Below are positions 1 to 64,000 of a stretch of DNA of 64,000 nt, one piece after another. The stretch lies in contig NZ_JAJIWP010000003.1 in NCBI RefSeq assembly GCF_020880975.1, forward strand, positions 992,001 through 1,056,000, given 5' to 3'. The DNA comes from Mucilaginibacter sp. UR6-1 (GTDB lineage Bacteria; Bacteroidota; Bacteroidia; Sphingobacteriales; Sphingobacteriaceae). The notes under the pieces are model-generated. The model was not told where the DNA came from. It made no database searches and saw only the letters and a list, made by a program, of their open reading frames with translations. The position numbers were made by a program, and so were the translations under genes. Numbering within the stretch: position 1 is the stretch's first letter; every line of letters begins with the position of its first letter.

Positions 1-2
1 CA

Positions 3-353
3 CCGGCGCCCAAGGTGATACGCTATGGCATGGTTACCGGTATAAAACCTGATAAAATAGCCTATTACAAAAAGCTGCACGCCGCGCCCTGGCCGGGTGT
101 GGTTAAAAAAATAGCCGAGTGCAACATTCATAATTACTCTATATATCTGCAAAAAATAGATGACAAGTATTACCTGTTCAGCTATTTTGAATACACCGGG
201 AATGATTTTGATGCCGATATGCAAAGGATGGCTGCTGATAGCCTCACGCAAAAATGGTGGAGAGAAACCGATCCAACCCAATTACCCTTGCCCCGGGCTT
301 TGGCCAAACATGAGGTTTGGACTAATATGCCCGAAGTTTTTCATACCCCCTGA
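3..353 (+). CDS. L-rhamnose/L-fucose mutarotase family protein (5' end outside window)
   Basis: The protein matches the RhaM-like (DUF718) mutarotase family, which interconverts anomers of 6-deoxy-L-sugars. The visible signature is an HAAPWPGV segment followed by a central NYSIYL strand and a late KWW motif, as in RhaM. The frame is open to the left edge of the window, and the only nearby start is a GTG at 15, so the true start is probably upstream. The next genes form a SusC/D locus with two fucosidase families, so L-fucose is the likelier substrate than L-rhamnose; that is inference from context. No sugar isomerase or kinase is visible here. Confidence 0.75.
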   Translation, partial: PAPKVIRYGMVTGIKPDKIAYYKKLHAAPWPGVVKKIAECNIHNYSIYLQKIDDKYYLFSYFEYTGNDFDADMQRMAADSLTQKWWRETDPTQLPLPRALAKHEVWTNMPEVFHTP

Positions 354-668
354 AAGTTTTTCAATGTTAAACGTTTTAGCACTTTTAGTATTTAATTACG
401 CAATCGATTTATGTTAACTGTAGCTAAAATTTTAGCTTAAAATTGCGCTGAAATGGAAAATGGTTTTACCATAATGGAATAATCCATTATAATAAAAGGA
501 TAGGTCATTTATCCCGCTAAGGCGTTGGTATACATTTGTTTTATAAGCCAAAATAAAATAAGAACAATTTAGTGTAAAGGCATTGCATACAGTAATGCTA
601 CCCGAATGTAGGATATAAGCCTGCACGGCCATTTTATTGCATTTTTTAACCAATTATTCACCCTTTTT
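354..668 (+). promoter_or_regulatory. Upstream regulatory region of the susC operon
   Basis: This 315-base stretch has no credible gene. It contains a perfect 16-base palindrome at 422-437 (AGCTAAAATTTTAGCT), an inverted repeat at 471-490 (arms ATAATGGA and TCCATTAT with a 4-base loop), and a Bacteroidota-like -7 box TACATTTG at 531-538. The string ATACATTTGTTTTAT (530-544) recurs exactly at 10671-10685 in front of the second half of the locus. No clear -33 TTG was found at the expected spacing, so the promoter call is tentative. Confidence 0.5.
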
Positions 669-3600
669 ATGAGTAAACTTTACAATTTAAGTAAGCGCCA
701 TCTGGTGTTTAAAATCCCCCGGACAGTTTTGCCGGTAGCATGTTGTTTGCTGCTTTTTGCAATGCTCATGGCATTGGCACAAAGTAGTATTGCACAAAAC
801 CGCATTACAATTACCGGTACTGTAACTGATACAACAGGCGGAATTATTGCCGGTGCTAACATAACAGCGCTAAACAAAAACGGCAAAGCCACGTCAACAG
901 ATGCCAACGGCAAATTCGTTTTGGATGTTGAGGCCGGTACTGTTTTAAAGGTTTCCTTTGTTGGTTATCAGGATAAGCAGGTAACAGTTAGCGCCGATCA
1001 GCGTACCTATAAAATTGTTATTAAAGAGAATGTAGCCCTTGCCGAAGAGGTAATAGTTACCGCCTATAGCCGCAAGCAAACGCGTGAAGCCTTGGTGGGC
1101 TCGGTAACTACGGTAAAACCCGGAAACTTAAAAATACCGGCCAGTAACTTAACAACCGCGCTTGCGGGGCAGGTTGCCGGTGTAATTGCTTACACACCAA
1201 GCGGGCAGCCGGGGCAGGATAATGCCAACTTCTTCATTCGCGGGGTAACCACCTTTGGTTATAAGCGCGACCCATTGATTTTAGTTGATAACGTGGAGCT
1301 TACCTCGTCAGATCTGGCGCGTATACAGGTTGATGATATTGAGAGCTTTTCGATATTGAAAGATGCCAGCGCTACAGCCCTTTACGGTGCACGTGGCGGT
1401 AACGGTGTTATTTTGGTGAAAACCAAGGAGGGAAAGGTAGGTAAGGCCCAGATCAACTTCAGGCTGGAGAATTCAATATCGCAATCAGCCAAAACCATTG
1501 AGCTGGCCGACCCGATAACCTACATGCGTTTATTTAATGAGGCTACAATAACCCGTAACCCGCTGGCACCACGCCCATTTACTGAGAACCAGATATTGAA
1601 TACGCAGGCCACACTGGCCGGTGCGCCGGGCAGCAACCCGTATGTATATCCGGCGGTTGACTGGATCGATATGCTGTTTAAGGATCGTACCAATACCCAG
1701 CGCGCTAACCTCAACATCAGCGGTGGCGGCGGTGTAGCTAAATATTACTTTGCCGGCTCGTATTCAAATGATAACGGTATTTTACGTACCGACATCCGTA
1801 ACAATAATAATAACAACGTAAAGTTCACCAATTACCAGTTACGCTCAAACATCAACGTTAACCTTACTGATAAAACAGAATTGGTATTGAGGTTATCAGG
1901 TAATTTTAACGAATACAACGGTCCGCTTACTAACGATGCATCCTTTTCAACCGACTTGTACAACGTGGCCATGCACACCAGCCCGGTACTTTTCCCGGCG
2001 TATTATGAGCCCGATGAGGCAAACCGCAATACCCAGCACATTTTATTTGGTAATACGCTGGCCAATGGTGGGTCGCCATCAAACAACAGCATAGGGCAAA
2101 TAAACCCGTACGCGGCATTGTTGCGGGGGCATAAAAACTTTGTGGAGTCGCGTATGCTGGCGCAGTTGGAGTTGAACCAGAATTTAAATTTTATTACAAG
2201 CGGCCTTAACTTTCACGGTTTGTTCAGCACCAACAGGTACTCATACTACACCTCGGATATGAGCTACTCGCCGTTTTATTACAACGTAGCCACTTATGAT
2301 AAGCCAAGCAATACCTACACCCTGCAATGGCTTAACCCGCAACCTACGGGCAGCAATGTTGCCACCGAGTATTTAACTTATAACCGTAACGTAGGCAGCG
2401 ATAACATTAATACGTTTGTTTACTTTCAGGGTGTACTTGATTATGCCAAAAAAATAGGCGAGAACCACAACATCAGCAGCTCACTGATAGGTACCCGTCA
2501 GCAGCAGGTTTACTCTGATGCTAAAGACCCGCGATCAGGTACAACAACCCTGCAATATTCTTTGCCATACCGCAACCTTACGCTTGCCGGTCGTGCTACT
2601 TACTCGTACAAAAGTCGTTATTTCCTGGAGTTTAACTTTGGCTACAACGGCTCCGAAAGGTTTTCAGAAGAGCATCGTTATGGTTTCTTCCCGGCTGTAG
2701 GCGCGTCATGGATCATTTCAGAAGAAAAATTCTGGGGCGATCTGTACGAGATATTTGACAGGGTGAAGATCAGGGCCAGCCATGGTTTGGTAGGTAATGA
2801 CGCTATCGGCGTACAAAGGTTTTATTACCTGTCAGACGTTAACCTCAACGGTGGTAACTCAGCCGTTTTTGGTACCAATAACGGTTATGGCCGTAACGGG
2901 GTAAGCATCCGTAATTACGAAAACCGCGATGTAACCTGGGAAACATCACAGCAAACAACACTTGGTTTGGAATTTACTCTACTGAAGAATCTGAACGTTA
3001 TTGCCGAGGTTTACAGAAACCACAAATACAACATTTTACAGGACAGGGCATCAATACCAACCACTATGGGGCTTGAAGCACCTATAGCCGCCAACATTGG
3101 CAAGGTTGATTCAAAGGGTATTGATCTGTCTATCGATGGTAAAAAGCAATTTTCAAAAACCGCGTCGGTTTCGTTACGTGGTAACTTCACCTTCGCGCAA
3201 AATAAATTTACCCAGTTTGAGGAGCCAAATTACCTCGAACCCTACCGTTACAACGTAGGCCAGTCATTAAACAGGCAGTACGGATACATTGCCGAGCGCT
3301 TGTTTGTTGATGATAACGAGGCACGTAACTCGCCGCAGCAAATATTCAGCACCAACGGGCAGCAACCTATGGGTGGCGATATCAAGTACCGGGATTTGAA
3401 TAATGATGGCCGTATTGACGGTGCCGACCAAACATTTATTGGCTACCCTACAGTGCCCGAAATTGTTTATGGTTTCGGTATCACCTCACAGATCAGCAAT
3501 TTTGATTTTTCGGCCTTCTTCCAGGGGCAGGCCAGGGTGTCATTCTTTATTGATCCGGCCCGTACCAGTCCGTTTATTCAAAGCCCTGATTCATGGTTGC

Positions 3601-3962
3601 CCGGCAATACCCAATTGTTAAAAGCTTATGCTGATAATCATTGGTCCGAAGAGAACCAGAACCTGTACGCGCTTTACCCGCGCCTTGGCGCTAACGGTGC
3701 CCAAATTGAAAACAACCGCCAAAACAGCACCTGGTGGATGCGCGACGGTAGCTTTTTGAGGCTTAAACAACTGGAGATAGGCTACTCAATTCCACGAAAA
3801 TACGCTCAATCGCTAAAGTTGCGTAATGCCCGTATCTATTTCAGCGGCCTTAACCTTTTAACCTGGAGCCCTTTCAAATTATGGGACCCTGAAATAGGGG
3901 GCAACGGTTTTAATTACCCTATCCAGAGAGTGTTTAACCTGGGACTCAATGTCAATTTATAA
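669..3962 (+). CDS. susC: SusC/RagA family TonB-linked outer membrane protein
   Basis: Imports oligosaccharides across the outer membrane, powered by TonB, in complex with the SusD lipoprotein encoded next. The 1097-residue protein has a signal peptide (about residues 1-43), a carboxypeptidase-D-like N-terminal repeat (about 46-115, including VSFVGYQDK), a TonB-box region around EEVIVTAYSRK, a plug with the family string DASATALYGARGGNGVILVKT, and a long beta-barrel ending in a hydrophobic C-terminal strand. Length and architecture are normal for the family. The stop lies nine bases before the preferred susD start, so the two are co-transcribed. Substrate is not readable from the sequence; downstream fucosidases suggest a fucosylated glycan. 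Confidence 0.95.
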   Translation: MSKLYNLSKRHLVFKIPRTVLPVACCLLLFAMLMALAQSSIAQNRITITGTVTDTTGGIIAGANITALNKNGKATSTDANGKFVLDVEAGTVLKVSFVGYQDKQVTVSADQRTYKIVIKENVALAEEVIVTAYSRKQTREALVGSVTTVKPGNLKIPASNLTTALAGQVAGVIAYTPSGQPGQDNANFFIRGVTTFGYKRDPLILVDNVELTSSDLARIQVDDIESFSILKDASATALYGARGGNGVILVKTKEGKVGKAQINFRLENSISQSAKTIELADPITYMRLFNEATITRNPLAPRPFTENQILNTQATLAGAPGSNPYVYPAVDWIDMLFKDRTNTQRANLNISGGGGVAKYYFAGSYSNDNGILRTDIRNNNNNNVKFTNYQLRSNINVNLTDKTELVLRLSGNFNEYNGPLTNDASFSTDLYNVAMHTSPVLFPAYYEPDEANRNTQHILFGNTLANGGSPSNNSIGQINPYAALLRGHKNFVESRMLAQLELNQNLNFITSGLNFHGLFSTNRYSYYTSDMSYSPFYYNVATYDKPSNTYTLQWLNPQPTGSNVATEYLTYNRNVGSDNINTFVYFQGVLDYAKKIGENHNISSSLIGTRQQQVYSDAKDPRSGTTTLQYSLPYRNLTLAGRATYSYKSRYFLEFNFGYNGSERFSEEHRYGFFPAVGASWIISEEKFWGDLYEIFDRVKIRASHGLVGNDAIGVQRFYYLSDVNLNGGNSAVFGTNNGYGRNGVSIRNYENRDVTWETSQQTTLGLEFTLLKNLNVIAEVYRNHKYNILQDRASIPTTMGLEAPIAANIGKVDSKGIDLSIDGKKQFSKTASVSLRGNFTFAQNKFTQFEEPNYLEPYRYNVGQSLNRQYGYIAERLFVDDNEARNSPQQIFSTNGQQPMGGDIKYRDLNNDGRIDGADQTFIGYPTVPEIVYGFGITSQISNFDFSAFFQGQARVSFFIDPARTSPFIQSPDSWLPGNTQLLKAYADNHWSEENQNLYALYPRLGANGAQIENNRQNSTWWMRDGSFLRLKQLEIGYSIPRKYAQSLKLRNARIYFSGLNLLTWSPFKLWDPEIGGNGFNYPIQRVFNLGLNVNL

Positions 3963-3969
3963 ATCGGAG

Positions 3970-5895
3970 ATGAAGATGAGATCATACAAAATATTAATAT
4001 ACCTGGCGGCTGTAACCATGCTGGGTACATCGTGCAAAAAGTTTCTGGATGTAACGCCCGAGAATGTGGGTACTATTGATTACGCCTTCCGGAACCGTAA
4101 TGAGGCCGAGAACTACCTGTTTTCGTGCTATGCCACTTTGCAGCAATTCCAGTATCCGCAAAACGATCCAAGTTTTACCAGTTCAGGCGAGATCATATTC
4201 CCTAATAACCTTACCGATAACCAGGGGATCGATCCGACAGGGTTTAACCTGATACGCGGAACGCAAAATGTGCAGAACCCAGGCCTCAATTATTGGGATG
4301 GTGAGAATGGCGGGCAAGCCATATTCAGGGCCTTACGCCGCTGTAATACTATGCTCGAAAATATTGACAAACCGATAGACCTTACCACATCAGAAAAGGC
4401 CAGGTGGATAGCCGAAGTAAAATTCCTGAAGGCTTATTACCATTATTACCTGTTCCGGATGTACGGGCCCATACCTATTACTGATAAAAATTTGCCTATC
4501 ACCAGCTCTACCGAAGAGGTTAAAGTTAAGCGCGATCCGGCGGATTCAGTAGTAAACTACATTGTGCGTTTGCTGGATGAATCGGCACCAGATCTGCCCG
4601 TAGTGATACAAAACCAGGTACGTGAGCTTGGGCGTATTACCCGCCCCATTGCGCTTGCCGTTAAGGCAGATGTATTGGCCACTGCTGCCAGCCCGATGTT
4701 TAACGGTAACCCCGATTTTGCCGGCTTGGCCAATAAGGACGGGCAGGCGCTGTTTACAAATACTTACGATGCTACCAAGTGGGACAAGGCCGCCGCGGCC
4801 TGCGAAGCCGCTATTCAGCTTTGCGAAGCTAATGGCTTTTCCTTGCACACCTTTAACGCGCCGGCTAATATACCTACCAATTTAACCGACTCGTTAAGGA
4901 GGGTGCTTACCCTGCAAACCGCCATTACCGAAAAATGGGAGCTTAATAAAGAGCTGATATGGGCTTTAAACCCCGTATTTGGCTACGGCAGGCAGGAGTA
5001 TAATATGCCGCGCTTAACGGCTAAAGCCGCGGCAAACCTAATTGCGCAGGGTACTTTTGCCGTGCCAATTAGTCAGCAGGAATTGTTTTATACCAACAAC
5101 GGTGTGCCTATCAGCGAAGACAAAACCTGGGATTATAACAACCGCTACAACCTGCGCACGGGCGATGATGATAACCGTTTTTATATACGTAACGGCTATC
5201 AAACCGTTAGGGCGCACTTTAACCGCGAGCCGCGCTTTTATGCCGACCTGGCGTTTGATGGTGCTATATGGTATGGTAATAATGTATTTAACCAGGAGAA
5301 TGCCCTGTATGTACAGGCACGCAGCAGCAGTTCATACGCGGGGCCAAAGGATAATATCCGTATAAACGTAACGGGGTACTGGGCCAAAAAGCTGGTTAAC
5401 TATCAAACCGTGTATGATGAGAACATGACCTGGGTTGACTTCAGGATGCCGCTTATCAGGCTGGCCGGGCTTTATTTACTGTATGCCGAGGTGCTTAACG
5501 AGCAGGGCAAACCCTTTGCCGAGGTGGTAAGGTATATTGACCCTGTGCGCCAGCGTGCAGGTTTGCCGGGTGTTGTTAACGCCTGGAGCACCTACTCGCG
5601 CAATGCCTCAAAGTATGCTACGCAGGATGGTATGCGCCAGATCATTCACCAGGAGCGCCGTATCGAGCTGGCTTTTGAAGGTCAGGCCGGTTGGGATCTT
5701 CGCCGCTGGAAAGAGATACAGAACGTAATGAGCAGGCCAATGCAGGGCTGGAATATTTATGAGGAGCAGGCGCTTAACTATTACCGCCCGCGTACCATAC
5801 TTACACCTGTATTTAACGTGCGTAACTACCTGTGGCCAATAAAAAATAATGATCTGATAGTGAACGGCAATCTTGTACAGAATCCTAACTGGTAA
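3970..5895 (+). CDS. susD: SusD/RagB family nutrient-binding lipoprotein
   Basis: Surface glycan-binding lid of the SusC transporter. A lipoprotein signal ends in LGTSC with the lipidated Cys at residue 22, followed by KKFLDV, which is typical of SusD. The body is helical TPR-like with the family C-terminal region (RRIELAFEGQAGWDLRRWKE). I chose the ATG at 3970: the longer frame from 3949 overlaps susC and would put seven residues including an acidic one before the signal peptide. The gene follows susC by seven bases and precedes two accessory lipoproteins of the same operon. Confidence 0.93.
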   Translation: MKMRSYKILIYLAAVTMLGTSCKKFLDVTPENVGTIDYAFRNRNEAENYLFSCYATLQQFQYPQNDPSFTSSGEIIFPNNLTDNQGIDPTGFNLIRGTQNVQNPGLNYWDGENGGQAIFRALRRCNTMLENIDKPIDLTTSEKARWIAEVKFLKAYYHYYLFRMYGPIPITDKNLPITSSTEEVKVKRDPADSVVNYIVRLLDESAPDLPVVIQNQVRELGRITRPIALAVKADVLATAASPMFNGNPDFAGLANKDGQALFTNTYDATKWDKAAAACEAAIQLCEANGFSLHTFNAPANIPTNLTDSLRRVLTLQTAITEKWELNKELIWALNPVFGYGRQEYNMPRLTAKAAANLIAQGTFAVPISQQELFYTNNGVPISEDKTWDYNNRYNLRTGDDDNRFYIRNGYQTVRAHFNREPRFYADLAFDGAIWYGNNVFNQENALYVQARSSSSYAGPKDNIRINVTGYWAKKLVNYQTVYDENMTWVDFRMPLIRLAGLYLLYAEVLNEQGKPFAEVVRYIDPVRQRAGLPGVVNAWSTYSRNASKYATQDGMRQIIHQERRIELAFEGQAGWDLRRWKEIQNVMSRPMQGWNIYEEQALNYYRPRTILTPVFNVRNYLWPIKNNDLIVNGNLVQNPNW

Positions 5896-5914
5896 CAAGG
5901 TAAACTCAAATAAC

Positions 5915-7138
5915 ATGAAAGATATTAAATATTATATAGCTGCTGTAGCCTGCCTTATTATAATGGTGGTTGCAGCATGCAAAAAAAATGATGGTTATAA
6001 CACCACCCCCATATCCGGCGATACAACAAAGCCCGGTGTGGTAACCAATATTAAGGTTGATAATTACAACGGCGGCGCCTACATCTCTTACGATTTGCCC
6101 AACTCCGAAAATATACTATACGTATTGGCGCAGTACAACATTCGGGATGGTGTAAAGCGCGAAACCAAATCATCCTATTATACTGATACGGTTACGGTAA
6201 ACGGTTTTGCCAGTGCTGCCGATTATGACGTTACACTTTATACCGTATCACGCGCCAATGTAATGTCTGATCCGGTTAAGGTTACGGTGCATCCGCAAAC
6301 GCCGGTTTACCAGTTGATCCGCCCGTCAATTAACATCAATGCCGATTTTGGCGGCGTGAATGTACAGGCCTTAAATCCGCTTAAAAAGGAGATAGGCATC
6401 ATCATTACGGCGTTCGATGCTACAACAAATTCCATGGAAGTGCAGGATCAGTTTTTTACCAAGTCCGACACGATCAATTATTCCATCAGGGGATATAGTA
6501 CTGATGCGAGAGAGTTTGGCGTGTATGTTACCGACCAATGGGGCAATATATCTGACACGCTGAAAAGAGAGATCAGTCCGCTTTATGAGGAGTTGTTGAA
6601 CAAAAGTCTGTTTAGTGCTTTCAACTTACCAAGCGATACCCCGATAGGTTACGGTTGGGTATTGCCTAACTTGTGGAATGGTACCGAGAATGGCGATGGC
6701 TGGCATACGCTGCCGGGCAACAGGCCGCCATTTGTATGTTCGTTTGATGTTGGCCGTGTGTATAAGCTAAGCCGTTTTGTAATGTGGGAACGTTTTGGCG
6801 AATGGGCTTACGGGCATGGTAACCCACGCGATTTTAGCCTGTGGGGTACCAAGGTCGCCAATCCGCGTGATGCGCAACTGCCGGTATCGGCACCGGCCGG
6901 CACTGTGGTGGGCGACTGGATAAACCTGGGCAACTTTCATTATCCTGATCCGCCGTCAGGCTCGCCGCCGGGCTCAACCACCGCGTCTGACGAGGCTTTT
7001 GTGCGTGCCGGCGTAAACTTTAATGTTCCGTTTGATGCGCCTACGGTGAGGTTTATACGCCTGGCAGTTAACAGAACGTGGTCCGGCGGTGATATTGCCC
7101 ACGTTATGGAGCTCTCATTATATGGTAACCCACAGTAA
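5915..7138 (+). CDS. SusE-position lipoprotein with DUF4959/DUF5000-type domains
   Basis: A 407-residue lipoprotein with lipobox VVAAC (Cys22). The N-terminal part (about 40-130) looks like the fibronectin-like DUF4959 domain, the middle resembles DUF5126, and the C-terminal part (about 245-407) is a discoidin-like DUF5000 domain with LWNGTENGDGWHT and a conserved FVMWERFGEW strand. Such proteins follow susD in many loci and are thought to bind glycan at the surface. The start at 5915 is preferred over an upstream one at 5873 that overlaps susD and lacks a signal peptide at its N-terminus. Domain names are from memory of family patterns. Confidence 0.8.
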   Translation: MKDIKYYIAAVACLIIMVVAACKKNDGYNTTPISGDTTKPGVVTNIKVDNYNGGAYISYDLPNSENILYVLAQYNIRDGVKRETKSSYYTDTVTVNGFASAADYDVTLYTVSRANVMSDPVKVTVHPQTPVYQLIRPSININADFGGVNVQALNPLKKEIGIIITAFDATTNSMEVQDQFFTKSDTINYSIRGYSTDAREFGVYVTDQWGNISDTLKREISPLYEELLNKSLFSAFNLPSDTPIGYGWVLPNLWNGTENGDGWHTLPGNRPPFVCSFDVGRVYKLSRFVMWERFGEWAYGHGNPRDFSLWGTKVANPRDAQLPVSAPAGTVVGDWINLGNFHYPDPPSGSPPGSTTASDEAFVRAGVNFNVPFDAPTVRFIRLAVNRTWSGGDIAHVMELSLYGNPQ

Positions 7139-7160
7139 TAATCAATCAAAACTACTAAAA

Positions 7161-8366
7161 ATGAAGACCCTGAAATATTGTTTAATTATCTGTGCAACGT
7201 TTGCCGTTATTTATGGCTGCGGAAAAAAGGATACAGAGTTCCGCGATTTTTTTGATGGCAAAGAGGTAATCTACACCGGTGCTGTAGGCGATGTTACCTC
7301 ACAGCCCGGCGATCTGCGCGTAGGCCTTAAATGGAAAGCCAGTACCGATCCAAGCATTACCCGGTACATTGTTTACTGGAACAACAAAGCCGATTCGCAA
7401 ATAGTAAACATTACGGAGAAAAAGGATACTATCAGTACCGTGATCAGCGGCCTGCGCGAGTATGTTTACTCCTTCACTATATACTCATTTGATGCAAAGG
7501 GCAACAGATCCATCGCCAGAGAGGTGAATAATGTGAAGGTTTATGGACCGATATATAACAGTACATTGCTTAACAGGGCATATGATGCGGTTAATCCTTA
7601 TGTGCTTAATGATAATGGCTCGGTAACGCTTAATTTTATTACGCCTGATACCATTAACATCACCACAAAATTAATGTATACCAACAACGCGGGTAACCAG
7701 GTAACAACTGATCTGGCCGCTGATGTAAACAGCATTACCCTGAATGATTTTAAACTGGGTACCATCATCAAATACCAGTCGGCCTATATACCTGAGCGCG
7801 GTTCGATAGATACGTTCAGGGTAGCTGCCGCTGATGATTATCCATACATTTATAGTTATGTGCCTTGCGGTAAATCATTATTCGCGCAGATGAACATCGC
7901 TAATGATGTAAGGGCAGATTTTGGTACCGCTATTGATAAATTGTGGGATGGTACAACCACGCCGCAAGGCTATCCAAACATATTTCACTCCAATGAGCGG
8001 GCGCTGCCGCAACAGCTTACTATTGACTTAGGCAGGTTGTATGATAACCTTGGGCGTATGGAAGAAACCGGGCGCGATTGCTGCCATAATCCCGATCAGT
8101 TTGAGGTTTGGGGGATAGCGGATATTAACGGGCACGATACCAGCTTACCATCAAACAATGCCGGCTGGAAAGATGAAGCCATAGCAAAAGGCTGGGTGCT
8201 GCTTAAAGATGTGGTACGTACTGATGATGGCAAAAATCCGTACAAGTTTGATCTGGATAATCAGGGCAAGCCAATACGCTACATCAGGATACGTGTTAAG
8301 CATAACTCAAACGGCGAAAGTAACTACAGCAACATGAGCGAGATAACCCTTTGGAATAAACAGTAA
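7161..8366 (+). CDS. DUF4998 domain lipoprotein with C-terminal discoidin-like domain
   Basis: A 401-residue lipoprotein (lipobox VIYGC, Cys20). The N-terminal segment with GDLRVGLKWKASTDPSITRY and the following SGLREYVYSFTIYSFD resembles DUF4998. The C-terminal half (about 240-400) carries KLWDGTTTPQGYP, LTIDLGRLYDNLGRM and a final YSNMSEITLWNK, the pattern of F5/8 type C modules. It is paralogous in layout to the gene before it and probably acts as a second surface glycan-binding protein. A terminator-like hairpin follows within 7 bases, so expression of the downstream fucosidase may be reduced relative to this gene. Confidence 0.8.
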   Translation: MKTLKYCLIICATFAVIYGCGKKDTEFRDFFDGKEVIYTGAVGDVTSQPGDLRVGLKWKASTDPSITRYIVYWNNKADSQIVNITEKKDTISTVISGLREYVYSFTIYSFDAKGNRSIAREVNNVKVYGPIYNSTLLNRAYDAVNPYVLNDNGSVTLNFITPDTINITTKLMYTNNAGNQVTTDLAADVNSITLNDFKLGTIIKYQSAYIPERGSIDTFRVAAADDYPYIYSYVPCGKSLFAQMNIANDVRADFGTAIDKLWDGTTTPQGYPNIFHSNERALPQQLTIDLGRLYDNLGRMEETGRDCCHNPDQFEVWGIADINGHDTSLPSNNAGWKDEAIAKGWVLLKDVVRTDDGKNPYKFDLDNQGKPIRYIRIRVKHNSNGESNYSNMSEITLWNKQ

Positions 8367-8372
8367 ATTAAC

Positions 8373-8412
8373 AAGCCTGCATAGCTTAAACTGTGCAGGC
8401 TTTAATTTTTTT
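8373..8412 (+). terminator. Intrinsic terminator inside the locus
   Basis: AAGCCTGCA (8373-8381) pairs perfectly with TGCAGGCTT (8394-8402), followed by a T-rich tract up to the next start codon. It separates the lipoprotein genes from the GH29 gene and may act as a partial terminator. Confidence 0.75.
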
Positions 8413-9699
8413 ATGATGTACCGACTTTTGACTTTGTTATACCTGTGTATTGCTACTTGTGCATTTGCTCAAAGTGATATTAAAACGCCACCATCAGCTA
8501 TAAATAGTTTTATGGATAAGCGGTTCGGCATGTTTATACACTTTGGGCCGGTTACCCTGCGCGGCACTGAAATAGGCTGGAGCCGCAACAAGGAGGTACC
8601 CGAGGCAGATTATGATTCGCTGTACCGTGAATTTAACCCGGTTTTATTTGATGCTGACAGGTGGGTGAAGACTGCCAAAGATGCCGGTGTGAAATACCTG
8701 GTGATAACGGCCAAACACCATGATGGCTTTTTGCTATGGCCATCGGCAGTATCAGCATACAATATAGCTAATACACCGTTTAAAAAGGATATGGTTGGCT
8801 TACTGGCAAAGGCTTGTAAAAAACAGGGGATGTCATTTTGTATCTACATGACGGTGCTTGACTGGCATGATCCGGACTACCTGATCCATAGTCCGCATGA
8901 TACGTTGCATAATGTAAAAGGCGATATGCCAAGGTTTGTAAACACCATGAAAAGTGAGCTTACCGAATTGATTACCCGTTACAAGCCCGACATGCTTTGG
9001 TTTGATGGTTACTGGGAAAAGCCCTGGACGAATGAATTTGGCCGCCAGATCTATCAGCACATTAAAAAACTCGATGCGCGTATTGTGGTAAACAACCGGC
9101 TTGGTAAGGAGAGCGAGAAGCTGAACGAAAATTCGGTAGGTGATTTTTTGACCCCGGAGCAGCGCATCGGTAATATTAACATGCTCGAACCCTGGGAGAG
9201 CTGCATCACCATTTGCAATCAATGGGCCTGGAAGCCTAACGATGCGATGAAATCATTAAGGGAGTGTATACAAACCCTGGTAAAAACCGCGGGCGGCAAT
9301 GGTAACCTGCTGTTTAATGTAGGCCCCATGATGGATGGCCGAATGGAGCAGAGGCAAGTTGACCGGCTTAAACAAATGGGTAGCTGGCTATCCAAATACG
9401 GCGAAGCTATATACGGCACTAAAGGCGGTCCTTATGCCCCCAATGAGGTTTATGCGGCTACACGCAAAGGCAGTAAGATATATATTCATTTATTTAAGCC
9501 TGTTGGCGGCAGCCTCAAATTACCCGCGCTTACAGGCGTAACGGTTAAAAGCGCCCGTGTTTTAGGTGGAGGCACTCTGAAATTTACAACTGCCGATGGT
9601 TTGCAGATAACCATACCCGATAAATTACCTGATGAAAACTGTACCGTTATCGTTATAGGTATAAACAGCGACGCCGAAAAGTTGGCCGTTATTAAGTAA
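8413..9699 (+). CDS. GH29 alpha-L-fucosidase
   Basis: Hydrolyses terminal alpha-L-fucose with retention of configuration. The 428-residue protein has a signal peptide (about 1-19, ending CAFAQ) and is expected in the periplasm or at the surface. GH29 landmarks are FGMFIHFG near the N-terminus, KHHDGF at 101-106, and MLWFDGYW, in which Asp198 is the expected nucleophile. A short C-terminal beta domain follows. It lies 46 bases after the lipoprotein gene, across a hairpin, and its 3' end overlaps the convergent AraC gene by 8 bases. Linkage preference cannot be decided from the sequence. Confidence 0.93.
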   Translation: MMYRLLTLLYLCIATCAFAQSDIKTPPSAINSFMDKRFGMFIHFGPVTLRGTEIGWSRNKEVPEADYDSLYREFNPVLFDADRWVKTAKDAGVKYLVITAKHHDGFLLWPSAVSAYNIANTPFKKDMVGLLAKACKKQGMSFCIYMTVLDWHDPDYLIHSPHDTLHNVKGDMPRFVNTMKSELTELITRYKPDMLWFDGYWEKPWTNEFGRQIYQHIKKLDARIVVNNRLGKESEKLNENSVGDFLTPEQRIGNINMLEPWESCITICNQWAWKPNDAMKSLRECIQTLVKTAGGNGNLLFNVGPMMDGRMEQRQVDRLKQMGSWLSKYGEAIYGTKGGPYAPNEVYAATRKGSKIYIHLFKPVGGSLKLPALTGVTVKSARVLGGGTLKFTTADGLQITIPDKLPDENCTVIVIGINSDAEKLAVIK

Positions 9700-10612
9700 C
9701 AGCTATCACATCACGCCTTGCCGATGAGCGATACTGCTCGGGCGACATGCCCATGAACTTTTTAAAGAGGCGCGAAAAATAATACTGGTCTTCATAACCC
9801 AGGCTATTGGCTACGGCTTTTATCCTTATCTCGTCAGAAAACAGTAGCTGGCAGGCCTTCTGCATTTTTAGGTTGATAAAATAATCAATAGGCGGCATAC
9901 CCGTTGCCTTGCGGAATAGTATGGAAAAATAGGAGCTTGACAACTTATGCTGGTTGGCCATATCATCAACGCTTAGTTTTTTATCCAGGTTGGCGCGCAT
10001 ATGGTTAATGGTGAGGGTAATAACATCGGTACTTTCATCACGTGCTACAGCGATATGCCGCTCGGGAAATAAAAAATTGGCGATAAAGTTATACAGGCAA
10101 AAATTGGCGTTGCATAAATTTTCGGTACTGTAACCCATTTCCAGGCTATCATACATATTGTTCCAAAGGTCAATAGCCTTGGCGTTAAAGGGTATGGTTA
10201 CCGCGCCTTTGCTGTTGTTTACATTTAAAAAACGGTTAAAATCAGGAATGTTTATGCCGTTAAAATGCACCCAGTAAATGGTCCATGGGGTTTCGGTATC
10301 AGCCCAGTAACGCATGTATTTATCAGTTGCCGCTACCAGTATGTACTGGTTGGCGTTTACCTCAATGCGCTTATCATCAATTACAAAGTAACCTTTACCC
10401 TGCACGCAGTATATCAGTATGTTATCCTCACAACCTTTGCGCCGTTCGCGGTAATGGTATGATGCACGCGGGAAATAGCCTATCTGGGCAACATATATCT
10501 GGAAAAAGCCGGGATCTTTCTTAAAAACATCCTTCCATATTTTTGGTGGGATGCTAATAATTTTTTCACCCTCAAAGCCATCTCTTCTTTTGAAAGCAAT
10601 GTTGTTCATCAA
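9692..10612 (-). CDS. AraC family transcriptional regulator
   Basis: A 306-residue regulator: an N-terminal cupin-like sugar-sensing domain (about 20-160, with YYHRERRKGCEDNILIY-type core and a conserved WVHF strand) and a C-terminal double helix-turn-helix (about 200-300; LSSSYFSILFRKATGMPP and the second-helix LGYEDQYYFSRLFKKFMGMSP). It sits between the GH29 gene and the esterase/GH95 genes and reads toward GH29, so it is the probable regulator of the whole locus. The likely effector is a released sugar such as fucose; this is inference. Two ATG codons three bases apart at the 5' end are both possible starts. Confidence 0.92.
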   Translation of the reverse strand: MMNNIAFKRRDGFEGEKIISIPPKIWKDVFKKDPGFFQIYVAQIGYFPRASYHYRERRKGCEDNILIYCVQGKGYFVIDDKRIEVNANQYILVAATDKYMRYWADTETPWTIYWVHFNGINIPDFNRFLNVNNSKGAVTIPFNAKAIDLWNNMYDSLEMGYSTENLCNANFCLYNFIANFLFPERHIAVARDESTDVITLTINHMRANLDKKLSVDDMANQHKLSSSYFSILFRKATGMPPIDYFINLKMQKACQLLFSDEIRIKAVANSLGYEDQYYFSRLFKKFMGMSPEQYRSSARRDVIAVT

Positions 10613-10870
10613 ATTTTAATTAAAAAGCAGGATCGCTACGCAGGGTTTATGGCTGCGTTGTGCTATTATAATACATTTGTTTTATCCATCAAAAGCCTTA
10701 CAGTGCTTTAGCTAATATCAAATAATAATTTGAATATATTGCTTATTGGCAATGTGCACGGTTAGTTATAATTGTTAATTGTAATTAAAAAAAGATAGTA
10801 TAATCCATCTAATTTAAGGGTTTATCCATTTTAAGGGTTAGCGCCCGGCCATAACTTTATCTTAACCAAT
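10613..10870 (+). promoter_or_regulatory. Divergent promoter region between the AraC gene and the esterase/GH95 genes
   Basis: This intergenic region carries three ATCCAT copies on the plus strand (10684, 10803 and 10824). The last two are 21 bases apart, two helical turns, the arrangement often bound by AraC proteins as direct repeats. The string ATACATTTGTTTTAT (10671-10685) is shared with the susC upstream region and includes a TACATTTG -7-like box. No gene is seen here. The operator call is inference. Confidence 0.5.
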
Positions 10871-12826
10871 ATGACCATCGATCGCCAAAGATTGCTTTTA
10901 TGCCGCAGGTTTATTTTTATTGTATTGACAGCAGTTCTTTACAGCTTGCACACCAGTGCGCAAACCACCTGGAAGGGGTTTGCACAAACCCATGTAAACA
11001 TAGCCGGTCACAAAGCTTACTATGTAAAACCCAGAGTTGCCCTGCCGGGCAGGCCGTGGGTATGGCGTGCGTCATTTGCCGACTGGCATACCGGTATTGA
11101 CAGTTTACTGCTTTCACGTGGTTTTCATGTGGCCTATGTTAGTGTAGATGATGAGTACGGCAGCCCCTACGCTATGCAGGTATGGGATAGTTTTTATAAT
11201 TATTTAACTGATAGCGTAAAGCTTGCCCCACGGGTAGCTTTGGAGGCTGTAAGCCGTGGCGGTTTGTACGCTTTGGGCTGGGCAAAACGCAATCCTGATA
11301 AGGTTAGCTGTATATACGCCGAAACACCCGTTTATGATATAAAAAGCTGGCCTGGCGGTAAAGGCAAGGGTTTGGGCGATGAAACGGCATGGAACCATCT
11401 TAAACAGGTTTATAAATTTACCGAGGCACAGGCCCTGGCTTATAATGATAACCCGTTAAATAACCTTGAAGGCCTGGCATCATACAAAGTGCCGGTTTTA
11501 AACATGGTAGGGTTGGAGGATAAAGTTGTTCCGCCTGCTGAAAATAGTTTGTTGTTTGCCCAAAGGTATATTGCCGCCGGTGGCCCGGTAACAACTTACC
11601 CGGTAACTGAAGGCCCGCAGCAATTAAATGGCCACCATGTGCCCGACAGGCATAACGATGAATGGGCCGATTTTATCTACTGTAACTCTTACCCCGTTAA
11701 AAAAATATTGCCTTATGCTGATTACTATAAAAAGCGGAATGGTATCAATAATTTTTATCACGCGGCTACTATAAACAAAAAAGCCACGGTAGCTTTTTTA
11801 GGGGGATCGATCACGTTTAATCCCGGCTGGCGCGATAGGGTGTATCAATATTTAAAGGAACGCTTTCCGCAAACTAAGTTCCGTTTCATAATGGCGGGTA
11901 TTCCATCGCTGGGGAGTTTGCCTCACGCGTTCAGGCTACAGCGTGACCTGCTGGATAGCGGAAAGGTTGACCTGCTATTTGTTGAAGCCGCCGTGAACGA
12001 CCGCGTGAACAAAACCGATAGCCTCACCCAGGTACGGGCATTGGAGGGCATAATTCGCCATGCGCGTAAAACCAATCCGCAGATGGACATAGTAATGATG
12101 GAATTTGCCGATCCCGATAAAACCAATGATTATAATGCGGGTAAGCAACCTGTCGAGATAACTAATCATGAACTGGTAGCTGAACATTACGGCCTGCCAT
12201 CAATCAACATTGCCAAAGGCGTTAAGGAAAAACTGGCTAATAACGAGTTTAACTGGAATGACGATTTTAAGGATCTGCATCCGGCCATATTCGGGCAGGA
12301 ACTTTATTTCGCCTTTATCAAGTCGCTGCTGACAGACTGCTTTGATCATCCATCAGCTAAAGCAAAAAAATATCATTCGCCAAAGCCGCTTAATCAGTAT
12401 TCGTTTGAGCATGGGCAATATTACAGCATCACCAATGCCCGGCATGATGATGAATGGAAGATTAACCAAAACTGGCAACCTGCTGATGGCTTAGGCACAC
12501 GACCCGGTTTTGTACATGTGCCTGTATTGGTTGCTACTACTCCGGGGGCTACGCTTAGTTTGCCATTTAAAGGGAGTGCAATTGGTATAGCCATAGTTTC
12601 AGGGGGTGATGCGGGTATTATTACCTACTCAATTGATGGCGCACCATTTAAGCAGGCTGACTTGTACACCGAGTGGAGCGGCTTTTTACACCTGCCATGG
12701 TACATTATGCTGGGAAGAGGTTTAAAAAACGGCGATCATACCCTGCAAATAAAAATAAGTGCCGACAAAAGTGACAAAAGCAAAGGCAACGCCTGCCGTA
12801 TAGTTAATTTCCTGATCAATAAATAA
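10871..12826 (+). CDS. Two-domain carbohydrate esterase: alpha/beta hydrolase fused to SGNH hydrolase
   Basis: A 651-residue secreted protein (signal peptide about 1-31). The N-terminal domain (about 35-285) is an alpha/beta hydrolase with probable nucleophile Ser128 in VSRGG, Asp217 in GLEDKVVP and a His in the GHHVPDRH segment (255, 256 or 261). The second domain (about 295-490) is SGNH/GDSL type with Ser313 in GGSIT, Asn376 in AVND, and Asp468/His470 in DLHP. A C-terminal beta-sandwich (about 500-651) may bind glycan. Both catalytic sets look intact, so this may be a bifunctional deacylase removing acetyl or similar groups from the locus substrate. The start of the GH95 gene is 11 bases downstream. 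Confidence 0.82.
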   Translation: MTIDRQRLLLCRRFIFIVLTAVLYSLHTSAQTTWKGFAQTHVNIAGHKAYYVKPRVALPGRPWVWRASFADWHTGIDSLLLSRGFHVAYVSVDDEYGSPYAMQVWDSFYNYLTDSVKLAPRVALEAVSRGGLYALGWAKRNPDKVSCIYAETPVYDIKSWPGGKGKGLGDETAWNHLKQVYKFTEAQALAYNDNPLNNLEGLASYKVPVLNMVGLEDKVVPPAENSLLFAQRYIAAGGPVTTYPVTEGPQQLNGHHVPDRHNDEWADFIYCNSYPVKKILPYADYYKKRNGINNFYHAATINKKATVAFLGGSITFNPGWRDRVYQYLKERFPQTKFRFIMAGIPSLGSLPHAFRLQRDLLDSGKVDLLFVEAAVNDRVNKTDSLTQVRALEGIIRHARKTNPQMDIVMMEFADPDKTNDYNAGKQPVEITNHELVAEHYGLPSINIAKGVKEKLANNEFNWNDDFKDLHPAIFGQELYFAFIKSLLTDCFDHPSAKAKKYHSPKPLNQYSFEHGQYYSITNARHDDEWKINQNWQPADGLGTRPGFVHVPVLVATTPGATLSLPFKGSAIGIAIVSGGDAGIITYSIDGAPFKQADLYTEWSGFLHLPWYIMLGRGLKNGDHTLQIKISADKSDKSKGNACRIVNFLINK

Positions 12827-12837
12827 CCCCATTATAC

Positions 12838-15174
12838 ATGAGATTTTACACAAGGTATCTTCAGTTTTTTGCCTTATTCATTTTTGTAAGTACATCAGCG
12901 GTTAACGCGCAATCGCTTAGGTTATGGTATGATAAGCCTGCCCGTGTTTGGGAAGAAACCTTGCCGCTGGGCAACGGGCGTTTAGGTATGATGCCCGATG
13001 GCGGCGTGAGCAACGAGAAGATTGTGCTGAATGACATCACGCTATGGTCTGGCGCGCCGCAGGATGCCAATAATTATGAAGCCTACAAATATCTGCCGCA
13101 GATACGCCGCCTGCTTGATGAAGGCAAAAATGAAGAAGCGCAGGATCTGATCGATAAAAATTTTGTGTGTAAGGCTCCCGGCTCGGGCGATGTGCCTTTT
13201 GGGTGTTACCAGGTTTTTGGCGATCTGAATATTAAATTTAACTATGGCGATGGCAAGGAACCGCAATACAGTAATTATACGCGGGGATTGTCTTTAGAAA
13301 GAGCTATAGCATCTGCCAGCTATATCGTAAATGGTGTAACCTACCGGCGCGAATATTTTACAGGCTTTGGTACTGATGTAAGCGTTATCCGCCTTACGGC
13401 AAATAAAAAAGGGATGCTTAATTTAAGCATATCGTTAAGCAGACCCGAACGCGTAGAAGTAAGCGTAAACGATAATACCCTGCAAATGGAGGGTGGCCTT
13501 AAAAGTGGTACCGATAAACCCGGTATGCAATTTTTAGCTAAAGTAAAAGCTGTACTTAAAGGCGGTACACAAAGCACTACAAGCAGTACGCTCGAAATAA
13601 AGGGTGCCGATGAGGTTACACTGTTTGTATCGATGGGTACGGATTATAAAGATCAGGCTTACAAGCAAAAGCTTACGGAGTTACTTAACTTGGCGATTAA
13701 AAAGCCTTACCATCAGCAAAAACAACAGCACATATCCCGGTTCAATAAATTATTTGGAAGATTGAGTTTGTCGTTAGGGCAAAGCAGGGCGGCTGATGCT
13801 TTACCCACCAATCAGCGCCTGGTTGCTTTCCATAAAAATCCAGCGGCTGATAAAGGATTGCCTGCGCTGTTTTTACAATTCGGTCGATATTTATCTATCA
13901 GCAGCACAAGGGTAGGGCTGTTGCCACCCAATTTGCAGGGCCTGTGGGCTAACCAGGTGCAAACCCCATGGAATGGCGATTATCACCTCGACGTGAACGT
14001 GCAAATGAACCATTGGCCGGTAGAGGTAACCAACCTGTCCGAACTTAACCTGCCGCTTGCCGATCTGGTGCAGGGCATGGTAGAACCCGGCAAGCGCACC
14101 GCCAAGGCTTATTATAATGCCGATGGCTGGGTAGCCCATGTTATTACCAATATATGGGGTTTTACCGAACCAGGCGAGAGCGCCTCATGGGGTATAACCA
14201 AGGCCGGTTCGGGCTGGTTGTGTAATAACCTGTGGGATCATTACGCGTTTAGTAATGACAAGGCTTACCTGAAAAAGATCTACCCGATACTTAGAGGTTC
14301 GGCACAGTTTTATAGCAGCATTCTTACAAAAGATAAAAAAACGGGCTGGCGGGTAACTTCGCCATCATCATCACCTGAAAATAGCTTTTACCTGCCAAAC
14401 GGTAAACATGCCAGTATTTGCATCGGTGCTACCATTGATAACCAGATTATCCGCGAGCTGTTTAATAACGTGATCATCGCCTCGAAAACATTGGGCATTG
14501 ATGCTGCATTTAGTGCGCAATTAAAAGACAAATTGAAGAGCCTGCCTCCGGCGGTCAACATCGCTAAGGATGGCCGTGTGATGGAATGGCTGGAGGATTA
14601 TAAGGAAACCGATCCGCAGCACCGTCATATCTCGCATTTATATGGATTATACCCTGCATCGCTCATTACGGCTGATGGCACACCAAAATGGGCTGAGGCT
14701 GCAAAAAAAACGCTTAACGTTCGTGGTGATGATGGCCCAAGCTGGACTATCGCTTATAAACTGCTGTTTTGGGCACGCCTGCACGATGGTAACCGCGCTT
14801 ACAAACTGTTTACTGAGATAATGAAACCAACTGAGCGTACCGACATTAATTACGGCGCCGGAGGCGGTATCTATCCCAACCTGCTGTCAGCCGGGCCACC
14901 GTTCCAGATTGATGGCAACTTTGGCACCGCGGCCGGTATTACTGAAATGCTGATCCAAAGTCATGAAGGGTACATTAACCTGTTGCCCGCTATACCTGAT
15001 AGCTGGAAAGCCGAAGGTGCAGCCAAAGGATTTAGGGCGCGGGGCAATTTTACGGTTAATTTTAGCTGGAAAAACGGTAAGGTAACCAGCTACAAAGTAA
15101 CATCTTCAACACCAAAAACAGTAAAGCTTAAAGTAAATGGTAAATTCATCACTGTTAAAGCCATAAAAGCCTGA
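12838..15174 (+). CDS. GH95 alpha-L-fucosidase / alpha-L-galactosidase
   Basis: A 778-residue glycoside hydrolase with signal peptide (about 1-24). The N-terminal domain carries WYDKPARVWEETLPLGNG, the usual GH95 opening. Inverting-mechanism residues known from the bifidobacterial enzyme appear as Asn387 in DVNVQMNHWP, Glu514 in SSSPENSF and Asp692 in QIDGNFGTAAG. GH95 enzymes mostly cleave alpha-1,2-fucose from galactose, and some prefer alpha-L-galactose; the sequence alone does not settle this. It is translated between the esterase and the GH-D gene with gaps of 11 and 2 bases, so the three form one transcription unit. Confidence 0.93.
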   Translation: MRFYTRYLQFFALFIFVSTSAVNAQSLRLWYDKPARVWEETLPLGNGRLGMMPDGGVSNEKIVLNDITLWSGAPQDANNYEAYKYLPQIRRLLDEGKNEEAQDLIDKNFVCKAPGSGDVPFGCYQVFGDLNIKFNYGDGKEPQYSNYTRGLSLERAIASASYIVNGVTYRREYFTGFGTDVSVIRLTANKKGMLNLSISLSRPERVEVSVNDNTLQMEGGLKSGTDKPGMQFLAKVKAVLKGGTQSTTSSTLEIKGADEVTLFVSMGTDYKDQAYKQKLTELLNLAIKKPYHQQKQQHISRFNKLFGRLSLSLGQSRAADALPTNQRLVAFHKNPAADKGLPALFLQFGRYLSISSTRVGLLPPNLQGLWANQVQTPWNGDYHLDVNVQMNHWPVEVTNLSELNLPLADLVQGMVEPGKRTAKAYYNADGWVAHVITNIWGFTEPGESASWGITKAGSGWLCNNLWDHYAFSNDKAYLKKIYPILRGSAQFYSSILTKDKKTGWRVTSPSSSPENSFYLPNGKHASICIGATIDNQIIRELFNNVIIASKTLGIDAAFSAQLKDKLKSLPPAVNIAKDGRVMEWLEDYKETDPQHRHISHLYGLYPASLITADGTPKWAEAAKKTLNVRGDDGPSWTIAYKLLFWARLHDGNRAYKLFTEIMKPTERTDINYGAGGGIYPNLLSAGPPFQIDGNFGTAAGITEMLIQSHEGYINLLPAIPDSWKAEGAAKGFRARGNFTVNFSWKNGKVTSYKVTSSTPKTVKLKVNGKFITVKAIKA

Positions 15175-15176
15175 AC

Positions 15177-17210
15177 ATGTATATCTCTGTAAAAAAAAGA
15201 TTGTTGTGCGTAGCGCTACTATGCCTTTGTGTACTATCAACAACAGCCAACGCGCAGTCAAAAATCATCCGCATTCCGTACGGAACGAACCGCTATATAA
15301 CATACAATTTAAGTAACGGGCTGTATGATGTTCACCAAAATGGTACAAAGGTTTTTGATGATGTTTCGGCATCAGCCGTTGTTGATAAGCAAACTTTGTC
15401 ATCAGCAAAATACAGTAAGCGCACTTATACCAAAACCGTTGTAAAAACCGGCTTTGGTAAAGGAATAAAGCATGTTATCACTTTAACAGGTAAAGCACTG
15501 CCAACCATGCAGCAGGTATTCTACATCTACAACAATGGTAGCTTTTTTACGCAATTAATTATAACGGGTAAATACATATCTACTAATAATATGGTGCCTT
15601 TTGCCGGGCGTTTCAGGCAGTTAAGCGGCGATGTATATTCGCTGTTTATGCCTTTTGATAACGATACCTTTATCAGCTATAATGCAAGGCCATTTAAGGG
15701 TAACGAAAAAGTAATCAGTGCCGAAGTAGGTGCCGTTTATGATAACAATACTCGCGGCGGGTTGGTGGTTGGCTCGGTTGAGCATATGGTTTGGAAGACC
15801 GGCGTAACCACCGCCTCTGCGGAAACAAATACCATAAAGGTTGCTGTGGGCTATACCGAAGAAAGCGTTACCCGCGACAAAATTGCCCATGGCCTGGTAA
15901 GCGGGAGCGAGGTGCGTTCGCCGCTGATATTTGTTGGCTATTTTGCTGATTACCGTACCGGCCTTGAAGCATTTGGTAAAGCCAACCGTACAGCCGAGCC
16001 GCCCTTTGTAGCCAGATGGACGAAACCTACGCCCGTAGGCTGGAATAGCTGGGGCGTAATGCAGGAAAAGCTGACCTTTGATAAAGCCATCAAGGTAGCC
16101 GATTTTTTTGCTGATAGCCTGAAAGGTTTCCGCCTGGGTAACACCGCTTACATCGACCTGGATTCCTACTGGGACAATATGCTGGTTAACAAAAATGGTG
16201 AGCGCGATTTTTCAAAACTAAAAGAGTTTGCCGATCACTGCAAAGCTAAAGGCTTGCAGCCGGGCATCTACTGGGCGCCTTTTACCGATTGGGGCTTTCA
16301 GTCAGGCCCAGGCAGAAAGATAGAGGGTAGTAACTATACCTGGGGCGAGGCATGGACAAAGATCGGCAACCAGTACCATGAGCTTGACGGTGCATGTGCT
16401 ATTGATCCAACGCATCCCGGCACGCAGGCGCGCATCAATTATATGATCGACCATTTTAAGGCTTGCGGTTTCACTATGATCAAAATCGATTTTTTAGGTC
16501 ATGCTGCTGTTGAGTCGACCGGTTTTTATGATAAAAGCGTAACTACCGGTATGCAGGCCTACCGTAAAGGGATGGAATACCTGATAAAACGCATTGACGG
16601 GCAGATGCTGATCTATGCGGCTATATCACCAAGTTTGGCCAGCGGCCGGTACGTGCATACCCGCCGTATAGCCTGCGACGCTTTTAAGTCTATTAAGGAT
16701 AGCCGTTATACCTTAAACAGCGTAACCTATGGCTGGTGGCAAAGCTATGTGTATGATTATGTGGATGCCGACCACATTGTATTTTCAACCGAAAGCGAAG
16801 GTGCCAATCGTGCACGCTTACTATCAGGATTAATAACAGGCACTTTGATTACCGGGGATGATTATTCAGCCAACGGCCTATGGAAAGCCCGGGCTAAGGA
16901 GTATCTGCAAAACCCGGAGCTATTAACCATCGTAAAAAATGGAAAAGCTTTTAAACCTGTTGATGGCAATGTTGGAGATGGCGCATCGGCGGTATTTGTA
17001 AATAAGATAGGCAAGAGCTATTACGTAGCGGTGTTCAATTATACCGATAAAGAAGCTAATTTAAAGCTTGATGCTAAGCGTTTGGGTATACCGGCTAAAT
17101 GTACAGTTACGGAGATATTGGATATACAAAAACCGGCCTTGTTCAATAATGAGATAGACGTTTCACTACCTGTGGCTGATGCCGTTATTTACAGGTTTGA
17201 CCCCTCCTAA
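15177..17210 (+). CDS. Clan GH-D (GH27/GH36-like) alpha-galactosidase family protein
   Basis: A 677-residue secreted enzyme (signal peptide about 1-26). After an N-terminal beta domain, the barrel begins at PVGWNSWG, the hallmark of clan GH-D. Asp438 in MIKIDFLGH is the expected nucleophile and Asp501 in RIACDAFKS the expected acid/base. A C-terminal beta domain ends the protein. It likely removes alpha-galactosyl or a related sugar from the fucosylated substrate. Family assignment between GH27 and GH36 is uncertain. It is the last gene of the three-gene unit; a short palindrome lies between it and the convergent proC gene. Confidence 0.82.
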   Translation: MYISVKKRLLCVALLCLCVLSTTANAQSKIIRIPYGTNRYITYNLSNGLYDVHQNGTKVFDDVSASAVVDKQTLSSAKYSKRTYTKTVVKTGFGKGIKHVITLTGKALPTMQQVFYIYNNGSFFTQLIITGKYISTNNMVPFAGRFRQLSGDVYSLFMPFDNDTFISYNARPFKGNEKVISAEVGAVYDNNTRGGLVVGSVEHMVWKTGVTTASAETNTIKVAVGYTEESVTRDKIAHGLVSGSEVRSPLIFVGYFADYRTGLEAFGKANRTAEPPFVARWTKPTPVGWNSWGVMQEKLTFDKAIKVADFFADSLKGFRLGNTAYIDLDSYWDNMLVNKNGERDFSKLKEFADHCKAKGLQPGIYWAPFTDWGFQSGPGRKIEGSNYTWGEAWTKIGNQYHELDGACAIDPTHPGTQARINYMIDHFKACGFTMIKIDFLGHAAVESTGFYDKSVTTGMQAYRKGMEYLIKRIDGQMLIYAAISPSLASGRYVHTRRIACDAFKSIKDSRYTLNSVTYGWWQSYVYDYVDADHIVFSTESEGANRARLLSGLITGTLITGDDYSANGLWKARAKEYLQNPELLTIVKNGKAFKPVDGNVGDGASAVFVNKIGKSYYVAVFNYTDKEANLKLDAKRLGIPAKCTVTEILDIQKPALFNNEIDVSLPVADAVIYRFDPS

Positions 17211-17257
17211 ACGGCGAAGCCCTCATGAGCACCGCTAAAAATAATGATAGCGAATAA

Positions 17258-17276
17258 TCCTCCCCAAAGGGGAGGA
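17258..17276. repeat. C/G-rich palindromic repeat between convergent genes
   Basis: TCCTCCCC (17258-17265) and GGGGAGGA (17269-17276) pair perfectly around AAA. It belongs to the same CCCCTAAAGGGG-like class as the four copies at 24250-24765 and probably also works as a bidirectional transcription stop. Confidence 0.75.
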
Positions 17277-17290
17277 CTTTGATGAATATC

Positions 17291-18106
17291 TTAATCTTCG
17301 TGGTAAAGTTCACCTGCCTTTTCGGCTGAGAACTTGATGCCTTTTATCATGGCCGAGCTGAAGCCGTGGTGCTCCATCTCATTTAAGCCGGCAATGGTAC
17401 AGCCTTTTGGTGAGGTTACTTTATCAATTTCCTGCTCGGGGTGTGATGATAACTGCAACAGCAAGTCGGCCGCGCCTTTGGCGGTTTGGGCTGCCATACG
17501 CAAGGCATCCTGCGCGTGGAAACCGATTTCCGTGCCACCTTGCGATGCCGCACGAATCGACCGTAAAAAGAACGCGATGCCACAGGCGCAAAGGGCGGTG
17601 GCCGAGGTCATCAATTCTTCGTTGATCTGTATGGTAACCCCCACGGTGTTAAACAGCGAGCGTACCAGGTTAACATTTTTTGGTGTGCCGTTGTCGGTAG
17701 CAATACACGTCATGGACTGGCCAATGGCTATCGCCGTATTTGGCATGGCTCTAACCACCTGTATGTTCATCTCCAGGTAACGGCGGATATCATCACAGCT
17801 CACACCCGATATTACCGATACCAGCAGTTGTTTTTCTGATTTAATGGCAGGCTTGATCTCGTCAAGCAGTTTGTTGAGCTGTTGCGGCAATACGGCCAAT
17901 ACCACTATATCCGCTTTTTTTACAGCTTTTAAATTGGCCGATGTAGTTTGATAGCCCTGTTCCTCGTATGATGCCAGGGCCTCAATATTGCGGCGTGTAA
18001 GGATCACCTGCGATGGCTGGCATATATTGGCGGTAACTAATCCCTTTGCTAATGATAGCCCAATGTTACCGCTGCCTAAAATGGCAATTTGTTGATTCGC
18101 ATTCAT
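17291..18106 (-). CDS. proC: Pyrroline-5-carboxylate reductase family protein
   Basis: A 271-residue NAD(P)-dependent reductase of the ProC family, catalysing the last step of proline synthesis. The Rossmann start is AILGSGNIGLSLAKG, followed by RAMPNTAIAIGQS and a C-terminal region with DKVTSPKGCTIAGL, both family signatures. Only two bases separate it from argB, so the two are one operon. In Bacteroidota a proC gene inside arginine clusters is common, and a role in ornithine-to-proline balance is possible but not shown. Confidence 0.9.
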   Translation of the reverse strand: MNANQQIAILGSGNIGLSLAKGLVTANICQPSQVILTRRNIEALASYEEQGYQTTSANLKAVKKADIVVLAVLPQQLNKLLDEIKPAIKSEKQLLVSVISGVSCDDIRRYLEMNIQVVRAMPNTAIAIGQSMTCIATDNGTPKNVNLVRSLFNTVGVTIQINEELMTSATALCACGIAFFLRSIRAASQGGTEIGFHAQDALRMAAQTAKGAADLLLQLSSHPEQEIDKVTSPKGCTIAGLNEMEHHGFSSAMIKGIKFSAEKAGELYHED

Positions 18107-18108
18107 AA

Positions 18109-18900
18109 TTAATTACTTAACCTTGTCCCAAATGGTTGTTTCTGCTGCAAACGACCTAAGTCGTCCGATTTTCCTATTATCACTGATCGTACCCCGCAGG
18201 CAATGGCCGAAAAAGCGTTGTCAAGCTTTGGCAGCATGCCGCTGTGTATTATTTGTTGTTCTTTTAGTTCCCGGTATCTTTCCGGATCAATATCCCGAAT
18301 GATGGAATCTTCGTCATTAATATCATGCAATACACCCGCTTTTTCAAAACAATAGATCAGCGTAGTTTCATACAGCCTGGCCAATGCTACCGCCAAAGCC
18401 GAGGCAATAGTATCGGCATTGGTATTTAATAACTGCCCTTCACCGTCATGCGTAATGGCGCAAAACACCGGGGTAAACCCGGCATCCAGCAAGCGGCCTA
18501 TATTTTCCGGGTTGATAGATGTTGGATCAATATCGCCCACAAACCCGTAATCGATTGTTTTTACAGGCCTTTTTTTCGTGCGGATAAAGTTACCGTCGGC
18601 ACCGGTAAGGCCAATAGCGTTGGTGCCAAACCTTTGCAGTTGCGCAACAATGTTCTTGTTTATCAATCCCCCGTATACCATTGTTACCACGCGCAAGGTT
18701 TCAATATCCGTAATCCTGCGCCCATCAACCAGCTTGGCCTCAATGCCCAATGTTTCTGATAATTGCGTTGCTACCTTGCCACCGCCATGCACCAGTATCT
18801 TATCACCCTCAAGTGCTGTAAAGTCCTTTAAAAAACGGTGCAGGTTCTCTGAGTTATCAATAACGTTGCCGCCAATTTTTATGATATGTAATGATCTCAA
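18109..18900 (-). CDS. argB: N-acyl-L-glutamate kinase
   Basis: Phosphorylates N-acetylglutamate (or N-succinylglutamate in this lineage) in arginine synthesis. The 263-residue protein opens with IIKIGGNVIDN, has the HGGGKVATQL substrate loop and a late SGMLPKLDNAFSAI segment, all typical of ArgB. It heads a two-gene minus-strand unit with proC and is cut off from the rest of the arginine cluster by the plus-strand antiporter gene and an inverted-repeat element. The carbamoyltransferase in this cluster suggests the acyl group may be succinyl. Confidence 0.92.
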   Translation of the reverse strand: MRSLHIIKIGGNVIDNSENLHRFLKDFTALEGDKILVHGGGKVATQLSETLGIEAKLVDGRRITDIETLRVVTMVYGGLINKNIVAQLQRFGTNAIGLTGADGNFIRTKKRPVKTIDYGFVGDIDPTSINPENIGRLLDAGFTPVFCAITHDGEGQLLNTNADTIASALAVALARLYETTLIYCFEKAGVLHDINDEDSIIRDIDPERYRELKEQQIIHSGMLPKLDNAFSAIACGVRSVIIGKSDDLGRLQQKQPFGTRLSN

Positions 18901-19267
18901 TGTTTTCCAATCTGGATATGGTTATGCCTGATAGCACAGCCATACTAAATGCTAAAATGTATATGCAAAAATAACAAATTGTATGATTTTTTGTGAAATA
19001 AGCTTAGTTTGATAAATAAATGACTGTTTAAGTATTAATATTATCAATGCACAAATGTTTGACTGACATTATTAATATATTTTATCAATATTTTAGTAAA
19101 AAATGATGTTGATTTATAAATTTTAAATAAAAATGGTGTAAAATATGATAAAATATAATTTAGGTAATATTTTGAACGAATTATCAGGTTGAAGTACAAG
19201 GGCGTGTTTTATTGCCTAAACTTTTTTATGAACCTAATGTTAGAGTTTAAACACTCAATAACTTTAA
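18901..19267. promoter_or_regulatory. AT-rich divergent intergenic region between argB and the antiporter
   Basis: No gene is seen in these 367 very AT-rich bases, which must hold the promoters of both divergent genes. An imperfect palindrome TGTATATGCA lies at 18958-18967 on the argB side and shares TATGCAA with the region upstream of the GNAT/argG operon. I could not assign clear -33/-7 boxes. Confidence 0.35.
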
Positions 19268-20512
19268 ATGGAGCTATTTGTAATTATTTCATTACTCATT
19301 ATTTTAAGTGCGGTTTACTCATACATCAATGCCCGGTTCATTAAATTACCGGGTACAATAGGGGTTATCACCATTGCTATTATAGGCTCTGTTTGTATCA
19401 TTATCAGCAATAAACTTAATCCTGATTGGGCCAAGCGTTTAACAGAGCTGGCACACAGTATTGATTTTTCGCGAACGGTGCTTAACATTATGTTGGGTTT
19501 TTTATTGTTCGCTACCGCTTTTCGTGTTGATACGGGTAAGTTGAAAAGGCAAATGCGGCCGGTACTCATTTTAAGTACGGTGGGTGTACTTTTATCAACA
19601 GCTATATTTGGCGGCTTGCTTTATTTGATTGCGCAACTGCTTGAGCTTAATGTGCCGTTGCTGTATTGCTTTACATTTGGGGCACTGGTTTCACCTACTG
19701 ACCCGGTGGCGGTATCAGCTATTATTAAAGAATCAAAACTGCCCCAAAACCTGGAAACAATCGTATCCGGCGAATCATTATTTAATGATGGTATAGGGCT
19801 GGTGCTTTTCATCACCCTGCTTGAGATAACCGACGCAGGAATAAAAAACACTGATTTTAACAAAGCCTTTGTAATGTTTGTGCAGGAAGTGTTCGGCGGC
19901 ATCGCTTTAGGCGCTTTTACGGGTTACATAGCCCATCGGTTAATGAAGTCCGTTACCGATTTTCAAACCATTGTGCTGGTGTCATTTGCCCTTGTAATGG
20001 GCGATTCGGTTATCGCTTCTTACTGGCATCTGTCTATACCATTAGCTGTAGTAACCGCCGGGCTATTTGCCGGCAGCCGATCAATCAACGCGGCTAAAAA
20101 CGAGCGCTCGCATCAGGAGTTGGAAAGCTTTTGGGAATTAGTAGATGAAATGCTTAATACTGTCCTCTTCGTGATGATCGGCCTGCAAATGATCAATATA
20201 CCCGCAATTGATAATTACTGGCTTATTGGTAGTGTGTGCATCATAATATTGCTGCTCGCCCGCTGGCTGAGTATTATGCTGCCACTTACTTTTTTGCGGC
20301 GCTCGCTTAACGTTAATTATGGCAGTATCAACATACTTACCTGGGCAGGGGTAAGGGGAGGCATCTCTATTGCCCTGGCGCTAACATTACCCGCCTCAGA
20401 TTATAAAGGCCTTATACTATCGGCCACTTATTTTGTGGTGATATTTTCCATAGTAGTGCAGGGGCTTACACTGAATAAGGTTATAAATGCCTGGTACGGC
20501 GATAAAGGGTGA
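19268..20512 (+). CDS. Cation:proton antiporter, NhaP/CPA1 type
   Basis: A 414-residue integral membrane protein with about 11-12 hydrophobic helices. The family motifs GALVSPTDPVAVSAIIKES and SGESLFNDGIGLVLF are present in the usual order and contain the acidic residues used for ion binding. It exchanges Na+ or K+ for protons at the inner membrane. It is the only plus-strand gene inside the arginine region and shares an inverted-repeat element with argF' that runs from stop codon to stop codon. Ion specificity cannot be told from sequence. Confidence 0.9.
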   Translation: MELFVIISLLIILSAVYSYINARFIKLPGTIGVITIAIIGSVCIIISNKLNPDWAKRLTELAHSIDFSRTVLNIMLGFLLFATAFRVDTGKLKRQMRPVLILSTVGVLLSTAIFGGLLYLIAQLLELNVPLLYCFTFGALVSPTDPVAVSAIIKESKLPQNLETIVSGESLFNDGIGLVLFITLLEITDAGIKNTDFNKAFVMFVQEVFGGIALGAFTGYIAHRLMKSVTDFQTIVLVSFALVMGDSVIASYWHLSIPLAVVTAGLFAGSRSINAAKNERSHQELESFWELVDEMLNTVLFVMIGLQMINIPAIDNYWLIGSVCIIILLLARWLSIMLPLTFLRRSLNVNYGSINILTWAGVRGGISIALALTLPASDYKGLILSATYFVVIFSIVVQGLTLNKVINAWYGDKG

Positions 20513-20659
20513 CTCACCCTGTCATCACTACGCTCGACATCCCTCTCTGCGCGAGCGCAAAGAGGACGTAAAATTCAGTTCAATATCTCTTAAAAAAATA
20601 AACCCCTCTCTCTGCTTTGCAGAGAGAGGGGTGACCAGTGTAGCGTAGTCGGGGTGAGT
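20512..20659. repeat. Nested inverted-repeat element spanning two convergent stop codons
   Basis: Outer arms ACTCACCC (20512-20519) and GGGTGAGT (20652-20659), second arms ACTACGCT (20527-20534) and AGCGTAGT (20642-20649), plus an internal hairpin near 20543-20565. The outer arms overlap the stop codons of the antiporter and argF'. The layout resembles a small non-autonomous palindromic element. Confidence 0.75.
20588..20631 (-). terminator. Strong intrinsic terminator of the argF' side
   Basis: A 13-bp perfect stem (CCCCTCTCTCTGC 20603-20615 with its complement 20619-20631, loop TTT) followed on the minus strand by a T-rich run (20591-20602). It ends the minus-strand arginine operon. Confidence 0.85.
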
Positions 20660-21606
20660 TAAATAGCCTCCAGCATTTGCTTTAACACCGCCTGTGCCGC
20701 CCACACGCGGTTGCCCGCTTCATGTATTACTACGGAGTTTGGCCCGTCCAATATCTCGTCAGATAATTCCAGGTTACGGCGCACAGGTAAACAGTGCATT
20801 ACCCTGGCATCGTTGGTTATCTTTAATTTGTCGTTGTTCAGCATCCAATCCTCGTTACCCGGCAACACTTTGCCATAAGGCTCGTAAGCCGACCAATTTT
20901 TTACATAAATAAAATCGGCACCTGTAAGTGCTTCATCAAGGTTATGGGTAATAGTTGCGCCATCTGTAAAATCAGTATTCAGCTCATAACCTTCGGGGTG
21001 AGCAATGGTGAAATCTACATCGGCTTTACACATCCACTCGGCAAATGAGTTAGGAACGGCTTGTGGTAATGCTTTAATATGCGGTGCCCAGGCCAATACT
21101 ACTTTCGGGCGCGCTGTTTTTTTGAGCTCCTGAATGGTAACCAGATCGGCCAAACTTTGCAACGGGTGGCGGGTGGCTGATTCAAGGCTGACAACCGGTA
21201 CGCCACAATATTGTACAAACTTGTTAAATATAGCCTCGCTGTAATCCTCCTCACGGTCTTTTAATCCCGGGAAGGAGCGGACACCGATAATATCAACATA
21301 TTGGCCCATAACGGCTGCTGCTTCGCGTACGTGCTCAACAGTGCCGCCATTCATTATCGCGCCATCCTGCAATTCCAATGCCCAGCCTTCCTTATCAATA
21401 TTCAATACCATTACATTCATGCCCAGATTAAGCGCCGCTTTCTGCGTGCTCATACGGGTACGCAGGCTCGGGTTTAAAAATACCAGCCCCAGCGTTTTGT
21501 TTTTACCCAGATGCTGGTGGGCATACGGGTTTTGCTTGAGCTGCAAAGCTTCGGCAGCGAGGGCGTTAATGTCGGTTACGTCGTGAACGGATGTAAAAAG
21601 TTTCAT
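20659..21606 (-). CDS. argF': N-succinylornithine (or N-acetylornithine) carbamoyltransferase
   Basis: Transfers the carbamoyl group to an N-acylated ornithine, the Bacteroidota/Xanthomonas version of the arginine pathway. The 315-residue protein has the carbamoyl-phosphate motif as NPSLRTRMSTQ, and HCLPVRRN and VWAAQAVL near the C-terminus. The residue before the EH pair at 91-92 is Val90. In the family this site separates acetyl-specific (Glu) from succinyl-specific (Pro in Bacteroides fragilis) enzymes, so Val favours succinylornithine; this is inference. It is the last gene of the minus-strand arginine operon, 62 bases after argD. Confidence 0.92.
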   Translation of the reverse strand: MKLFTSVHDVTDINALAAEALQLKQNPYAHQHLGKNKTLGLVFLNPSLRTRMSTQKAALNLGMNVMVLNIDKEGWALELQDGAIMNGGTVEHVREAAAVMGQYVDIIGVRSFPGLKDREEDYSEAIFNKFVQYCGVPVVSLESATRHPLQSLADLVTIQELKKTARPKVVLAWAPHIKALPQAVPNSFAEWMCKADVDFTIAHPEGYELNTDFTDGATITHNLDEALTGADFIYVKNWSAYEPYGKVLPGNEDWMLNNDKLKITNDARVMHCLPVRRNLELSDEILDGPNSVVIHEAGNRVWAAQAVLKQMLEAI

Positions 21607-21668
21607 GGATGACCTTTTATAGGGTAAAAAATGCTGCTGGTAATAAATGCTATTACCAGCAGCACAAA

Positions 21669-22796
21669 TTATTTTTTTAAAACAGAGGTAAACGCTTCCA
21701 AAAACTGATCGGCGTATGCTTTAGTTAGGTTAAGCGCCGGTAACAGCCGTACCACATTTGGCTTGGCCTCGCCTGTAAATATATGGTGCTTGTATAGCAG
21801 ATCCTTACGTACGTGGCTTAACTCCTCGGGCAGTTCAATACCGATCATCAACCCACGGCCGCGAACTTCTTTAACCTGTTCAAATTTTTTCAGTTCTTCA
21901 ATCAGGTAACCGCCAACCTCGGCAGCATTTTGCAGCAGGTTGTCCTGCTCTATAACTTCAAGCACCGCTAAACCGGCGGCACAGGCCAGGTGGTTACCTC
22001 CGAAGGTAGTACCCAGCATACCGTAAGCCGGTTTTATTTTAGGCGAAATAATAATGCCACCAATAGGGAAGCCGTTGCCCATGCCTTTGGCCATGCTGTA
22101 AATGTCGGCATCAACACCGGCAAAATCGTGCGAAAAGAACTTACCGGTACGGCCATAACCACATTGTACCGAGTCGGCAATGAATACGGCATTATGCTCA
22201 TCGCACAATGTTCTTATCTTTTGCAAAAAGCTTTCGGTAGCTACCTGTATGCCACCAACACCTTGTATACCTTCGATAATTACGGATGATATTTCGTTAT
22301 CGGCAAAGGCTTGCTCCAAAGCAGCCTCATCGCACCAGGGCAAAAATATCACGTTATCAGTTTCGTTGATGGGGGCAACTATTTTTGGGTTATCCGTTAC
22401 GGCAACCGCCAGTGAGGTACGACCGTGAAAAGCTTTGCGGAAAGCGATCACCTTTTTTTTGCCATTGTAAAATGATGCCAGTTTCAAGGCGTTCTCGTTA
22501 GCTTCGGCACCCGAGTTACACAGGAAAAGCTGATAATCCTCTTTGCCCGATACATGGCCCAATTTTTCGGCCAGTTGTTTTTGCAGCGGTATCTCTATCG
22601 AGTTGGAGTAAAAGCCGATCTGATGTAACTGATCCTCCAAACGTTTTACATAATGCGGGTTGGTATGGCCGATAGAAATAACGGCATGGCCACCGTAAAG
22701 ATCAAGATATTCCGTGCCCTTATCGTCATAAACGAGGCTGCCGGTGCCTTTAACAATATTTATTGGGTTGATAGGATATACGTCGAACAGATTCAT
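21669..22796 (-). CDS. argD: N-acylornithine aminotransferase
   Basis: PLP-dependent aminotransferase of class III, 375 residues, converting N-acyl-glutamate semialdehyde to N-acylornithine. Visible features are the LYGGHAVISIGHTNP opening, LCNSGAEANENALKLA, the aspartate of FIADSVQCGYGRTGKFF, and the PLP lysine in YSMAKGMGNGFPIGG. Length is typical. It lies between the S23 four-helix-bundle gene and argF'. Substrate acyl group would follow that of ArgF'. Confidence 0.93.
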   Translation of the reverse strand: MNLFDVYPINPINIVKGTGSLVYDDKGTEYLDLYGGHAVISIGHTNPHYVKRLEDQLHQIGFYSNSIEIPLQKQLAEKLGHVSGKEDYQLFLCNSGAEANENALKLASFYNGKKKVIAFRKAFHGRTSLAVAVTDNPKIVAPINETDNVIFLPWCDEAALEQAFADNEISSVIIEGIQGVGGIQVATESFLQKIRTLCDEHNAVFIADSVQCGYGRTGKFFSHDFAGVDADIYSMAKGMGNGFPIGGIIISPKIKPAYGMLGTTFGGNHLACAAGLAVLEVIEQDNLLQNAAEVGGYLIEELKKFEQVKEVRGRGLMIGIELPEELSHVRKDLLYKHHIFTGEAKPNVVRLLPALNLTKAYADQFLEAFTSVLKK

Positions 22797-22800
22797 TTAT

Positions 22801-22838
22801 TTTAAGGTTAAAGGAGAAAGGTAAAAGGATAAAGGTTA
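22801..22838. repeat. Purine-rich flank of the S23 gene, left copy
   Basis: A run of AAAGGT/AAAGGA-like units that ends on the stop codon of the four-helix-bundle gene. Its inverted counterpart is at 23215-23253. Confidence 0.65.
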
Positions 22839-23198
22839 CTTTTCGTTTCGCAAAAACTTGATGAATGCGATTAACATGGCCTTCACTTCATTTATCTCCT
22901 GGTTAATATTATCATACTTGTTTTTTGGAACATAGCCCAAATCAAAAATTAAATAACAAGTATATTCTACTTCATGTGCCGAACCTAAAGCATTATCAAG
23001 ATAATGCGCAAAGTCCTTATTTGTATTCTTGCCACAACCTTCAACTATATTTAACGGTATAGAGTAAGTTGATCGTCTTAATTGGCTGGATAAAGCAAAC
23101 CTTTCTTCAACAGGTAGCAAAGGAATTATTTCGGTATAAACTCGCTTGGTAAGCAAATGTGCTTTTAACCAAACATCCAGTTTTTTATAGTCCCTCAT
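22836..23198 (-). CDS. Four-helix-bundle protein, S23 / Avd-like family
   Basis: A 120-residue helical protein of the 23S rRNA intervening-sequence (S23) family: DYKKLDVWLKAHLL at the N-terminus, RFALSSQLRRSTYSIPLNIVEG in the middle and a C-terminal EINEVKAMLIAFIKFLRNEK helix. The fold is shared with Avd proteins of diversity-generating retroelements, but no reverse transcriptase or template repeat is near. It interrupts the arginine operon between argC and argD and is bracketed by inverted purine-rich repeats, which suggests it arrived as a small cassette. Function of solitary members is unknown. Confidence 0.88.
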   Translation of the reverse strand: MRDYKKLDVWLKAHLLTKRVYTEIIPLLPVEERFALSSQLRRSTYSIPLNIVEGCGKNTNKDFAHYLDNALGSAHEVEYTCYLIFDLGYVPKNKYDNINQEINEVKAMLIAFIKFLRNEK

Positions 23199-23199
23199 T

Positions 23200-23253
23200 A
23201 CCTTTATTGTTTCTTTAGCTACCTTTTCCCTTTCACCTTTATCCTTTCACCTC
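23200..23253. repeat. Purine-rich flank of the S23 gene, right copy (inverted)
   Basis: On the minus strand this reads as AGGTGAAAGGATAAAGGTG-like units, inverted relative to 22801-22838. It lies between the S23 start and the argC stop. Confidence 0.65.
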
Positions 23254-23255
23254 CA

Positions 23256-24305
23256 TTAAAATCCAATCGCCTTCAATCGTAATCCGGCGCGTTCATCCAG
23301 ACCAAACAGTAGGTTCATGTTTTGAACCGCCTGGCCTGACGCGCCTTTGAGTAAATTGTCTATAATGCTTATTATTAATAGTTTATTGCCGTGTTTTTTA
23401 ACCTGAACAAAGCACTTATTGGTATTAACCACCTGTTTCAGATCGATGTTACGATCGGTAACATGGGTAAATGCCTGATCTTTGTAAAAGTTTGTATATA
23501 ATGCTAAAGCCTCCTCCTGGGTTAAATCACTGTCGGTATAAATGGATGCTATGATGCCACGTGTAAAATCGCCACGGTAGGGGATGAAATTCAGATTGCC
23601 CCAATCCTGTGATGGGGGAGTGAAATCTGATTGCAATTGATTAAGTGACTGACCTATTTCATTCAGATGCTGATGATCAAACGCTTTATAAACCGACAGG
23701 TTATCATTTCTCCAGCTAAAGTGCGAGGTAGTTGAAAGGCTCTGTCCCGCGCCGGTTGATCCTGTAGTGGCGGTAATATTTACCTCACTGGTAATTAATC
23801 CTTTTGATGCAAGCGGCAGCAAGCCTAACTGCAAACAGGTGGCAAAACAACCCGGGTTGGCAATATTCTGCGCTTCGCGGATGGCATCCCTGTTTAGTTC
23901 GGGCAACCCATAAACAAAGCTTTTGTTGCCAATGGTAGCCTTTGGTTTGAGGCGAAAATCCTGACTCAGGTCAATGATCTTTACCGTATCCGGGATAGGG
24001 TTGGCCTCTAAAAACTTACGCGCGTCGCCATGGCCTACACATAAAAAAAGTACGTCAATAGCTGTAGATAGTTCAGCCGCGAATTTCAGATCGGTATCAC
24101 CAAACAGGTCGGAGTGTACCTCATATACATAATTGCCCGCGTTGCTGTTACTATGCACAAAGGCAATCTCAACATTAGGGTGATTAATGAGGATGCGCAG
24201 CATTTCGCCGCCGGTGTAACCGGCACCGCCTATAATTCCTGCACGGATGCCCCCGGCCCCTAAAGGGGAGTTGTTGTTGGATATGTTTGAATGTAACTCA
24301 GTCAT
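23256..24305 (-). CDS. argC: N-acyl-gamma-glutamyl-phosphate reductase
   Basis: Reduces N-acylglutamyl phosphate to the semialdehyde. The 349-residue protein has the NADP loop AGIIGGAGYTGGEML and the catalytic cysteine in NIANPGCFATCLQLGLLPLA. ArgC proteins usually start one or two residues before the Rossmann strand; here about 20 extra residues precede it, and SPLGAGG in that extension is encoded by a palindromic repeat (24250-24270). No alternative ATG directly before the Rossmann strand is visible, so the repeat-derived segment is probably translated. Confidence 0.92.
   Translation of the reverse strand: MTELHSNISNNNSPLGAGGIRAGIIGGAGYTGGEMLRILINHPNVEIAFVHSNSNAGNYVYEVHSDLFGDTDLKFAAELSTAIDVLFLCVGHGDARKFLEANPIPDTVKIIDLSQDFRLKPKATIGNKSFVYGLPELNRDAIREAQNIANPGCFATCLQLGLLPLASKGLITSEVNITATTGSTGAGQSLSTTSHFSWRNDNLSVYKAFDHQHLNEIGQSLNQLQSDFTPPSQDWGNLNFIPYRGDFTRGIIASIYTDSDLTQEEALALYTNFYKDQAFTHVTDRNIDLKQVVNTNKCFVQVKKHGNKLLIISIIDNLLKGASGQAVQNMNLLFGLDERAGLRLKAIGF
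24250..24270. repeat. Palindromic repeat copy 1, in the argC 5' coding region
   Basis: CCCCTAAAGGGG core at 24257-24268 preceded by CCCCCGG. It encodes part of the N-terminal extension of ArgC. Confidence 0.8.
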
Positions 24306-24321
24306 TATAATAAAATTAGTT

Positions 24322-24340
24322 CCCCTTTAGTGATTAGGGG
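24322..24340. repeat. Palindromic repeat copy 2, over the cupin stop codon
   Basis: CCCCT and AGGGG arms (24322-24326 and 24336-24340) with a diverged centre. The cupin stop codon (24334-24336) lies inside it. Confidence 0.7.
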
Positions 24341-24738
24341 ATAACCCTGTCATTTTTTGTAGATGGATATGAGTACAAAATGAATTCCAGGTCGGCATCC
24401 CATTTATTAATGATATAATGATGCTGGCCCGGGTTGATTTGGATGCCCTGCTGCTCACGTAAGGCGTGCTCGGCACCGTCAATAACAAATGTTGCCCTGC
24501 CTTTTAATATGAAGAACAGTTGCGTTGCCTTTTCATGGTAATGCAACTGCTCAGCCGTATCGGGCGGCATTAATTCCTGCTTAACCGATAATCCGTCAGT
24601 ATCAACAAAGGTCCAGCCGTGGCAACCATCGCCCCATGTATAATGGTTAAGGCATTCGCTTTTTGAAAAAATAGTGGTCGCCCCCCAGCCCCCTGAAGGG
24701 GGAACACTGTTAGCACTATTGTTTTCCGTTGATGACAT
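24334..24738 (-). CDS. Cupin domain protein
   Basis: A 134-residue single-domain cupin. Metal-binding-type residues appear in LHYHEKATQLFFILKG and the second motif INPGQHHYIIN; it may be a sugar- or amino-acid-derivative enzyme or a small binding protein, but no substrate can be named. About 20 N-terminal residues before the conserved part include SVPPSGGWGA, encoded by a palindromic repeat, and its stop codon lies in another copy. It sits between argG and argC with gaps of 19 and 28 bases, so it is co-transcribed with them. Confidence 0.8.
   Translation of the reverse strand: MSSTENNSANSVPPSGGWGATTIFSKSECLNHYTWGDGCHGWTFVDTDGLSVKQELMPPDTAEQLHYHEKATQLFFILKGRATFVIDGAEHALREQQGIQINPGQHHYIINKWDADLEFILYSYPSTKNDRVIP
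24681..24702. repeat. Palindromic repeat copy 3, in the cupin 5' coding region
   Basis: CCCCCTGAAGGGGG core at 24689-24702 with an adjoining CCCCCC run. It encodes PPSGGWGA of the cupin N-terminus. Confidence 0.8.
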
Positions 24739-24751
24739 AAGCTCTTATAAG

Positions 24752-24775
24752 CCCCCTTTAGGGGGTTTGGGGGTT
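24752..24775. repeat. Palindromic repeat copy 4, over the argG stop codon
   Basis: CCCCCTTTAGGGGG core at 24752-24765. It supplies the last residues and the stop codon (24758-24760) of argG. Confidence 0.8.
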
Positions 24776-25954
24776 AACTTTATGGTAGATCATTACCTGG
24801 TTGCCAAATATTTTGGAGAAACCTTTTACATCCTCACCACTCCAGGCGTTGTTCATTTCGCCGTAGCTGCCAAATTTGTTCGACATCAGGTCGTGGTCCG
24901 ACTCAATACCTACTATCTGGAAACGGTAAGGGTTAAGCTGAACGTATACTTTACCGCTAACTGTTTTTTGAGTATCGGTTAAAAATGCTTCCATGTTGCG
25001 CATAATCGGGTCGTGAAACTGCCCTTCGTGCAGCCAGTTGCCGTAAAAGGTAGCCAATTGATCCTTCCATGATAGCTGCCATTTGGTAAGCACATGTTTT
25101 TCTAAAGTATGATGTGCTTTAATGATGATCACGGGGGCAGCCGCCTCAAAGCCAACACGGCCTTTAATGCCGATGATGGTATCACCAACGTGTATATCAC
25201 GGCCAACGCCATAAGGCTGGGCAATGGCCTGCAATGCCTGTATAGCTTTGGTAGGATGATCGTACTGCTCCCCGTTAATAGCAACCAGTTCGCCTTTATC
25301 AAACGTAAGCTCAAGGTTTTTTTCTTCGGTAGCTGTTACCGGTGTAGGCCATGCATCCTCAGGCAAGCCTAAATTTGAGGTAAGGGTTTCCTTACCACCA
25401 ACTGATGTACCCCAGATGCCTTTGTTGATTGAATATTTGGCTTTCTCAAAATTCATCTCAACACCGTGCTTTTTCAGGTATTCAATTTCCTCTTCGCGGC
25501 TTAATTTAAGATCGCGGATAGGGGTAAGTATTTTAACTTCGGGCACCAGGATGTTGAATATCATATCAAAACGCACCTGGTCATTACCGGCACCTGTGCT
25601 GCCATGGGCAACATATTCGGCACCAATCTCTTTAGCGTAATTGGCTATGGCTGTAGCCTGGCTAACACGCTCGGCACTTACTGAAAGGGGGTAAGTATTG
25701 TTTTTTAATACGTTACCGTAGATAAGGTAGCGCACACAGCTATCGTAAAAATTGGTAGTTTCATCAACCACGTGGTGGCTGGTTACGCCCATTTTAAAGG
25801 CACGTTCTTCAACGCTCTTAAGTTCTTCATCGCTAAAGCCGCCAGTGTTTACAATTACCGAGTGCACCTCCATGCCGAGGTCGCGGGTTAAATAAATGCA
25901 GCAAAACGATGTATCTAAACCGCCGCTGTATGCCAATACTACTTTTTTCTTCAT
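24758..25954 (-). CDS. argG: Argininosuccinate synthase
   Basis: Joins citrulline and aspartate with ATP. The 398-residue protein starts with KKVVLAYSGGLDTSFCC, the PP-loop of this family, and contains AHGSTGAGNDQVRFD and a late YRFQIVGIESDHD region. The C-terminal NPQTP and the stop codon come from a palindromic repeat, so the natural C-terminus may have been altered. It is the second gene of the minus-strand operon, 30 bases after the GNAT gene. argH, the next pathway enzyme, is not in this window. Confidence 0.95.
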   Translation of the reverse strand: MKKKVVLAYSGGLDTSFCCIYLTRDLGMEVHSVIVNTGGFSDEELKSVEERAFKMGVTSHHVVDETTNFYDSCVRYLIYGNVLKNNTYPLSVSAERVSQATAIANYAKEIGAEYVAHGSTGAGNDQVRFDMIFNILVPEVKILTPIRDLKLSREEEIEYLKKHGVEMNFEKAKYSINKGIWGTSVGGKETLTSNLGLPEDAWPTPVTATEEKNLELTFDKGELVAINGEQYDHPTKAIQALQAIAQPYGVGRDIHVGDTIIGIKGRVGFEAAAPVIIIKAHHTLEKHVLTKWQLSWKDQLATFYGNWLHEGQFHDPIMRNMEAFLTDTQKTVSGKVYVQLNPYRFQIVGIESDHDLMSNKFGSYGEMNNAWSGEDVKGFSKIFGNQVMIYHKVNPQTP

Positions 25955-25984
25955 TATATATGTTTGTTCAACCGGGTTAAAAGT

Positions 25985-26644
25985 TTAAACCTTTGCTAAT
26001 AGTGCAATAATCTTTGATGATCCGCGCAGGGCATTTTCAATACGCTCAAGCAGGGTAGCCTTGTGGGTAATGTTTTTTAGTTTGTTTTCTGCTTGTTTAG
26101 CTTTATCAGCCGGATCAAACAGCATGGCGGTGCACATGCAGTTTTTACGCCCTTTGCTCATTAAAATATCGTAGTTAACGCAACTGGTACAGCCTTTCCA
26201 AAAATCTTCATCCTGCGTTAATTCCGAATACGTAACCGGCTCGTAACCAAGCTCGGAGTTGATCTTCATTACGGCTAAGCCTGTTGTTAAGCCAAACAGT
26301 TTAGCTTCAGGGTATTTGCTGCGCGAGAGCTCAAAAATGCGTTCTTTAATAGCCTTTGCCAGGCCCACTTTACGAAAGTTAGGATTAACTATAAGGCCTG
26401 AGTTAGCCACAAACTGCCCATGGCTCCATGTTTCAATGTAGCAAAAGCCGGCCCAGGTGCCATCCTTATGTAAAGCAATAACCGCTTTACCTTCAAGCAT
26501 TTTATTGGCCACATACTCGGGCGAACGCTGTGCTATACCGGTACCGCGTGCTTTAGCTGATTCAGCCATTTCATCACATATCTGCTGCGCAAAATCAACG
26601 TGCTGTGCTGATGCAACTAATATATCAAAATCTTGTATGGTCAT
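25985..26644 (-). CDS. GNAT acyltransferase, candidate N-acylglutamate synthase
   Basis: A 219-residue GNAT protein with the acyl-CoA loop region SGLIVNPNFRKVGLAKAIKER, and a Cys-rich C-terminal segment (GCTSCVNYDIL, KNCMCTAML). As the first gene of the arginine operon it is a good candidate for the glutamate N-acyl (acetyl or succinyl) transferase that starts the pathway, since no argA or argJ is present; this is inference from context. I start it at the ATG at 26644, where the conserved region begins; a start at 26674 would add ten unconserved residues. Confidence 0.8.
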   Translation of the reverse strand: MTIQDFDILVASAQHVDFAQQICDEMAESAKARGTGIAQRSPEYVANKMLEGKAVIALHKDGTWAGFCYIETWSHGQFVANSGLIVNPNFRKVGLAKAIKERIFELSRSKYPEAKLFGLTTGLAVMKINSELGYEPVTYSELTQDEDFWKGCTSCVNYDILMSKGRKNCMCTAMLFDPADKAKQAENKLKNITHKATLLERIENALRGSSKIIALLAKV

Positions 26645-27101
26645 TAAAAAAATAGAATGATTGCTGTAAACCAAATGGTTATTTAAAACCTATTAAGTAA
26701 TCAGATGCTTTTTTGTTGGCAGAGTTTAATATATACTCAGCAACAGGGGTTGAGATAAGTAAATTAAACCCGGGGGATAAACAATCGTCGTCGAGACGGA
26801 ATACACATAAAAATTACTGTAACCAAAGCATTGGCAACAGGAGCAAAAATTGCTCTTGTAACTGGCTTATATAAGCTTTGCTGGTTCATTTTTACAGTAT
26901 TATTTGCGTTTTATAAATTTTGTGCAAAGTATCGTATTAATTTTTATTTATGCAAGAAAAAAGTGCACGAATTAATAAGTTAACAATGGATAATTACAAT
27001 CAATTGAAAAATGCGAATAACACACCATGCCATCAGGGAGTTAACTGTTAAAAACAGAAGTGTGGTTGTGCCCGTTATTAACCGCACAAATACATTAACG
27101 A
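26645..27101. promoter_or_regulatory. Intergenic region with structured leader of the GNAT/argG operon
   Basis: No gene is seen. For the minus strand, a -33 TTG (complement of 26953-26955) and a -7-like TACTTTG (complement of 26925-26931) are 21 bases apart. Just downstream of the predicted start site lie nested inverted repeats (26814-26899). The last 150 bases precede the plus-strand 2H phosphoesterase gene and show no clear promoter. Confidence 0.5.
26814..26899 (-). ncRNA. Candidate structured leader RNA of the arginine operon
   Basis: On the minus strand TACTGTAA and TTACAGTA form an outer 8-bp stem. Inside, CC-AAAGC pairs with GCTTTGG around a bulge, a self-complementary GCTTATATAAGC follows, and ACAAGAGCAA pairs with TTGCTCCTGT (9 of 10). 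This could fold as a branched leader, or be a small palindromic insertion. Role unproven. Confidence 0.4.
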
Positions 27102-27608
27102 ATGGAGGGAACACAACCGCTTATTTTAACACTGAAACTTGATAACAACGCGCAGATGTTTTTTAATGACCTGCGCAAGCAGTACTTTCCGCCCGGGCGT
27201 AATTTTATTGATGCTCACCTTACCTTGTTCCATCAGTTACCGCCAGGGCAGCACGAGGTTTTTGAGTTGCTTTATGAAATAGGTAAGCAGCGCCAAAGTT
27301 TTACAGTTAATGTAAGCAGGATAGTTAGTATTGGTAATGGCGTGGCGTTTAAATGCGAGAGCGATGAACTACAAAAACTTCACCAGTATTTACAGCAGCA
27401 ATGGCGGCAGTGGTTAATTCCGCAGGATAGGCAAAAGCTTTGGCCGCACATCACCATACAAAATAAAGTTAGCGCTGATGTTGCCCAGGCTACATTGAAC
27501 AGGCTTTTAGCAACGTTTACACCATTCAGTATAAAAGTAACCGGATTTAGCTTATGGAAATACCTGGGCGGCCCGTGGGAGTTTGCAGAGGAGTTTTTGT
27601 TTCAATAA
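27102..27608 (+). CDS. 2'-5' RNA ligase family (2H phosphoesterase) protein
   Basis: A 168-residue protein with the two HxT motifs of the 2H superfamily: HLTLFHQL near residue 43 and HITIQNK near residue 127. Members open or close 2',3'-cyclic phosphates or 2'-5' links in RNA. It stands alone, opposite the arginine operon. The actual substrate is unknown, as for most bacterial members. Confidence 0.88.
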   Translation: MEGTQPLILTLKLDNNAQMFFNDLRKQYFPPGRNFIDAHLTLFHQLPPGQHEVFELLYEIGKQRQSFTVNVSRIVSIGNGVAFKCESDELQKLHQYLQQQWRQWLIPQDRQKLWPHITIQNKVSADVAQATLNRLLATFTPFSIKVTGFSLWKYLGGPWEFAEEFLFQ

Positions 27609-27637
27609 AAAAGGCTGCCCAAATAACTGAACAGCCT
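27607..27637 (-). terminator. Terminator of the MCE/amidase genes
   Basis: AGGCTG (27612-27617) and CAGCCT (27632-27637) form a stem; on the minus strand it is followed by a run of six T (27607-27612). Overlaps the stop of the convergent phosphoesterase gene. Confidence 0.75.
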
Positions 27638-27662
27638 GATGTATGTGTGAGTCTAAAATTTC

Positions 27663-28607
27663 TTAATCCTTACCGCCGCCAAATATCGAGAAGCTTACGT
27701 AACGTTTTGGGTGAGCTTTCAGATCAATAAACAGGTTATTGAGGTTAGCCGAAGCATTGCTCAGGTTTTTATACATCGTACTATCGTTTATAAGTAAACC
27801 TAAACTGCCTTCGCGGCTGTTGATCTTGTTAGTGGTAGTTTCAAGGTTGGCCATGGTTTTGTCTACATTATCCATAGTTTGTTTCAGGTTTGTAGCTGCC
27901 AAATCGTTGCTAAACTTTTTAAAGTTAAGCGCGATATCATTAAAGTGAGCTGTAGTACCCTTTAAATTGCCTGATATAGTTGCTGCATTACCCATAACGG
28001 TATTAATGTGCCCTGATTGCGCGCCAACCAAAGCGTCAATTTTTTTAGTGGTACCCTCCAGTGTTTGCAATGAGTTGGCTATGCTTGAAAAGCTGCGGTC
28101 AACATTTTTCTCAAAATTAGGGTTCATGATGCGGTTGATGGATGCCAGCGATGAATCAAGTTTAGTGATCAGTGCTTCCGCCTTTTTTTGTATCGGCTGC
28201 AGGCTTTCGGCCAAACTGCCTTGTATGTCAGCACGCAGGGTGTCTTCATCCTGGGCGGGTTTTGCGCTGTCCCCTAAATCAAAAACAATAGCCTTGCCAC
28301 CCAGCAGGTCTGTGCTTTGCAGTTGTGCCAGTGTGTTTGATGGCACGTTATACTTATCATCAACCTTAAATTCAACCACGGTACGCCCATCAGGCTGTAA
28401 TTCCATTTTTGATACACGGCCAACCTGGTAACCATTTACAAGTACCGGTTTTGAAACCGATAAACCTTCTACGTTCTTATATATGGCGTAGTACTTGTTC
28501 GAGCCCGAAAATACATCATTCCCGCTCAGGTAACTGTATGTTAATAAAAGCGCCGTTATGGCAATTGCCGTGAATACGCCTATTTTGGTTTCGTTTGATA
28601 TTTTCAA
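27663..28607 (-). CDS. MlaD family (MCE domain) lipid-transport protein
   Basis: A 314-residue protein with one N-terminal transmembrane helix (about 9-29), an MCE domain (about 38-115; YKNVEGLSVSKPVLVNGYQVG) and a long helical C-terminal region with NKINSREGSLGLLINDS near the end. MCE proteins carry phospholipids between inner and outer membranes. It is 27 bases after an amidase gene on the same strand, an arrangement seen in related genomes. The permease and ATPase partners are not in this window. Confidence 0.9.
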   Translation of the reverse strand: MKISNETKIGVFTAIAITALLLTYSYLSGNDVFSGSNKYYAIYKNVEGLSVSKPVLVNGYQVGRVSKMELQPDGRTVVEFKVDDKYNVPSNTLAQLQSTDLLGGKAIVFDLGDSAKPAQDEDTLRADIQGSLAESLQPIQKKAEALITKLDSSLASINRIMNPNFEKNVDRSFSSIANSLQTLEGTTKKIDALVGAQSGHINTVMGNAATISGNLKGTTAHFNDIALNFKKFSNDLAATNLKQTMDNVDKTMANLETTTNKINSREGSLGLLINDSTMYKNLSNASANLNNLFIDLKAHPKRYVSFSIFGGGKD

Positions 28608-28634
28608 GGTAGTAGAGTGTTTTTATAAATGATA

Positions 28635-29540
28635 TTAATTTTCTAACTGTTTTTTATAACTCTTTAATGCACTTAATATCGAGTTCACTATCTCCGTTTG
28701 ACCTTCGTCTGATGTAAGGTAGTCTTCCTCATCCGGATTGTTTATAAATCCGGTTTCAACAAGTACTGATGGCATGGCCGTATGATCGAGCACCAAAACC
28801 ACCTGTTCCTTTACGCCGTGGCTCTCGCGGTTATAGTTACCTGTAAGTTCACTATCTATTAAACTCGCAAAGCGTATACTTTGTTTACGGTATTTATCTC
28901 TAAATGTGTTTAACATGATAACCGATGCCGGATTATCCGGATCATAGCCCGCGTAATTGTCCTTATAGTTCTTCTCGGTAAAGATAACCGCGTTCTCACG
29001 CAGCGCTTCTTCCTGCGCGCCAACACGCCTCGAACCATAAACAAGTATCATGGCGCCTTTGCCGCTGCGATTAGCTACCGTGCTTGTTTTGTAAATAGGG
29101 ATGCTTTTGCCTTTACGCTTACGATAGCCCACAACCTCGGTAACCTTACGGTTGGCCAGCGAGTTGCAGTGTAATGATATAAACAACTGGCCTTTAGCAT
29201 TATTAGCTATATCGGCACGTTTGTGCAGTTCCACAAAGGTATCGTTGCTGCGGGTCATAATGGTGTTAACACCGGGCAGGTCGCGTTCAATGGCCTTTTG
29301 CAATTTAAGGGCGAGGGCGAGGGTAACTGTCTTCTCGTTGGTGTTGGGGCCAAAAGCGCCGGGGTCCTTACCACCGTGGCCGGCATCAATAACTACCGTG
29401 CGCAGCCTGAAGCCTTCGGGGGCTTGTACCGAATCCGTGGTTTGCTGATCTAAGGCCCTTGCGGGCTGTGCAGCGTAAAAAAATGAAACTAAAAGAGCTG
29501 AAAATGTATAGATGTGTTTCCTTGAAATTTTTATCATCAT
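28635..29540 (-). CDS. N-acetylmuramoyl-L-alanine amidase (Amidase_3), copy 1
   Basis: A 301-residue zinc amidase that cleaves the bond between muramic acid and L-Ala in peptidoglycan. Signal peptide about 1-29. Zinc and catalytic motifs are VVIDAGHGGKDPG (His55), FISLHCNSL, and the glutamate of VLVETGFINNPDEEDYL. It lies in tandem with a paralogue 43 bases upstream and is followed by the MCE gene. It contains a region YRKRKGKSIPIYKTSTVANRSG that is shorter in the paralogue. Confidence 0.92.
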   Translation of the reverse strand: MMIKISRKHIYTFSALLVSFFYAAQPARALDQQTTDSVQAPEGFRLRTVVIDAGHGGKDPGAFGPNTNEKTVTLALALKLQKAIERDLPGVNTIMTRSNDTFVELHKRADIANNAKGQLFISLHCNSLANRKVTEVVGYRKRKGKSIPIYKTSTVANRSGKGAMILVYGSRRVGAQEEALRENAVIFTEKNYKDNYAGYDPDNPASVIMLNTFRDKYRKQSIRFASLIDSELTGNYNRESHGVKEQVVLVLDHTAMPSVLVETGFINNPDEEDYLTSDEGQTEIVNSILSALKSYKKQLEN

Positions 29541-29583
29541 GTGTAGTGAACGAACTAACCTTAAATTTATTGGCTATTAAACA

Positions 29584-30441
29584 CTAAGCTTCCACTTCGG
29601 TTTTAAGAGTTTTTAACGCGCGCACAATTGTGGCCACTATCTGGTCCTGCCCTTCTTCCGAGTTCAGGTAATCTTCTTCATCAGGGTTATTGATGTATCC
29701 GGTTTCAATCAACACCGCGGGCATGGCACTGTGGCAAAGTACCAGTACGCCCTGTTCGCGTATGCCCTCACTACGGCGGCCATCGGTTTCAACAAACTCC
29801 TGGTTTAATATACTGGCAAACCGTACGCTTTGCTTGCGGTATTTGCGTTTGTACTCATTCATCAGTATCATGGCCGATGGATCATTCGGATCTATTACGG
29901 CATCCATTTCCTCTTCATCGCCAAGGCGGGTTTCCTTAATGGCCTTTTCTTCTTCTTTGGTGCGATGAAAACCATATACCAGCAGCAATACACCTTTGCC
30001 GGAGCGGTTGGCTACGCTTGTTTTTTTACCCGACGCTGATCGTACTATCTTATTAGGCAGTGAGTTGCAGTGTATGGATATGAATATGTCACCCTTGGCA
30101 TCATTAGCGATGTCCGAGCGTTTTTGCCATAAAATATCATCGTCGGTAGTGCGGGTCATCACCACTTTTACATCGCTTAATTCTTTTTCTATCGCCTTTT
30201 GCAATTTAAAGGCAATTTGTAGCGTTACCTTCTTTTCGACAGAGTATTTGCCCGATGCACCGGCCCGAAAACCACCATGGCCGGCATCAACAATTACCGT
30301 TTTTAGTTTAAATTTATTAGTTTGATTAACCGTATCTTTGGGCGCATAATTATTGGCCGCCAACATCATTTTAAATGAAAAAAATGGAAGTAATATAAAC
30401 AGGAACCTTAAACAATAATTCAATCTGTTCAGTGTTTTCAT
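29584..30441 (-). CDS. N-acetylmuramoyl-L-alanine amidase (Amidase_3), copy 2
   Basis: A 285-residue paralogue of the next gene, with VIVDAGHGGFRAGASG, FISIHCNSLPN and VLIETGYINNPDEEDYL. The start at 30441 gives a normal signal peptide (KTLNRLNYCLRFLFILLP). A longer frame from 30486 would add 15 residues, but a -7-like box TATTTTTG (complement of 30471-30478) lies inside that extension, so the shorter start is preferred. The high similarity at motifs and C-terminus indicates tandem duplication. It is divergent from the LptD-like gene. Confidence 0.9.
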   Translation of the reverse strand: MKTLNRLNYCLRFLFILLPFFSFKMMLAANNYAPKDTVNQTNKFKLKTVIVDAGHGGFRAGASGKYSVEKKVTLQIAFKLQKAIEKELSDVKVVMTRTTDDDILWQKRSDIANDAKGDIFISIHCNSLPNKIVRSASGKKTSVANRSGKGVLLLVYGFHRTKEEEKAIKETRLGDEEEMDAVIDPNDPSAMILMNEYKRKYRKQSVRFASILNQEFVETDGRRSEGIREQGVLVLCHSAMPAVLIETGYINNPDEEDYLNSEEGQDQIVATIVRALKTLKTEVEA

Positions 30442-30470
30442 TATGTTTGAACGCTGGTTAACCATATCTG

Positions 30471-30478
30471 CAAAAATA
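30471..30478 (-). promoter_or_regulatory. -7 box of the amidase pair
   Basis: TATTTTTG on the minus strand, 29 bases before the preferred amidase start. It fits the TAnnTTTG consensus and decides the start of that gene. Confidence 0.45.
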
Positions 30479-30494
30479 CTATTCATTATTAATT

Positions 30495-33305
30495 TTGAAA
30501 TTCGTTAGGCTTTTTTTTCTGCTTGCAATTATATTAACGGTAAATGCGGTGGCTGTTGCATACAGAAGCGGATATAAAAGCAGCCCCGTTACCGCGAGGG
30601 ACACTATTATTAAGCTTGACAGCACCAAGGCTACTGACCGGCGGCTTATAAATGGCCCGTTTCGTAAAGCTACACCGGCACCTAAACAAAGCCCTGTAAA
30701 AAAAGACACCATTCCTAAAGATTCGTTGCGCCGCGATACTTCCTCACGTGATACCGGCCGCATGGCTATGGCTGCCGATACCGGCAGAAAATCAGCCAGT
30801 GGCCTCGAATCAGAAGTGAAAGCACATGCCGAAGATAGTATTATAGTTGATAACGAGAACAACATTATGTACCTGTATGGCAAAGCACGGGTTACTTATG
30901 AGGATGTTGAGCTTGATGCCGAGTACATTCGCGTAGATAAAAAAAATCACCTGATATATGCCAGCGGCAGGCCAAGCCCTAAAACAGGCCGCTACATAGG
31001 CCGCCCGATATTCCAGCAAAAAAATGATAAACCATCATATGCTGATTCGCTGTTGTTTGATTACACAACCAAGAAAGGAAAGATATTTAACCCGGCATCT
31101 GAGCAGGACGGCAACTTTATTTCGGGCGGACAGGCAAAAAAACTGAACAATGAGGAAGTAGCCTATAAAAATGTTATTTACAGTACCTGTAATGAGCCAT
31201 ATCCGCATACGCACTTTGGTATAGTAATAACCAAAGGTATAGGCGAGAAGCACCGCATCATATCAGGCCCTGCTTACCTCGAGATAGCCGGTATACCATT
31301 GCCGCTGGGGGTACCGTTCGGTTTCTTCCCCAAGCCGGAGTCAAGGGCATCAGGGGTTATATTTCCAACTTTTGGTGAAGACCAGCGTTTGGGTTTCTTT
31401 ATGCGTAACCTGGGCTATTACATCGCGCTTAACGAGTATATGGACCTTACCAGCAACGTATCTATCTATTCGCGCGGATCGTACGAGCTGAGTACCGCGG
31501 CCCGTTACCTAAAACGTTACAAGTACCAGGGTAACCTTACGCTGAGCTACGGCTCGCACAATTACGGCCTGCCCGGCGATCCGGCTGCAAAGGATTTTAA
31601 CATTTCCTGGTCACACAGTCAGGATGCCAACGCCCATCCGGGCAGTACATTCAGTGCCTCGGTTAACGCGGGTACCTCAAGCTTTTACCAAAACTCGCCC
31701 GCAGGGCAAAACTATAGCCTTACGCAGCTTACGCAAAACAACCTTCGTTCAAGTATCGCCTATGGCAAAACCTGGGCCGGTACACCATTTAACTTAAACG
31801 TGAGCTTAGGCCACAGCCAGGATATTACCCAAAAAAGGGTAACGCTCGATCTGCCTACCGTATCTTTCAATATGTCAACCCTTAGTCCGTTTGACAGTAA
31901 GAACCGGGTAGGCGAGCAAAAATGGTATCAAAAAATTACAGTAGGCTACAGCTTACAAGCCCAAAATAAACTGAACAATATACCGGAGTCGCAACTGTTT
32001 ACCAGCGAAACACTTACCAAGCGCCTGCAAAACGGTATGCAGCATACCATACCGGTTGCGTTGAGCTTAAATGTATTTAAGTACTTTCAGTTCAATACAT
32101 CAGCTAACTATACCGAGCGCTGGTACCTGCAATCTATCCGCAAGAGGTATGATCGTGATGACCCGAACGTATCTCCGGGTACCGCGGTTATTGATACTGT
32201 TGGCGGCTTTGCCAGGGCAGGGGAGTATAACCTGAATGCAGGTATGTCAACCAAAATTTACAGCCAGGCAAACTTTGGTGGTAAAATAAAGGCCATCAGG
32301 CACGTAATGACGCCTTCATTAACGTTCAGCTACCGCCCGGATTTCTCTGACCCGAGCTATGGCTACTATCGTACCATTGTAAGCGAGGCCTCCATACCGT
32401 ATACTTACACCGCGCAAACCTACTCTATATTTGAGCAGGCGGTTTACGGCGGGCCATCGGCAGGCCGCTCGGCAGGTATCGGGCTTAACATTGATAACGT
32501 TATTGAGGCCAAGATCAGGCCAAGCGCAACCGATACCTCTAATACCGATAAAAAGATAGCCATATTACAGGGCTTCTCGGTATCAACCTTCTATAACTTC
32601 GCGGCAGATTCTATCAAGCTTTCGCCAATATCGTTCTCAGGCCATACCGGCTTATTCGGGCAAAAGGTGAATATCAGCTTTAACGGATCATTAAACCCTT
32701 ATGTGGTGCAAACACGCGACTCTATATCTAACGGTGCCGTTGTACGTTATGCACGCTCGCTGGCGCGTTATAGCTGGCAGGATGGTAAATTCCCGATGCT
32801 GACTAACCTGGGCTTATCCATGAGCGGTAGCCTTAACTCATCATCATTCAGCCCAAAAAAGCAGGCGCAGCCCAACACCATGCAAAACATGACGCCGGAG
32901 CAATCAAGGCAGTTATCGTTGATCAACAGCGATCCGGGGGCTTATATTGACTTTACCGTACCCTGGAACATATCCTTTAGCTACAACTTTAACTATAATA
33001 ACAGCGGGGTAACCACTACCACCACCAATACCATGATGATAAGTGGTGACGTGAGTATCTCGCCCAAATGGAAGGTGCAATACTCCACCAACTTTGACTT
33101 TAATGCCATGAAGCTGGCCGATGCAACGTCATTCGCCATATACCGCGATTTGCATTGCTGGGACCTGTCGGTACAGTGGCTGCCGTTCGGTTACTATAAA
33201 TCGTACAACGTTACTATTAAAGTTAAATCATCAATTTTACAGGACCTTAAACTTACCAAACGCAGCGATTATACCAGCAACAGGTATTATGGCGGCGGCT
33301 TTTAA
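30495..33305 (+). CDS. lptD: Putative LPS-assembly outer membrane protein, LptD-like
   Basis: A 936-residue outer membrane protein. After a signal peptide (about 1-22) and a Ser/Thr/Asp-rich linker comes an OstA-like domain (about 110-250; NIMYLYGKARVTYEDVEL), then a long barrel region with GIPLPLGVPFGFFPKP and an aromatic C-terminus. It probably inserts lipopolysaccharide in the outer leaflet. The start codon is TTG: no ATG exists near the signal peptide and the frame upstream is not coding. It ends 2 bases before cinA. Confidence 0.85.
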   Translation: MKFVRLFFLLAIILTVNAVAVAYRSGYKSSPVTARDTIIKLDSTKATDRRLINGPFRKATPAPKQSPVKKDTIPKDSLRRDTSSRDTGRMAMAADTGRKSASGLESEVKAHAEDSIIVDNENNIMYLYGKARVTYEDVELDAEYIRVDKKNHLIYASGRPSPKTGRYIGRPIFQQKNDKPSYADSLLFDYTTKKGKIFNPASEQDGNFISGGQAKKLNNEEVAYKNVIYSTCNEPYPHTHFGIVITKGIGEKHRIISGPAYLEIAGIPLPLGVPFGFFPKPESRASGVIFPTFGEDQRLGFFMRNLGYYIALNEYMDLTSNVSIYSRGSYELSTAARYLKRYKYQGNLTLSYGSHNYGLPGDPAAKDFNISWSHSQDANAHPGSTFSASVNAGTSSFYQNSPAGQNYSLTQLTQNNLRSSIAYGKTWAGTPFNLNVSLGHSQDITQKRVTLDLPTVSFNMSTLSPFDSKNRVGEQKWYQKITVGYSLQAQNKLNNIPESQLFTSETLTKRLQNGMQHTIPVALSLNVFKYFQFNTSANYTERWYLQSIRKRYDRDDPNVSPGTAVIDTVGGFARAGEYNLNAGMSTKIYSQANFGGKIKAIRHVMTPSLTFSYRPDFSDPSYGYYRTIVSEASIPYTYTAQTYSIFEQAVYGGPSAGRSAGIGLNIDNVIEAKIRPSATDTSNTDKKIAILQGFSVSTFYNFAADSIKLSPISFSGHTGLFGQKVNISFNGSLNPYVVQTRDSISNGAVVRYARSLARYSWQDGKFPMLTNLGLSMSGSLNSSSFSPKKQAQPNTMQNMTPEQSRQLSLINSDPGAYIDFTVPWNISFSYNFNYNNSGVTTTTTNTMMISGDVSISPKWKVQYSTNFDFNAMKLADATSFAIYRDLHCWDLSVQWLPFGYYKSYNVTIKVKSSILQDLKLTKRSDYTSNRYYGGGF

Positions 33306-33307
33306 TT

Positions 33308-34558
33308 ATGCTGGCAGAAATTATAACCATTGGCGACGAAATACTGATTGGGCAAATTGTTGATACCAATTCGGCCTGGATGGCACAGCGCCTTAATGAA
33401 ATAGGGGTGCGGGTAAAGCAGATCTCATCAGTATCTGACGATCGGGAGCATATATTAAAGGCTTTTGACGAAGCCAGCAGCCGTGCCGATATTATACTCA
33501 TAACCGGCGGCCTCGGCCCCACAAAGGACGACATCACCAAAAAAACATTGGCCGAATACTTTGGCGTTGAGCTTGTAGAAAGCGAAGTAGCGCTGAATAA
33601 TGTATTAGAGATATTTAAGCGCTATAACCGCCCATTGCTTGAAACCAACCGCCAGCAGGCCCTGGTACCTGCCAATTGCGAGGTAATTAATAACAACAAC
33701 GGCACCGCGCCGGGTATGTGGTTTAACCATAAGGGCAAGGTATACATGTCAATGCCGGGCGTGCCTTTTGAAATGATGTACATGATGGATGAACAGGTGC
33801 TGCCAAAAATTAAGGCAACCTTCAAACTATCAACCATTATACATAAAACGATATTAACGGTAGGTGAGGGCGAATCATATTTAGCCGAACGTATTGCCGA
33901 TATAGAGAATGAACTGCCGCCGCATGTAAAACTGGCTTACCTGCCCAAATTAGGACAGGTACGTTTACGTGTTAGCGGCTACAGCGATGGCGACGAAACA
34001 CTGCTGCAAAGCGAGGTTGATACATTTGCAAACCGTATTGCCGAACGGGTGAGTAATGTAGTGGCAGCGCTGGAGGACATTCCGCTGGAAAAGGCCATAT
34101 TAAATATGATGACCAAGCGTAGCCTCACGCTATCTACCGCTGAAAGCTGTACGGGCGGTTTTATATCGAGCCTGCTTACACAACATGCGGGTTCATCAAA
34201 GGTGTTTTTAGGCGGAGCCGTATCCTACTCAAACCAGCTAAAGCAAAGCATACTGGGTGTAAACGCCGAAACGCTGCAACAGTATGGCGCGGTGAGCGAA
34301 GAAACAGTGCTTGAAATGGCCAAAGGCGCACTTAATAACTTCGCATCAGACTATGCCATTGCCGTTACCGGCATTGCCGGGCCCGATGGCGGCACGCCTG
34401 ACAAGCCTGTAGGCACGGTTTGGATAGCGGTAATTTCGGTATCAAAACGATTGGTTAAGAAATTCACTTTCAGGGGCAAACGCCAGCAAAATATTGAACG
34501 TTCGGCCATCAGCGCGTTAGGTATGTTAAATACTTTACTTAACGACAAGGCAATTTAA
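33308..34558 (+). CDS. cinA: CinA family protein (competence/damage-inducible; NMN amidase domain)
   Basis: A 416-residue protein with an N-terminal MoCF/MoaB-like domain (about 4-170; ITGGLGPTKDDITKKTLAE) and a C-terminal CinA/PncC domain (about 255-412; STAESCTGGFISSLL and VTGIAGPDGGTPDKPVGTVW). PncC-type domains deamidate nicotinamide mononucleotide. It follows the LptD-like gene by 2 bases and precedes the E2 gene by 46. Confidence 0.94.
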   Translation: MLAEIITIGDEILIGQIVDTNSAWMAQRLNEIGVRVKQISSVSDDREHILKAFDEASSRADIILITGGLGPTKDDITKKTLAEYFGVELVESEVALNNVLEIFKRYNRPLLETNRQQALVPANCEVINNNNGTAPGMWFNHKGKVYMSMPGVPFEMMYMMDEQVLPKIKATFKLSTIIHKTILTVGEGESYLAERIADIENELPPHVKLAYLPKLGQVRLRVSGYSDGDETLLQSEVDTFANRIAERVSNVVAALEDIPLEKAILNMMTKRSLTLSTAESCTGGFISSLLTQHAGSSKVFLGGAVSYSNQLKQSILGVNAETLQQYGAVSEETVLEMAKGALNNFASDYAIAVTGIAGPDGGTPDKPVGTVWIAVISVSKRLVKKFTFRGKRQQNIERSAISALGMLNTLLNDKAI

Positions 34559-34571
34559 TCGCAGATTTAGT

Positions 34572-34579
34572 TATTTTTG
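34572..34579 (+). promoter_or_regulatory. -7 box upstream of the E2 gene
   Basis: TATTTTTG, matching TAnnTTTG, 25 bases before the E2 start codon. No clear -33 element. Confidence 0.4.
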
Positions 34580-34604
34580 GCGAACCAACTGTTTACATCA
34601 TACT

Positions 34605-35990
34605 ATGGCTAAATTTCAGTTAATATTACCCAAAATGGGTGAAAGTGTTGCCGAAGCGACTATTGTAAAGTGGGTAAAAAAGCCCGGCGATACAGTAGAG
34701 GCTGACGATACCATAGCCGAAATTGCGACTGATAAAGTAGACTCGGAGGTTCCATCCCCCGTAAGCGGAAAACTTGTTGAAATACTTTTTAACGAGGATG
34801 ACGTGGTAGAGGTTGGACAGACCATAGCCATAATTGAAGTTGAGGGCGAAGACGTTGCTGAAGAGCCGCAACAACCCGCTGCTCCGGTTTCTGAACCGGA
34901 GAAGGCTGTTGTAGTTGAGCCCGAACCGCAAGCTGCAACACCGGTTGCCGAACAGGAAGCCATACCAGGCACTGAGCAACTGGCACAGCGCGAAACACAA
35001 ACTGTGGCGCATACATCCTCATCATCTGTACGTTTTTACTCGCCCCTGGTGCGCAACATTGCTGTGGCCGAAGGAATAGGTAACGACGAACTGGATAACA
35101 TACCTGGTACCGGTGCCGATGGCCGCTTGACAAAAGACGATCTGATGATCTACCTTGACAGCCGTGCTAAAGGAGGCACCCAGCCTGTACAACAACCACG
35201 TGCCGAACAGTCGCAAGCCATCTCTCAGCCCGCTGCCAAATCGGTATACACATCACCAGTAAGCACAGTATCATCATCAGGTAACGAGGAGATTATCGAG
35301 ATGGACAGGATGCGCCGTCTGATTGCCGACCATATGGTGATGAGCAAGCAGGTATCGCCGCACGTAAGCTCATTTGTTGAGGCCGATGTTACCAACTTGG
35401 TAATGTGGCGCGACCGCGTGAAGAACAGCTTTGAGCAGCGCGAAAACGAAAAGATAACCTTTACCCCCATATTTGTTGAAGCCGTAGTAAAAGCCATTAA
35501 GGATTTTCCGCTTATCAACGTATCGGTAAAAAATACACAAATCATCCGTAAAAAGGATATCAACATCAGCATGGCAACCGCGTTGCCAAGCGGTAACCTG
35601 ATCACTCCGGTAATTAAACGTGCCGATCAGCTTAACCTGGTTGGGCTTACCCGCGCGGTGAATGACCTTGCCAACCGTGCGCGCAATAATAAGCTTAGTC
35701 CGGATGATGTGAAGGAGGGTACTTTTACCATCACCAACATAGGCACGTTTGGGAATATTATGGGTACGCCCATTATTAACCAGCCGCAGGTAGCTATTTT
35801 AGCTATCGGTGCCATCAAAAAGAAACCCGCCGTTATTGAAACTCCGCAGGGCGATATGATCGCCATCAGGCAGATGATGTATCTTTCGTTATCGTACGAT
35901 CACCGTGTGGTTGATGGTATGCTTGGGGGCTCGTTCCTGAAACGTATTGCCGATTATCTGGAAAACTGGGACGTTAAGCGTGAGATATAG
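34605..35990 (+). CDS. 2-oxoacid dehydrogenase E2 component (dihydrolipoyl acyltransferase)
   Basis: A 461-residue E2 subunit. One lipoyl domain (about 2-80, with lipoylated Lys44 in ATDKVDSEV), a Glu/Pro/Ala-rich linker, an E3/E1-binding domain (about 142-185; YSPLVRNIAVAEGI and GRLTKDDLMIYL), a second linker and the catalytic domain (about 230-460; SLSYDHRVVDGMLGG with the catalytic His). It transfers acyl groups to CoA. The linker composition resembles branched-chain or pyruvate complexes; which one cannot be decided, since E1 and E3 are not here. Confidence 0.92.
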   Translation: MAKFQLILPKMGESVAEATIVKWVKKPGDTVEADDTIAEIATDKVDSEVPSPVSGKLVEILFNEDDVVEVGQTIAIIEVEGEDVAEEPQQPAAPVSEPEKAVVVEPEPQAATPVAEQEAIPGTEQLAQRETQTVAHTSSSSVRFYSPLVRNIAVAEGIGNDELDNIPGTGADGRLTKDDLMIYLDSRAKGGTQPVQQPRAEQSQAISQPAAKSVYTSPVSTVSSSGNEEIIEMDRMRRLIADHMVMSKQVSPHVSSFVEADVTNLVMWRDRVKNSFEQRENEKITFTPIFVEAVVKAIKDFPLINVSVKNTQIIRKKDINISMATALPSGNLITPVIKRADQLNLVGLTRAVNDLANRARNNKLSPDDVKEGTFTITNIGTFGNIMGTPIINQPQVAILAIGAIKKKPAVIETPQGDMIAIRQMMYLSLSYDHRVVDGMLGGSFLKRIADYLENWDVKREI

Positions 35991-36128
35991 TGTGTTAATT
36001 TATACCACTTATGTTGAGGCATGTTAATATGTTAAGATTTTACATTAGCAGCAATCAACCAGTGTAGTTAATTTCGACTGATGTCTCGTTTTATGCCATT
36101 GAGCTATATTGCCGGAAATTTTTTATCA

Positions 36129-36764
36129 ATGAGATCAGTTTTAGCAGGTAAGCCAATAATCATATTTGCATTAGCAGCATTTATACTGTCATCATGCAGC
36201 AGTATAAAAAAAACGCAGCGGCCTGTTTACGGCAATAATAACGGCGGTGCCCCCGCTGCCCCTACAATAAAGCGTTCAGGTCCTTATGTAATGGAAAAGC
36301 CGGACAAGGATGATATAGAAAAATATTCGGCCATCATGAACGTGAAAAAAAGCGACATTAAAAATGGCAGGCTTTACAGCTTTATTGATGACTGGATGGG
36401 TACGCCATACAAGTTTGGCGGTTTAGATAAGGATGGCGTGGATTGTTCGGGCTTTGTTTACCGTTTGCAGCAGGAGGTATATGATATTGAGAACATGCCC
36501 CGGTCAACCAGTACACAGATCAACTTTATCAAACGCAAATACGAGGAAGAACTAAAAGAAGGCGACCTGGTGTTTTTTGATTTTGACGGCAGGCAGTTCA
36601 GCCATGTAGGGGTGTACCTGCAAAACGGTTACGTGGTACATGCCAGCACCCGCAAAGGTGTGATGATCATTAAGCTGAAGGATCCTTATATGTATAAATA
36701 TTTCTCGCGCGGCGGATCAATTTTGGTTGAGCGTGAAGGTGAAGCCGAAAGCAGCGGTCGTTAA
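36129..36764 (+). CDS. NlpC/P60 (C40) family lipoprotein peptidase
   Basis: A 211-residue peptidoglycan endopeptidase. A lipoprotein signal ends in ILSSC (Cys at about 23). The C40 catalytic residues are Cys106 in GVDCSGFVY and His159 in FSHVGVYL, with a third polar residue at the following VVHAS. I chose the ATG at 36129, which gives a normal signal peptide; the frame is open to an ATG at 36081, which would add 16 residues in front of it. It cuts peptide stems, probably between D-Glu and the diamino acid. Confidence 0.88.
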   Translation: MRSVLAGKPIIIFALAAFILSSCSSIKKTQRPVYGNNNGGAPAAPTIKRSGPYVMEKPDKDDIEKYSAIMNVKKSDIKNGRLYSFIDDWMGTPYKFGGLDKDGVDCSGFVYRLQQEVYDIENMPRSTSTQINFIKRKYEEELKEGDLVFFDFDGRQFSHVGVYLQNGYVVHASTRKGVMIIKLKDPYMYKYFSRGGSILVEREGEAESSGR

Positions 36765-36774
36765 GCTTATTTGT

Positions 36775-36782
36775 TACTTTTG
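36775..36782 (+). promoter_or_regulatory. -7 box directly before the 40-residue membrane protein
   Basis: TACTTTTG fits TAnnTTTG and ends 5 bases before the ATG at 36788, which would give a leaderless or nearly leaderless mRNA. Confidence 0.4.
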
Positions 36783-36787
36783 CCATC

Positions 36788-36910
36788 ATGCAAAAACCTA
36801 AAGAAGATTACTCATTCTGGACACAGTATAAACGCTTCGCCACTACGGAGATCATGCTGTACGTGATCATGATTATCGGCATTATAGTGGGTATCGCTAT
36901 CTTTTCGTAA
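36788..36910 (+). CDS. Small single-pass membrane protein (40 residues)
   Basis: A short frame from ATG to TAA encoding a 22-residue hydrophilic, aromatic N-terminal part (YSFWTQYKRFATTEI) and a C-terminal hydrophobic helix (MLYVIMIIGIIVGIAIFS). A TACTTTTG -7 box sits 5 bases upstream and the gene fills the gap after the NlpC/P60 gene. Clean structure and promoter argue that it is real. I do not recognise a family; it may be an inner-membrane accessory peptide. Confidence 0.6.
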   Translation: MQKPKEDYSFWTQYKRFATTEIMLYVIMIIGIIVGIAIFS

Positions 36911-36911
36911 A

Positions 36912-37201
36912 GTGTTTAACCAATACTTTGTTTATATTATCAAATGTAACGATGGATCCTATTACACCGGCGTAACCAATGATGTTGACCGGCGGTTTCA
37001 GGAACACCAGCAGGGCGTTAATGTAAGTTGTTATACTTTAAACGTCGGCCTTTACAATTAGTTTTCTATGAGTCGTTTGGCGACATTAGTCAGGCCATAG
37101 CTTTTGAGAAACAAGTTAAAGGCTGGCGCAGGGCAAAAAAAGAAGCACTTATCGCTCGTCGGTGGGATTTATTGCCGGAACTTTCAAGAACAGCTAAGTA
37201 G
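36912..37201 (+). pseudogene. GIY-YIG nuclease family gene with a frameshift
   Basis: Translation from the GTG at 36912 gives YFVYIIKCNDGSYYTGVTND, a GIY-YIG start, then RRFQEHQQGVN. The frame breaks at about 37039-37043, where one A seems missing from a TTTAAA run, and continues one frame over as KRRPLQLVFYESFGDIS, AFEKQVKGWRRAKKEALI and ends at the TAG at 37199. With one inserted base the full domain of about 97 residues is restored. It may be a recent pseudogene or a sequencing error. Function of these small stand-alone GIY-YIG proteins is unclear. Confidence 0.85.
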
Positions 37202-37208
37202 TTGCTAA

Positions 37209-37439
37209 TGCTTCGACAAGCTCAGCATGACAGTTTGAGTTGGTTAGAAAATTCAAGAGCGTCGGCCTGTCACCCTGAGCCTGTCGAAGGGTGCGTGTGT
37301 GGGGAAATAGTTCGTTAGTGCTTCGACAAGCTCAGCATGACATGGTGGAAAATATAAAGGGGCCTGTCACCCTGAGCCTGTCGAAGGGCGCGCGAAGGCC
37401 TGAACAGTGTGCGAGTGCTTCGACAGGCTCAGCATGACA
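37209..37439. repeat. Five alternating inverted copies of a 24-base repeat
   Basis: Copies TGCTTCGACAAGCTCAGCAT-like at 37209-37232, 37319-37342 and 37416-37439, and the inverted form GTCACCCTGAGCCTGTCGAA-like at 37269-37293 and 37366-37390. Orientation alternates plus, minus, plus, minus, plus, with spacers of about 25-40 bases. This is a familiar intergenic repeat of Bacteroidota. No gene lies in 37202-37482. Confidence 0.9.
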
Positions 37440-37482
37440 TACAGATAAAAATTGTAAGTTCGCCGGTGCATCGGCATCCAAC

Positions 37483-39873
37483 ATGGCAAAGCAACAAATA
37501 CTCAAATGGCTCAGTAAACCCAAACGCATCATCGCGTTAGCCGTGTTGCTGATGCTGTTTATTCTCTTTATCTTCTGCCTGCCTAAGCCTTTATTCAACA
37601 AACCCACTTCGTATGTTATTGATGATGATAAAGGCCAGCTCTTAGGCGCTTCTATAGCGGCCGACGGGCAGTGGCGGTTTCCGTATAACGACAGCGTTCC
37701 CGAAAAATTTAAGCAGTGCATCATCACCTTTGAGGATAAGCGTTTCCGATACCATCCCGGCTTTGATCCGCTGGCGTTTGGCAGGGCTATCAGTCGTAGC
37801 ATTAAGGCCGGGCATGTAACCAGCGGCGGCAGTACGTTAAGTATGCAGGTAATCCGTATGGCTACTAACCACAGGCGTACGGTTTGGAATAAGCTGATCG
37901 AAATATTCATGGCCCTGCGGCTTGAAGCCGGATACAACAAGGATGAGATATTGGCTTTATACGCAAGTAACGCGCCATTCGGCAGTAATGTTATCGGGTT
38001 GGATGCTGCTTCGTGGCGCTACTTTGGGCGCAGTCCGGATAAGTTATCATGGGGAGAAATGGCGGCCATGGCTGTGCTGCCTAATGCGCCATCGCTGGTA
38101 CATCCCGGTAAAAACAGGACGGTGCTGTTAAACAAGCGCAATCGCCTGCTTGATAAAATGGTTGCCGAAAAAGTGATAGACAGTACTACCGCCCGCCTGG
38201 CCAAACTTGAGCCGGTACCTGATCGGCCTGTGGCTTTGCCCCAAATGGCACCACACCTGTTACAGGTATTTAAGGCAGACCACAGAAGAAATCAACAATC
38301 CGGAGATACGCGCATAACCAGCACCATCAAAGCCGATCTGCAACAACAGGTAAGCAATATTCTGGAGCGGCATCACCAGGTGTTACGCGCCAATGAGATC
38401 AATAACATTGCCGCTGTGGTGCTTGATGTGGAAACCGGTGCTGCGCTGGCTTATGCGGGCAATATCTTCCATCCGGGCGAAAGCCAGTTGGAGAGCGATG
38501 TTAATGTGGTGAACGCGCCGCGTAGTCCGGGCAGTACGTTAAAACCTTTGCTTTATGCCGCCATGCTGAATGATGGGTTTATTTTGCCCAACAGCCTGAT
38601 ACCCGATGTACCCACGCAAATAGCCGGTTATCATCCCGAAAATTTTGATCTGGGTTACGATGGAGCGGTAACGGCATCAAAGGCGCTGTCGCGCTCGCTG
38701 AATGTGCCTGCGGTTAAAATGCTGCAGCAGTACAAGTACGAGCGGTTTTACGATTTTTTAAAACAAACGGGCATCACCACCTTAACCAAACCGGCAGATC
38801 ATTATGGCCTTGCCCTGATTTTAGGTGGTGGCGAAAATACCCTGTGGGAACTTACCGGTAATTACGCCGCAATAGCGCGCGTATTAAACCATTATAACAA
38901 AAACGGCGGTAAATATGACCCTGCTGACTGGCATCAACCGGTTTACTCCGCATCGCCACAAAACAAACCGGAGCTGGAAAAACACGGACTATTGGATGCC
39001 GGCTCCATATACTACACCCTGCAAGCCATGGAAGAAGTAATGCGGCCGGGCGAGGAGTTGCTATGGCAGCAATTCAGTTCGTTACAGCGGGTAGCCTGGA
39101 AAACCGGTACCAGCTTTGGCTTTCGCGATGGCTGGGCAATAGGTATAACACCTAAATACGTAGTAGGGGTATGGGTAGGTAATACCGATGGCGAGGGCAG
39201 GCCGGGCTTAACAGGTATTAGTACCGCTGCCCCGGTATTGTTTGATATTTTCAGGCTGCTGCCTTCGGCGCGCGATTGGTTTGAGATGCCCGTGCGCGAT
39301 ATGGTGAAGATAAGCGTTTGCCCGGAGAGCGGTTACCGTGCCGGGCAGTATTGTAACCATGCAGCAGAGCAATGGGTACCCCGGGGCGGATTAAAAACCA
39401 AGGTATGCCCCTGGCACCAGTTGGTACATCTCTCTATGGATAGCAAATGGCAGGTAACTACAGATTGTGAGTCGCCCGAGCGCATCCTGAATAAAAGCTG
39501 GTTTGTGCTGCCGCCATCCATGGAGTATTACTACAAATCAAAAAGCTATCAATATCATGTGCTGCCGCCTTTCAGGGCCGGTTGCACGCAGGAGAATGTT
39601 AGCCCTATGGAGGTGATCTACCCTAAAAACGGCGCTAAAATTTATGTGCCTATAGAAGCCGATGGCTCTCGCGGGCGGATGATCTGCAATGCCGCGCATC
39701 GCGAAGCCGGGGTGAAAATATACTGGCACCTGGATGATAGATACCAGGGCGAAAGCCACGATCTGCACCAAATGGCGCTTAACCCATTACCCGGAAAACA
39801 TAAGCTAACCCTGGTTGATGCTTACGGCAATACCACTGTCATAAATTTTGAGGTGCTGGATAAGGATAAGTAA
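37483..39873 (+). CDS. pbpC: Penicillin-binding protein 1C
   Basis: A 796-residue bifunctional peptidoglycan synthase. One N-terminal transmembrane helix (about 17-36), a glycosyltransferase domain (about 60-230; catalytic Glu84 in TFEDKRFRYHPGFD), a transpeptidase domain (about 280-590; Ser351 in SPGSTLKP, and KTGTS at 540-544) and a C-terminal BiPBP_C domain (about 690-790) typical of PBP1C. Length is normal. The usual alpha-2-macroglobulin partner is not adjacent. Confidence 0.94.
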   Translation: MAKQQILKWLSKPKRIIALAVLLMLFILFIFCLPKPLFNKPTSYVIDDDKGQLLGASIAADGQWRFPYNDSVPEKFKQCIITFEDKRFRYHPGFDPLAFGRAISRSIKAGHVTSGGSTLSMQVIRMATNHRRTVWNKLIEIFMALRLEAGYNKDEILALYASNAPFGSNVIGLDAASWRYFGRSPDKLSWGEMAAMAVLPNAPSLVHPGKNRTVLLNKRNRLLDKMVAEKVIDSTTARLAKLEPVPDRPVALPQMAPHLLQVFKADHRRNQQSGDTRITSTIKADLQQQVSNILERHHQVLRANEINNIAAVVLDVETGAALAYAGNIFHPGESQLESDVNVVNAPRSPGSTLKPLLYAAMLNDGFILPNSLIPDVPTQIAGYHPENFDLGYDGAVTASKALSRSLNVPAVKMLQQYKYERFYDFLKQTGITTLTKPADHYGLALILGGGENTLWELTGNYAAIARVLNHYNKNGGKYDPADWHQPVYSASPQNKPELEKHGLLDAGSIYYTLQAMEEVMRPGEELLWQQFSSLQRVAWKTGTSFGFRDGWAIGITPKYVVGVWVGNTDGEGRPGLTGISTAAPVLFDIFRLLPSARDWFEMPVRDMVKISVCPESGYRAGQYCNHAAEQWVPRGGLKTKVCPWHQLVHLSMDSKWQVTTDCESPERILNKSWFVLPPSMEYYYKSKSYQYHVLPPFRAGCTQENVSPMEVIYPKNGAKIYVPIEADGSRGRMICNAAHREAGVKIYWHLDDRYQGESHDLHQMALNPLPGKHKLTLVDAYGNTTVINFEVLDKDK

Positions 39874-39918
39874 AACCGGGGCGAATGCTTATCTTGGCAA
39901 TAAAATACCACTAAACTG

Positions 39919-40629
39919 ATGCTTGAGCAGTACGATCTGTATAACATAATGGTGCTTGATATTGAAACTGTGCCGCAATACGCCGGTTTTGATGAAGTGC
40001 CCGCAAATATGCAAAAGCTATGGGATGCCAAAACGCAATATCAGCGTAAGGATGAAACCGCAGAGGCTTTTTACGAGCGTGCCGGTATTTGGGCCGAGTT
40101 TGGTAAGATAATTTGTATATCGGTAGGTATTTTTACCGGAGGCCAAAGGGTTGGCCTGCGCATCAAATCCTTCGCGGGTCACGATGAAAAGGAGCTGCTG
40201 CTTGATTTTGCACGCTTATTAAACAGTCAGCCACCTAACCAGGTATTGTGCGCCCATAACGGCAAGGAGTTTGATTTTCCGTACATATGCCGCCGTATGC
40301 TGGTCCACGGCATCAAACATCCAACACAACTGGAACTATCAGGCAAAAAGCCCTGGGAAATAAATCATATTGACACCATGGAGTTGTGGAAGTTTGGTGA
40401 CTATAAAAACTATACCTCCCTAAGCCTGCTTACCGCTATTTTTGATATACCTACCCCAAAGGATGATATTGATGGCAGCATGGTTGGCCATGTGTACTGG
40501 GTTGAAAATCAGTTGGAACGCATTTGCACCTATTGCCAAAAGGATGTGGTGGCCACGGCACAACTGTTACGGCGTTTTCGTGGCGAGCCTTTAATTCCGG
40601 ATGAAAATGTAACCATAGTGGGCGGCTGA
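39919..40629 (+). CDS. 3'-5' exonuclease, PolB-exonuclease-like
   Basis: A 236-residue RNase H-fold nuclease related to the exonuclease domain of family B DNA polymerases. Motifs are VLDIETVPQ (Exo I), LCAHNGKEFDFPYICRR (Exo II) and CTYCQKDVVATAQLLRRF (Exo III with catalytic Asp). Its stop codon overlaps the start of the ABC gene by one base (TGATG), which suggests coupled translation. The physiological substrate is unknown. Confidence 0.88.
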   Translation: MLEQYDLYNIMVLDIETVPQYAGFDEVPANMQKLWDAKTQYQRKDETAEAFYERAGIWAEFGKIICISVGIFTGGQRVGLRIKSFAGHDEKELLLDFARLLNSQPPNQVLCAHNGKEFDFPYICRRMLVHGIKHPTQLELSGKKPWEINHIDTMELWKFGDYKNYTSLSLLTAIFDIPTPKDDIDGSMVGHVYWVENQLERICTYCQKDVVATAQLLRRFRGEPLIPDENVTIVGG

Positions 40630-42320
40630 TGCTAAGGGTTGATGACTTAGATATAAAATTTAAAACCTCGAGCGGCTTTTTTGAAGCCGTTAAGGGTGTC
40701 TCTTTCCAGATAAATAAAGGCGAAACATTAGGTATTGTAGGTGAATCCGGCTCAGGCAAATCTGTTACCTCACTGGCTTTGATGCGCCTGCTCGACAGGC
40801 AGGCAAAAGTAAGCGGAGAGGTGTTTTTGAATGGGCAGGATGTATTTGCGCTGAGTGAAGATGCAATGCGCGAAGTGCGGGGCAACCGCATGGCCATGAT
40901 CTTCCAGGAACCCATGACCTCGCTTAACCCTGTACTTACCTGTGGTTTCCAGGTAGCCGAAGCCATAATTACCCATCTTAAAAAAACTAAAGCAGAAGCG
41001 CGGGAAGCCGCTGTCGCTTTATTTAAAGAAGTACAACTGCCACGTCCTGAGGCTATTTTTGACAGTTATCCGCACCAGTTATCGGGCGGGCAAAAACAGC
41101 GGGTGATGATTGCCATGGCACTATCCTGCAACCCTGAACTGCTGATAGCAGACGAGCCTACTACCGCGCTGGATGTAACCGTACAAAAGAATATTATTGA
41201 ACTGCTTTTAAAACTAAAAGCAGAACGGGGCATGAGCCTGATCTTCATCTCGCATGATCTGGGTGTGATCCGGCAGATAGCCGACCGCGTGCTGGTGATG
41301 TACAAAGGCGAGGTAGTTGAGCATGCCCCGATACAGCAACTGTTTGATGCCCCGCGAAACGCTTATACCAAAGGCTTACTGGCCTGCCGCCCATCGCCGC
41401 AGCGGCTGCTGAAAAAGCTACCTACCGTGGCCGATTTTTTAGAAGCAGGCAACGAGCTTTGCGTTAACGAGATGTGCGGCCGATATGCTTATGAGCCCGG
41501 GGAGTTGCAGGCAAGGCGGCAGCAACTTTATGCTAATGAGCCTATCCTGAAAGTTGAAGGGTTAAGCAAATGGTACCCTGTTAAAAGTGGAATGTTTGGT
41601 ACAAGCCATGAGGTGATAAAGGCCGTTGATGAGGTGAGCTTTGATGTATATCCCGGCGAAACGCTGGGTTTGGTGGGTGAGTCGGGCTGCGGAAAAACCA
41701 CACTTGGCCGCAGTATTTTAAAGCTGATAGCACCCACGCATGGGCACGTACATTTTGAGGGGGCTGATCTTTGCAAATTAAGCGCTGACCAAATGCGCCG
41801 TATGCGCCGCGATATACAGATCATATTTCAGGACCCGTATTCATCACTCAACCCACGGTTAACCGTGGGGCAGGCCTTGCTTGAGCCGTTGCAGGTACAC
41901 CGCTTATATACCAATGATACTATACGTCGTCAAAAAATAAAGGAAGTGCTGCAGCGTGTAGGCTTACTGCCCGAACACATCAACCGTTATCCGCATGAGT
42001 TTTCGGGTGGGCAAAGGCAGCGTATTGTTATAGCGAGGGCGCTGGTGCTGCAGCCTAAGTTTATCATCTGCGATGAATCAGTTTCCGCGCTGGATGTATC
42101 GGTGCAGGCACAGGTATTAAACCTGCTGCGCGATCTTCAGGAGGAGTTCAAGCTGAGCTATATCTTCATCTCGCACGATCTGGCGGTGATCAAACACATC
42201 TCTGACCGCATGATGGTGATGAACAAAGGGCGCATTGTTGAGCACGGTTTTCCTGAAGATATTTATCTTAACCCTCAAAATGAATATACACGCCGATTGA
42301 TTGACGCGATACCTGATTAA
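40629..42320 (+). CDS. Double-ATPase ABC protein of the peptide/nickel transport class
   Basis: A 563-residue fusion of two ABC ATPases in the DppD/DppF order. First domain: GESGSGKSVTS near residue 38, LSGGQKQRVMIAMAL and a Walker B LLIADEPTTALD. Second domain: GESGCGKTTLGR near residue 350, FSGGQRQRIVIARAL, FIICDESVSALD. Both look functional. This class powers uptake of peptides or related compounds, as in YejF or GsiA. No permease or binding protein is adjacent, so partners are encoded elsewhere. Confidence 0.93.
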   Translation: MLRVDDLDIKFKTSSGFFEAVKGVSFQINKGETLGIVGESGSGKSVTSLALMRLLDRQAKVSGEVFLNGQDVFALSEDAMREVRGNRMAMIFQEPMTSLNPVLTCGFQVAEAIITHLKKTKAEAREAAVALFKEVQLPRPEAIFDSYPHQLSGGQKQRVMIAMALSCNPELLIADEPTTALDVTVQKNIIELLLKLKAERGMSLIFISHDLGVIRQIADRVLVMYKGEVVEHAPIQQLFDAPRNAYTKGLLACRPSPQRLLKKLPTVADFLEAGNELCVNEMCGRYAYEPGELQARRQQLYANEPILKVEGLSKWYPVKSGMFGTSHEVIKAVDEVSFDVYPGETLGLVGESGCGKTTLGRSILKLIAPTHGHVHFEGADLCKLSADQMRRMRRDIQIIFQDPYSSLNPRLTVGQALLEPLQVHRLYTNDTIRRQKIKEVLQRVGLLPEHINRYPHEFSGGQRQRIVIARALVLQPKFIICDESVSALDVSVQAQVLNLLRDLQEEFKLSYIFISHDLAVIKHISDRMMVMNKGRIVEHGFPEDIYLNPQNEYTRRLIDAIPD

Positions 42321-42342
42321 GGAAGATGAGAAACACTTTATC

Positions 42343-42350
42343 TATATTTG
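42343..42350 (+). promoter_or_regulatory. -7 box upstream of rnr
   Basis: TATATTTG, a perfect TAnnTTTG, 85 bases before the rnr start codon. No -33 element was seen at the usual distance. Confidence 0.4.
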
Positions 42351-42435
42351 AGTGTTAATACATATATGGGTAATGTGTTTAGTACGTTTATCCAACTAAA
42401 TTATCCGTATTTCAATTGCGGTTTATAATAATTCC

Positions 42436-44571
42436 ATGTCAAAAAAGAAAAGTGATTCTACCATAAAACAAGTGCTCACACAAATGGTGCTGGGCGTATT
42501 TGAACAGAACGGCAACACGCCGTTAAATTATAAGCAGGTTGCTGCTAAACTGAACGTGCACGATCCCGAATCGCGCGAAATTATTTTGGAGATACTAAAA
42601 GAAGAGTCAAAGAAGGATACCATCAAACAAATTTCTCCGGGCAAATTTCAACTCCTCGAACTTAAAACGTTTATTGAGGGCAAGGTTGATATGACCAATG
42701 ATGGTTCGGCGTTCATCGTTACTGACGATGAGGACGAGAATGATATTTTTGTTGCCCCGCGTAAGCTGCGCACCGCCCTAAACGGCGACCGTGTTAAGGT
42801 TTATGTATATGCCAAAAGCAAGGGTCGCCGTAAGGAGGGTGAGGTGATAGAGATATTGGAACGCCGCAAAATGGAGTTTACCGGTATAGTAAAGCTATCT
42901 CAGCATTATGCCTTTTTTGTGCCTGACGACCGCAAGATGCTGCACGATATTTTTATACCGCTGGAGCAACTGAACGGCGCGCGTAACGGTGTAAAAGCTG
43001 TTGCCGAAATAACCGACTGGCCTGCTGAGGCAAAAAATCCGGTAGGTAGGGTAAAGCACATTTTAGGCAAGCAGGGCGAAAATGATACCGAAATGAACGC
43101 CATACTGGCCGAGTACGGTTTCCCGCTGTCGTTCCCGGCAGAGGTAGAGCACGAGGCCGAATCGATACCCGAAGTGATCACCGGGGAAGAAATTGCCAAA
43201 CGCCGCGATTTTCGTGAGGTGCTTACCATCACCATTGACCCTTATGATGCCAAGGATTTTGATGATGCCATCTCCTTTAAAAAATTGGACAATGGCAATT
43301 ACGAGGTTGGTGTTCACATAGCCGACGTAGCGCACTACATTGAGCCTGATTCCGCTTTGGATAAGGAAGCCTTTGAGCGTGGTACGTCAGTTTATCTGGT
43401 AGATAGGGTGATACCGATGCTGCCCGAAAGATTGTCGAACGGACTATGTTCACTCCGCCCGAATGAGGATAAGCTGTGTTTTGCCGCTGTATTTGAGCTG
43501 GACGAAAATGCCAATATCATTACCGAGTGGTTCGGCAAAACGGTAATCCACTCCAACAGGCGCTTTACTTACGAGGAGGTGCAGCAGATTATTGAAGATA
43601 AGGCAGGTGAATACAGCGAAGAAATATTAAAGCTGAATGAGCTGGCCTATATACTGCGCGACCGTAAGTTTAAAGCCGGTGCCATCAGTTTTGAAACTAC
43701 CGAGGTTAAATTCAAGCTCGACGAGCATAGTAAACCGATAGGTGTTTACGTGAAAGAACGTAAGGATGCCCATAAGCTGATTGAAGATTTTATGCTGCTG
43801 GCCAACCGCAAGGTAGCTGAATTTGTAAGCAAAAAAGGAAAGGGTAAACATAAGTTTACTTTTGTTTACCGTGTGCACGATGCCCCTAAGCCCGAAACAC
43901 TGGCAAACTTTGCACAGTTTGCCTCCCGTTTTGGGTATAAAATAAATACCAAGAGCGATAAGGAAGTTGCCCGTTCACTAAACCATTTGATGGAAAGCGT
44001 TGAGGGTAAAAAAGAGCAGAATGTGCTTACCCACCTGGCTATCCGCTCCATGGCTAAGGCTGTTTATACTACAAAAGGTACCAGCCATTACGGGTTGGCG
44101 TTCGATCACTATACACACTTTACTTCACCCATACGCCGCTACCCGGACGTGATGGTGCACCGACTGCTGTTGCATTACCTCAATGGCGGCCAATCGGCCA
44201 ATGCCGAGCATTATGAAAAGTTGTGTGTGCATAGCTCCCAGATGGAGAAAAAAGCTGCCGATGCCGAGCGCTCGTCGGTAAAATACAAACAGGCCGAATA
44301 TCTTACAAACCAGGTGGGCAATACCTTTAGCGGCATTATATCAGGTGTTACGGAGTGGGGTATGTATGTAGAGATCATTGAAAACAAGTGTGAGGGCATG
44401 ATACGCCTGCGCGATATAAGCGATGATTTTTATACGCTTGATGAAAAGAACTACGCCATCATCGGTCAGCGTAAAAAGAAGGTTTACCAGCTTGGTGATG
44501 AGGTAAAGGTTAAGGTGAAGAACGTCGATCTGACAAAAAAGCAAATTGATTTTTCATTAGTGCAGGAGTAA
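42436..44571 (+). CDS. rnr: Ribonuclease R
   Basis: A 711-residue 3'-5' exoribonuclease of the RNB family. An N-terminal winged-helix region (about 8-70), cold-shock domains (about 75-230), the RNB catalytic domain (about 250-590; TIDPYDAKDFDDAISF with metal-binding aspartates), and a C-terminal S1 domain (about 625-710; GIISGVTEWGMYVEI). It degrades structured RNA and takes part in ribosomal RNA quality control. Length is typical for Bacteroidota. Confidence 0.95.
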   Translation: MSKKKSDSTIKQVLTQMVLGVFEQNGNTPLNYKQVAAKLNVHDPESREIILEILKEESKKDTIKQISPGKFQLLELKTFIEGKVDMTNDGSAFIVTDDEDENDIFVAPRKLRTALNGDRVKVYVYAKSKGRRKEGEVIEILERRKMEFTGIVKLSQHYAFFVPDDRKMLHDIFIPLEQLNGARNGVKAVAEITDWPAEAKNPVGRVKHILGKQGENDTEMNAILAEYGFPLSFPAEVEHEAESIPEVITGEEIAKRRDFREVLTITIDPYDAKDFDDAISFKKLDNGNYEVGVHIADVAHYIEPDSALDKEAFERGTSVYLVDRVIPMLPERLSNGLCSLRPNEDKLCFAAVFELDENANIITEWFGKTVIHSNRRFTYEEVQQIIEDKAGEYSEEILKLNELAYILRDRKFKAGAISFETTEVKFKLDEHSKPIGVYVKERKDAHKLIEDFMLLANRKVAEFVSKKGKGKHKFTFVYRVHDAPKPETLANFAQFASRFGYKINTKSDKEVARSLNHLMESVEGKKEQNVLTHLAIRSMAKAVYTTKGTSHYGLAFDHYTHFTSPIRRYPDVMVHRLLLHYLNGGQSANAEHYEKLCVHSSQMEKKAADAERSSVKYKQAEYLTNQVGNTFSGIISGVTEWGMYVEIIENKCEGMIRLRDISDDFYTLDEKNYAIIGQRKKKVYQLGDEVKVKVKNVDLTKKQIDFSLVQE

Positions 44572-44572
44572 G

Positions 44573-44580
44573 TATATTTG
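44573..44580 (+). promoter_or_regulatory. -7 box directly before the polyprenyl synthase start
   Basis: TATATTTG, ending 4 bases before the GTG start at 44585, between rnr and the synthase gene. It would give a leaderless mRNA. Confidence 0.4.
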
Positions 44581-44584
44581 CCGG

Positions 44585-45559
44585 GTGAAGAAACTTGCCG
44601 AATTGCAGGATATTATATCCGAAGCGCTTAACCGCTATACCTTACCTGCACAACCAGCCGAACTATATGAGCCTATACGCTATATTCTGAGCATAGGCGG
44701 AAAGCGCCTGCGCCCGGCATTAGTGCTGATGGCTTGCGATATGTTTGGCGGTGATGTTTACGGCGCCGTACAGCCTGCGCTGGCCATTGAGGTGTTCCAT
44801 AACTTTACGCTGATGCACGATGATATTATGGACAATGCCCCGTTAAGGCGCGGCAAAGCCACCGTGCACGAAAAGTGGAACAGTAACATCGCCATCCTAT
44901 CCGGTGATGTAATGATGGTAGAGGCCAATAAGCTGATGATGCAGGTTGATGACCGCATACTGCGCCCAGTGCTGGATATTTTTAATGAAACCGCCCAGGG
45001 CGTGTGCGAAGGCCAGCAGTATGATATGAACTTTGAGCAGCATAACACCGTTGCCATTGATGAATATATAGAGATGATACGCCTTAAAACGGCGGTGCTG
45101 CTGGGTGGCGCTTTACGCATAGGTGCGCTGATAGGCGGTGCAAGCACTGCCGATGCTGAAAATATTTACCACTTTGGCGTTAACCTGGGTATAGCCTTCC
45201 AACTGCAGGACGATATACTGGATGTGTACGGCGACCCTCAGAAATTCGGCAAGCAGGTAGGGGGCGATATCCTGTCAAACAAAAAAACATATTTGCTGAT
45301 AAAAGCGCTTGAACTGGCTAAAGATGATGATGCTATTAACCTGCACAACTGGCTTGCCGCACGCGCCTATGAACCGGCAGAGAAAGTAGCCGCCGTAACC
45401 GCGGTTTACAATAAGCTGCAAGTAAAGCAACAGGCCGAAGAAGCCATGAACAGCTATGCCGAAAAAGCTTACCAATATTTAAACGCCATTAGCGTAGCCG
45501 AAAACCAAAAACAGTTTTTACAGGAATTTGCCGATGGATTGATGGTGCGGGATTATTAG
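44585..45559 (+). CDS. Polyprenyl diphosphate synthase
   Basis: A 324-residue trans-isoprenyl diphosphate synthase. The first Asp-rich motif is LMHDDIMDNAPLRRG (about 78-91) and the second FQLQDDILDVYGD (about 205-217), with GGKRLRPALVLM near the start. It makes a medium or long polyprenyl diphosphate, probably the menaquinone side chain; chain length cannot be settled here. The start is a GTG; no ATG is available before the conserved N-terminus. Confidence 0.92.
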   Translation: MKKLAELQDIISEALNRYTLPAQPAELYEPIRYILSIGGKRLRPALVLMACDMFGGDVYGAVQPALAIEVFHNFTLMHDDIMDNAPLRRGKATVHEKWNSNIAILSGDVMMVEANKLMMQVDDRILRPVLDIFNETAQGVCEGQQYDMNFEQHNTVAIDEYIEMIRLKTAVLLGGALRIGALIGGASTADAENIYHFGVNLGIAFQLQDDILDVYGDPQKFGKQVGGDILSNKKTYLLIKALELAKDDDAINLHNWLAARAYEPAEKVAAVTAVYNKLQVKQQAEEAMNSYAEKAYQYLNAISVAENQKQFLQEFADGLMVRDY

Positions 45560-45574
45560 TAATTATTTATTAAA

Positions 45575-45919
45575 ATGAAGGAAACCTTATCAGCAGCGAT
45601 ATTATTATTATGCATAAGCCTTAATGTTAAGGCACAAACACCCAAGGCAGATTCTGCTGTTATAGATACAACCGAAAAAATAGTTGATAAAAAGCCACTG
45701 AAAAAATACACTAACGGGAGTGTCGTTTTTCAGTTTGTCGTTGAACGGGACGGGAGTTTGAGCGATATAAAGATCATCAAACATTTAACACCTGAATTGG
45801 ACTCGATCGCCCTAAAAAAACTAAAGGCTTCACCCAAATGGCAACCTGCTACTTTAAATGGTAAACCTATCCGGAAAAAGTTTACATTTCCGATGAAGTT
45901 TACCGGTTATTATAATTAA
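45575..45919 (+). CDS. Small secreted protein with a TonB C-terminal domain
   Basis: A 114-residue protein with a signal peptide (about 1-20) and then a single TonB-type C-terminal domain (about 45-113; VVFQFVVERDGSLSDIKIIK and ASPKWQPATLNGKPIRKKFTFPMKF). There is no anchor helix beyond the signal, so it is probably a periplasmic TonB-like accessory domain rather than a full energy transducer. It follows the synthase by 15 bases. Confidence 0.85.
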   Translation: MKETLSAAILLLCISLNVKAQTPKADSAVIDTTEKIVDKKPLKKYTNGSVVFQFVVERDGSLSDIKIIKHLTPELDSIALKKLKASPKWQPATLNGKPIRKKFTFPMKFTGYYN

Positions 45920-45947
45920 CAAAGGCTGATCCATCGATCAGCCTTTG
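45920..45947. terminator. Bidirectional terminator
   Basis: Perfect 11-bp stem CAAAGGCTGAT (45920-45930) / ATCAGCCTTTG (45937-45947) with loop CCATCG, between convergent genes. Confidence 0.88.
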
Positions 45948-45953
45948 TTGTGT

Positions 45954-46961
45954 TTATCCTTTTTTAAACTTATCTGCTAATAGTTTCAGCATATCATCAT
46001 TAACGGGTTTTGCCGGGGTATCATCCTTTTTTGGATAATTATTGTTAGGGCGGTTATTTTGATATTGCGGTTTCTGATAGTCCTTTTTTTCAAAGTTTTG
46101 TTGTACCGGTTGCTGTGGTTTGGGCTGCTGCGGGCGGTTTTGTCTTTCAACGGCCTTCTTGGCATTCCAGCGTTTGTGTATGTCCTCCAGTTTACGTTTG
46201 GTATACAGCGGGAAATCGCCCTGCATCATCCACGAGTAGTAGCTTGGCTCGGCATCAAATACATCCTCAACGCGTTTGCCTTTATGCTTGCCAAAGTTTA
46301 TAAGTTCTTCGCCATCCTCGTTATAAACCAGTCTGCCGGCAAAATCAACCGGTTTGCTCAGGTTGGTAAATTTGTGCAGCGCCTCAACATCACCAACAAC
46401 GGGTATGCTGCGTACGCCTTTTTTATCTTCCCATTCGGTGCCGTGGTAACGGGCTACCTGGGCTAAAAGCACCTCCATAGTAGCGCGGGTATCAGCCTCG
46501 GCACTGTGGGCGTTAATAATATCCTTGCTGCAATAAAATTGATATGCGGCTTTCAAAGTGCGCTGTTCCATCTGGTGAAAAATGTTCTGTACATCTACAA
46601 AATGGCGGTTCTCCAGGTCAAAATTCACTTTCGCACGTAAAAACTCCTCCATCAGCATAGGTATATCAAACTTGTTGGAGTTATAACCGGCCAGGTCGCT
46701 GTCGCCAATAAAATCGGCAATATCCTGGGCCAGCGCCTCAAAAAAAGGCTCGTTAGCAATGTGCTCATCATAAATACCATGCACTAACGACGATTCCAGC
46801 GGTATAGGCATACCCGGGTTTACGCGCCAGGTTTTTATTTCTTCGCTATCGTCAGGATGTAATTTTATAACAGCTATCTCTAATATGCGGTCGGAACCAA
46901 GGTTGGTGCCGGTAGTTTCAAGGTCGAAAAATGCCAGCGGGCGCTTCAAAATCAATTTCAT
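45954..46961 (-). CDS. DnaQ-like 3'-5' exonuclease
   Basis: An exonuclease of the DnaQ/epsilon type of about 335 residues. Exo I is LAFFDLETTGTNLGSD, Exo II ADSLAGYNSNKFDIPML-like (SDLAGYNSNKFDIPML), and Exo III AHSAEADTRATMEV. After the nuclease domain (about 5-165) comes a conserved stretch with NFGKHKGKRVEDV, then a Pro/Gln/Asn-rich tail. The start at 46961 is preferred; the frame is open three codons further. It may edit DNA or trim RNA; it is not the usual polymerase subunit by its C-terminal extension. Confidence 0.88.
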   Translation of the reverse strand: MKLILKRPLAFFDLETTGTNLGSDRILEIAVIKLHPDDSEEIKTWRVNPGMPIPLESSLVHGIYDEHIANEPFFEALAQDIADFIGDSDLAGYNSNKFDIPMLMEEFLRAKVNFDLENRHFVDVQNIFHQMEQRTLKAAYQFYCSKDIINAHSAEADTRATMEVLLAQVARYHGTEWEDKKGVRSIPVVGDVEALHKFTNLSKPVDFAGRLVYNEDGEELINFGKHKGKRVEDVFDAEPSYYSWMMQGDFPLYTKRKLEDIHKRWNAKKAVERQNRPQQPKPQQPVQQNFEKKDYQKPQYQNNRPNNNYPKKDDTPAKPVNDDMLKLLADKFKKG

Positions 46962-47098
46962 CAGTGGCAAAGGTCATAAAAAACTTTTAGTTGTTTAAAT
47001 TTATTTAGCGATATGGCTATCCAAAGTTTTACAGCTATTTACAATTACGCAGTATTGTAGTAATTTTACCGCAATAAAAGATCGGACTTTATCACTTC

Positions 47099-49078
47099 AT
47101 GAAAAAATTTTTACTCGCCCTGGCTCCGGCCATTTTTGCACTTTGCACCTCAGTTAACGCACAGGATTTTGATTACGGTAAGTTTTCGTATGATGAGCTT
47201 AACAGCAAATCATACAATAACGATACATCAGCCCACGCTGTAGTTTTAAAGGAATATGGTAATGCCCGCATTGGTGAGGCTGACCGTATTACGGTTGAAT
47301 TTGACTATCATGTTAAAATCAAAATATTTGATAATAAGGGCTTTGATAATGGCAATATTGAAATTCCGATACGTGTAAACTCAGATTCGGGCGAAGAAAT
47401 AACAGATGTTGAGGGTGTTACCTATTACATTAACGAAAAGGGTGAAGCAGTACGTGCCGAACTCAATCCTAAAAATGTATATACCGTAAAGGATAACATA
47501 TATTGGACTACCGTGAAATTTGCTATGCCCGCGGTACGTAATGGCTGTGTTATTGAGTATAAGTATCATTTACGCAGTCCTTATATCTTTAAATTCAAGA
47601 GCTGGGATTTTCAGTCGGATATTCCAAAAGTATCGTCGGTTTACCAGGTGAGGTTGCCTGCTGTTTATAACTATAAAATATCATTACGCGGCTTTTTAAA
47701 ATTGCTTGAGGGTAAAGAGTATGAGCCGCAGCTTGACCGTGAATGTTTTAGTGTGAACGGTATTAAGGCCGATTGCTCCAGGTTTTTGTTTGCCATGAAG
47801 GATATTCCGGCGTTTAAGGAAGAGGAATACATGACCTCGAAAAATAACTTTTTATCGGCCCTTAACTTTGAGCTGGAGGATTATACCAGTTTAAACACCG
47901 GCTCAAAAGTAAAGGTAACTAAAGAGTGGAAGGATGTTGACCGTGAAATGAGGACGGAGGAAAGCTTTGGCAGCCAGCTAAAAAAGAAAGACTTTTTTAA
48001 GGATAAACTGGTGCCGGTACTTGCCGGTAAAAGCACTAATCTTGAAAAAGCACAGGCGGTTTATCACTTTATCCAAAAAAATATAAAGTTTAACAAGATT
48101 TACGGCATGTATTGCGGCGATGGTGTTAAAAAATCATTCGAGAAACATACAGGCAATTCGGCCGATATAAATATTGCGTTGATAGTAGCTCTGAAAAGCG
48201 CCGGCATTGACGCAGATGCCGTAATCATGTCAACGCGCGATCATGGGCAGGTAACTAAGATATACCCCGTTTTAAGTGAGTTTGATTATGTAGTTGCCAA
48301 AGCCGAAATTGACGGTAAAAGCTACTTTTTAGATGCTACCGACCCGTTGCTGGGTTTTGGTATGTTGCCTTTTCGCTGCCTGAACGATCAGGGCAGAGTG
48401 TTTAGCCTGGAAAAACCTTCCTTCTGGATAGATTTTGCTATCCAGAAGGAAACAACCACCTATTCGCTTGATTTTAAGTTACAGGAGAACGGTAAGCTAA
48501 AAGGTACCATATCCAGCTATTTAACCGGGTACGATGCCTACCGTAAACGCGCCCAGATCAAAAAATTCAATACCGTTGACGAGTTTATTGAAAACTACGA
48601 CGAGAGGATGTCTAAAATCAAAATACTTAAAGGCACTATTAACAATATTGACAGCCTTGAAGCAGCACTGATAGAAAAATATGAGGTTGAAATTGATGTT
48701 TATGATAACCTGGATGCTAAAAAGTTTACCTTCAATCCCTTTCTGCTGAATAAAATCACCGAAAACCCGTTTAAGCTCGAAGAACGGAATTATCCTGTTG
48801 ACTGGGGAGTAGCCTCAACTGAAAGGATAACCCTCAACATTGAGCTGCCGCAAAACTATAAGGTGGAGTACTCTCCAAAAAACGTAGGCCTGGCACTGCC
48901 TGATAATGGCGGCCGTTTTATTACTAACTTTAATACCACTGGTAATGTGTTCACATTTTCTCACATCATCCAGCTAAACAAGCCTGTATATTCAGCTTCA
49001 GAATATCCATATATTAAAGAATTGTTTAACCAGATCATCCTGGCACAAAAGGTTGACCTGTTATTTACTAAAGGATAA
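47099..49078 (+). CDS. DUF3857/transglutaminase-like protein lacking the catalytic Cys
   Basis: A 659-residue secreted protein (signal peptide about 1-21): DUF3857 domain (about 45-240), a transglutaminase-like core (about 300-420) and a C-terminal DUF3858-like beta domain. At the usual catalytic position the sequence is KHTGNSADINIALI, with Ser354 where the active Cys of the neighbouring paralogue stands, so it is probably a non-catalytic member. RDHG further on is conserved in this subgroup. It is followed by its paralogue 9 bases later. Biological role unknown. Confidence 0.85.
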   Translation: MKKFLLALAPAIFALCTSVNAQDFDYGKFSYDELNSKSYNNDTSAHAVVLKEYGNARIGEADRITVEFDYHVKIKIFDNKGFDNGNIEIPIRVNSDSGEEITDVEGVTYYINEKGEAVRAELNPKNVYTVKDNIYWTTVKFAMPAVRNGCVIEYKYHLRSPYIFKFKSWDFQSDIPKVSSVYQVRLPAVYNYKISLRGFLKLLEGKEYEPQLDRECFSVNGIKADCSRFLFAMKDIPAFKEEEYMTSKNNFLSALNFELEDYTSLNTGSKVKVTKEWKDVDREMRTEESFGSQLKKKDFFKDKLVPVLAGKSTNLEKAQAVYHFIQKNIKFNKIYGMYCGDGVKKSFEKHTGNSADINIALIVALKSAGIDADAVIMSTRDHGQVTKIYPVLSEFDYVVAKAEIDGKSYFLDATDPLLGFGMLPFRCLNDQGRVFSLEKPSFWIDFAIQKETTTYSLDFKLQENGKLKGTISSYLTGYDAYRKRAQIKKFNTVDEFIENYDERMSKIKILKGTINNIDSLEAALIEKYEVEIDVYDNLDAKKFTFNPFLLNKITENPFKLEERNYPVDWGVASTERITLNIELPQNYKVEYSPKNVGLALPDNGGRFITNFNTTGNVFTFSHIIQLNKPVYSASEYPYIKELFNQIILAQKVDLLFTKG

Positions 49079-49087
49079 ATTTTAAAA

Positions 49088-50995
49088 ATGAAGCATTTAT
49101 ATTTCCTGATCATACTGCTGGCGGCGGGCCTTGCAGCCAGGGCACAGCAAAATCTGGATGTATCATTAGTACCTAAGCAATTGCTGCCCTATGCCTCATC
49201 GGTTATACGGTATTGCGATGAATCGGTACAGGTTGATGACCCGGGTTCGCAAACCTACCGTATAAAAAAGGCGATAACCATTTTTAACAGCAGTGGTGAT
49301 AGCGATGCCGAGATATTGGTATGGCATGATAAAAGTACATCCATACGATCAATAAAAGGGTTGGTGTATGATGGCAGCGGTAAGTTGCTCTCAAAATTCA
49401 GCGAAAGTAACTTTGAGGATGCTTATGCGGGCAACAATTTTTCGTTGTTTGAGGATACCCGGGTGATGCACTTCAGGCCCGCTGTGGTTGATTACCCTTA
49501 TACCATAGCGTATGAGTATGAAACGCGCGAAAAGCAAACCTTGTATTTTAGCAGATGGTTGCCCGCCAATAATACCAATATGGCGGTTGAGCATAGCACA
49601 TTCACGTTTATTTGCAAGCCCGGTTTTAATATACGCTATAAGGAGGTAAACTTACCGGTAAAGGTGCAAACAGGTACCAATAAAGCCGGTATGAATACCT
49701 TTACCTGGCAGGTAAGTAACTTAAAAGCCACACGCGAAGAACCTTACAGCGCTGACCCTGAAACATTTTTAGCCATGGTTAAAATTGCGCCGGTTAATTT
49801 TAAATATGGCGCGCTTAACGGCAGCTTTAACAACTGGAATGAGTTAGGAAAGTGGATGTATACCCGCCTGCTTGCCGGCCGGCAGGTGCTTGCCCCGGCT
49901 ACCGTAGCCGATGTTAAGGAACTGGTAAAAGATATTCCTGATGAAAAAGCCCGTGCTAAAAAGATATATGAATACATGCAGCAGCGTACACGGTACATCA
50001 GTATACAGATAGGGATTGGCGGTTTTCAGCCTTTTCCGGCAACGGATGTTGACAGGCTTAACTATGGCGATTGCAAGGCACTGGTTAACTATACCCAGGC
50101 TTTATTGGCTGCGGCTAACATACCCTCATACTATTGCGTAGTTGAAGCAGGCAGCCGCAAGGTGAATTTTGACCCGGTGTTTGCAAGTATGAATGATGGT
50201 AACCATGTGATATTATGCCTGCCTTTTAAAAACGATACTACCTGGCTGGAGTGTACCAGCCAGAAAATGCCATTTGGTTACCTTGGCGACTTTACTGACG
50301 ACCGCACCGTGCTGGCCTGTACTCCTGAGGGCGGTATGATATTACACACGCCGAAGTATATTGCCGAAAAGAATTTGCAGGTACGTAAAGCCGAGCTTAC
50401 ACTTGATTCGGCAGGAGAGGTTGCAGGCAGTATGAAAACTGTTTATAAGGGTACGCAATACGAAAATCAGGAAGAACTGACCTATGAGGCTCCTGCCGAT
50501 CAGTTGAAGCAGATTAAAAAGACCTATCATATTAATAACCTTGAAATAGGCAGGCTAAAGTTTGATAAGATCAAGAATATTTATCCGGAGCTAAATGAGG
50601 AGTTACAGTTTAGCGCCCGCAATTATGCTTCAATAGCGGGTAGCAAGCTGCATTTTACACCTAATTTGGCTAACCGTAGCCGTGGCATTCGCGAAGTGCG
50701 TAACCGTTTAACCGATGTTTGCATACAGCGAGGTTATACCGATGAGGATGAGATAATTTACACCCTGCCTGCAAATAATTACAGGCACGAAAAAAAGCCG
50801 ATCGCTATTAGTATTGATAAGCCTTTTGGCAAGTATACAGCCTCGCTTACTTTACAAGGCAATAAGCTGATCTACAAGCGCAACATGAAACTCATAGACG
50901 GCACTTACCCTAAAGAAACCTATGCCGAAATGGTGAAGTTTTTTGAGGATATAGTGGATGCTGATAATTATAGTGCCATATTGGTTAAGGAATGA
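49088..50995 (+). CDS. DUF3857 domain transglutaminase-like protein
   Basis: A 635-residue secreted paralogue of the gene before it (signal peptide about 1-19). DUF3857 (about 45-230) is followed by a transglutaminase core in which Cys329 in YGDCKALVNYTQALL occupies the catalytic position and His comes from GNHVILCLPF. A C-terminal beta domain ends the protein. It may act on surface proteins or glycans; the substrate is unknown. A 13-bp hairpin terminates the pair. Confidence 0.87.
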   Translation: MKHLYFLIILLAAGLAARAQQNLDVSLVPKQLLPYASSVIRYCDESVQVDDPGSQTYRIKKAITIFNSSGDSDAEILVWHDKSTSIRSIKGLVYDGSGKLLSKFSESNFEDAYAGNNFSLFEDTRVMHFRPAVVDYPYTIAYEYETREKQTLYFSRWLPANNTNMAVEHSTFTFICKPGFNIRYKEVNLPVKVQTGTNKAGMNTFTWQVSNLKATREEPYSADPETFLAMVKIAPVNFKYGALNGSFNNWNELGKWMYTRLLAGRQVLAPATVADVKELVKDIPDEKARAKKIYEYMQQRTRYISIQIGIGGFQPFPATDVDRLNYGDCKALVNYTQALLAAANIPSYYCVVEAGSRKVNFDPVFASMNDGNHVILCLPFKNDTTWLECTSQKMPFGYLGDFTDDRTVLACTPEGGMILHTPKYIAEKNLQVRKAELTLDSAGEVAGSMKTVYKGTQYENQEELTYEAPADQLKQIKKTYHINNLEIGRLKFDKIKNIYPELNEELQFSARNYASIAGSKLHFTPNLANRSRGIREVRNRLTDVCIQRGYTDEDEIIYTLPANNYRHEKKPIAISIDKPFGKYTASLTLQGNKLIYKRNMKLIDGTYPKETYAEMVKFFEDIVDADNYSAILVKE

Positions 50996-51022
50996 TTTTT
51001 AACCGAAACGCTGTAAAACAAT

Positions 51023-51049
51023 AAAGGTGCTTAAATTTTAAGCACCTTT
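51023..51049 (+). terminator. Terminator of the DUF3857 pair
   Basis: AAAGGTGCTTAAA (51023-51035) and TTTAAGCACCTTT (51037-51049), a nearly perfect palindrome, between convergent genes; probably bidirectional. Confidence 0.85.
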
Positions 51050-51069
51050 ATTGTTAGGTATGTAAAGTA

Positions 51070-52089
51070 TTAACCTATCACTTCGTTAATACTCATCTCT
51101 CTTATTTCTTTCACCTCGTTAGGGCGACCATTTTTGAATGCTTTGCGTGGTGTAAGGCCGAGCAATTCAAACATAGCCATATCATCAGCAAAGGCAGGGT
51201 TTGGCGTGGTCAGCAGTTTTTCTCCTGCAAATAATGAGTTAGCACCTGCCATAAAGCAGAAGGCTTGTTCAAGCGTGCTCATTTCGGTACGGCCTGCTGA
51301 AAGGCGTACAACGGTGCGTGGCATAATAATACGCGCGGTAGCTATCATGCGCACCATATCCCAAATGGCAACGCGTGGCTGATCTGCCAGCGGGGTGCCT
51401 TTAACAGGCACCAGCGCATTAATGGGGACCGATTCCGGATGCTTAGGCAGGTTTGATAGGGTCTTCAGCATCGATATACGATCCTCAACCGTTTCGCCCA
51501 AGCCGATGATGCCGCCGCTGCAAACCGTAATTTTAGCCTTGCGCACGTGTTCCAATGTTTTCAGGCGGTCGTCATAAGTACGGGTGGTAATAATACGCTT
51601 GTAATCATCCTCTGAGGTATCCAGGTTGTGATTGTAGGCATACAGACCGGCATCGGCCAAACGCTGTGCCTGGCTTTCGTTAAGCATACCCAGGGTACAG
51701 CAAACTTCCATATCCAGCTCGTTCACGGCTTTCACCATATCAATCACTTTATCAAAGTCGCGGTTATCACGCACTTCGCGCCAGGCTGCACCCATGCAAA
51801 GGCGGGATGCACCACCGGCTTTAGCCCTTTCGGCGGCGGCAACCACTTCATGCTTAGGCATCATGGCGTGCACTTCAACACCGGTGTTGTAGCGCGCGGC
51901 CTGCGGGCAATACGCGCAATCCTCGGTGCAACCACCTGTTTTAATTGATATTAGTGAACTTATTTGTACTTCGGAGTAGTCCTTGTTCTCGCGGTGAATA
52001 GTGGCCGCGCGGTAAACCAGGTCAAGCAATGGCGAGTGGTAAATCTCGGCAATTTCTTCCTGTGTCCAGTTATTTCTTACCTCTGTCAT
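51070..52089 (-). CDS. bioB: Biotin synthase
   Basis: A 339-residue radical-SAM enzyme that inserts sulfur into dethiobiotin. The cluster motif is GGCTEDCAYCPQ with Cys54, Cys58 and Cys61; later SAGRTEM and CFMAGANSLFAGEKLLTTPN are family landmarks. Length is normal. No other biotin gene lies in the window. A -7-like TAAATTTG (complement of 52109-52116) lies 19 bases before the start, overlapping the end of mgtE. Confidence 0.96.
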   Translation of the reverse strand: MTEVRNNWTQEEIAEIYHSPLLDLVYRAATIHRENKDYSEVQISSLISIKTGGCTEDCAYCPQAARYNTGVEVHAMMPKHEVVAAAERAKAGGASRLCMGAAWREVRDNRDFDKVIDMVKAVNELDMEVCCTLGMLNESQAQRLADAGLYAYNHNLDTSEDDYKRIITTRTYDDRLKTLEHVRKAKITVCSGGIIGLGETVEDRISMLKTLSNLPKHPESVPINALVPVKGTPLADQPRVAIWDMVRMIATARIIMPRTVVRLSAGRTEMSTLEQAFCFMAGANSLFAGEKLLTTPNPAFADDMAMFELLGLTPRKAFKNGRPNEVKEIREMSINEVIG

Positions 52090-52108
52090 CTCTTCAATTT
52101 TGATGGTT

Positions 52109-52116
52109 CAAATTTA
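52109..52116 (-). promoter_or_regulatory. -7 box of bioB
   Basis: TAAATTTG on the minus strand, 19 bases before the bioB start, overlapping the mgtE stop codon. Suggests bioB has its own promoter. Confidence 0.4.
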
Positions 52117-53463
52117 TAATAAAAGCTTTGAAGCTACCCATAAAGGCAGCAAAAAACCAAAACAATCTGTAAATGTGGTTATTATGATGGATGATGCCAC
52201 TGCCGGATCAATGCCGACACGTTTAAGTATCAATGGTATGGATGCCCCGGTAATACCTGCAATGAGCAAATTGCACGTCATTGCTATAAAAAGCACCAGC
52301 CCGAGCATTGGGTTGGCATCATAAAATAAGGCCACAAGCAGCACGATAAGGCCGTTGGATGCACCGTTGATCATACCCACCAATAACTCTTTTAAAACGG
52401 TTCGGTAAGCCTGGTTGTCGGTCAAATCACTTAACGAGATACGCCTTACCGTAACAGCCAGTGCCTGCGTGGCCGCGTTGCCGCCCATACCGGCAATAAT
52501 GGTCATGTATGCAGACATGATGGGCAGCGCCTTAACCGTATCATCAAAACTCCTGATAATGGATGCCGCAAGGAAAGCGGTACCCAGGTTAATTACCAGC
52601 CAGGGCAGGCGACTTTTTACCGCATCCTGCCAGCTACCGCTTAGTTCCTCATCTTCTGATACACCGGAGATCTTCAATATATCCTCAGTGTTCTCTTCCT
52701 GCATTACATCTATAATATCATCAACCGTAATACGGCCAAGCAGCTTCATGTGCTCATCAACCACGGGGATGCTGTTTATATTGTATTGCTGTATAAGGCG
52801 GGCCACTTCTTCCTGGTCAACGTTGGCTTGTACGTGCACAAACTCGGTTACTACCAGTTCGCTCACCATTACATCATGGCGTGCTTTAATAATATTTTTG
52901 AGTGATACGATGCCCTGTAGTATATCATTATCGTCCACCGCGAAAACAGTGTAAAATTCTTCCTGTTCTTCTGATTGTTTGATAATGGCATCCAGCGCCT
53001 CCATTTTGTTCATGCCGATGTTTACCGTAGTGATCTCAGTGGTCATCAGGCCACCGGCAGTATCATCGGCATAACTTAGCAGGGTGCGTATATTGCTGGC
53101 ATCCTCGTGGTCAAGGTCGCTCAATATTTCCTGCTGTTCATCCTCGTCAAGCTGGGCAATAATGTCAGTAGCTACGTCATCATCCAGTTCCTCAACAATC
53201 TCGGTGCGTTTCTCCGGGTCAAGGTTAATTAATATATCTTCCGGGTGATGCTCCTCATCCATCTCGGCAATTACATCCGAGGCAAAGTCGGCCGGGAGTA
53301 CAGAGATGATCTTTTCCCTGGCTTCCTGCGGGAGTTTCTCAAACAATATGGCAATCTCCGAGGCATGGTACTCATTCAGAATTTTCTCTAAATCAGCATC
53401 ATTGCCCTCAAGCGCGAGCTTAATGCGCTGCAGGTCGGTTTTATCAAGTTCAAAGGATTGCAT
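52114..53463 (-). CDS. mgtE: Magnesium transporter MgtE
   Basis: A 449-residue Mg2+ channel/transporter. An N-terminal helical MgtE_N domain (about 30-130; ADFASDVIAEMD), two CBS domains (about 135-260; GRITVDDIIDVMQEE at the end) and five C-terminal membrane helices (about 285-449) with MSAYMTIIAGMGGNAATQALAV. Magnesium senses through the N and CBS domains and closes the pore. Domain content and length are typical. Confidence 0.95.
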   Translation of the reverse strand: MQSFELDKTDLQRIKLALEGNDADLEKILNEYHASEIAILFEKLPQEAREKIISVLPADFASDVIAEMDEEHHPEDILINLDPEKRTEIVEELDDDVATDIIAQLDEDEQQEILSDLDHEDASNIRTLLSYADDTAGGLMTTEITTVNIGMNKMEALDAIIKQSEEQEEFYTVFAVDDNDILQGIVSLKNIIKARHDVMVSELVVTEFVHVQANVDQEEVARLIQQYNINSIPVVDEHMKLLGRITVDDIIDVMQEENTEDILKISGVSEDEELSGSWQDAVKSRLPWLVINLGTAFLAASIIRSFDDTVKALPIMSAYMTIIAGMGGNAATQALAVTVRRISLSDLTDNQAYRTVLKELLVGMINGASNGLIVLLVALFYDANPMLGLVLFIAMTCNLLIAGITGASIPLILKRVGIDPAVASSIIITTFTDCFGFLLPLWVASKLLL

Positions 53464-53500
53464 ACCTGCCTAATGTAACTAAAAATGTAGCTTAATAAAA

Positions 53501-53530
53501 ATAAAAAAGGGCGGTTATTCACCGCCCTTT
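53501..53530 (-). terminator. Terminator between the small unknown gene and mgtE
   Basis: Stem AAAGGGCGGT (53506-53515) / ACCGCCCTTT (53521-53530), loop TATTC; followed on the minus strand by a T-rich run. Confidence 0.85.
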
Positions 53531-53549
53531 GATCATCAATGCTTTATTG

Positions 53550-53828
53550 TTAAGCCACTTTTTTGAGTTTGTATGAGGTGTTTTCGTGATTGATCACCAA
53601 TTCATCCAAACCAACGGATTCAACCATAATGCGGCGCTCGCCGGATCGGTCGTAATTATGTACAACCAGGCACAGGCCATCATCGGTACGCATAACACGA
53701 AACGGTGATACAATAGTGCCGGATACTTTGGCATCCTTAAAATAGCTGATCTTTAAAAGGTGGCGTACAAAGTCAAATTCAAATCTTTTCTCGTTTTCAA
53801 GATAGATTCCCAAAGGCAGGCTGTTCAT
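53550..53828 (-). CDS. Small conserved-looking protein of unknown function (92 residues)
   Basis: A 92-residue soluble protein without signal or membrane segment. It opens with NSLPLGIYLENEKRFEFDF, is rich in charged residues and predicted beta strands (VMRTDDGLCLVVHNYDR, RIMVESVGLDELVI), and ends in YKLKKVA. I do not recognise a family. It has its own terminator and a 92-base upstream gap to the DinB gene, so it is likely a single-gene unit. Confidence 0.7.
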   Translation of the reverse strand: MNSLPLGIYLENEKRFEFDFVRHLLKISYFKDAKVSGTIVSPFRVMRTDDGLCLVVHNYDRSGERRIMVESVGLDELVINHENTSYKLKKVA

Positions 53829-53920
53829 GTTTAAATAGGTAAATTACAACTGATAAACAGGTTGCGCCGGGTGAATGTTTTATTCCGTAAAACTATTTTT
53901 AAAGCCTGATGCGCGCTTGA

Positions 53921-54424
53921 TTAACCAAATGTCCGGTCGTCTGCTGATGGGCCGTAGATAGATGGTACCGGTATATCATTCAACCGCATGTAAACCGTTA
54001 ATTGCCCGCGGTGGTGCACCATGTGGTTTATGCTCGATTCAATGCTGTCCTTTTGTGCTTCGGTATGTAAAACTGTACCATTATTTTTTAGCGAGAATGT
54101 ACCGTCCAGGTCGCCATCCTTAACACCGGCCAGCATGTCAACAGCTTTTTGCTGGTTCTCCTTAAAATGGTTAACCAGTTCATCAGTAGTTTTGGGTTCA
54201 AAGTGCGTGTAAGTTGCAAAGTCAATATCATTGCCTTGTGCAATGTGATAGATCCACAGCGGAATTTCGGCAACCAGCAAGGCCAGGTAGCCCAATGCCA
54301 TTGATTTTTCGTGCGGCTTATAACCAAATAATGATTCGGGGATGCGTTCCAGGCATTTCAATGATGCGGTGTATTCGGCCTCTAATTCATGAATACGGGC
54401 CTTTGCAAAATCAACGTCGTTCAT
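53921..54424 (-). CDS. DinB family protein
   Basis: A 167-residue four-helix protein of the DinB/DUF664 metal-binding superfamily. The putative metal ligands are the His in LWIYHIA and the His pair in SINHMVHHRGQLTVYMR near the C-terminus. Members are thiol transferases or damage-induced proteins of mostly unknown role. Confidence 0.87.
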   Translation of the reverse strand: MNDVDFAKARIHELEAEYTASLKCLERIPESLFGYKPHEKSMALGYLALLVAEIPLWIYHIAQGNDIDFATYTHFEPKTTDELVNHFKENQQKAVDMLAGVKDGDLDGTFSLKNNGTVLHTEAQKDSIESSINHMVHHRGQLTVYMRLNDIPVPSIYGPSADDRTFG

Positions 54425-54474
54425 GGTGATGGTTTTAAATGAACTACGTTTTTGACAGCCGGATTGTTTGCTGT

Positions 54475-55092
54475 TTAGCTTTGATACAGGAACTTAACTT
54501 TTACGCCTTCAACCGTGTTTAAACGGCCTAATACCTTATTAACCTGCTGCTGCCTGATGGATAGGATGATGCTACATTGGTTATCAAACGCTTGCTCAAT
54601 AACCTCTGTATCCTCATCTTTAACTATCCGCATCACATCGTTCATCTGCAAATAATCAAAGCCGATGTTGTAAACATCATTAACGGTTTTTTGTACGATG
54701 GTTGCCAGTTTTACGGCTTCCTCGGTAGCGGTTTTGTAGGCGTTGATAAGCCCCGGTACACCCAGCAGCGTGCCGCCAAAGTAGCGTACCACAACTACAA
54801 AAACGTTGGTAATGTTATACGATAGTAAAGTGTTTAGTATAGGCCTGCCCGCGGTGCCTGATGGTTCGCCGTCGTCGTTCAAGCGAAAAATGGAACGGTC
54901 GGGCGTTAGGCGCAATGCCCAGCAATGGTGGCGGGCTTTAGGGTGCTCATGCTTTACCTGCGCCAGCAGCGCCTTAACCTCATTTTCGGATTTTATAGGG
55001 AATATATAACCAATGAATTTGCTGCCGCGATCGCTGAATATGCCCTCAGCAGGTTTTTCAATAGTTTGGTAGGTGTCGTCAAAAAGCATCAA
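54475..55092 (-). CDS. YigZ/IMPACT family protein
   Basis: A 205-residue protein of the UPF0029/YigZ family. The conserved core is KHEHPKARHHCWALRL and NDDGEPSGTAGRPIL, followed by VVVVRYFGGTLLGVPGLI. The C-terminal part has a ferredoxin-like DUF1949 domain. It lies 7 bases after ribD and is probably co-transcribed with it. Function is unclear; eukaryotic relatives regulate translation. Confidence 0.92.
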   Translation of the reverse strand: MMLFDDTYQTIEKPAEGIFSDRGSKFIGYIFPIKSENEVKALLAQVKHEHPKARHHCWALRLTPDRSIFRLNDDGEPSGTAGRPILNTLLSYNITNVFVVVVRYFGGTLLGVPGLINAYKTATEEAVKLATIVQKTVNDVYNIGFDYLQMNDVMRIVKDEDTEVIEQAFDNQCSIILSIRQQQVNKVLGRLNTVEGVKVKFLYQS

Positions 55093-55099
55093 AATAAAA

Positions 55100-56155
55100 T
55101 TAAAAAGCGGTAGTATTTACTAAAACCCTTAACCGGTCGGCACCCACGGCTTCTTCCGAATGAAATGTACCGCTAATAGTAGGGGCCTTAATGCCACTTA
55201 TCAGGCTGTTGCTACCGGTAAATATTCGGGCCTCATCCCACAGGCCGGCCTCAATAAAGATATTTAAAGTATGCACGCCGCCCTCTATAATAACCGACTG
55301 CACATCCTGCATATAAAGCTGAAACATAATGTATTGTGGTACAAAGCGGTCAAAGTCCTCCAAAGCGATGTATTTGATGTTGCCGTCAATATCCGTCTTA
55401 ACCTCGTTAAAAATCATGGTTTCGACAGATTGATCGAACACATGCAACGAATGGTCAAGCGCTAAACGGCGGTCAATAATTACCCGCTTCGGCGATTTAC
55501 CCTGCCAGTAACGTACGTTTAATTGGGGGTTATCAATGGCAACGGTGTTCTTTCCGGCAAGTATGGCATCTTCCTCGTTGCGCCATTTGTGTACCAGTTT
55601 GCGGGCTTCGGTGCCGGTTATCCAGTACTGGCATTTATCGGCAGGGGCAAAAAAGCCCTCGTGGGTTTGTGCCCACTTTAAAATAATATAAGGGCGATGT
55701 TTTTGTACCCTCGTAAAAAACCGGCGGTTAAGCCATTGGCATTCCTGCTCTAACACGCCCGTTTCAACCTCAATACCCGCGGCCATCAGTTTTTCGATGC
55801 CTTTGCCATCCACCTGCGCAAACGGATCGCGGCAGCCAACCACTACTTTGGGTATGTGGTGTTTAATGATCAGATCGGCACAGGGTGGTGTTTTACCATG
55901 ATGGGCGCACGGTTCAAGCGATACGTAGATGGTTGATTGAGCCAAAAGCTCCGCATGGTTAGGGTATTTAGCGATAACGCTGTTTATGGCGTTTACTTCG
56001 GCATGTGGCCCGCCATAGCGCTGGTGCCAGCCCTCGCCTATAATACTGTCATTATGTACTATTACCGCGCCAACCATAGGGTTGGGGCTTACCGCCCCGG
56101 CACCTAAGGCTGCCAGTTGCAGGCAGCGCTGCATATATTTTTGATGCCCAAGCAT
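55100..56155 (-). CDS. ribD: Bifunctional riboflavin deaminase/reductase
   Basis: A 351-residue enzyme for two consecutive steps of riboflavin synthesis. The N-terminal cytidine-deaminase-like domain (about 4-150) has HAEVNAI and PCAHHGKTPPCADL for zinc and catalysis; the C-terminal reductase domain (about 155-350) has LKWAQTHEGFFAP and VIIEGGVHTLNIFIE. Its start is 33 bases from the prmC start on the other strand. A TACTTTTG box ends 4 bases before its ATG, suggesting a leaderless mRNA. Confidence 0.95.
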   Translation of the reverse strand: MLGHQKYMQRCLQLAALGAGAVSPNPMVGAVIVHNDSIIGEGWHQRYGGPHAEVNAINSVIAKYPNHAELLAQSTIYVSLEPCAHHGKTPPCADLIIKHHIPKVVVGCRDPFAQVDGKGIEKLMAAGIEVETGVLEQECQWLNRRFFTRVQKHRPYIILKWAQTHEGFFAPADKCQYWITGTEARKLVHKWRNEEDAILAGKNTVAIDNPQLNVRYWQGKSPKRVIIDRRLALDHSLHVFDQSVETMIFNEVKTDIDGNIKYIALEDFDRFVPQYIMFQLYMQDVQSVIIEGGVHTLNIFIEAGLWDEARIFTGSNSLISGIKAPTISGTFHSEEAVGADRLRVLVNTTAF

Positions 56156-56188
56156 GGTGCAAAAGTAGCTTTTATGTTACTTTGTTGC
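56156..56188. promoter_or_regulatory. 33-base divergent promoter between ribD and prmC
   Basis: Two -7-like boxes: TACTTTTG on the minus strand (complement of 56160-56167, 4 bases before the ribD ATG) and TACTTTG on the plus strand (56178-56184, 4 bases before the prmC ATG). Upstream elements would overlap each other's coding sequence. Confidence 0.45.
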
Positions 56189-57052
56189 ATGGAAACTGTA
56201 AAGGATGTGTTCAATAAATTCAGGCAAAGGCTCGCAGCGGTGTATGATGCGCAAGAAACTGAGGCGCTTACCCTGGCCGCCATTGCCGAAATAACACAAC
56301 TGGGCAGGGCGGGTATCAAGGCTTTCCCCGAGCGTGAGTTGAGTAATGAGCAATCAGCCAGGCTTGATGATATTGCCACCCAACTGCAAAGCGGCAAACC
56401 TTTACAGTATGTTTTAGGCAAAGCCGAATTTTATGGGTTAACGTTTAATGTAAACCCTTCGGTGCTTATTCCCAGGCCCGAAACAGAGGAACTGGTGGAG
56501 TGGGTCATAGGGTCATTGGGCATTGGTCAATGGTCATTGGTGCAGGGCGCAAATATTTTGGATATAGGTACCGGGAGTGGTTGTATCGCGATCAGCCTGA
56601 AAAAAAATCTGGCAGCCGCTGATGTATCAGCTATGGATATTTCCGCTGATGCCTTGCAAACAGCGCAAGGTAATGCCGTGCTGAACAGGGTAGAGGTGAA
56701 TTTTATGGAGAGGGATATACTTTCAGCAAAGCCGGATGCGGCAAAGTATGATGTCATTGTTTCCAACCCGCCATACGTTACTTCGCATGATAAGCGGCAG
56801 ATGCACACCAACGTAACCGATTTTGAACCGCACACCGCACTTTTTGTACCCGATGAAGAGCCGTTGTTATTTTACAAAGTCATAGCTGACTATGCATTGC
56901 AAGCCTTAAAAAATCCGGGTATGCTATTCTTTGAGATCAACGAAAGTTACGGTACCGAAACGGTCGCTATGTTGGCAGCTAAGGGTTTTACAGATATAGA
57001 ATTGCGAAAGGATATGAGCGGCCGGGACAGGATGATTAAGGCTATAAAATAA
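56189..57052 (+). CDS. prmC: Release factor glutamine methyltransferase
   Basis: Methylates the GGQ glutamine of peptide release factors. The 287-residue protein starts at METVKDVF (an upstream in-frame ATG at 56117 overlaps ribD and is less likely), has VLIPRPETEELVEWV, the SAM loop ILDIGTGSGCIAISL and the catalytic NPPY at 193-196. Between WVI and ANILDIG lies a short extra stretch (GSLGIGQWSLVQG), encoded by repeated GGTCATTGG-like units at 56502-56541, probably a repeat insertion in frame. Confidence 0.92.
   Translation: METVKDVFNKFRQRLAAVYDAQETEALTLAAIAEITQLGRAGIKAFPERELSNEQSARLDDIATQLQSGKPLQYVLGKAEFYGLTFNVNPSVLIPRPETEELVEWVIGSLGIGQWSLVQGANILDIGTGSGCIAISLKKNLAAADVSAMDISADALQTAQGNAVLNRVEVNFMERDILSAKPDAAKYDVIVSNPPYVTSHDKRQMHTNVTDFEPHTALFVPDEEPLLFYKVIADYALQALKNPGMLFFEINESYGTETVAMLAAKGFTDIELRKDMSGRDRMIKAIK
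56502..56541. repeat. GGTCATTGG-type short repeat inside prmC
   Basis: Tandem units GGTCAT, GGTCATTGG, GCATTGGTCAA, TGGTCATTGG. It lies in frame and encodes an unconserved loop of the methyltransferase. Confidence 0.65.
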
Positions 57053-57099
57053 TATTCCTGTCAGCTCTTAATAAAATTATTAATTGCTAAAAATATTAG

Positions 57100-57107
57100 T
57101 AATTTTG
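57100..57107 (+). promoter_or_regulatory. -7 box of the radical SAM/DUF4130 operon
   Basis: TAATTTTG, ending 7 bases before the ATG at 57115; suggests a leaderless or very short leader. Confidence 0.4.
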
Positions 57108-57114
57108 TTTTGGG

Positions 57115-58371
57115 ATGAATTTAGAGCGGATAACAGAAAAGCTTAATATACTGGCTGATGCAGCTAAGTATGATGTATCGTGCGCATCGAGCGGTAGTAA
57201 GCGAAAAAACGAGAACAAGGGTTTGGGTAACGCCAGTAATGGCATTTGCCACTCTTATACCGAAGATGGGCGATGTGTGTCGTTGCTGAAAATACTGCTT
57301 ACCAACCACTGTATTTTTGATTGCGCTTATTGTGTATCGCGCAAGAGTAATGATATTAAGCGCGCCGCTTTTACCGTGCAGGAGGTGGTTGACCTGACCA
57401 TTAATTTTTACCGCCGCAATTACATTGAGGGTTTATTTTTAAGCTCAGGTATTTTTAAGGATGCCGATACTACGATGGAGCGTTTGGTACAAGTGGCCAA
57501 AAAGCTGCGTACCGAGCATAAATTTAATGGTTATATCCACCTCAAATCTATCCCCGGGGCAAGTGATGAATTAATGCGCGAGGCAGGCCTGTATGCCGAC
57601 AGGTTGAGCGTAAACCTGGAAATGCCTACAGAGGCAGGGCTGAAACTTTTAGCGCCGGATAAAGACCGTAAAGACATGATACAGCCGATGGGTTTTTTGC
57701 GTAACGAGATCATTCAGCGTAAAGAAGAGAAAAAGCTGTTTAAAAAAGCGCCTATATTTGCCCCGGCAGGGCAAAGCACGCAGGTTATCATTGGAGCTAC
57801 CGATGAGGACGACCGCGCCATACTCTATTCAGCAAACCATTTTTATAAGAACTTTAATTTAAAACGGGTGTATTATTCAGGTTATGTACCCGTACTGGCT
57901 GATACTCGTTTACCGGCCCTAAATACCGCCGTGCCCATGGTGCGCGAAAACCGGCTTTACCAGGCCGATTGGCTGATGCGTTTTTATGGTTTCAGGGTGA
58001 ACGAGATCGTAAATAATGATCAGCCGCACCTTGATTTGGATATCGACCCTAAATTAAGCTGGGCCTTACGCAACATGCAGGTGTTCCCGGTGGATATTAA
58101 TAAGGCTGATCTGCAGGTTATTCTGCGTATCCCCGGCATCGGCTTGCTATCGGCACAAAAAATTGTAAGTGCCCGTAAGTTCAGTAAACTAAATTGGGAT
58201 CATATTAAAAAGCTTGGCGTTGCCGTAAACCGCGCCCGTTATTTTATTACCTGTAACAGCAATGCTTACGAGCGCCGCGACCTTACCGGCACACGCATTA
58301 AACAATTCATCCTGGCCGAATCACAGAGCAAATACCTCAAAAATAAACCCGATCAGCTAAGCCTTTTTTAA
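57115..58371 (+). CDS. Radical SAM protein linked to DNA modification/repair (TIGR03916-like)
   Basis: A 418-residue radical SAM enzyme with the cluster motif HCIFDCAYC (Cys66, Cys70, Cys73), an N-terminal SCASSGSKRKN segment and a C-terminal helix-hairpin-helix (about 336-370; LRIPGIGLLSAQKIVSARKF) that suggests DNA binding. The closest family known to me is the 'putative DNA modification/repair radical SAM protein' group, whose members are regularly next to the DUF4130 protein encoded here 2 bases later. The reaction is not known. Confidence 0.9.
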   Translation: MNLERITEKLNILADAAKYDVSCASSGSKRKNENKGLGNASNGICHSYTEDGRCVSLLKILLTNHCIFDCAYCVSRKSNDIKRAAFTVQEVVDLTINFYRRNYIEGLFLSSGIFKDADTTMERLVQVAKKLRTEHKFNGYIHLKSIPGASDELMREAGLYADRLSVNLEMPTEAGLKLLAPDKDRKDMIQPMGFLRNEIIQRKEEKKLFKKAPIFAPAGQSTQVIIGATDEDDRAILYSANHFYKNFNLKRVYYSGYVPVLADTRLPALNTAVPMVRENRLYQADWLMRFYGFRVNEIVNNDQPHLDLDIDPKLSWALRNMQVFPVDINKADLQVILRIPGIGLLSAQKIVSARKFSKLNWDHIKKLGVAVNRARYFITCNSNAYERRDLTGTRIKQFILAESQSKYLKNKPDQLSLF

Positions 58372-58373
58372 AT

Positions 58374-59135
58374 ATGACAACCACGCTGATTTACGATAGT
58401 ACGTTTGAAGGCTTGCTGACCGCCGTGTTTGAGGTTTACGAACATCGCCTGGAATATGTTAAGCTGGTAAAAGGCGAATGGCGCAGCACTGCACTTTTTG
58501 ATAACGTGATGCAGATAGTTACCGATGAACACCGTTATGGCCGGGTATTAAAAGGCTTGCAAAAAAAGCTATCTCCTAATGGTATGCAGCGCCTGTATGT
58601 TGCCCACCTGGCAGCTATTGATGATGCCGATGCCGCGGTTTTAGGGTATATACGCTATGTGTTTGATGCGCCGCAAAATATTGAGGAAGATTATGGCAAC
58701 CGGCATGTAATGCGTGTATCAGAAATTGTGAAAATGATGCGCCGCGAAAAACATAGGATGGAAGCCTTTGTGCGTTTTCAAAGATTACAGGATGGTTTGT
58801 TCTATTCCGTTATCGAGCCTGATTTTAATGTGTTGCCCATGCTGATCCGCCATTTTAAAAACCGTTATGCCGATCAGAAATGGATGATCTATGACCTGAA
58901 AAGAAAATACGGTATTTATTATGATCTGCACCAGGTTGAATACATGGAGATGGATTTTAGCGATGGGCAGGGGGCAGGCAACGTTATCAATTCATTTACT
59001 GATGATGAGGATGGCTACCAGCATTTGTGGAAAAACTATTTTAAAAGCGTAAACATAGCATCCCGCAAAAACACCAAACTGCACATCAGGCATATACCAA
59101 AACGCTATTGGAAGCATTTAACCGAAAAGATCTGA
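58374..59135 (+). CDS. DUF4130 / TIGR03915 family putative DNA repair protein
   Basis: A 253-residue partner of the radical SAM gene. It opens with TLIYDSTFEGLLTAVFEVYEHR, typical of this family, and the remainder (about 85-250) is the DUF4130 region with FVRFQRLQDGLFYSVIEPDFNVLP and a final HIRHIPKRYWKHLTEK. In some genomes this protein is fused to a uracil-DNA glycosylase-like domain, which supports a DNA-base role; here that domain is not seen. No signal or membrane helix. Confidence 0.9.
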   Translation: MTTTLIYDSTFEGLLTAVFEVYEHRLEYVKLVKGEWRSTALFDNVMQIVTDEHRYGRVLKGLQKKLSPNGMQRLYVAHLAAIDDADAAVLGYIRYVFDAPQNIEEDYGNRHVMRVSEIVKMMRREKHRMEAFVRFQRLQDGLFYSVIEPDFNVLPMLIRHFKNRYADQKWMIYDLKRKYGIYYDLHQVEYMEMDFSDGQGAGNVINSFTDDEDGYQHLWKNYFKSVNIASRKNTKLHIRHIPKRYWKHLTEKI

Positions 59136-59223
59136 CCTGAAACAATCTGCGTACAGTTTTGTATGATAAATATCTTGCAATCAAAAAAATAGCTAACTTC
59201 GTAAAAGTTAATACTTAAGCCTG

Positions 59224-60111
59224 ATGAAACATTATTTGCTGCTGTGTGCGGCCATTGTACTGCTTTTTCCTTCATGCAGTAAAGAAAAACGCGTTTCTCC
59301 TGATAGTGGAGAAAAAAAATATCCCGTAAAATTTGACGTGTCCGGGTTTACCCAAATCTACGAGCCACAGGGTGGTGCAACCGGAAAGGTTAGAACCGCG
59401 GATGTAGATTCATTGCCTGTAACTAATTTGTCTTTTGTTGTATTTAAAGATAATGATATAGTCTCTATAAAAGGTTCAAAAAAAGGCGATGCTGGTTTTG
59501 GAACATTTTCTGAAAATTTAGCGGCCGGAAATTATATCATCGCTTTTAGCGGTGGCGCTCCAGGTAATGTATCTACAGAGGAATTGTTATTAGACCCGGA
59601 GGTAGAACAATTTGTGCGAAGAAGAACCCCACTATTAAATGGCAGTGATTTATTTTATAAAAAATACGCTCTTACAGTAAAGGATACAACGATAACACAA
59701 AACGTATTGTTAAACCGAATAACATCACAACTTGTAATTAATATAAATGACGCAATTCCGGCAGGGGTAACATCAATTACTGTAGCATTAAAAGATAGTA
59801 TTGATTTTATAATGCTGCAAAGTAAATACCTTCGTTTTGATGACCGGTATGTAAGTAATACTATTGCTGCGACTGATGCCGGAAAAACTAATTACCGCTT
59901 ATTTGTAAGCAGTTCACATAACATAACTCCCTTTTCAATAACAATCTCATATGTACAAAATGGTGAGACTTTTTCAAAAATAATACCTAATGTTATTTGT
60001 AAAACCAATATGCGCACCATTTTATCAGGTAATTTATTCAGTTCAAATAGTAATGAATTTAAAATGAAAATTGGCTCGGAGTGGTTTGATCCAATATATA
60101 TTGATTTTTAA
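59224..60111 (+). CDS. Paralogous lipoprotein 1 (type A)
   Basis: A 295-residue lipoprotein (lipobox FPSC, Cys18). Shared domain features: YPVKFDVSGFTQIYEP near residue 37, GFGTFSENLAAGNYIIAF, LVININDAIPAGVTSITVAL, a DAGKTNYR segment and RTILSGNLFSS near the C-terminus. It belongs to type A of the four-gene array with gene 3. The arrangement of beta strands recalls fimbrillin-like (FimB/Mfa2) proteins, but no fimbrial genes are near; this is speculative. First gene of the operon. Confidence 0.75.
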   Translation: MKHYLLLCAAIVLLFPSCSKEKRVSPDSGEKKYPVKFDVSGFTQIYEPQGGATGKVRTADVDSLPVTNLSFVVFKDNDIVSIKGSKKGDAGFGTFSENLAAGNYIIAFSGGAPGNVSTEELLLDPEVEQFVRRRTPLLNGSDLFYKKYALTVKDTTITQNVLLNRITSQLVININDAIPAGVTSITVALKDSIDFIMLQSKYLRFDDRYVSNTIAATDAGKTNYRLFVSSSHNITPFSITISYVQNGETFSKIIPNVICKTNMRTILSGNLFSSNSNEFKMKIGSEWFDPIYIDF

Positions 60112-60125
60112 CGCCCCACCTTATC

Positions 60126-61052
60126 ATGAAAAAGAATATTTTAACTTTAGTTATATTTATTACAGTATCGGCATTATCGTGCAAAAAGGATAATACAACT
60201 GATGATGTCACGCGACAGGATGTACACAACGTAACATTTAATATAACTGGCTTTGACCAATCTATTGAACCTGCCAAAAATTCTCTCAGTAAAAAGAAGA
60301 TTCAAGCCGCTGACCCTTCATTAGGTAACTTAGATTTAAGATGTCTTTATTATAGGTCTGATGGCACCTTTGTAACGAGTGATGAAATGTCTAAATATGA
60401 TGATGATTACGGAACTTTCAAAGCCAAACTTGCACCCGGCAATTACACTATACTTTTTTACGCTTACAGTAGAGGATTCAGTGATGATTATGTATATCCC
60501 GGCGCATTAAGGTGGAATAATTTAGGTTATGAAGCTGTAAATGATACTTTACCTGACATTTTTGGTAAAAGAATAAACCTGACGGTTTCTTCTTCTTCAG
60601 GGGATATTTCTCAAGATATAATATTGCATAGATATTTTGGTAACCTGGCAGTGCAAATAACCGATGCTCTGCCTTCAAACATAACAAGCATCGAAGCTCG
60701 TGTACGGGATTGTGTGAGCATGTATATGTTTAGCGGTTTGAATAACTCAAAAGCGATAGGTAAAATAACGGCTTCAACTCAAAATCTTGCTGGTAAAGCC
60801 GGAGTAACAAATTACGTATATAATACACCCATAAGAGTATTTGGAACAGGCGGGCCTCTTGAGGTTGTCTTAACAGCTTATGGATCAACTGGTATACTAT
60901 CTCAAAAAGTACTACCAAACGTTAATTTTTATACAAATACCAAAACCATATTACGCGGTAAATTATTTGAAAGCAACCAAACCGGTAACAACGCCGGTTT
61001 TAGCGCCAGCTTTGAAACGTTTTTACCGGATAGCATTACAGCCGAGTTTTAA
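60126..61052 (+). CDS. Paralogous lipoprotein 2 (type B)
   Basis: A 308-residue lipoprotein (lipobox SALSC, Cys19, followed by KKD). Type B features are HNVTFNITGFDQSIEP, the tract YYRSDGTFVTSDE, a YGTFKAKLAPGNYTILF strand, LAVQITDALPSNITSIEARV, KTILRGKLFESNQ and an end NAGFSASFETFLPDSITAEF. The C-terminus matches gene 4 and differs from genes 1 and 3. It starts 14 bases after gene 1. Confidence 0.75.
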   Translation: MKKNILTLVIFITVSALSCKKDNTTDDVTRQDVHNVTFNITGFDQSIEPAKNSLSKKKIQAADPSLGNLDLRCLYYRSDGTFVTSDEMSKYDDDYGTFKAKLAPGNYTILFYAYSRGFSDDYVYPGALRWNNLGYEAVNDTLPDIFGKRINLTVSSSSGDISQDIILHRYFGNLAVQITDALPSNITSIEARVRDCVSMYMFSGLNNSKAIGKITASTQNLAGKAGVTNYVYNTPIRVFGTGGPLEVVLTAYGSTGILSQKVLPNVNFYTNTKTILRGKLFESNQTGNNAGFSASFETFLPDSITAEF

Positions 61053-61075
61053 ATGAACATTTTATCTTATAATCT

Positions 61076-61948
61076 ATGAAACGCTTTTTACTCATTTGCT
61101 CTGCATTAAGCATGTTGGTTTTCTCCTGTAAAAAGGATAAAACAGCCAGTCCTGCACCCTCTGATAACAAAACGTACCCAATAACCTTCAATGTGTCGGG
61201 TTTTGGGCAAACCTACGCACCAATGGGCTTAAAGGGTAATGCGGGCAAAAAGGTAAATGCAACGGATACCATACCTGTTGAAAGTCTTACATTTTCTTTA
61301 TATACAGATTCGTTGGATACATTGATCGCTCAAAAAACATTAAAAAAATCAGACAGCGGTTTTGGTGTATTTAAAGAGAATGTACCGCCGGGTAATTATT
61401 CAGTAATATTTATGGGTCGGTCGCCTGTAGCATATGATCAAACCGGAGTAAGTTATCCATACGACAACAGAGAAGTATTTTACAAACGTATAAATGTAAC
61501 GGTTGCTTCGGCCCCGGTATCGCAAAGTGTTGAATTAGAGCGTGTGTCTGGTCAGTTGGTGCTTAATATTAATGATGCTATTCCGGCAAATACGCAAAAA
61601 ATAACTATAGATTTCAGAACATTAGCCGGTATTTTCCAAGCCGGTGAGTATCTTAATAAAACAGAAACCATATTGTTAACCGCTGCTGATGCCGGTAAAA
61701 CCAATTATCGACGCACGATCAACCTTTTAGCTGATAGTGTGCCTTTTACGGTAACAGTTAAGTATTATAAAGCCAATTTAACAACGCCTACCGGCACAGC
61801 GGTTATAAATGATGTAGTTTGTAAACCTAATGTGCGTACCATATTGTCGGGTAATTTATTTACAAATGATCCGCCGGACGGAGGTGCTGAGAACTTTACC
61901 ATTACAATTGACCCAAGCTGGAATACCCCTGTTACAACTGAATTTTAA
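61076..61948 (+). CDS. Paralogous lipoprotein 3 (type A)
   Basis: A 290-residue lipoprotein (lipobox VFSC, Cys18, followed by KKD). Like gene 1 it has YPITFNVSGFGQTYAP, DSGFGVFKENVPPGNY, LVLNINDAIPANTQKITIDF, a DAGKTNYRR segment and RTILSGNLFTNDP, and lacks the long C-terminal stretch of type B. It is the second type A copy, 23 bases after gene 2. Confidence 0.75.
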   Translation: MKRFLLICSALSMLVFSCKKDKTASPAPSDNKTYPITFNVSGFGQTYAPMGLKGNAGKKVNATDTIPVESLTFSLYTDSLDTLIAQKTLKKSDSGFGVFKENVPPGNYSVIFMGRSPVAYDQTGVSYPYDNREVFYKRINVTVASAPVSQSVELERVSGQLVLNINDAIPANTQKITIDFRTLAGIFQAGEYLNKTETILLTAADAGKTNYRRTINLLADSVPFTVTVKYYKANLTTPTGTAVINDVVCKPNVRTILSGNLFTNDPPDGGAENFTITIDPSWNTPVTTEF

Positions 61949-61958
61949 AAAAGCTATC

Positions 61959-62897
61959 ATGAAAAGCAAAGTATTGATATTTATTTTGATAGGGATTGCC
62001 GCGCTATCATGCAAAAAGGATAAAACAAGTAATCAGCCTGTTGATGATGGAAAATTGTACCCGGTGAATTTCACTGTGAATGGTTTTATCCAGCAACATG
62101 AACCTATTACTAACTCCAGCGGAAAGAAATTAACGGCTGATACGCCATTGAAGGCATTGGCTCAGCGCATTTATTATCGTGTATATAAACCTGATGGTAC
62201 GCTGGTTAAATCACGCAGAAATACTAACTACACGCTTGCTGATTTTAACAAATTTAAAGATAGCCTTACGGTAGGCAATTATATCGCAGTTTTTTTAGCT
62301 TATGATAAAAGCCATGGTGGATATAGTGTTGGAGGCAACGGGCCTGATGATCTTTTTACATTTACTGCAAGGGAAACAACCCCGATGGAAGCGCTTATCT
62401 TTTATAAAAAGATAAGTTTTACAGTTACATCATCAGGCAGTAATTCATCAACAATTGCGTTAGAGCGTGTTAACGCGGGTTTACAGTTAAAAATTACCGA
62501 TGCTGTACCTGCTGGTGTTACATATATTGCAGCTTCATATCAGGATTATAATGGCTTTCAGGTATTTAATAATAAACCAATACCTAATTGGGATCCTAAT
62601 GACGAGCACTTTTGGGGATCAATTGATCATGGCATGTCTACCGCCGCAACACCCGGGCAAACCAATACCACATCCGCGGTATGGCCTTATATTTTAAATA
62701 CAGTTACGCCTATTACAGTTACTATCAGGGCAAACGGTTTTCAAAAAACGGTATACAATGTAATGTTCTATCGTAATACAACCACTATACTTACCGGTAA
62801 GTTATTTACTAACGAACCGTCAGGTGCAGGTAATGCAGGATTTCAAACCACTTTTAAAACGGCGTTTGATACTGACAGCATAATTAAAAACTTTTAA
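61959..62897 (+). CDS. Paralogous lipoprotein 4 (type B)
   Basis: A 312-residue lipoprotein (lipobox AALSC, Cys18, KKDK after it). Type B features: YPVNFTVNGFIQQHEP, YYRVYKPDGTLVKSRR, FNKFKDSLTVGNYIAVF, LQLKITDAVPAGVTYIAASY, TTILTGKLFTNEP and the NAGFQTTFKTAFDTDSIIKNF end. The start at 61959 is preferred: an earlier ATG at 61830 lies within gene 3 and has no signal peptide. It ends 13 bases before a strong bidirectional terminator. Confidence 0.75.
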   Translation: MKSKVLIFILIGIAALSCKKDKTSNQPVDDGKLYPVNFTVNGFIQQHEPITNSSGKKLTADTPLKALAQRIYYRVYKPDGTLVKSRRNTNYTLADFNKFKDSLTVGNYIAVFLAYDKSHGGYSVGGNGPDDLFTFTARETTPMEALIFYKKISFTVTSSGSNSSTIALERVNAGLQLKITDAVPAGVTYIAASYQDYNGFQVFNNKPIPNWDPNDEHFWGSIDHGMSTAATPGQTNTTSAVWPYILNTVTPITVTIRANGFQKTVYNVMFYRNTTTILTGKLFTNEPSGAGNAGFQTTFKTAFDTDSIIKNF

Positions 62898-62910
62898 ACT
62901 CAAAGATCAA

Positions 62911-62952
62911 TAAACAACAAAAGCGATAGGCAACTATCGCTTTTGTTGTTTA
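62911..62952. terminator. Bidirectional terminator with 19-bp perfect stem
   Basis: Arms 62911-62929 and 62934-62952 are perfectly complementary with a GCAA loop, between the lipoprotein operon and dnaB; A/T-rich on both sides. Confidence 0.92.
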
Positions 62953-62967
62953 TAATAATTTTTCAGC

Positions 62968-64000
62968 TTAAAATGGTGCTTCGTCGTCCATGTCATCCAT
63001 ACGGGATGGACGTATGATGAAGTTGCTTGGGTTAGGGTTATCAAAACCCGGTGATGGGGTCAAGCCTGCAAAGGCGTTATTGGCAGGCATGCCAAAATCG
63101 CTGCCTTGCTCAAGATCTTCAAACTTAACGTATTTACCCACAAAACGCAGGCGTACACGGCCGGTTTCACCATTACGGTGTTTGGCTATAATTACTTCAC
63201 CAACGCCCTGTGTTGGGTTATTGTCCTCATCTACATCAAGACCATAGTATTCCGGGCGATAAAGAAACAATACCATATCCGCGTCCTGCTCAATTGAACC
63301 AGACTCACGTAAGTCAGACAGCATTGGCCTTTTTGAACCACCCGGCCGGCTCTCAACCGCACGGCTCAACTGCGATAATGCGATAACAGGCACGTTCAAC
63401 TCCTTAGCTACTGATTTAAGCGCACGGGATATACTACCGATCTCCTGCTCACGGTTACCGCCCTTGCCATCATTTTTACCGTGCATCAGTTGCAGGTAGT
63501 CAATAATAATAAGCTGTATATCATGCTGGGCTTTTAAACGGCGGCATTTGGCTCTAAATTCAAATATATTAAGGGCTGGGGTATCGTCAATAATAAGGGT
63601 GGCTTGCTCCAGTTTACGTACCTTGCTGTGTATCTGTTCCCACTCCCATGGTTCCAGGTTGCCTTTACGTATCTTTTCCTGTTCAATTTGTGCCTCGCCG
63701 GATATTAAACGGTTAACCAACTGAACAGACGACATCTCCAGCGAGAAAACAGCTACGGGCTTATCAAAATCAACGGCGGCATTACGGGCGCAGCTTAATA
63801 CAAAGGCCGTTTTACCCATCGCCGGACGAGCCGCGATAATAACCAGATCCGATTTTTGCCAGCCCGAGGTCATACGGTCAAGCTCGGTAAAGCCCGATGC
63901 AACACCGGTAAGCCCATCGGTTTTATCTTTCAGGGCCTCAATATCGCGCAGGGCCTCGTGCATCAGGTCGTCCATTTTGCGCGAGTCGCGGCGCAGGTTG
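62968..64000 (-). CDS. dnaB: Replicative DNA helicase (N-terminal part outside window)
   Basis: The C-terminal RecA-like domain of DnaB. Walker A is AARPAMGKTAFVLS, followed by FSLEMSSVQLVNRLI, Walker B LIIIDYLQLMHG, and a late RPEYYGL and AKHRNGETGRVRLRF motif, in the order usual for DnaB. The frame is open to the window edge at 64000, so the gene starts further right; about 340 residues are present. The C-terminal tail of about 50 residues is rich in Asp and Pro and carries no motif I recognise. Confidence 0.95.
   Translation of the reverse strand, partial: NLRRDSRKMDDLMHEALRDIEALKDKTDGLTGVASGFTELDRMTSGWQKSDLVIIAARPAMGKTAFVLSCARNAAVDFDKPVAVFSLEMSSVQLVNRLISGEAQIEQEKIRKGNLEPWEWEQIHSKVRKLEQATLIIDDTPALNIFEFRAKCRRLKAQHDIQLIIIDYLQLMHGKNDGKGGNREQEIGSISRALKSVAKELNVPVIALSQLSRAVESRPGGSKRPMLSDLRESGSIEQDADMVLFLYRPEYYGLDVDEDNNPTQGVGEVIIAKHRNGETGRVRLRFVGKYVKFEDLEQGSDFGMPANNAFAGLTPSPGFDNPNPSNFIIRPSRMDDMDDEAPF

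Follow-up and report, generated by a model that had tools for sequence, protein, structure and literature searches.

Short palindromic elements at gene junctions of the Mucilaginibacter arginine operon and a candidate mobilising role for DUF559 nucleases

The palindromes in the arginine operon of a Mucilaginibacter genome are accounted for by two copies of a family of junction elements, each carrying a stop, a start and a leader. Both the existence of this family and its mobility are well supported. A conserved nuclease (i.e. DUF559) lies between these same arms; short forms can arise from the nuclease unit, and the arm types match the nuclease clades. The two arginine-operon elements are probably REPIN-like and non-autonomous, having descended from a DUF559-nuclease element, with DUF559 mobilising them in trans. 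We infer that DUF559 would be the mobilising enzyme, acting by either cut-and-paste or copy chemistry.

Anatomy of the elements and the genome-wide palindrome family

On the minus strand of the 64-kb window (i.e. the whole stretch of DNA that was analysed), the operon has the order argG (24758-25954), a cupin gene (Cupin_2, PF07883; 24334-24738) and argC (23256-24305). Four palindromes had been noted on these gene boundaries in the first-pass annotation. Three exact copies of CCCCTNNAGGGG (at 24257, 24690 and 24753) and an imperfect fourth, CCCCTTTAGTGATTAGGGG (at about 24322), were located, and these are not four units but pair up as inverted arms to form two ~94-bp elements flanking the cupin gene. 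The ORF positions agreed with the accompanying claims that two of the palindromes contain the stop codons of argG and the cupin gene and that the other two encode the N-termini of the cupin protein and ArgC.

Element 1 (24680-24773; 94 bp) occupies the argG/cupin junction. Its arm CCCCCTTTAGGGGGTTTGGGGG (24752-24773, minus strand, given in plus-strand letters) provides the argG stop (24758-24760) and the final argG codons, the C-terminus of ArgG extending into the element. The start codon (ATG at 24738) and the cupin leader MSSTENNSANSV follow (24703-24738, minus strand), and the other arm, GCCCCCCAGCCCCCTGAAGGGGGA (24680-24703), encodes PPSGGWGA on the minus strand, joined to the cupin core. 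Element 2 (24249-24341; 93 bp) occupies the cupin/argC junction, with a degenerate arm, CCCCTTTAGTGATTAGGGGA (24322-24341, minus strand), that gives the cupin stop codon, a start codon (ATG at 24305) and the ArgC leader MTELHSNISNNN (24270-24305, minus strand), and an arm, GCCCCCGGCCCCTAAAGGGGA (24249-24269), that encodes SPLGAGG on the minus strand, joined to ArgC, whose N-terminus is thus provided by the element. Stop codons come with each element, as do an AT-rich spacer that includes an ATG, a leader of ~12 residues and an arm whose translation, (P/S)PxGGxGA, is joined to the native protein. The palindrome does add amino acids, as had been proposed, but the insertion goes beyond the palindrome and includes the start codon and an N/S/T-rich leader. 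A supposed fifth copy at 17259 is CCTCCCCAAAGGGGAGG and belongs to a different palindrome family. This palindrome lies at 17206-17280 between two convergent genes and was found in 13 copies in 832 kb of the genome (control 0).

Three copies of CCCCTNNAGGGG in the 64-kb window were equalled by 13 of 100 shuffles with one mismatch allowed, so the window alone is insufficient to judge chance. In the whole genome (4.57 Mb), 52 exact cores were counted as compared to 0 for a reversed-pattern control. The 50 cores read with their flanks comprised 25 left and 25 right arms with the consensus AGCCCCCYAACCCCCTRAAGGGGGAG and a loop, T(A/G)AA, whose orientation was constant in all 50. Most cores were paired, the two palindromes being inverted around a short AT-rich spacer of 16-70 nt that differed from copy to copy, which is the anatomy of a REPIN. 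Genomes of the genus contained 0-147 cores each (controls 0-3), with high numbers in most, and the family was near background in most other Bacteroidota.

An inverted palindrome doublet with a variable spacer fits mobilisation by a RAYT (HUH, Y1_Tnp) transposase, as in classical REPIN/REP systems (PMC3116915), and Y1_Tnp genes were detected in 55/61 genus genomes. However, Y1_Tnp was absent from this genome, with its 52 copies, and from genome G451, with 55 copies. An arm pair was contained in 2 of 20 RAYT-like regions, none of which had arms on both sides of the gene, and the Y1 count was uncorrelated with copy number (rho 0.22, P = 0.14). RAYT/IS200 was therefore rejected as the mobiliser, being missing from the genome, unlinked and uncorrelated, and movement of these elements by such a transposase is considered very unlikely.

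Empty sites, gene boundaries and supplied leaders

The genus was identified as Mucilaginibacter from the relatives of ArgC, and in 30 of its genomes each arg junction, including that of element 1, was either short and empty or held one element. In one empty example, AACGGGAATGACTAAT separated ArgG from the cupin while cupin and argC overlapped; at empty cupin/argC junctions the genes overlap or leave a gap of 7-20 nt. The cupin/argC element is present here and in M. roseus (L094) but absent in Mucilaginibacter sp. JRF (L095), whose ArgC was 93-94% identical to the ArgC here by direct comparison; the protein starts MTELHSNISNNN-SPLGAGG-IRAG here and MTEQTSVN-IRAG in JRF. Comparison of filled and empty cupin/argC junctions defined the insert as arms, spacer, start codon and leader, with the upstream gene stopping within the first arm, which has stop codons. 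A native intergenic origin for the spacer, trapped between two arms, was rejected as this sequence is missing from empty junctions. The state of the cupin/argC junction changed 17 times on a tree of 97 ArgC genes, with at least 12 of the changes forced by well-supported branches. Near-identical copies occupied both arg junctions of one genome (L093), and related elements were found at argC in a few Pedobacter (L156, L158). The argC site, whose junction sequence has diverged, showed no target-site duplication.

A further feature lies beside argC. A gene for a 23S-rRNA-intervening protein (IVP; four-helix bundle, PF05635) lies at 22819-23252, between argC and the next gene, with an 18-nt inverted repeat, AGGTAAAAGGATAAAGGT, on both sides. 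This gene, 1 kb away from the palindromes, was considered as their partner and rejected: none of the 8 IVP genes in the genome adjoined a listed palindrome copy, and the IVP inverted repeat differs from the palindrome arms. A seemingly similar IVP gene ends directly upstream of argC in Pedobacter L147 and L160. Because of the flanking repeat and this placement near argC, IVP genes may be another junction-inserting element.

Preference for gene boundaries was assessed in 832 kb (i.e. 40 stretches of ~770 kb together and the window), in which a simple hexamer method called 683 genes and a weight matrix found 56 arms (control 1). The outer ends of 26 of the 56 arms were at most 6 bp from a gene boundary, as compared to 2.2% of random positions, and 36 were at most 15 bp away (random, 5%). 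The closeness to stops is partly explained by the first bases of the element, which complete a stop codon (TAG, TAA). Following removal in silico, 18 of the 20 junction elements left a gap of 20 nt or less (P = 3.5e-8), whereas only 30% of such junctions are this tight. Random intergenic insertion was rejected as the source of the gene-end bias since gaps of this size hold 1.5% of intergenic bases. The earlier proposal, that a palindromic element had spread to gene ends and added residues there, had named two comparisons on which it could fail, one with orthologues free of the element and one with gene boundaries genome-wide. It survived both, as element-free orthologues have different, shorter termini (i.e. 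ArgC of JRF and the empty cupin/argC junctions) and the copies favour gene boundaries and tight junctions. An ATG and leader supplied by the element were present on HisH, MurG-like, KdsB-like, TrpG-like, cupin and ArgC proteins, the MurG, KdsB and TrpG assignments being presumed from the N-terminal sequence.

One copy is intragenic and adds APQPPEGGAFDSASPSNVPPLGGKGA in frame to RadA, which makes the comparison with Rickettsia palindromic elements drawn at first reading an apt one. In 30 relatives, the RadA loop was short, or carried the full insert, a single-arm remnant or other repeats. In-frame palindromic insertion was thus observed in unrelated genes, namely RadA, ArgC, the cupin gene and the HisH and TrpG-like leaders. 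Several repeat families share the same hot spots, namely tight operon junctions and the RadA loop (EVGSQKSEV-type repeats).

The palindromes could instead be selected, non-mobile gene-end structures, such as terminators, mRNA stabilisers or translational couplers. In favour of this reading, the 21 paired elements were distributed with 15 in co-directional junctions, 5 in convergent junctions, none in divergent promoter regions and 1 intragenic, and the predicted RNA hairpins were strong and stable (z of -2.5 to -6.4). Against this stand the patchy presence at one site among close species, the near-identical copies in the adjacent junctions of L093 and the copy within RadA. The reading is largely refuted by the existence of empty sites and is regarded as extremely improbable; a secondary function acquired after insertion is possible.

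The DUF559 nuclease between the arms

In this genome, the arms of one pair lie 389 bp apart, and between them, at the hisA/hisF junction, is a DUF559 (EDxHD/Vsr-type) domain fused via SPFRGSGG to HisF. Among 30 genomes, this junction carried the DUF559 element in 14 and measured 11-19 nt in 3. At hisF in L276, a short element retained both ends of the DUF559 unit (5' AACAATAGT; 3' coding KLLNTITQTLRSPFRGPGG) and is thus an internal deletion of that unit. Genome G440 has a second DUF559 unit within the same arms, fused to HisH. As DUF559 of this arm type (type A) was seen in the his operon only, the A-type DUF559 itself may be immobile. Unrelated GTCATTGCGAGGAACGAAGCAATC-type repeats occupied hisA/hisF in L266, L269, L273, L274, L280-L282, L284, L288 and L290.

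The DUF559 domain matched PDB 3hrl (endonuclease-like, E = 2e-19) and weakly matched a mobile-intron protein, PDB 3r3p (E = 0.5), which we take to be the EDxHD homing endonuclease I-Bth0305I. Residues D42, E53, D55, H59, D68 and R71 (domain numbering of L234) were invariant in 50/50 DUF559 domains, all of which had the signature E-x-D-G-x2-H-x8-D containing the EDxHD catalytic residues. The domain is under purifying selection (pN 0.10-0.18 vs pS 0.69-0.94). The family of EDxHD homing endonucleases, including I-Bth0305I, has been reviewed (PMC3943268).

DUF559 was present in 54/61 genus genomes, and palindromic arms occurred on both sides of nearly every locus displayed in full. Flanking repeats were scored as the best inverted repeat between 260-nt flanks, for which 493 control genes gave a 95th percentile of 11 and a 99th of 13; most DUF559 loci scored 12-41, far over these controls. 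Mapping the seven arm types on the tree with its seven DUF559 clades took 6 changes, which is the minimum, as compared to a shuffled mean of 29.9, and 0/200 shuffles were as low. Independent evidence for this match rests on types B, C and D, because types A, E, F and H are mostly at one or two sites by descent; comparison of flanking genes placed the 16 loci of types B, C and D at 14 distinct sites. DUF559 and its arms were found inside LeuRS, methylmalonyl-CoA mutase, an Lhr-like helicase, MetH, HsdR and a type ISP protein, and at the C-terminus of TruB. In LeuRS, the insert lengthens the protein by about 190 residues at a position between 481 and 497 of PDB 7nua. These fusions are in frame, with Pfam detecting host domains and DUF559 only and no splicing domain; no intron or intein was seen. 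In the window, a short element of type D (CTCACCC...CCCTCT...AGAGGG) at 20513-20658 forms the entire 146-bp gap between two convergent genes, adjoining the stop codons of both (TGA and TAA) with zero spare bases.

DUF559 could be a passenger, e.g. a defence or Vsr-type repair gene, in repeat-rich junctions, with the arms moved by some process of the host, e.g. template switching at hairpins. In Caulobacter, the DUF559 protein VsrA is required for a DNA-damage response and is proposed to be a mismatch-nicking repair endonuclease (PMC12907096), and the occupation of the same junctions by other repeat families suggests that these sites attract or tolerate many repeats. A passenger is, however, difficult to reconcile with the minimal number of changes between arm types and DUF559 clades at the mostly different sites of types B-D, with the position of DUF559 exactly between the arms and in frame, or with the internal-deletion derivative in L276. 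The passenger explanation is judged unlikely.

Genomes with an intact A-type DUF559 had a median of 62 cores, as compared to 22.5 otherwise (P = 4e-4; for density, P = 1e-4). This association was not significant with phylogenetically independent pairs, of which there were too few. Many copies and no DUF559 match were found in G451 (55 copies), G434 (71) and G449 (34), so copies may persist alone, DUF559 may have been lost or another enzyme may move them.

A mechanism with DUF559 as the mobiliser can be outlined. The element consists of two inverted palindromic arms of 20-25 nt around an AT-rich spacer of ~50 nt, and the whole can form one long hairpin. Insertion at tight gene junctions is tolerated and apparently exploited: stop codons in the outer ends and arms terminate the upstream gene, the spacer offers an ATG some 10-20 nt inward from the first arm, and the second arm is open in the frame of the downstream gene. 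With a stop, an ATG and an open arm, an insertion shifts the gene boundary and breaks neither gene. The HisF-fused unit at hisA/hisF represents the related full-length element, with the nuclease between the same arms. DUF559 acting in trans may nick or cut the hairpin arms or the target, allowing copies to be pasted into new junctions, on the model proposed for RAYT transposases and REPINs.

Known systems and the wider distribution of DUF559

The family resembles REPINs and their RAYTs (PMC3116915) in its inverted palindrome doublets with variable spacers, its tens of copies, its single arms that look like remnants and its conserved nuclease, which putatively acts in trans and of which there are one or a few copies. 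The partner here is, however, a DUF559/EDxHD nuclease, and whereas REPINs are extragenic, these copies lie at gene ends or within ORFs and give start and stop codons. The family is not a REPIN/RAYT system, having no cognate RAYT and not being extragenic (i.e. leaders, C-termini and a RadA loop are coded). Rickettsia palindromic elements, in a passage describing them in a review (PMC10969869), are similarly palindromes of ~100-150 bp that encode an in-frame peptide in unrelated genes, which the host protein tolerates, a likeness of anatomy and in-frame insertion judged by description. Most copies here differ in that they occupy gene junctions and bring a start codon, and the family includes an arm-matched nuclease gene, whereas that passage names no mobilising enzyme for the Rickettsia elements.

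The catalytic signature of DUF559 is shared with EDxHD homing endonucleases such as I-Bth0305I (PMC3943268), but DUF559 is fused inside or beside a host protein, is surrounded by palindromic arms and has short non-autonomous relatives. As in MITEs, the short elements have inverted terminal arms, lack an enzyme and can arise when a longer coding element undergoes internal deletion (L276); unlike MITEs, they showed no target-site duplication at the diverged argC junction, their parent enzyme is not a known transposase and the insert becomes part of the flanking proteins. Within the open-access literature, no paper was found that links DUF559 with palindromic repeats or describes these elements in Mucilaginibacter.

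Evenly balanced, in our estimation, is the broader proposal that a widespread, unrecognised class of mobile DNA in Bacteroidota and other phyla has DUF559 nucleases as its enzymes, and that in this class palindromic arms and an EDxHD nuclease in the host frame insert without splicing into junctions and surface loops of essential proteins (e.g. LeuRS, MetH, mutases and helicases) and spawn miniatures carrying start codons. If true, the class would offer a mechanism for the in-frame palindromic selfish DNA known from Rickettsia. The family found here shows selfish DNA handling tight or overlapping operon genes by carrying stops, a start codon and a harmless leader, and DUF559, a domain of unknown function by its Pfam name, is a candidate enzyme family for moving in-frame palindromic elements, whose spread becomes testable. 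A caution also follows for annotation, in that many N-terminal extensions and domain insertions (e.g. in ArgC, HisF, LeuRS and MetH) are mobile-element sequence.

Outside Mucilaginibacter, an inverted-repeat score of at least 13 was obtained at 14/30 DUF559 loci from Bacteroidota at large and at 5/10 plasmid loci, about half of the tested loci being without a strong flanking repeat by the same score. The plasmid DUF559 genes between inverted repeats were from Deinococcus (two species), Azospirillum, Sphingomonas and Picosynechococcus; the five others were not clearly so placed. Among the plasmid loci, DUF559 lies at paaD/paaZ in Deinococcus psychrotolerans (L360) and inside a transhydrogenase operon in Sphingomonas parapaucimobilis (L361).
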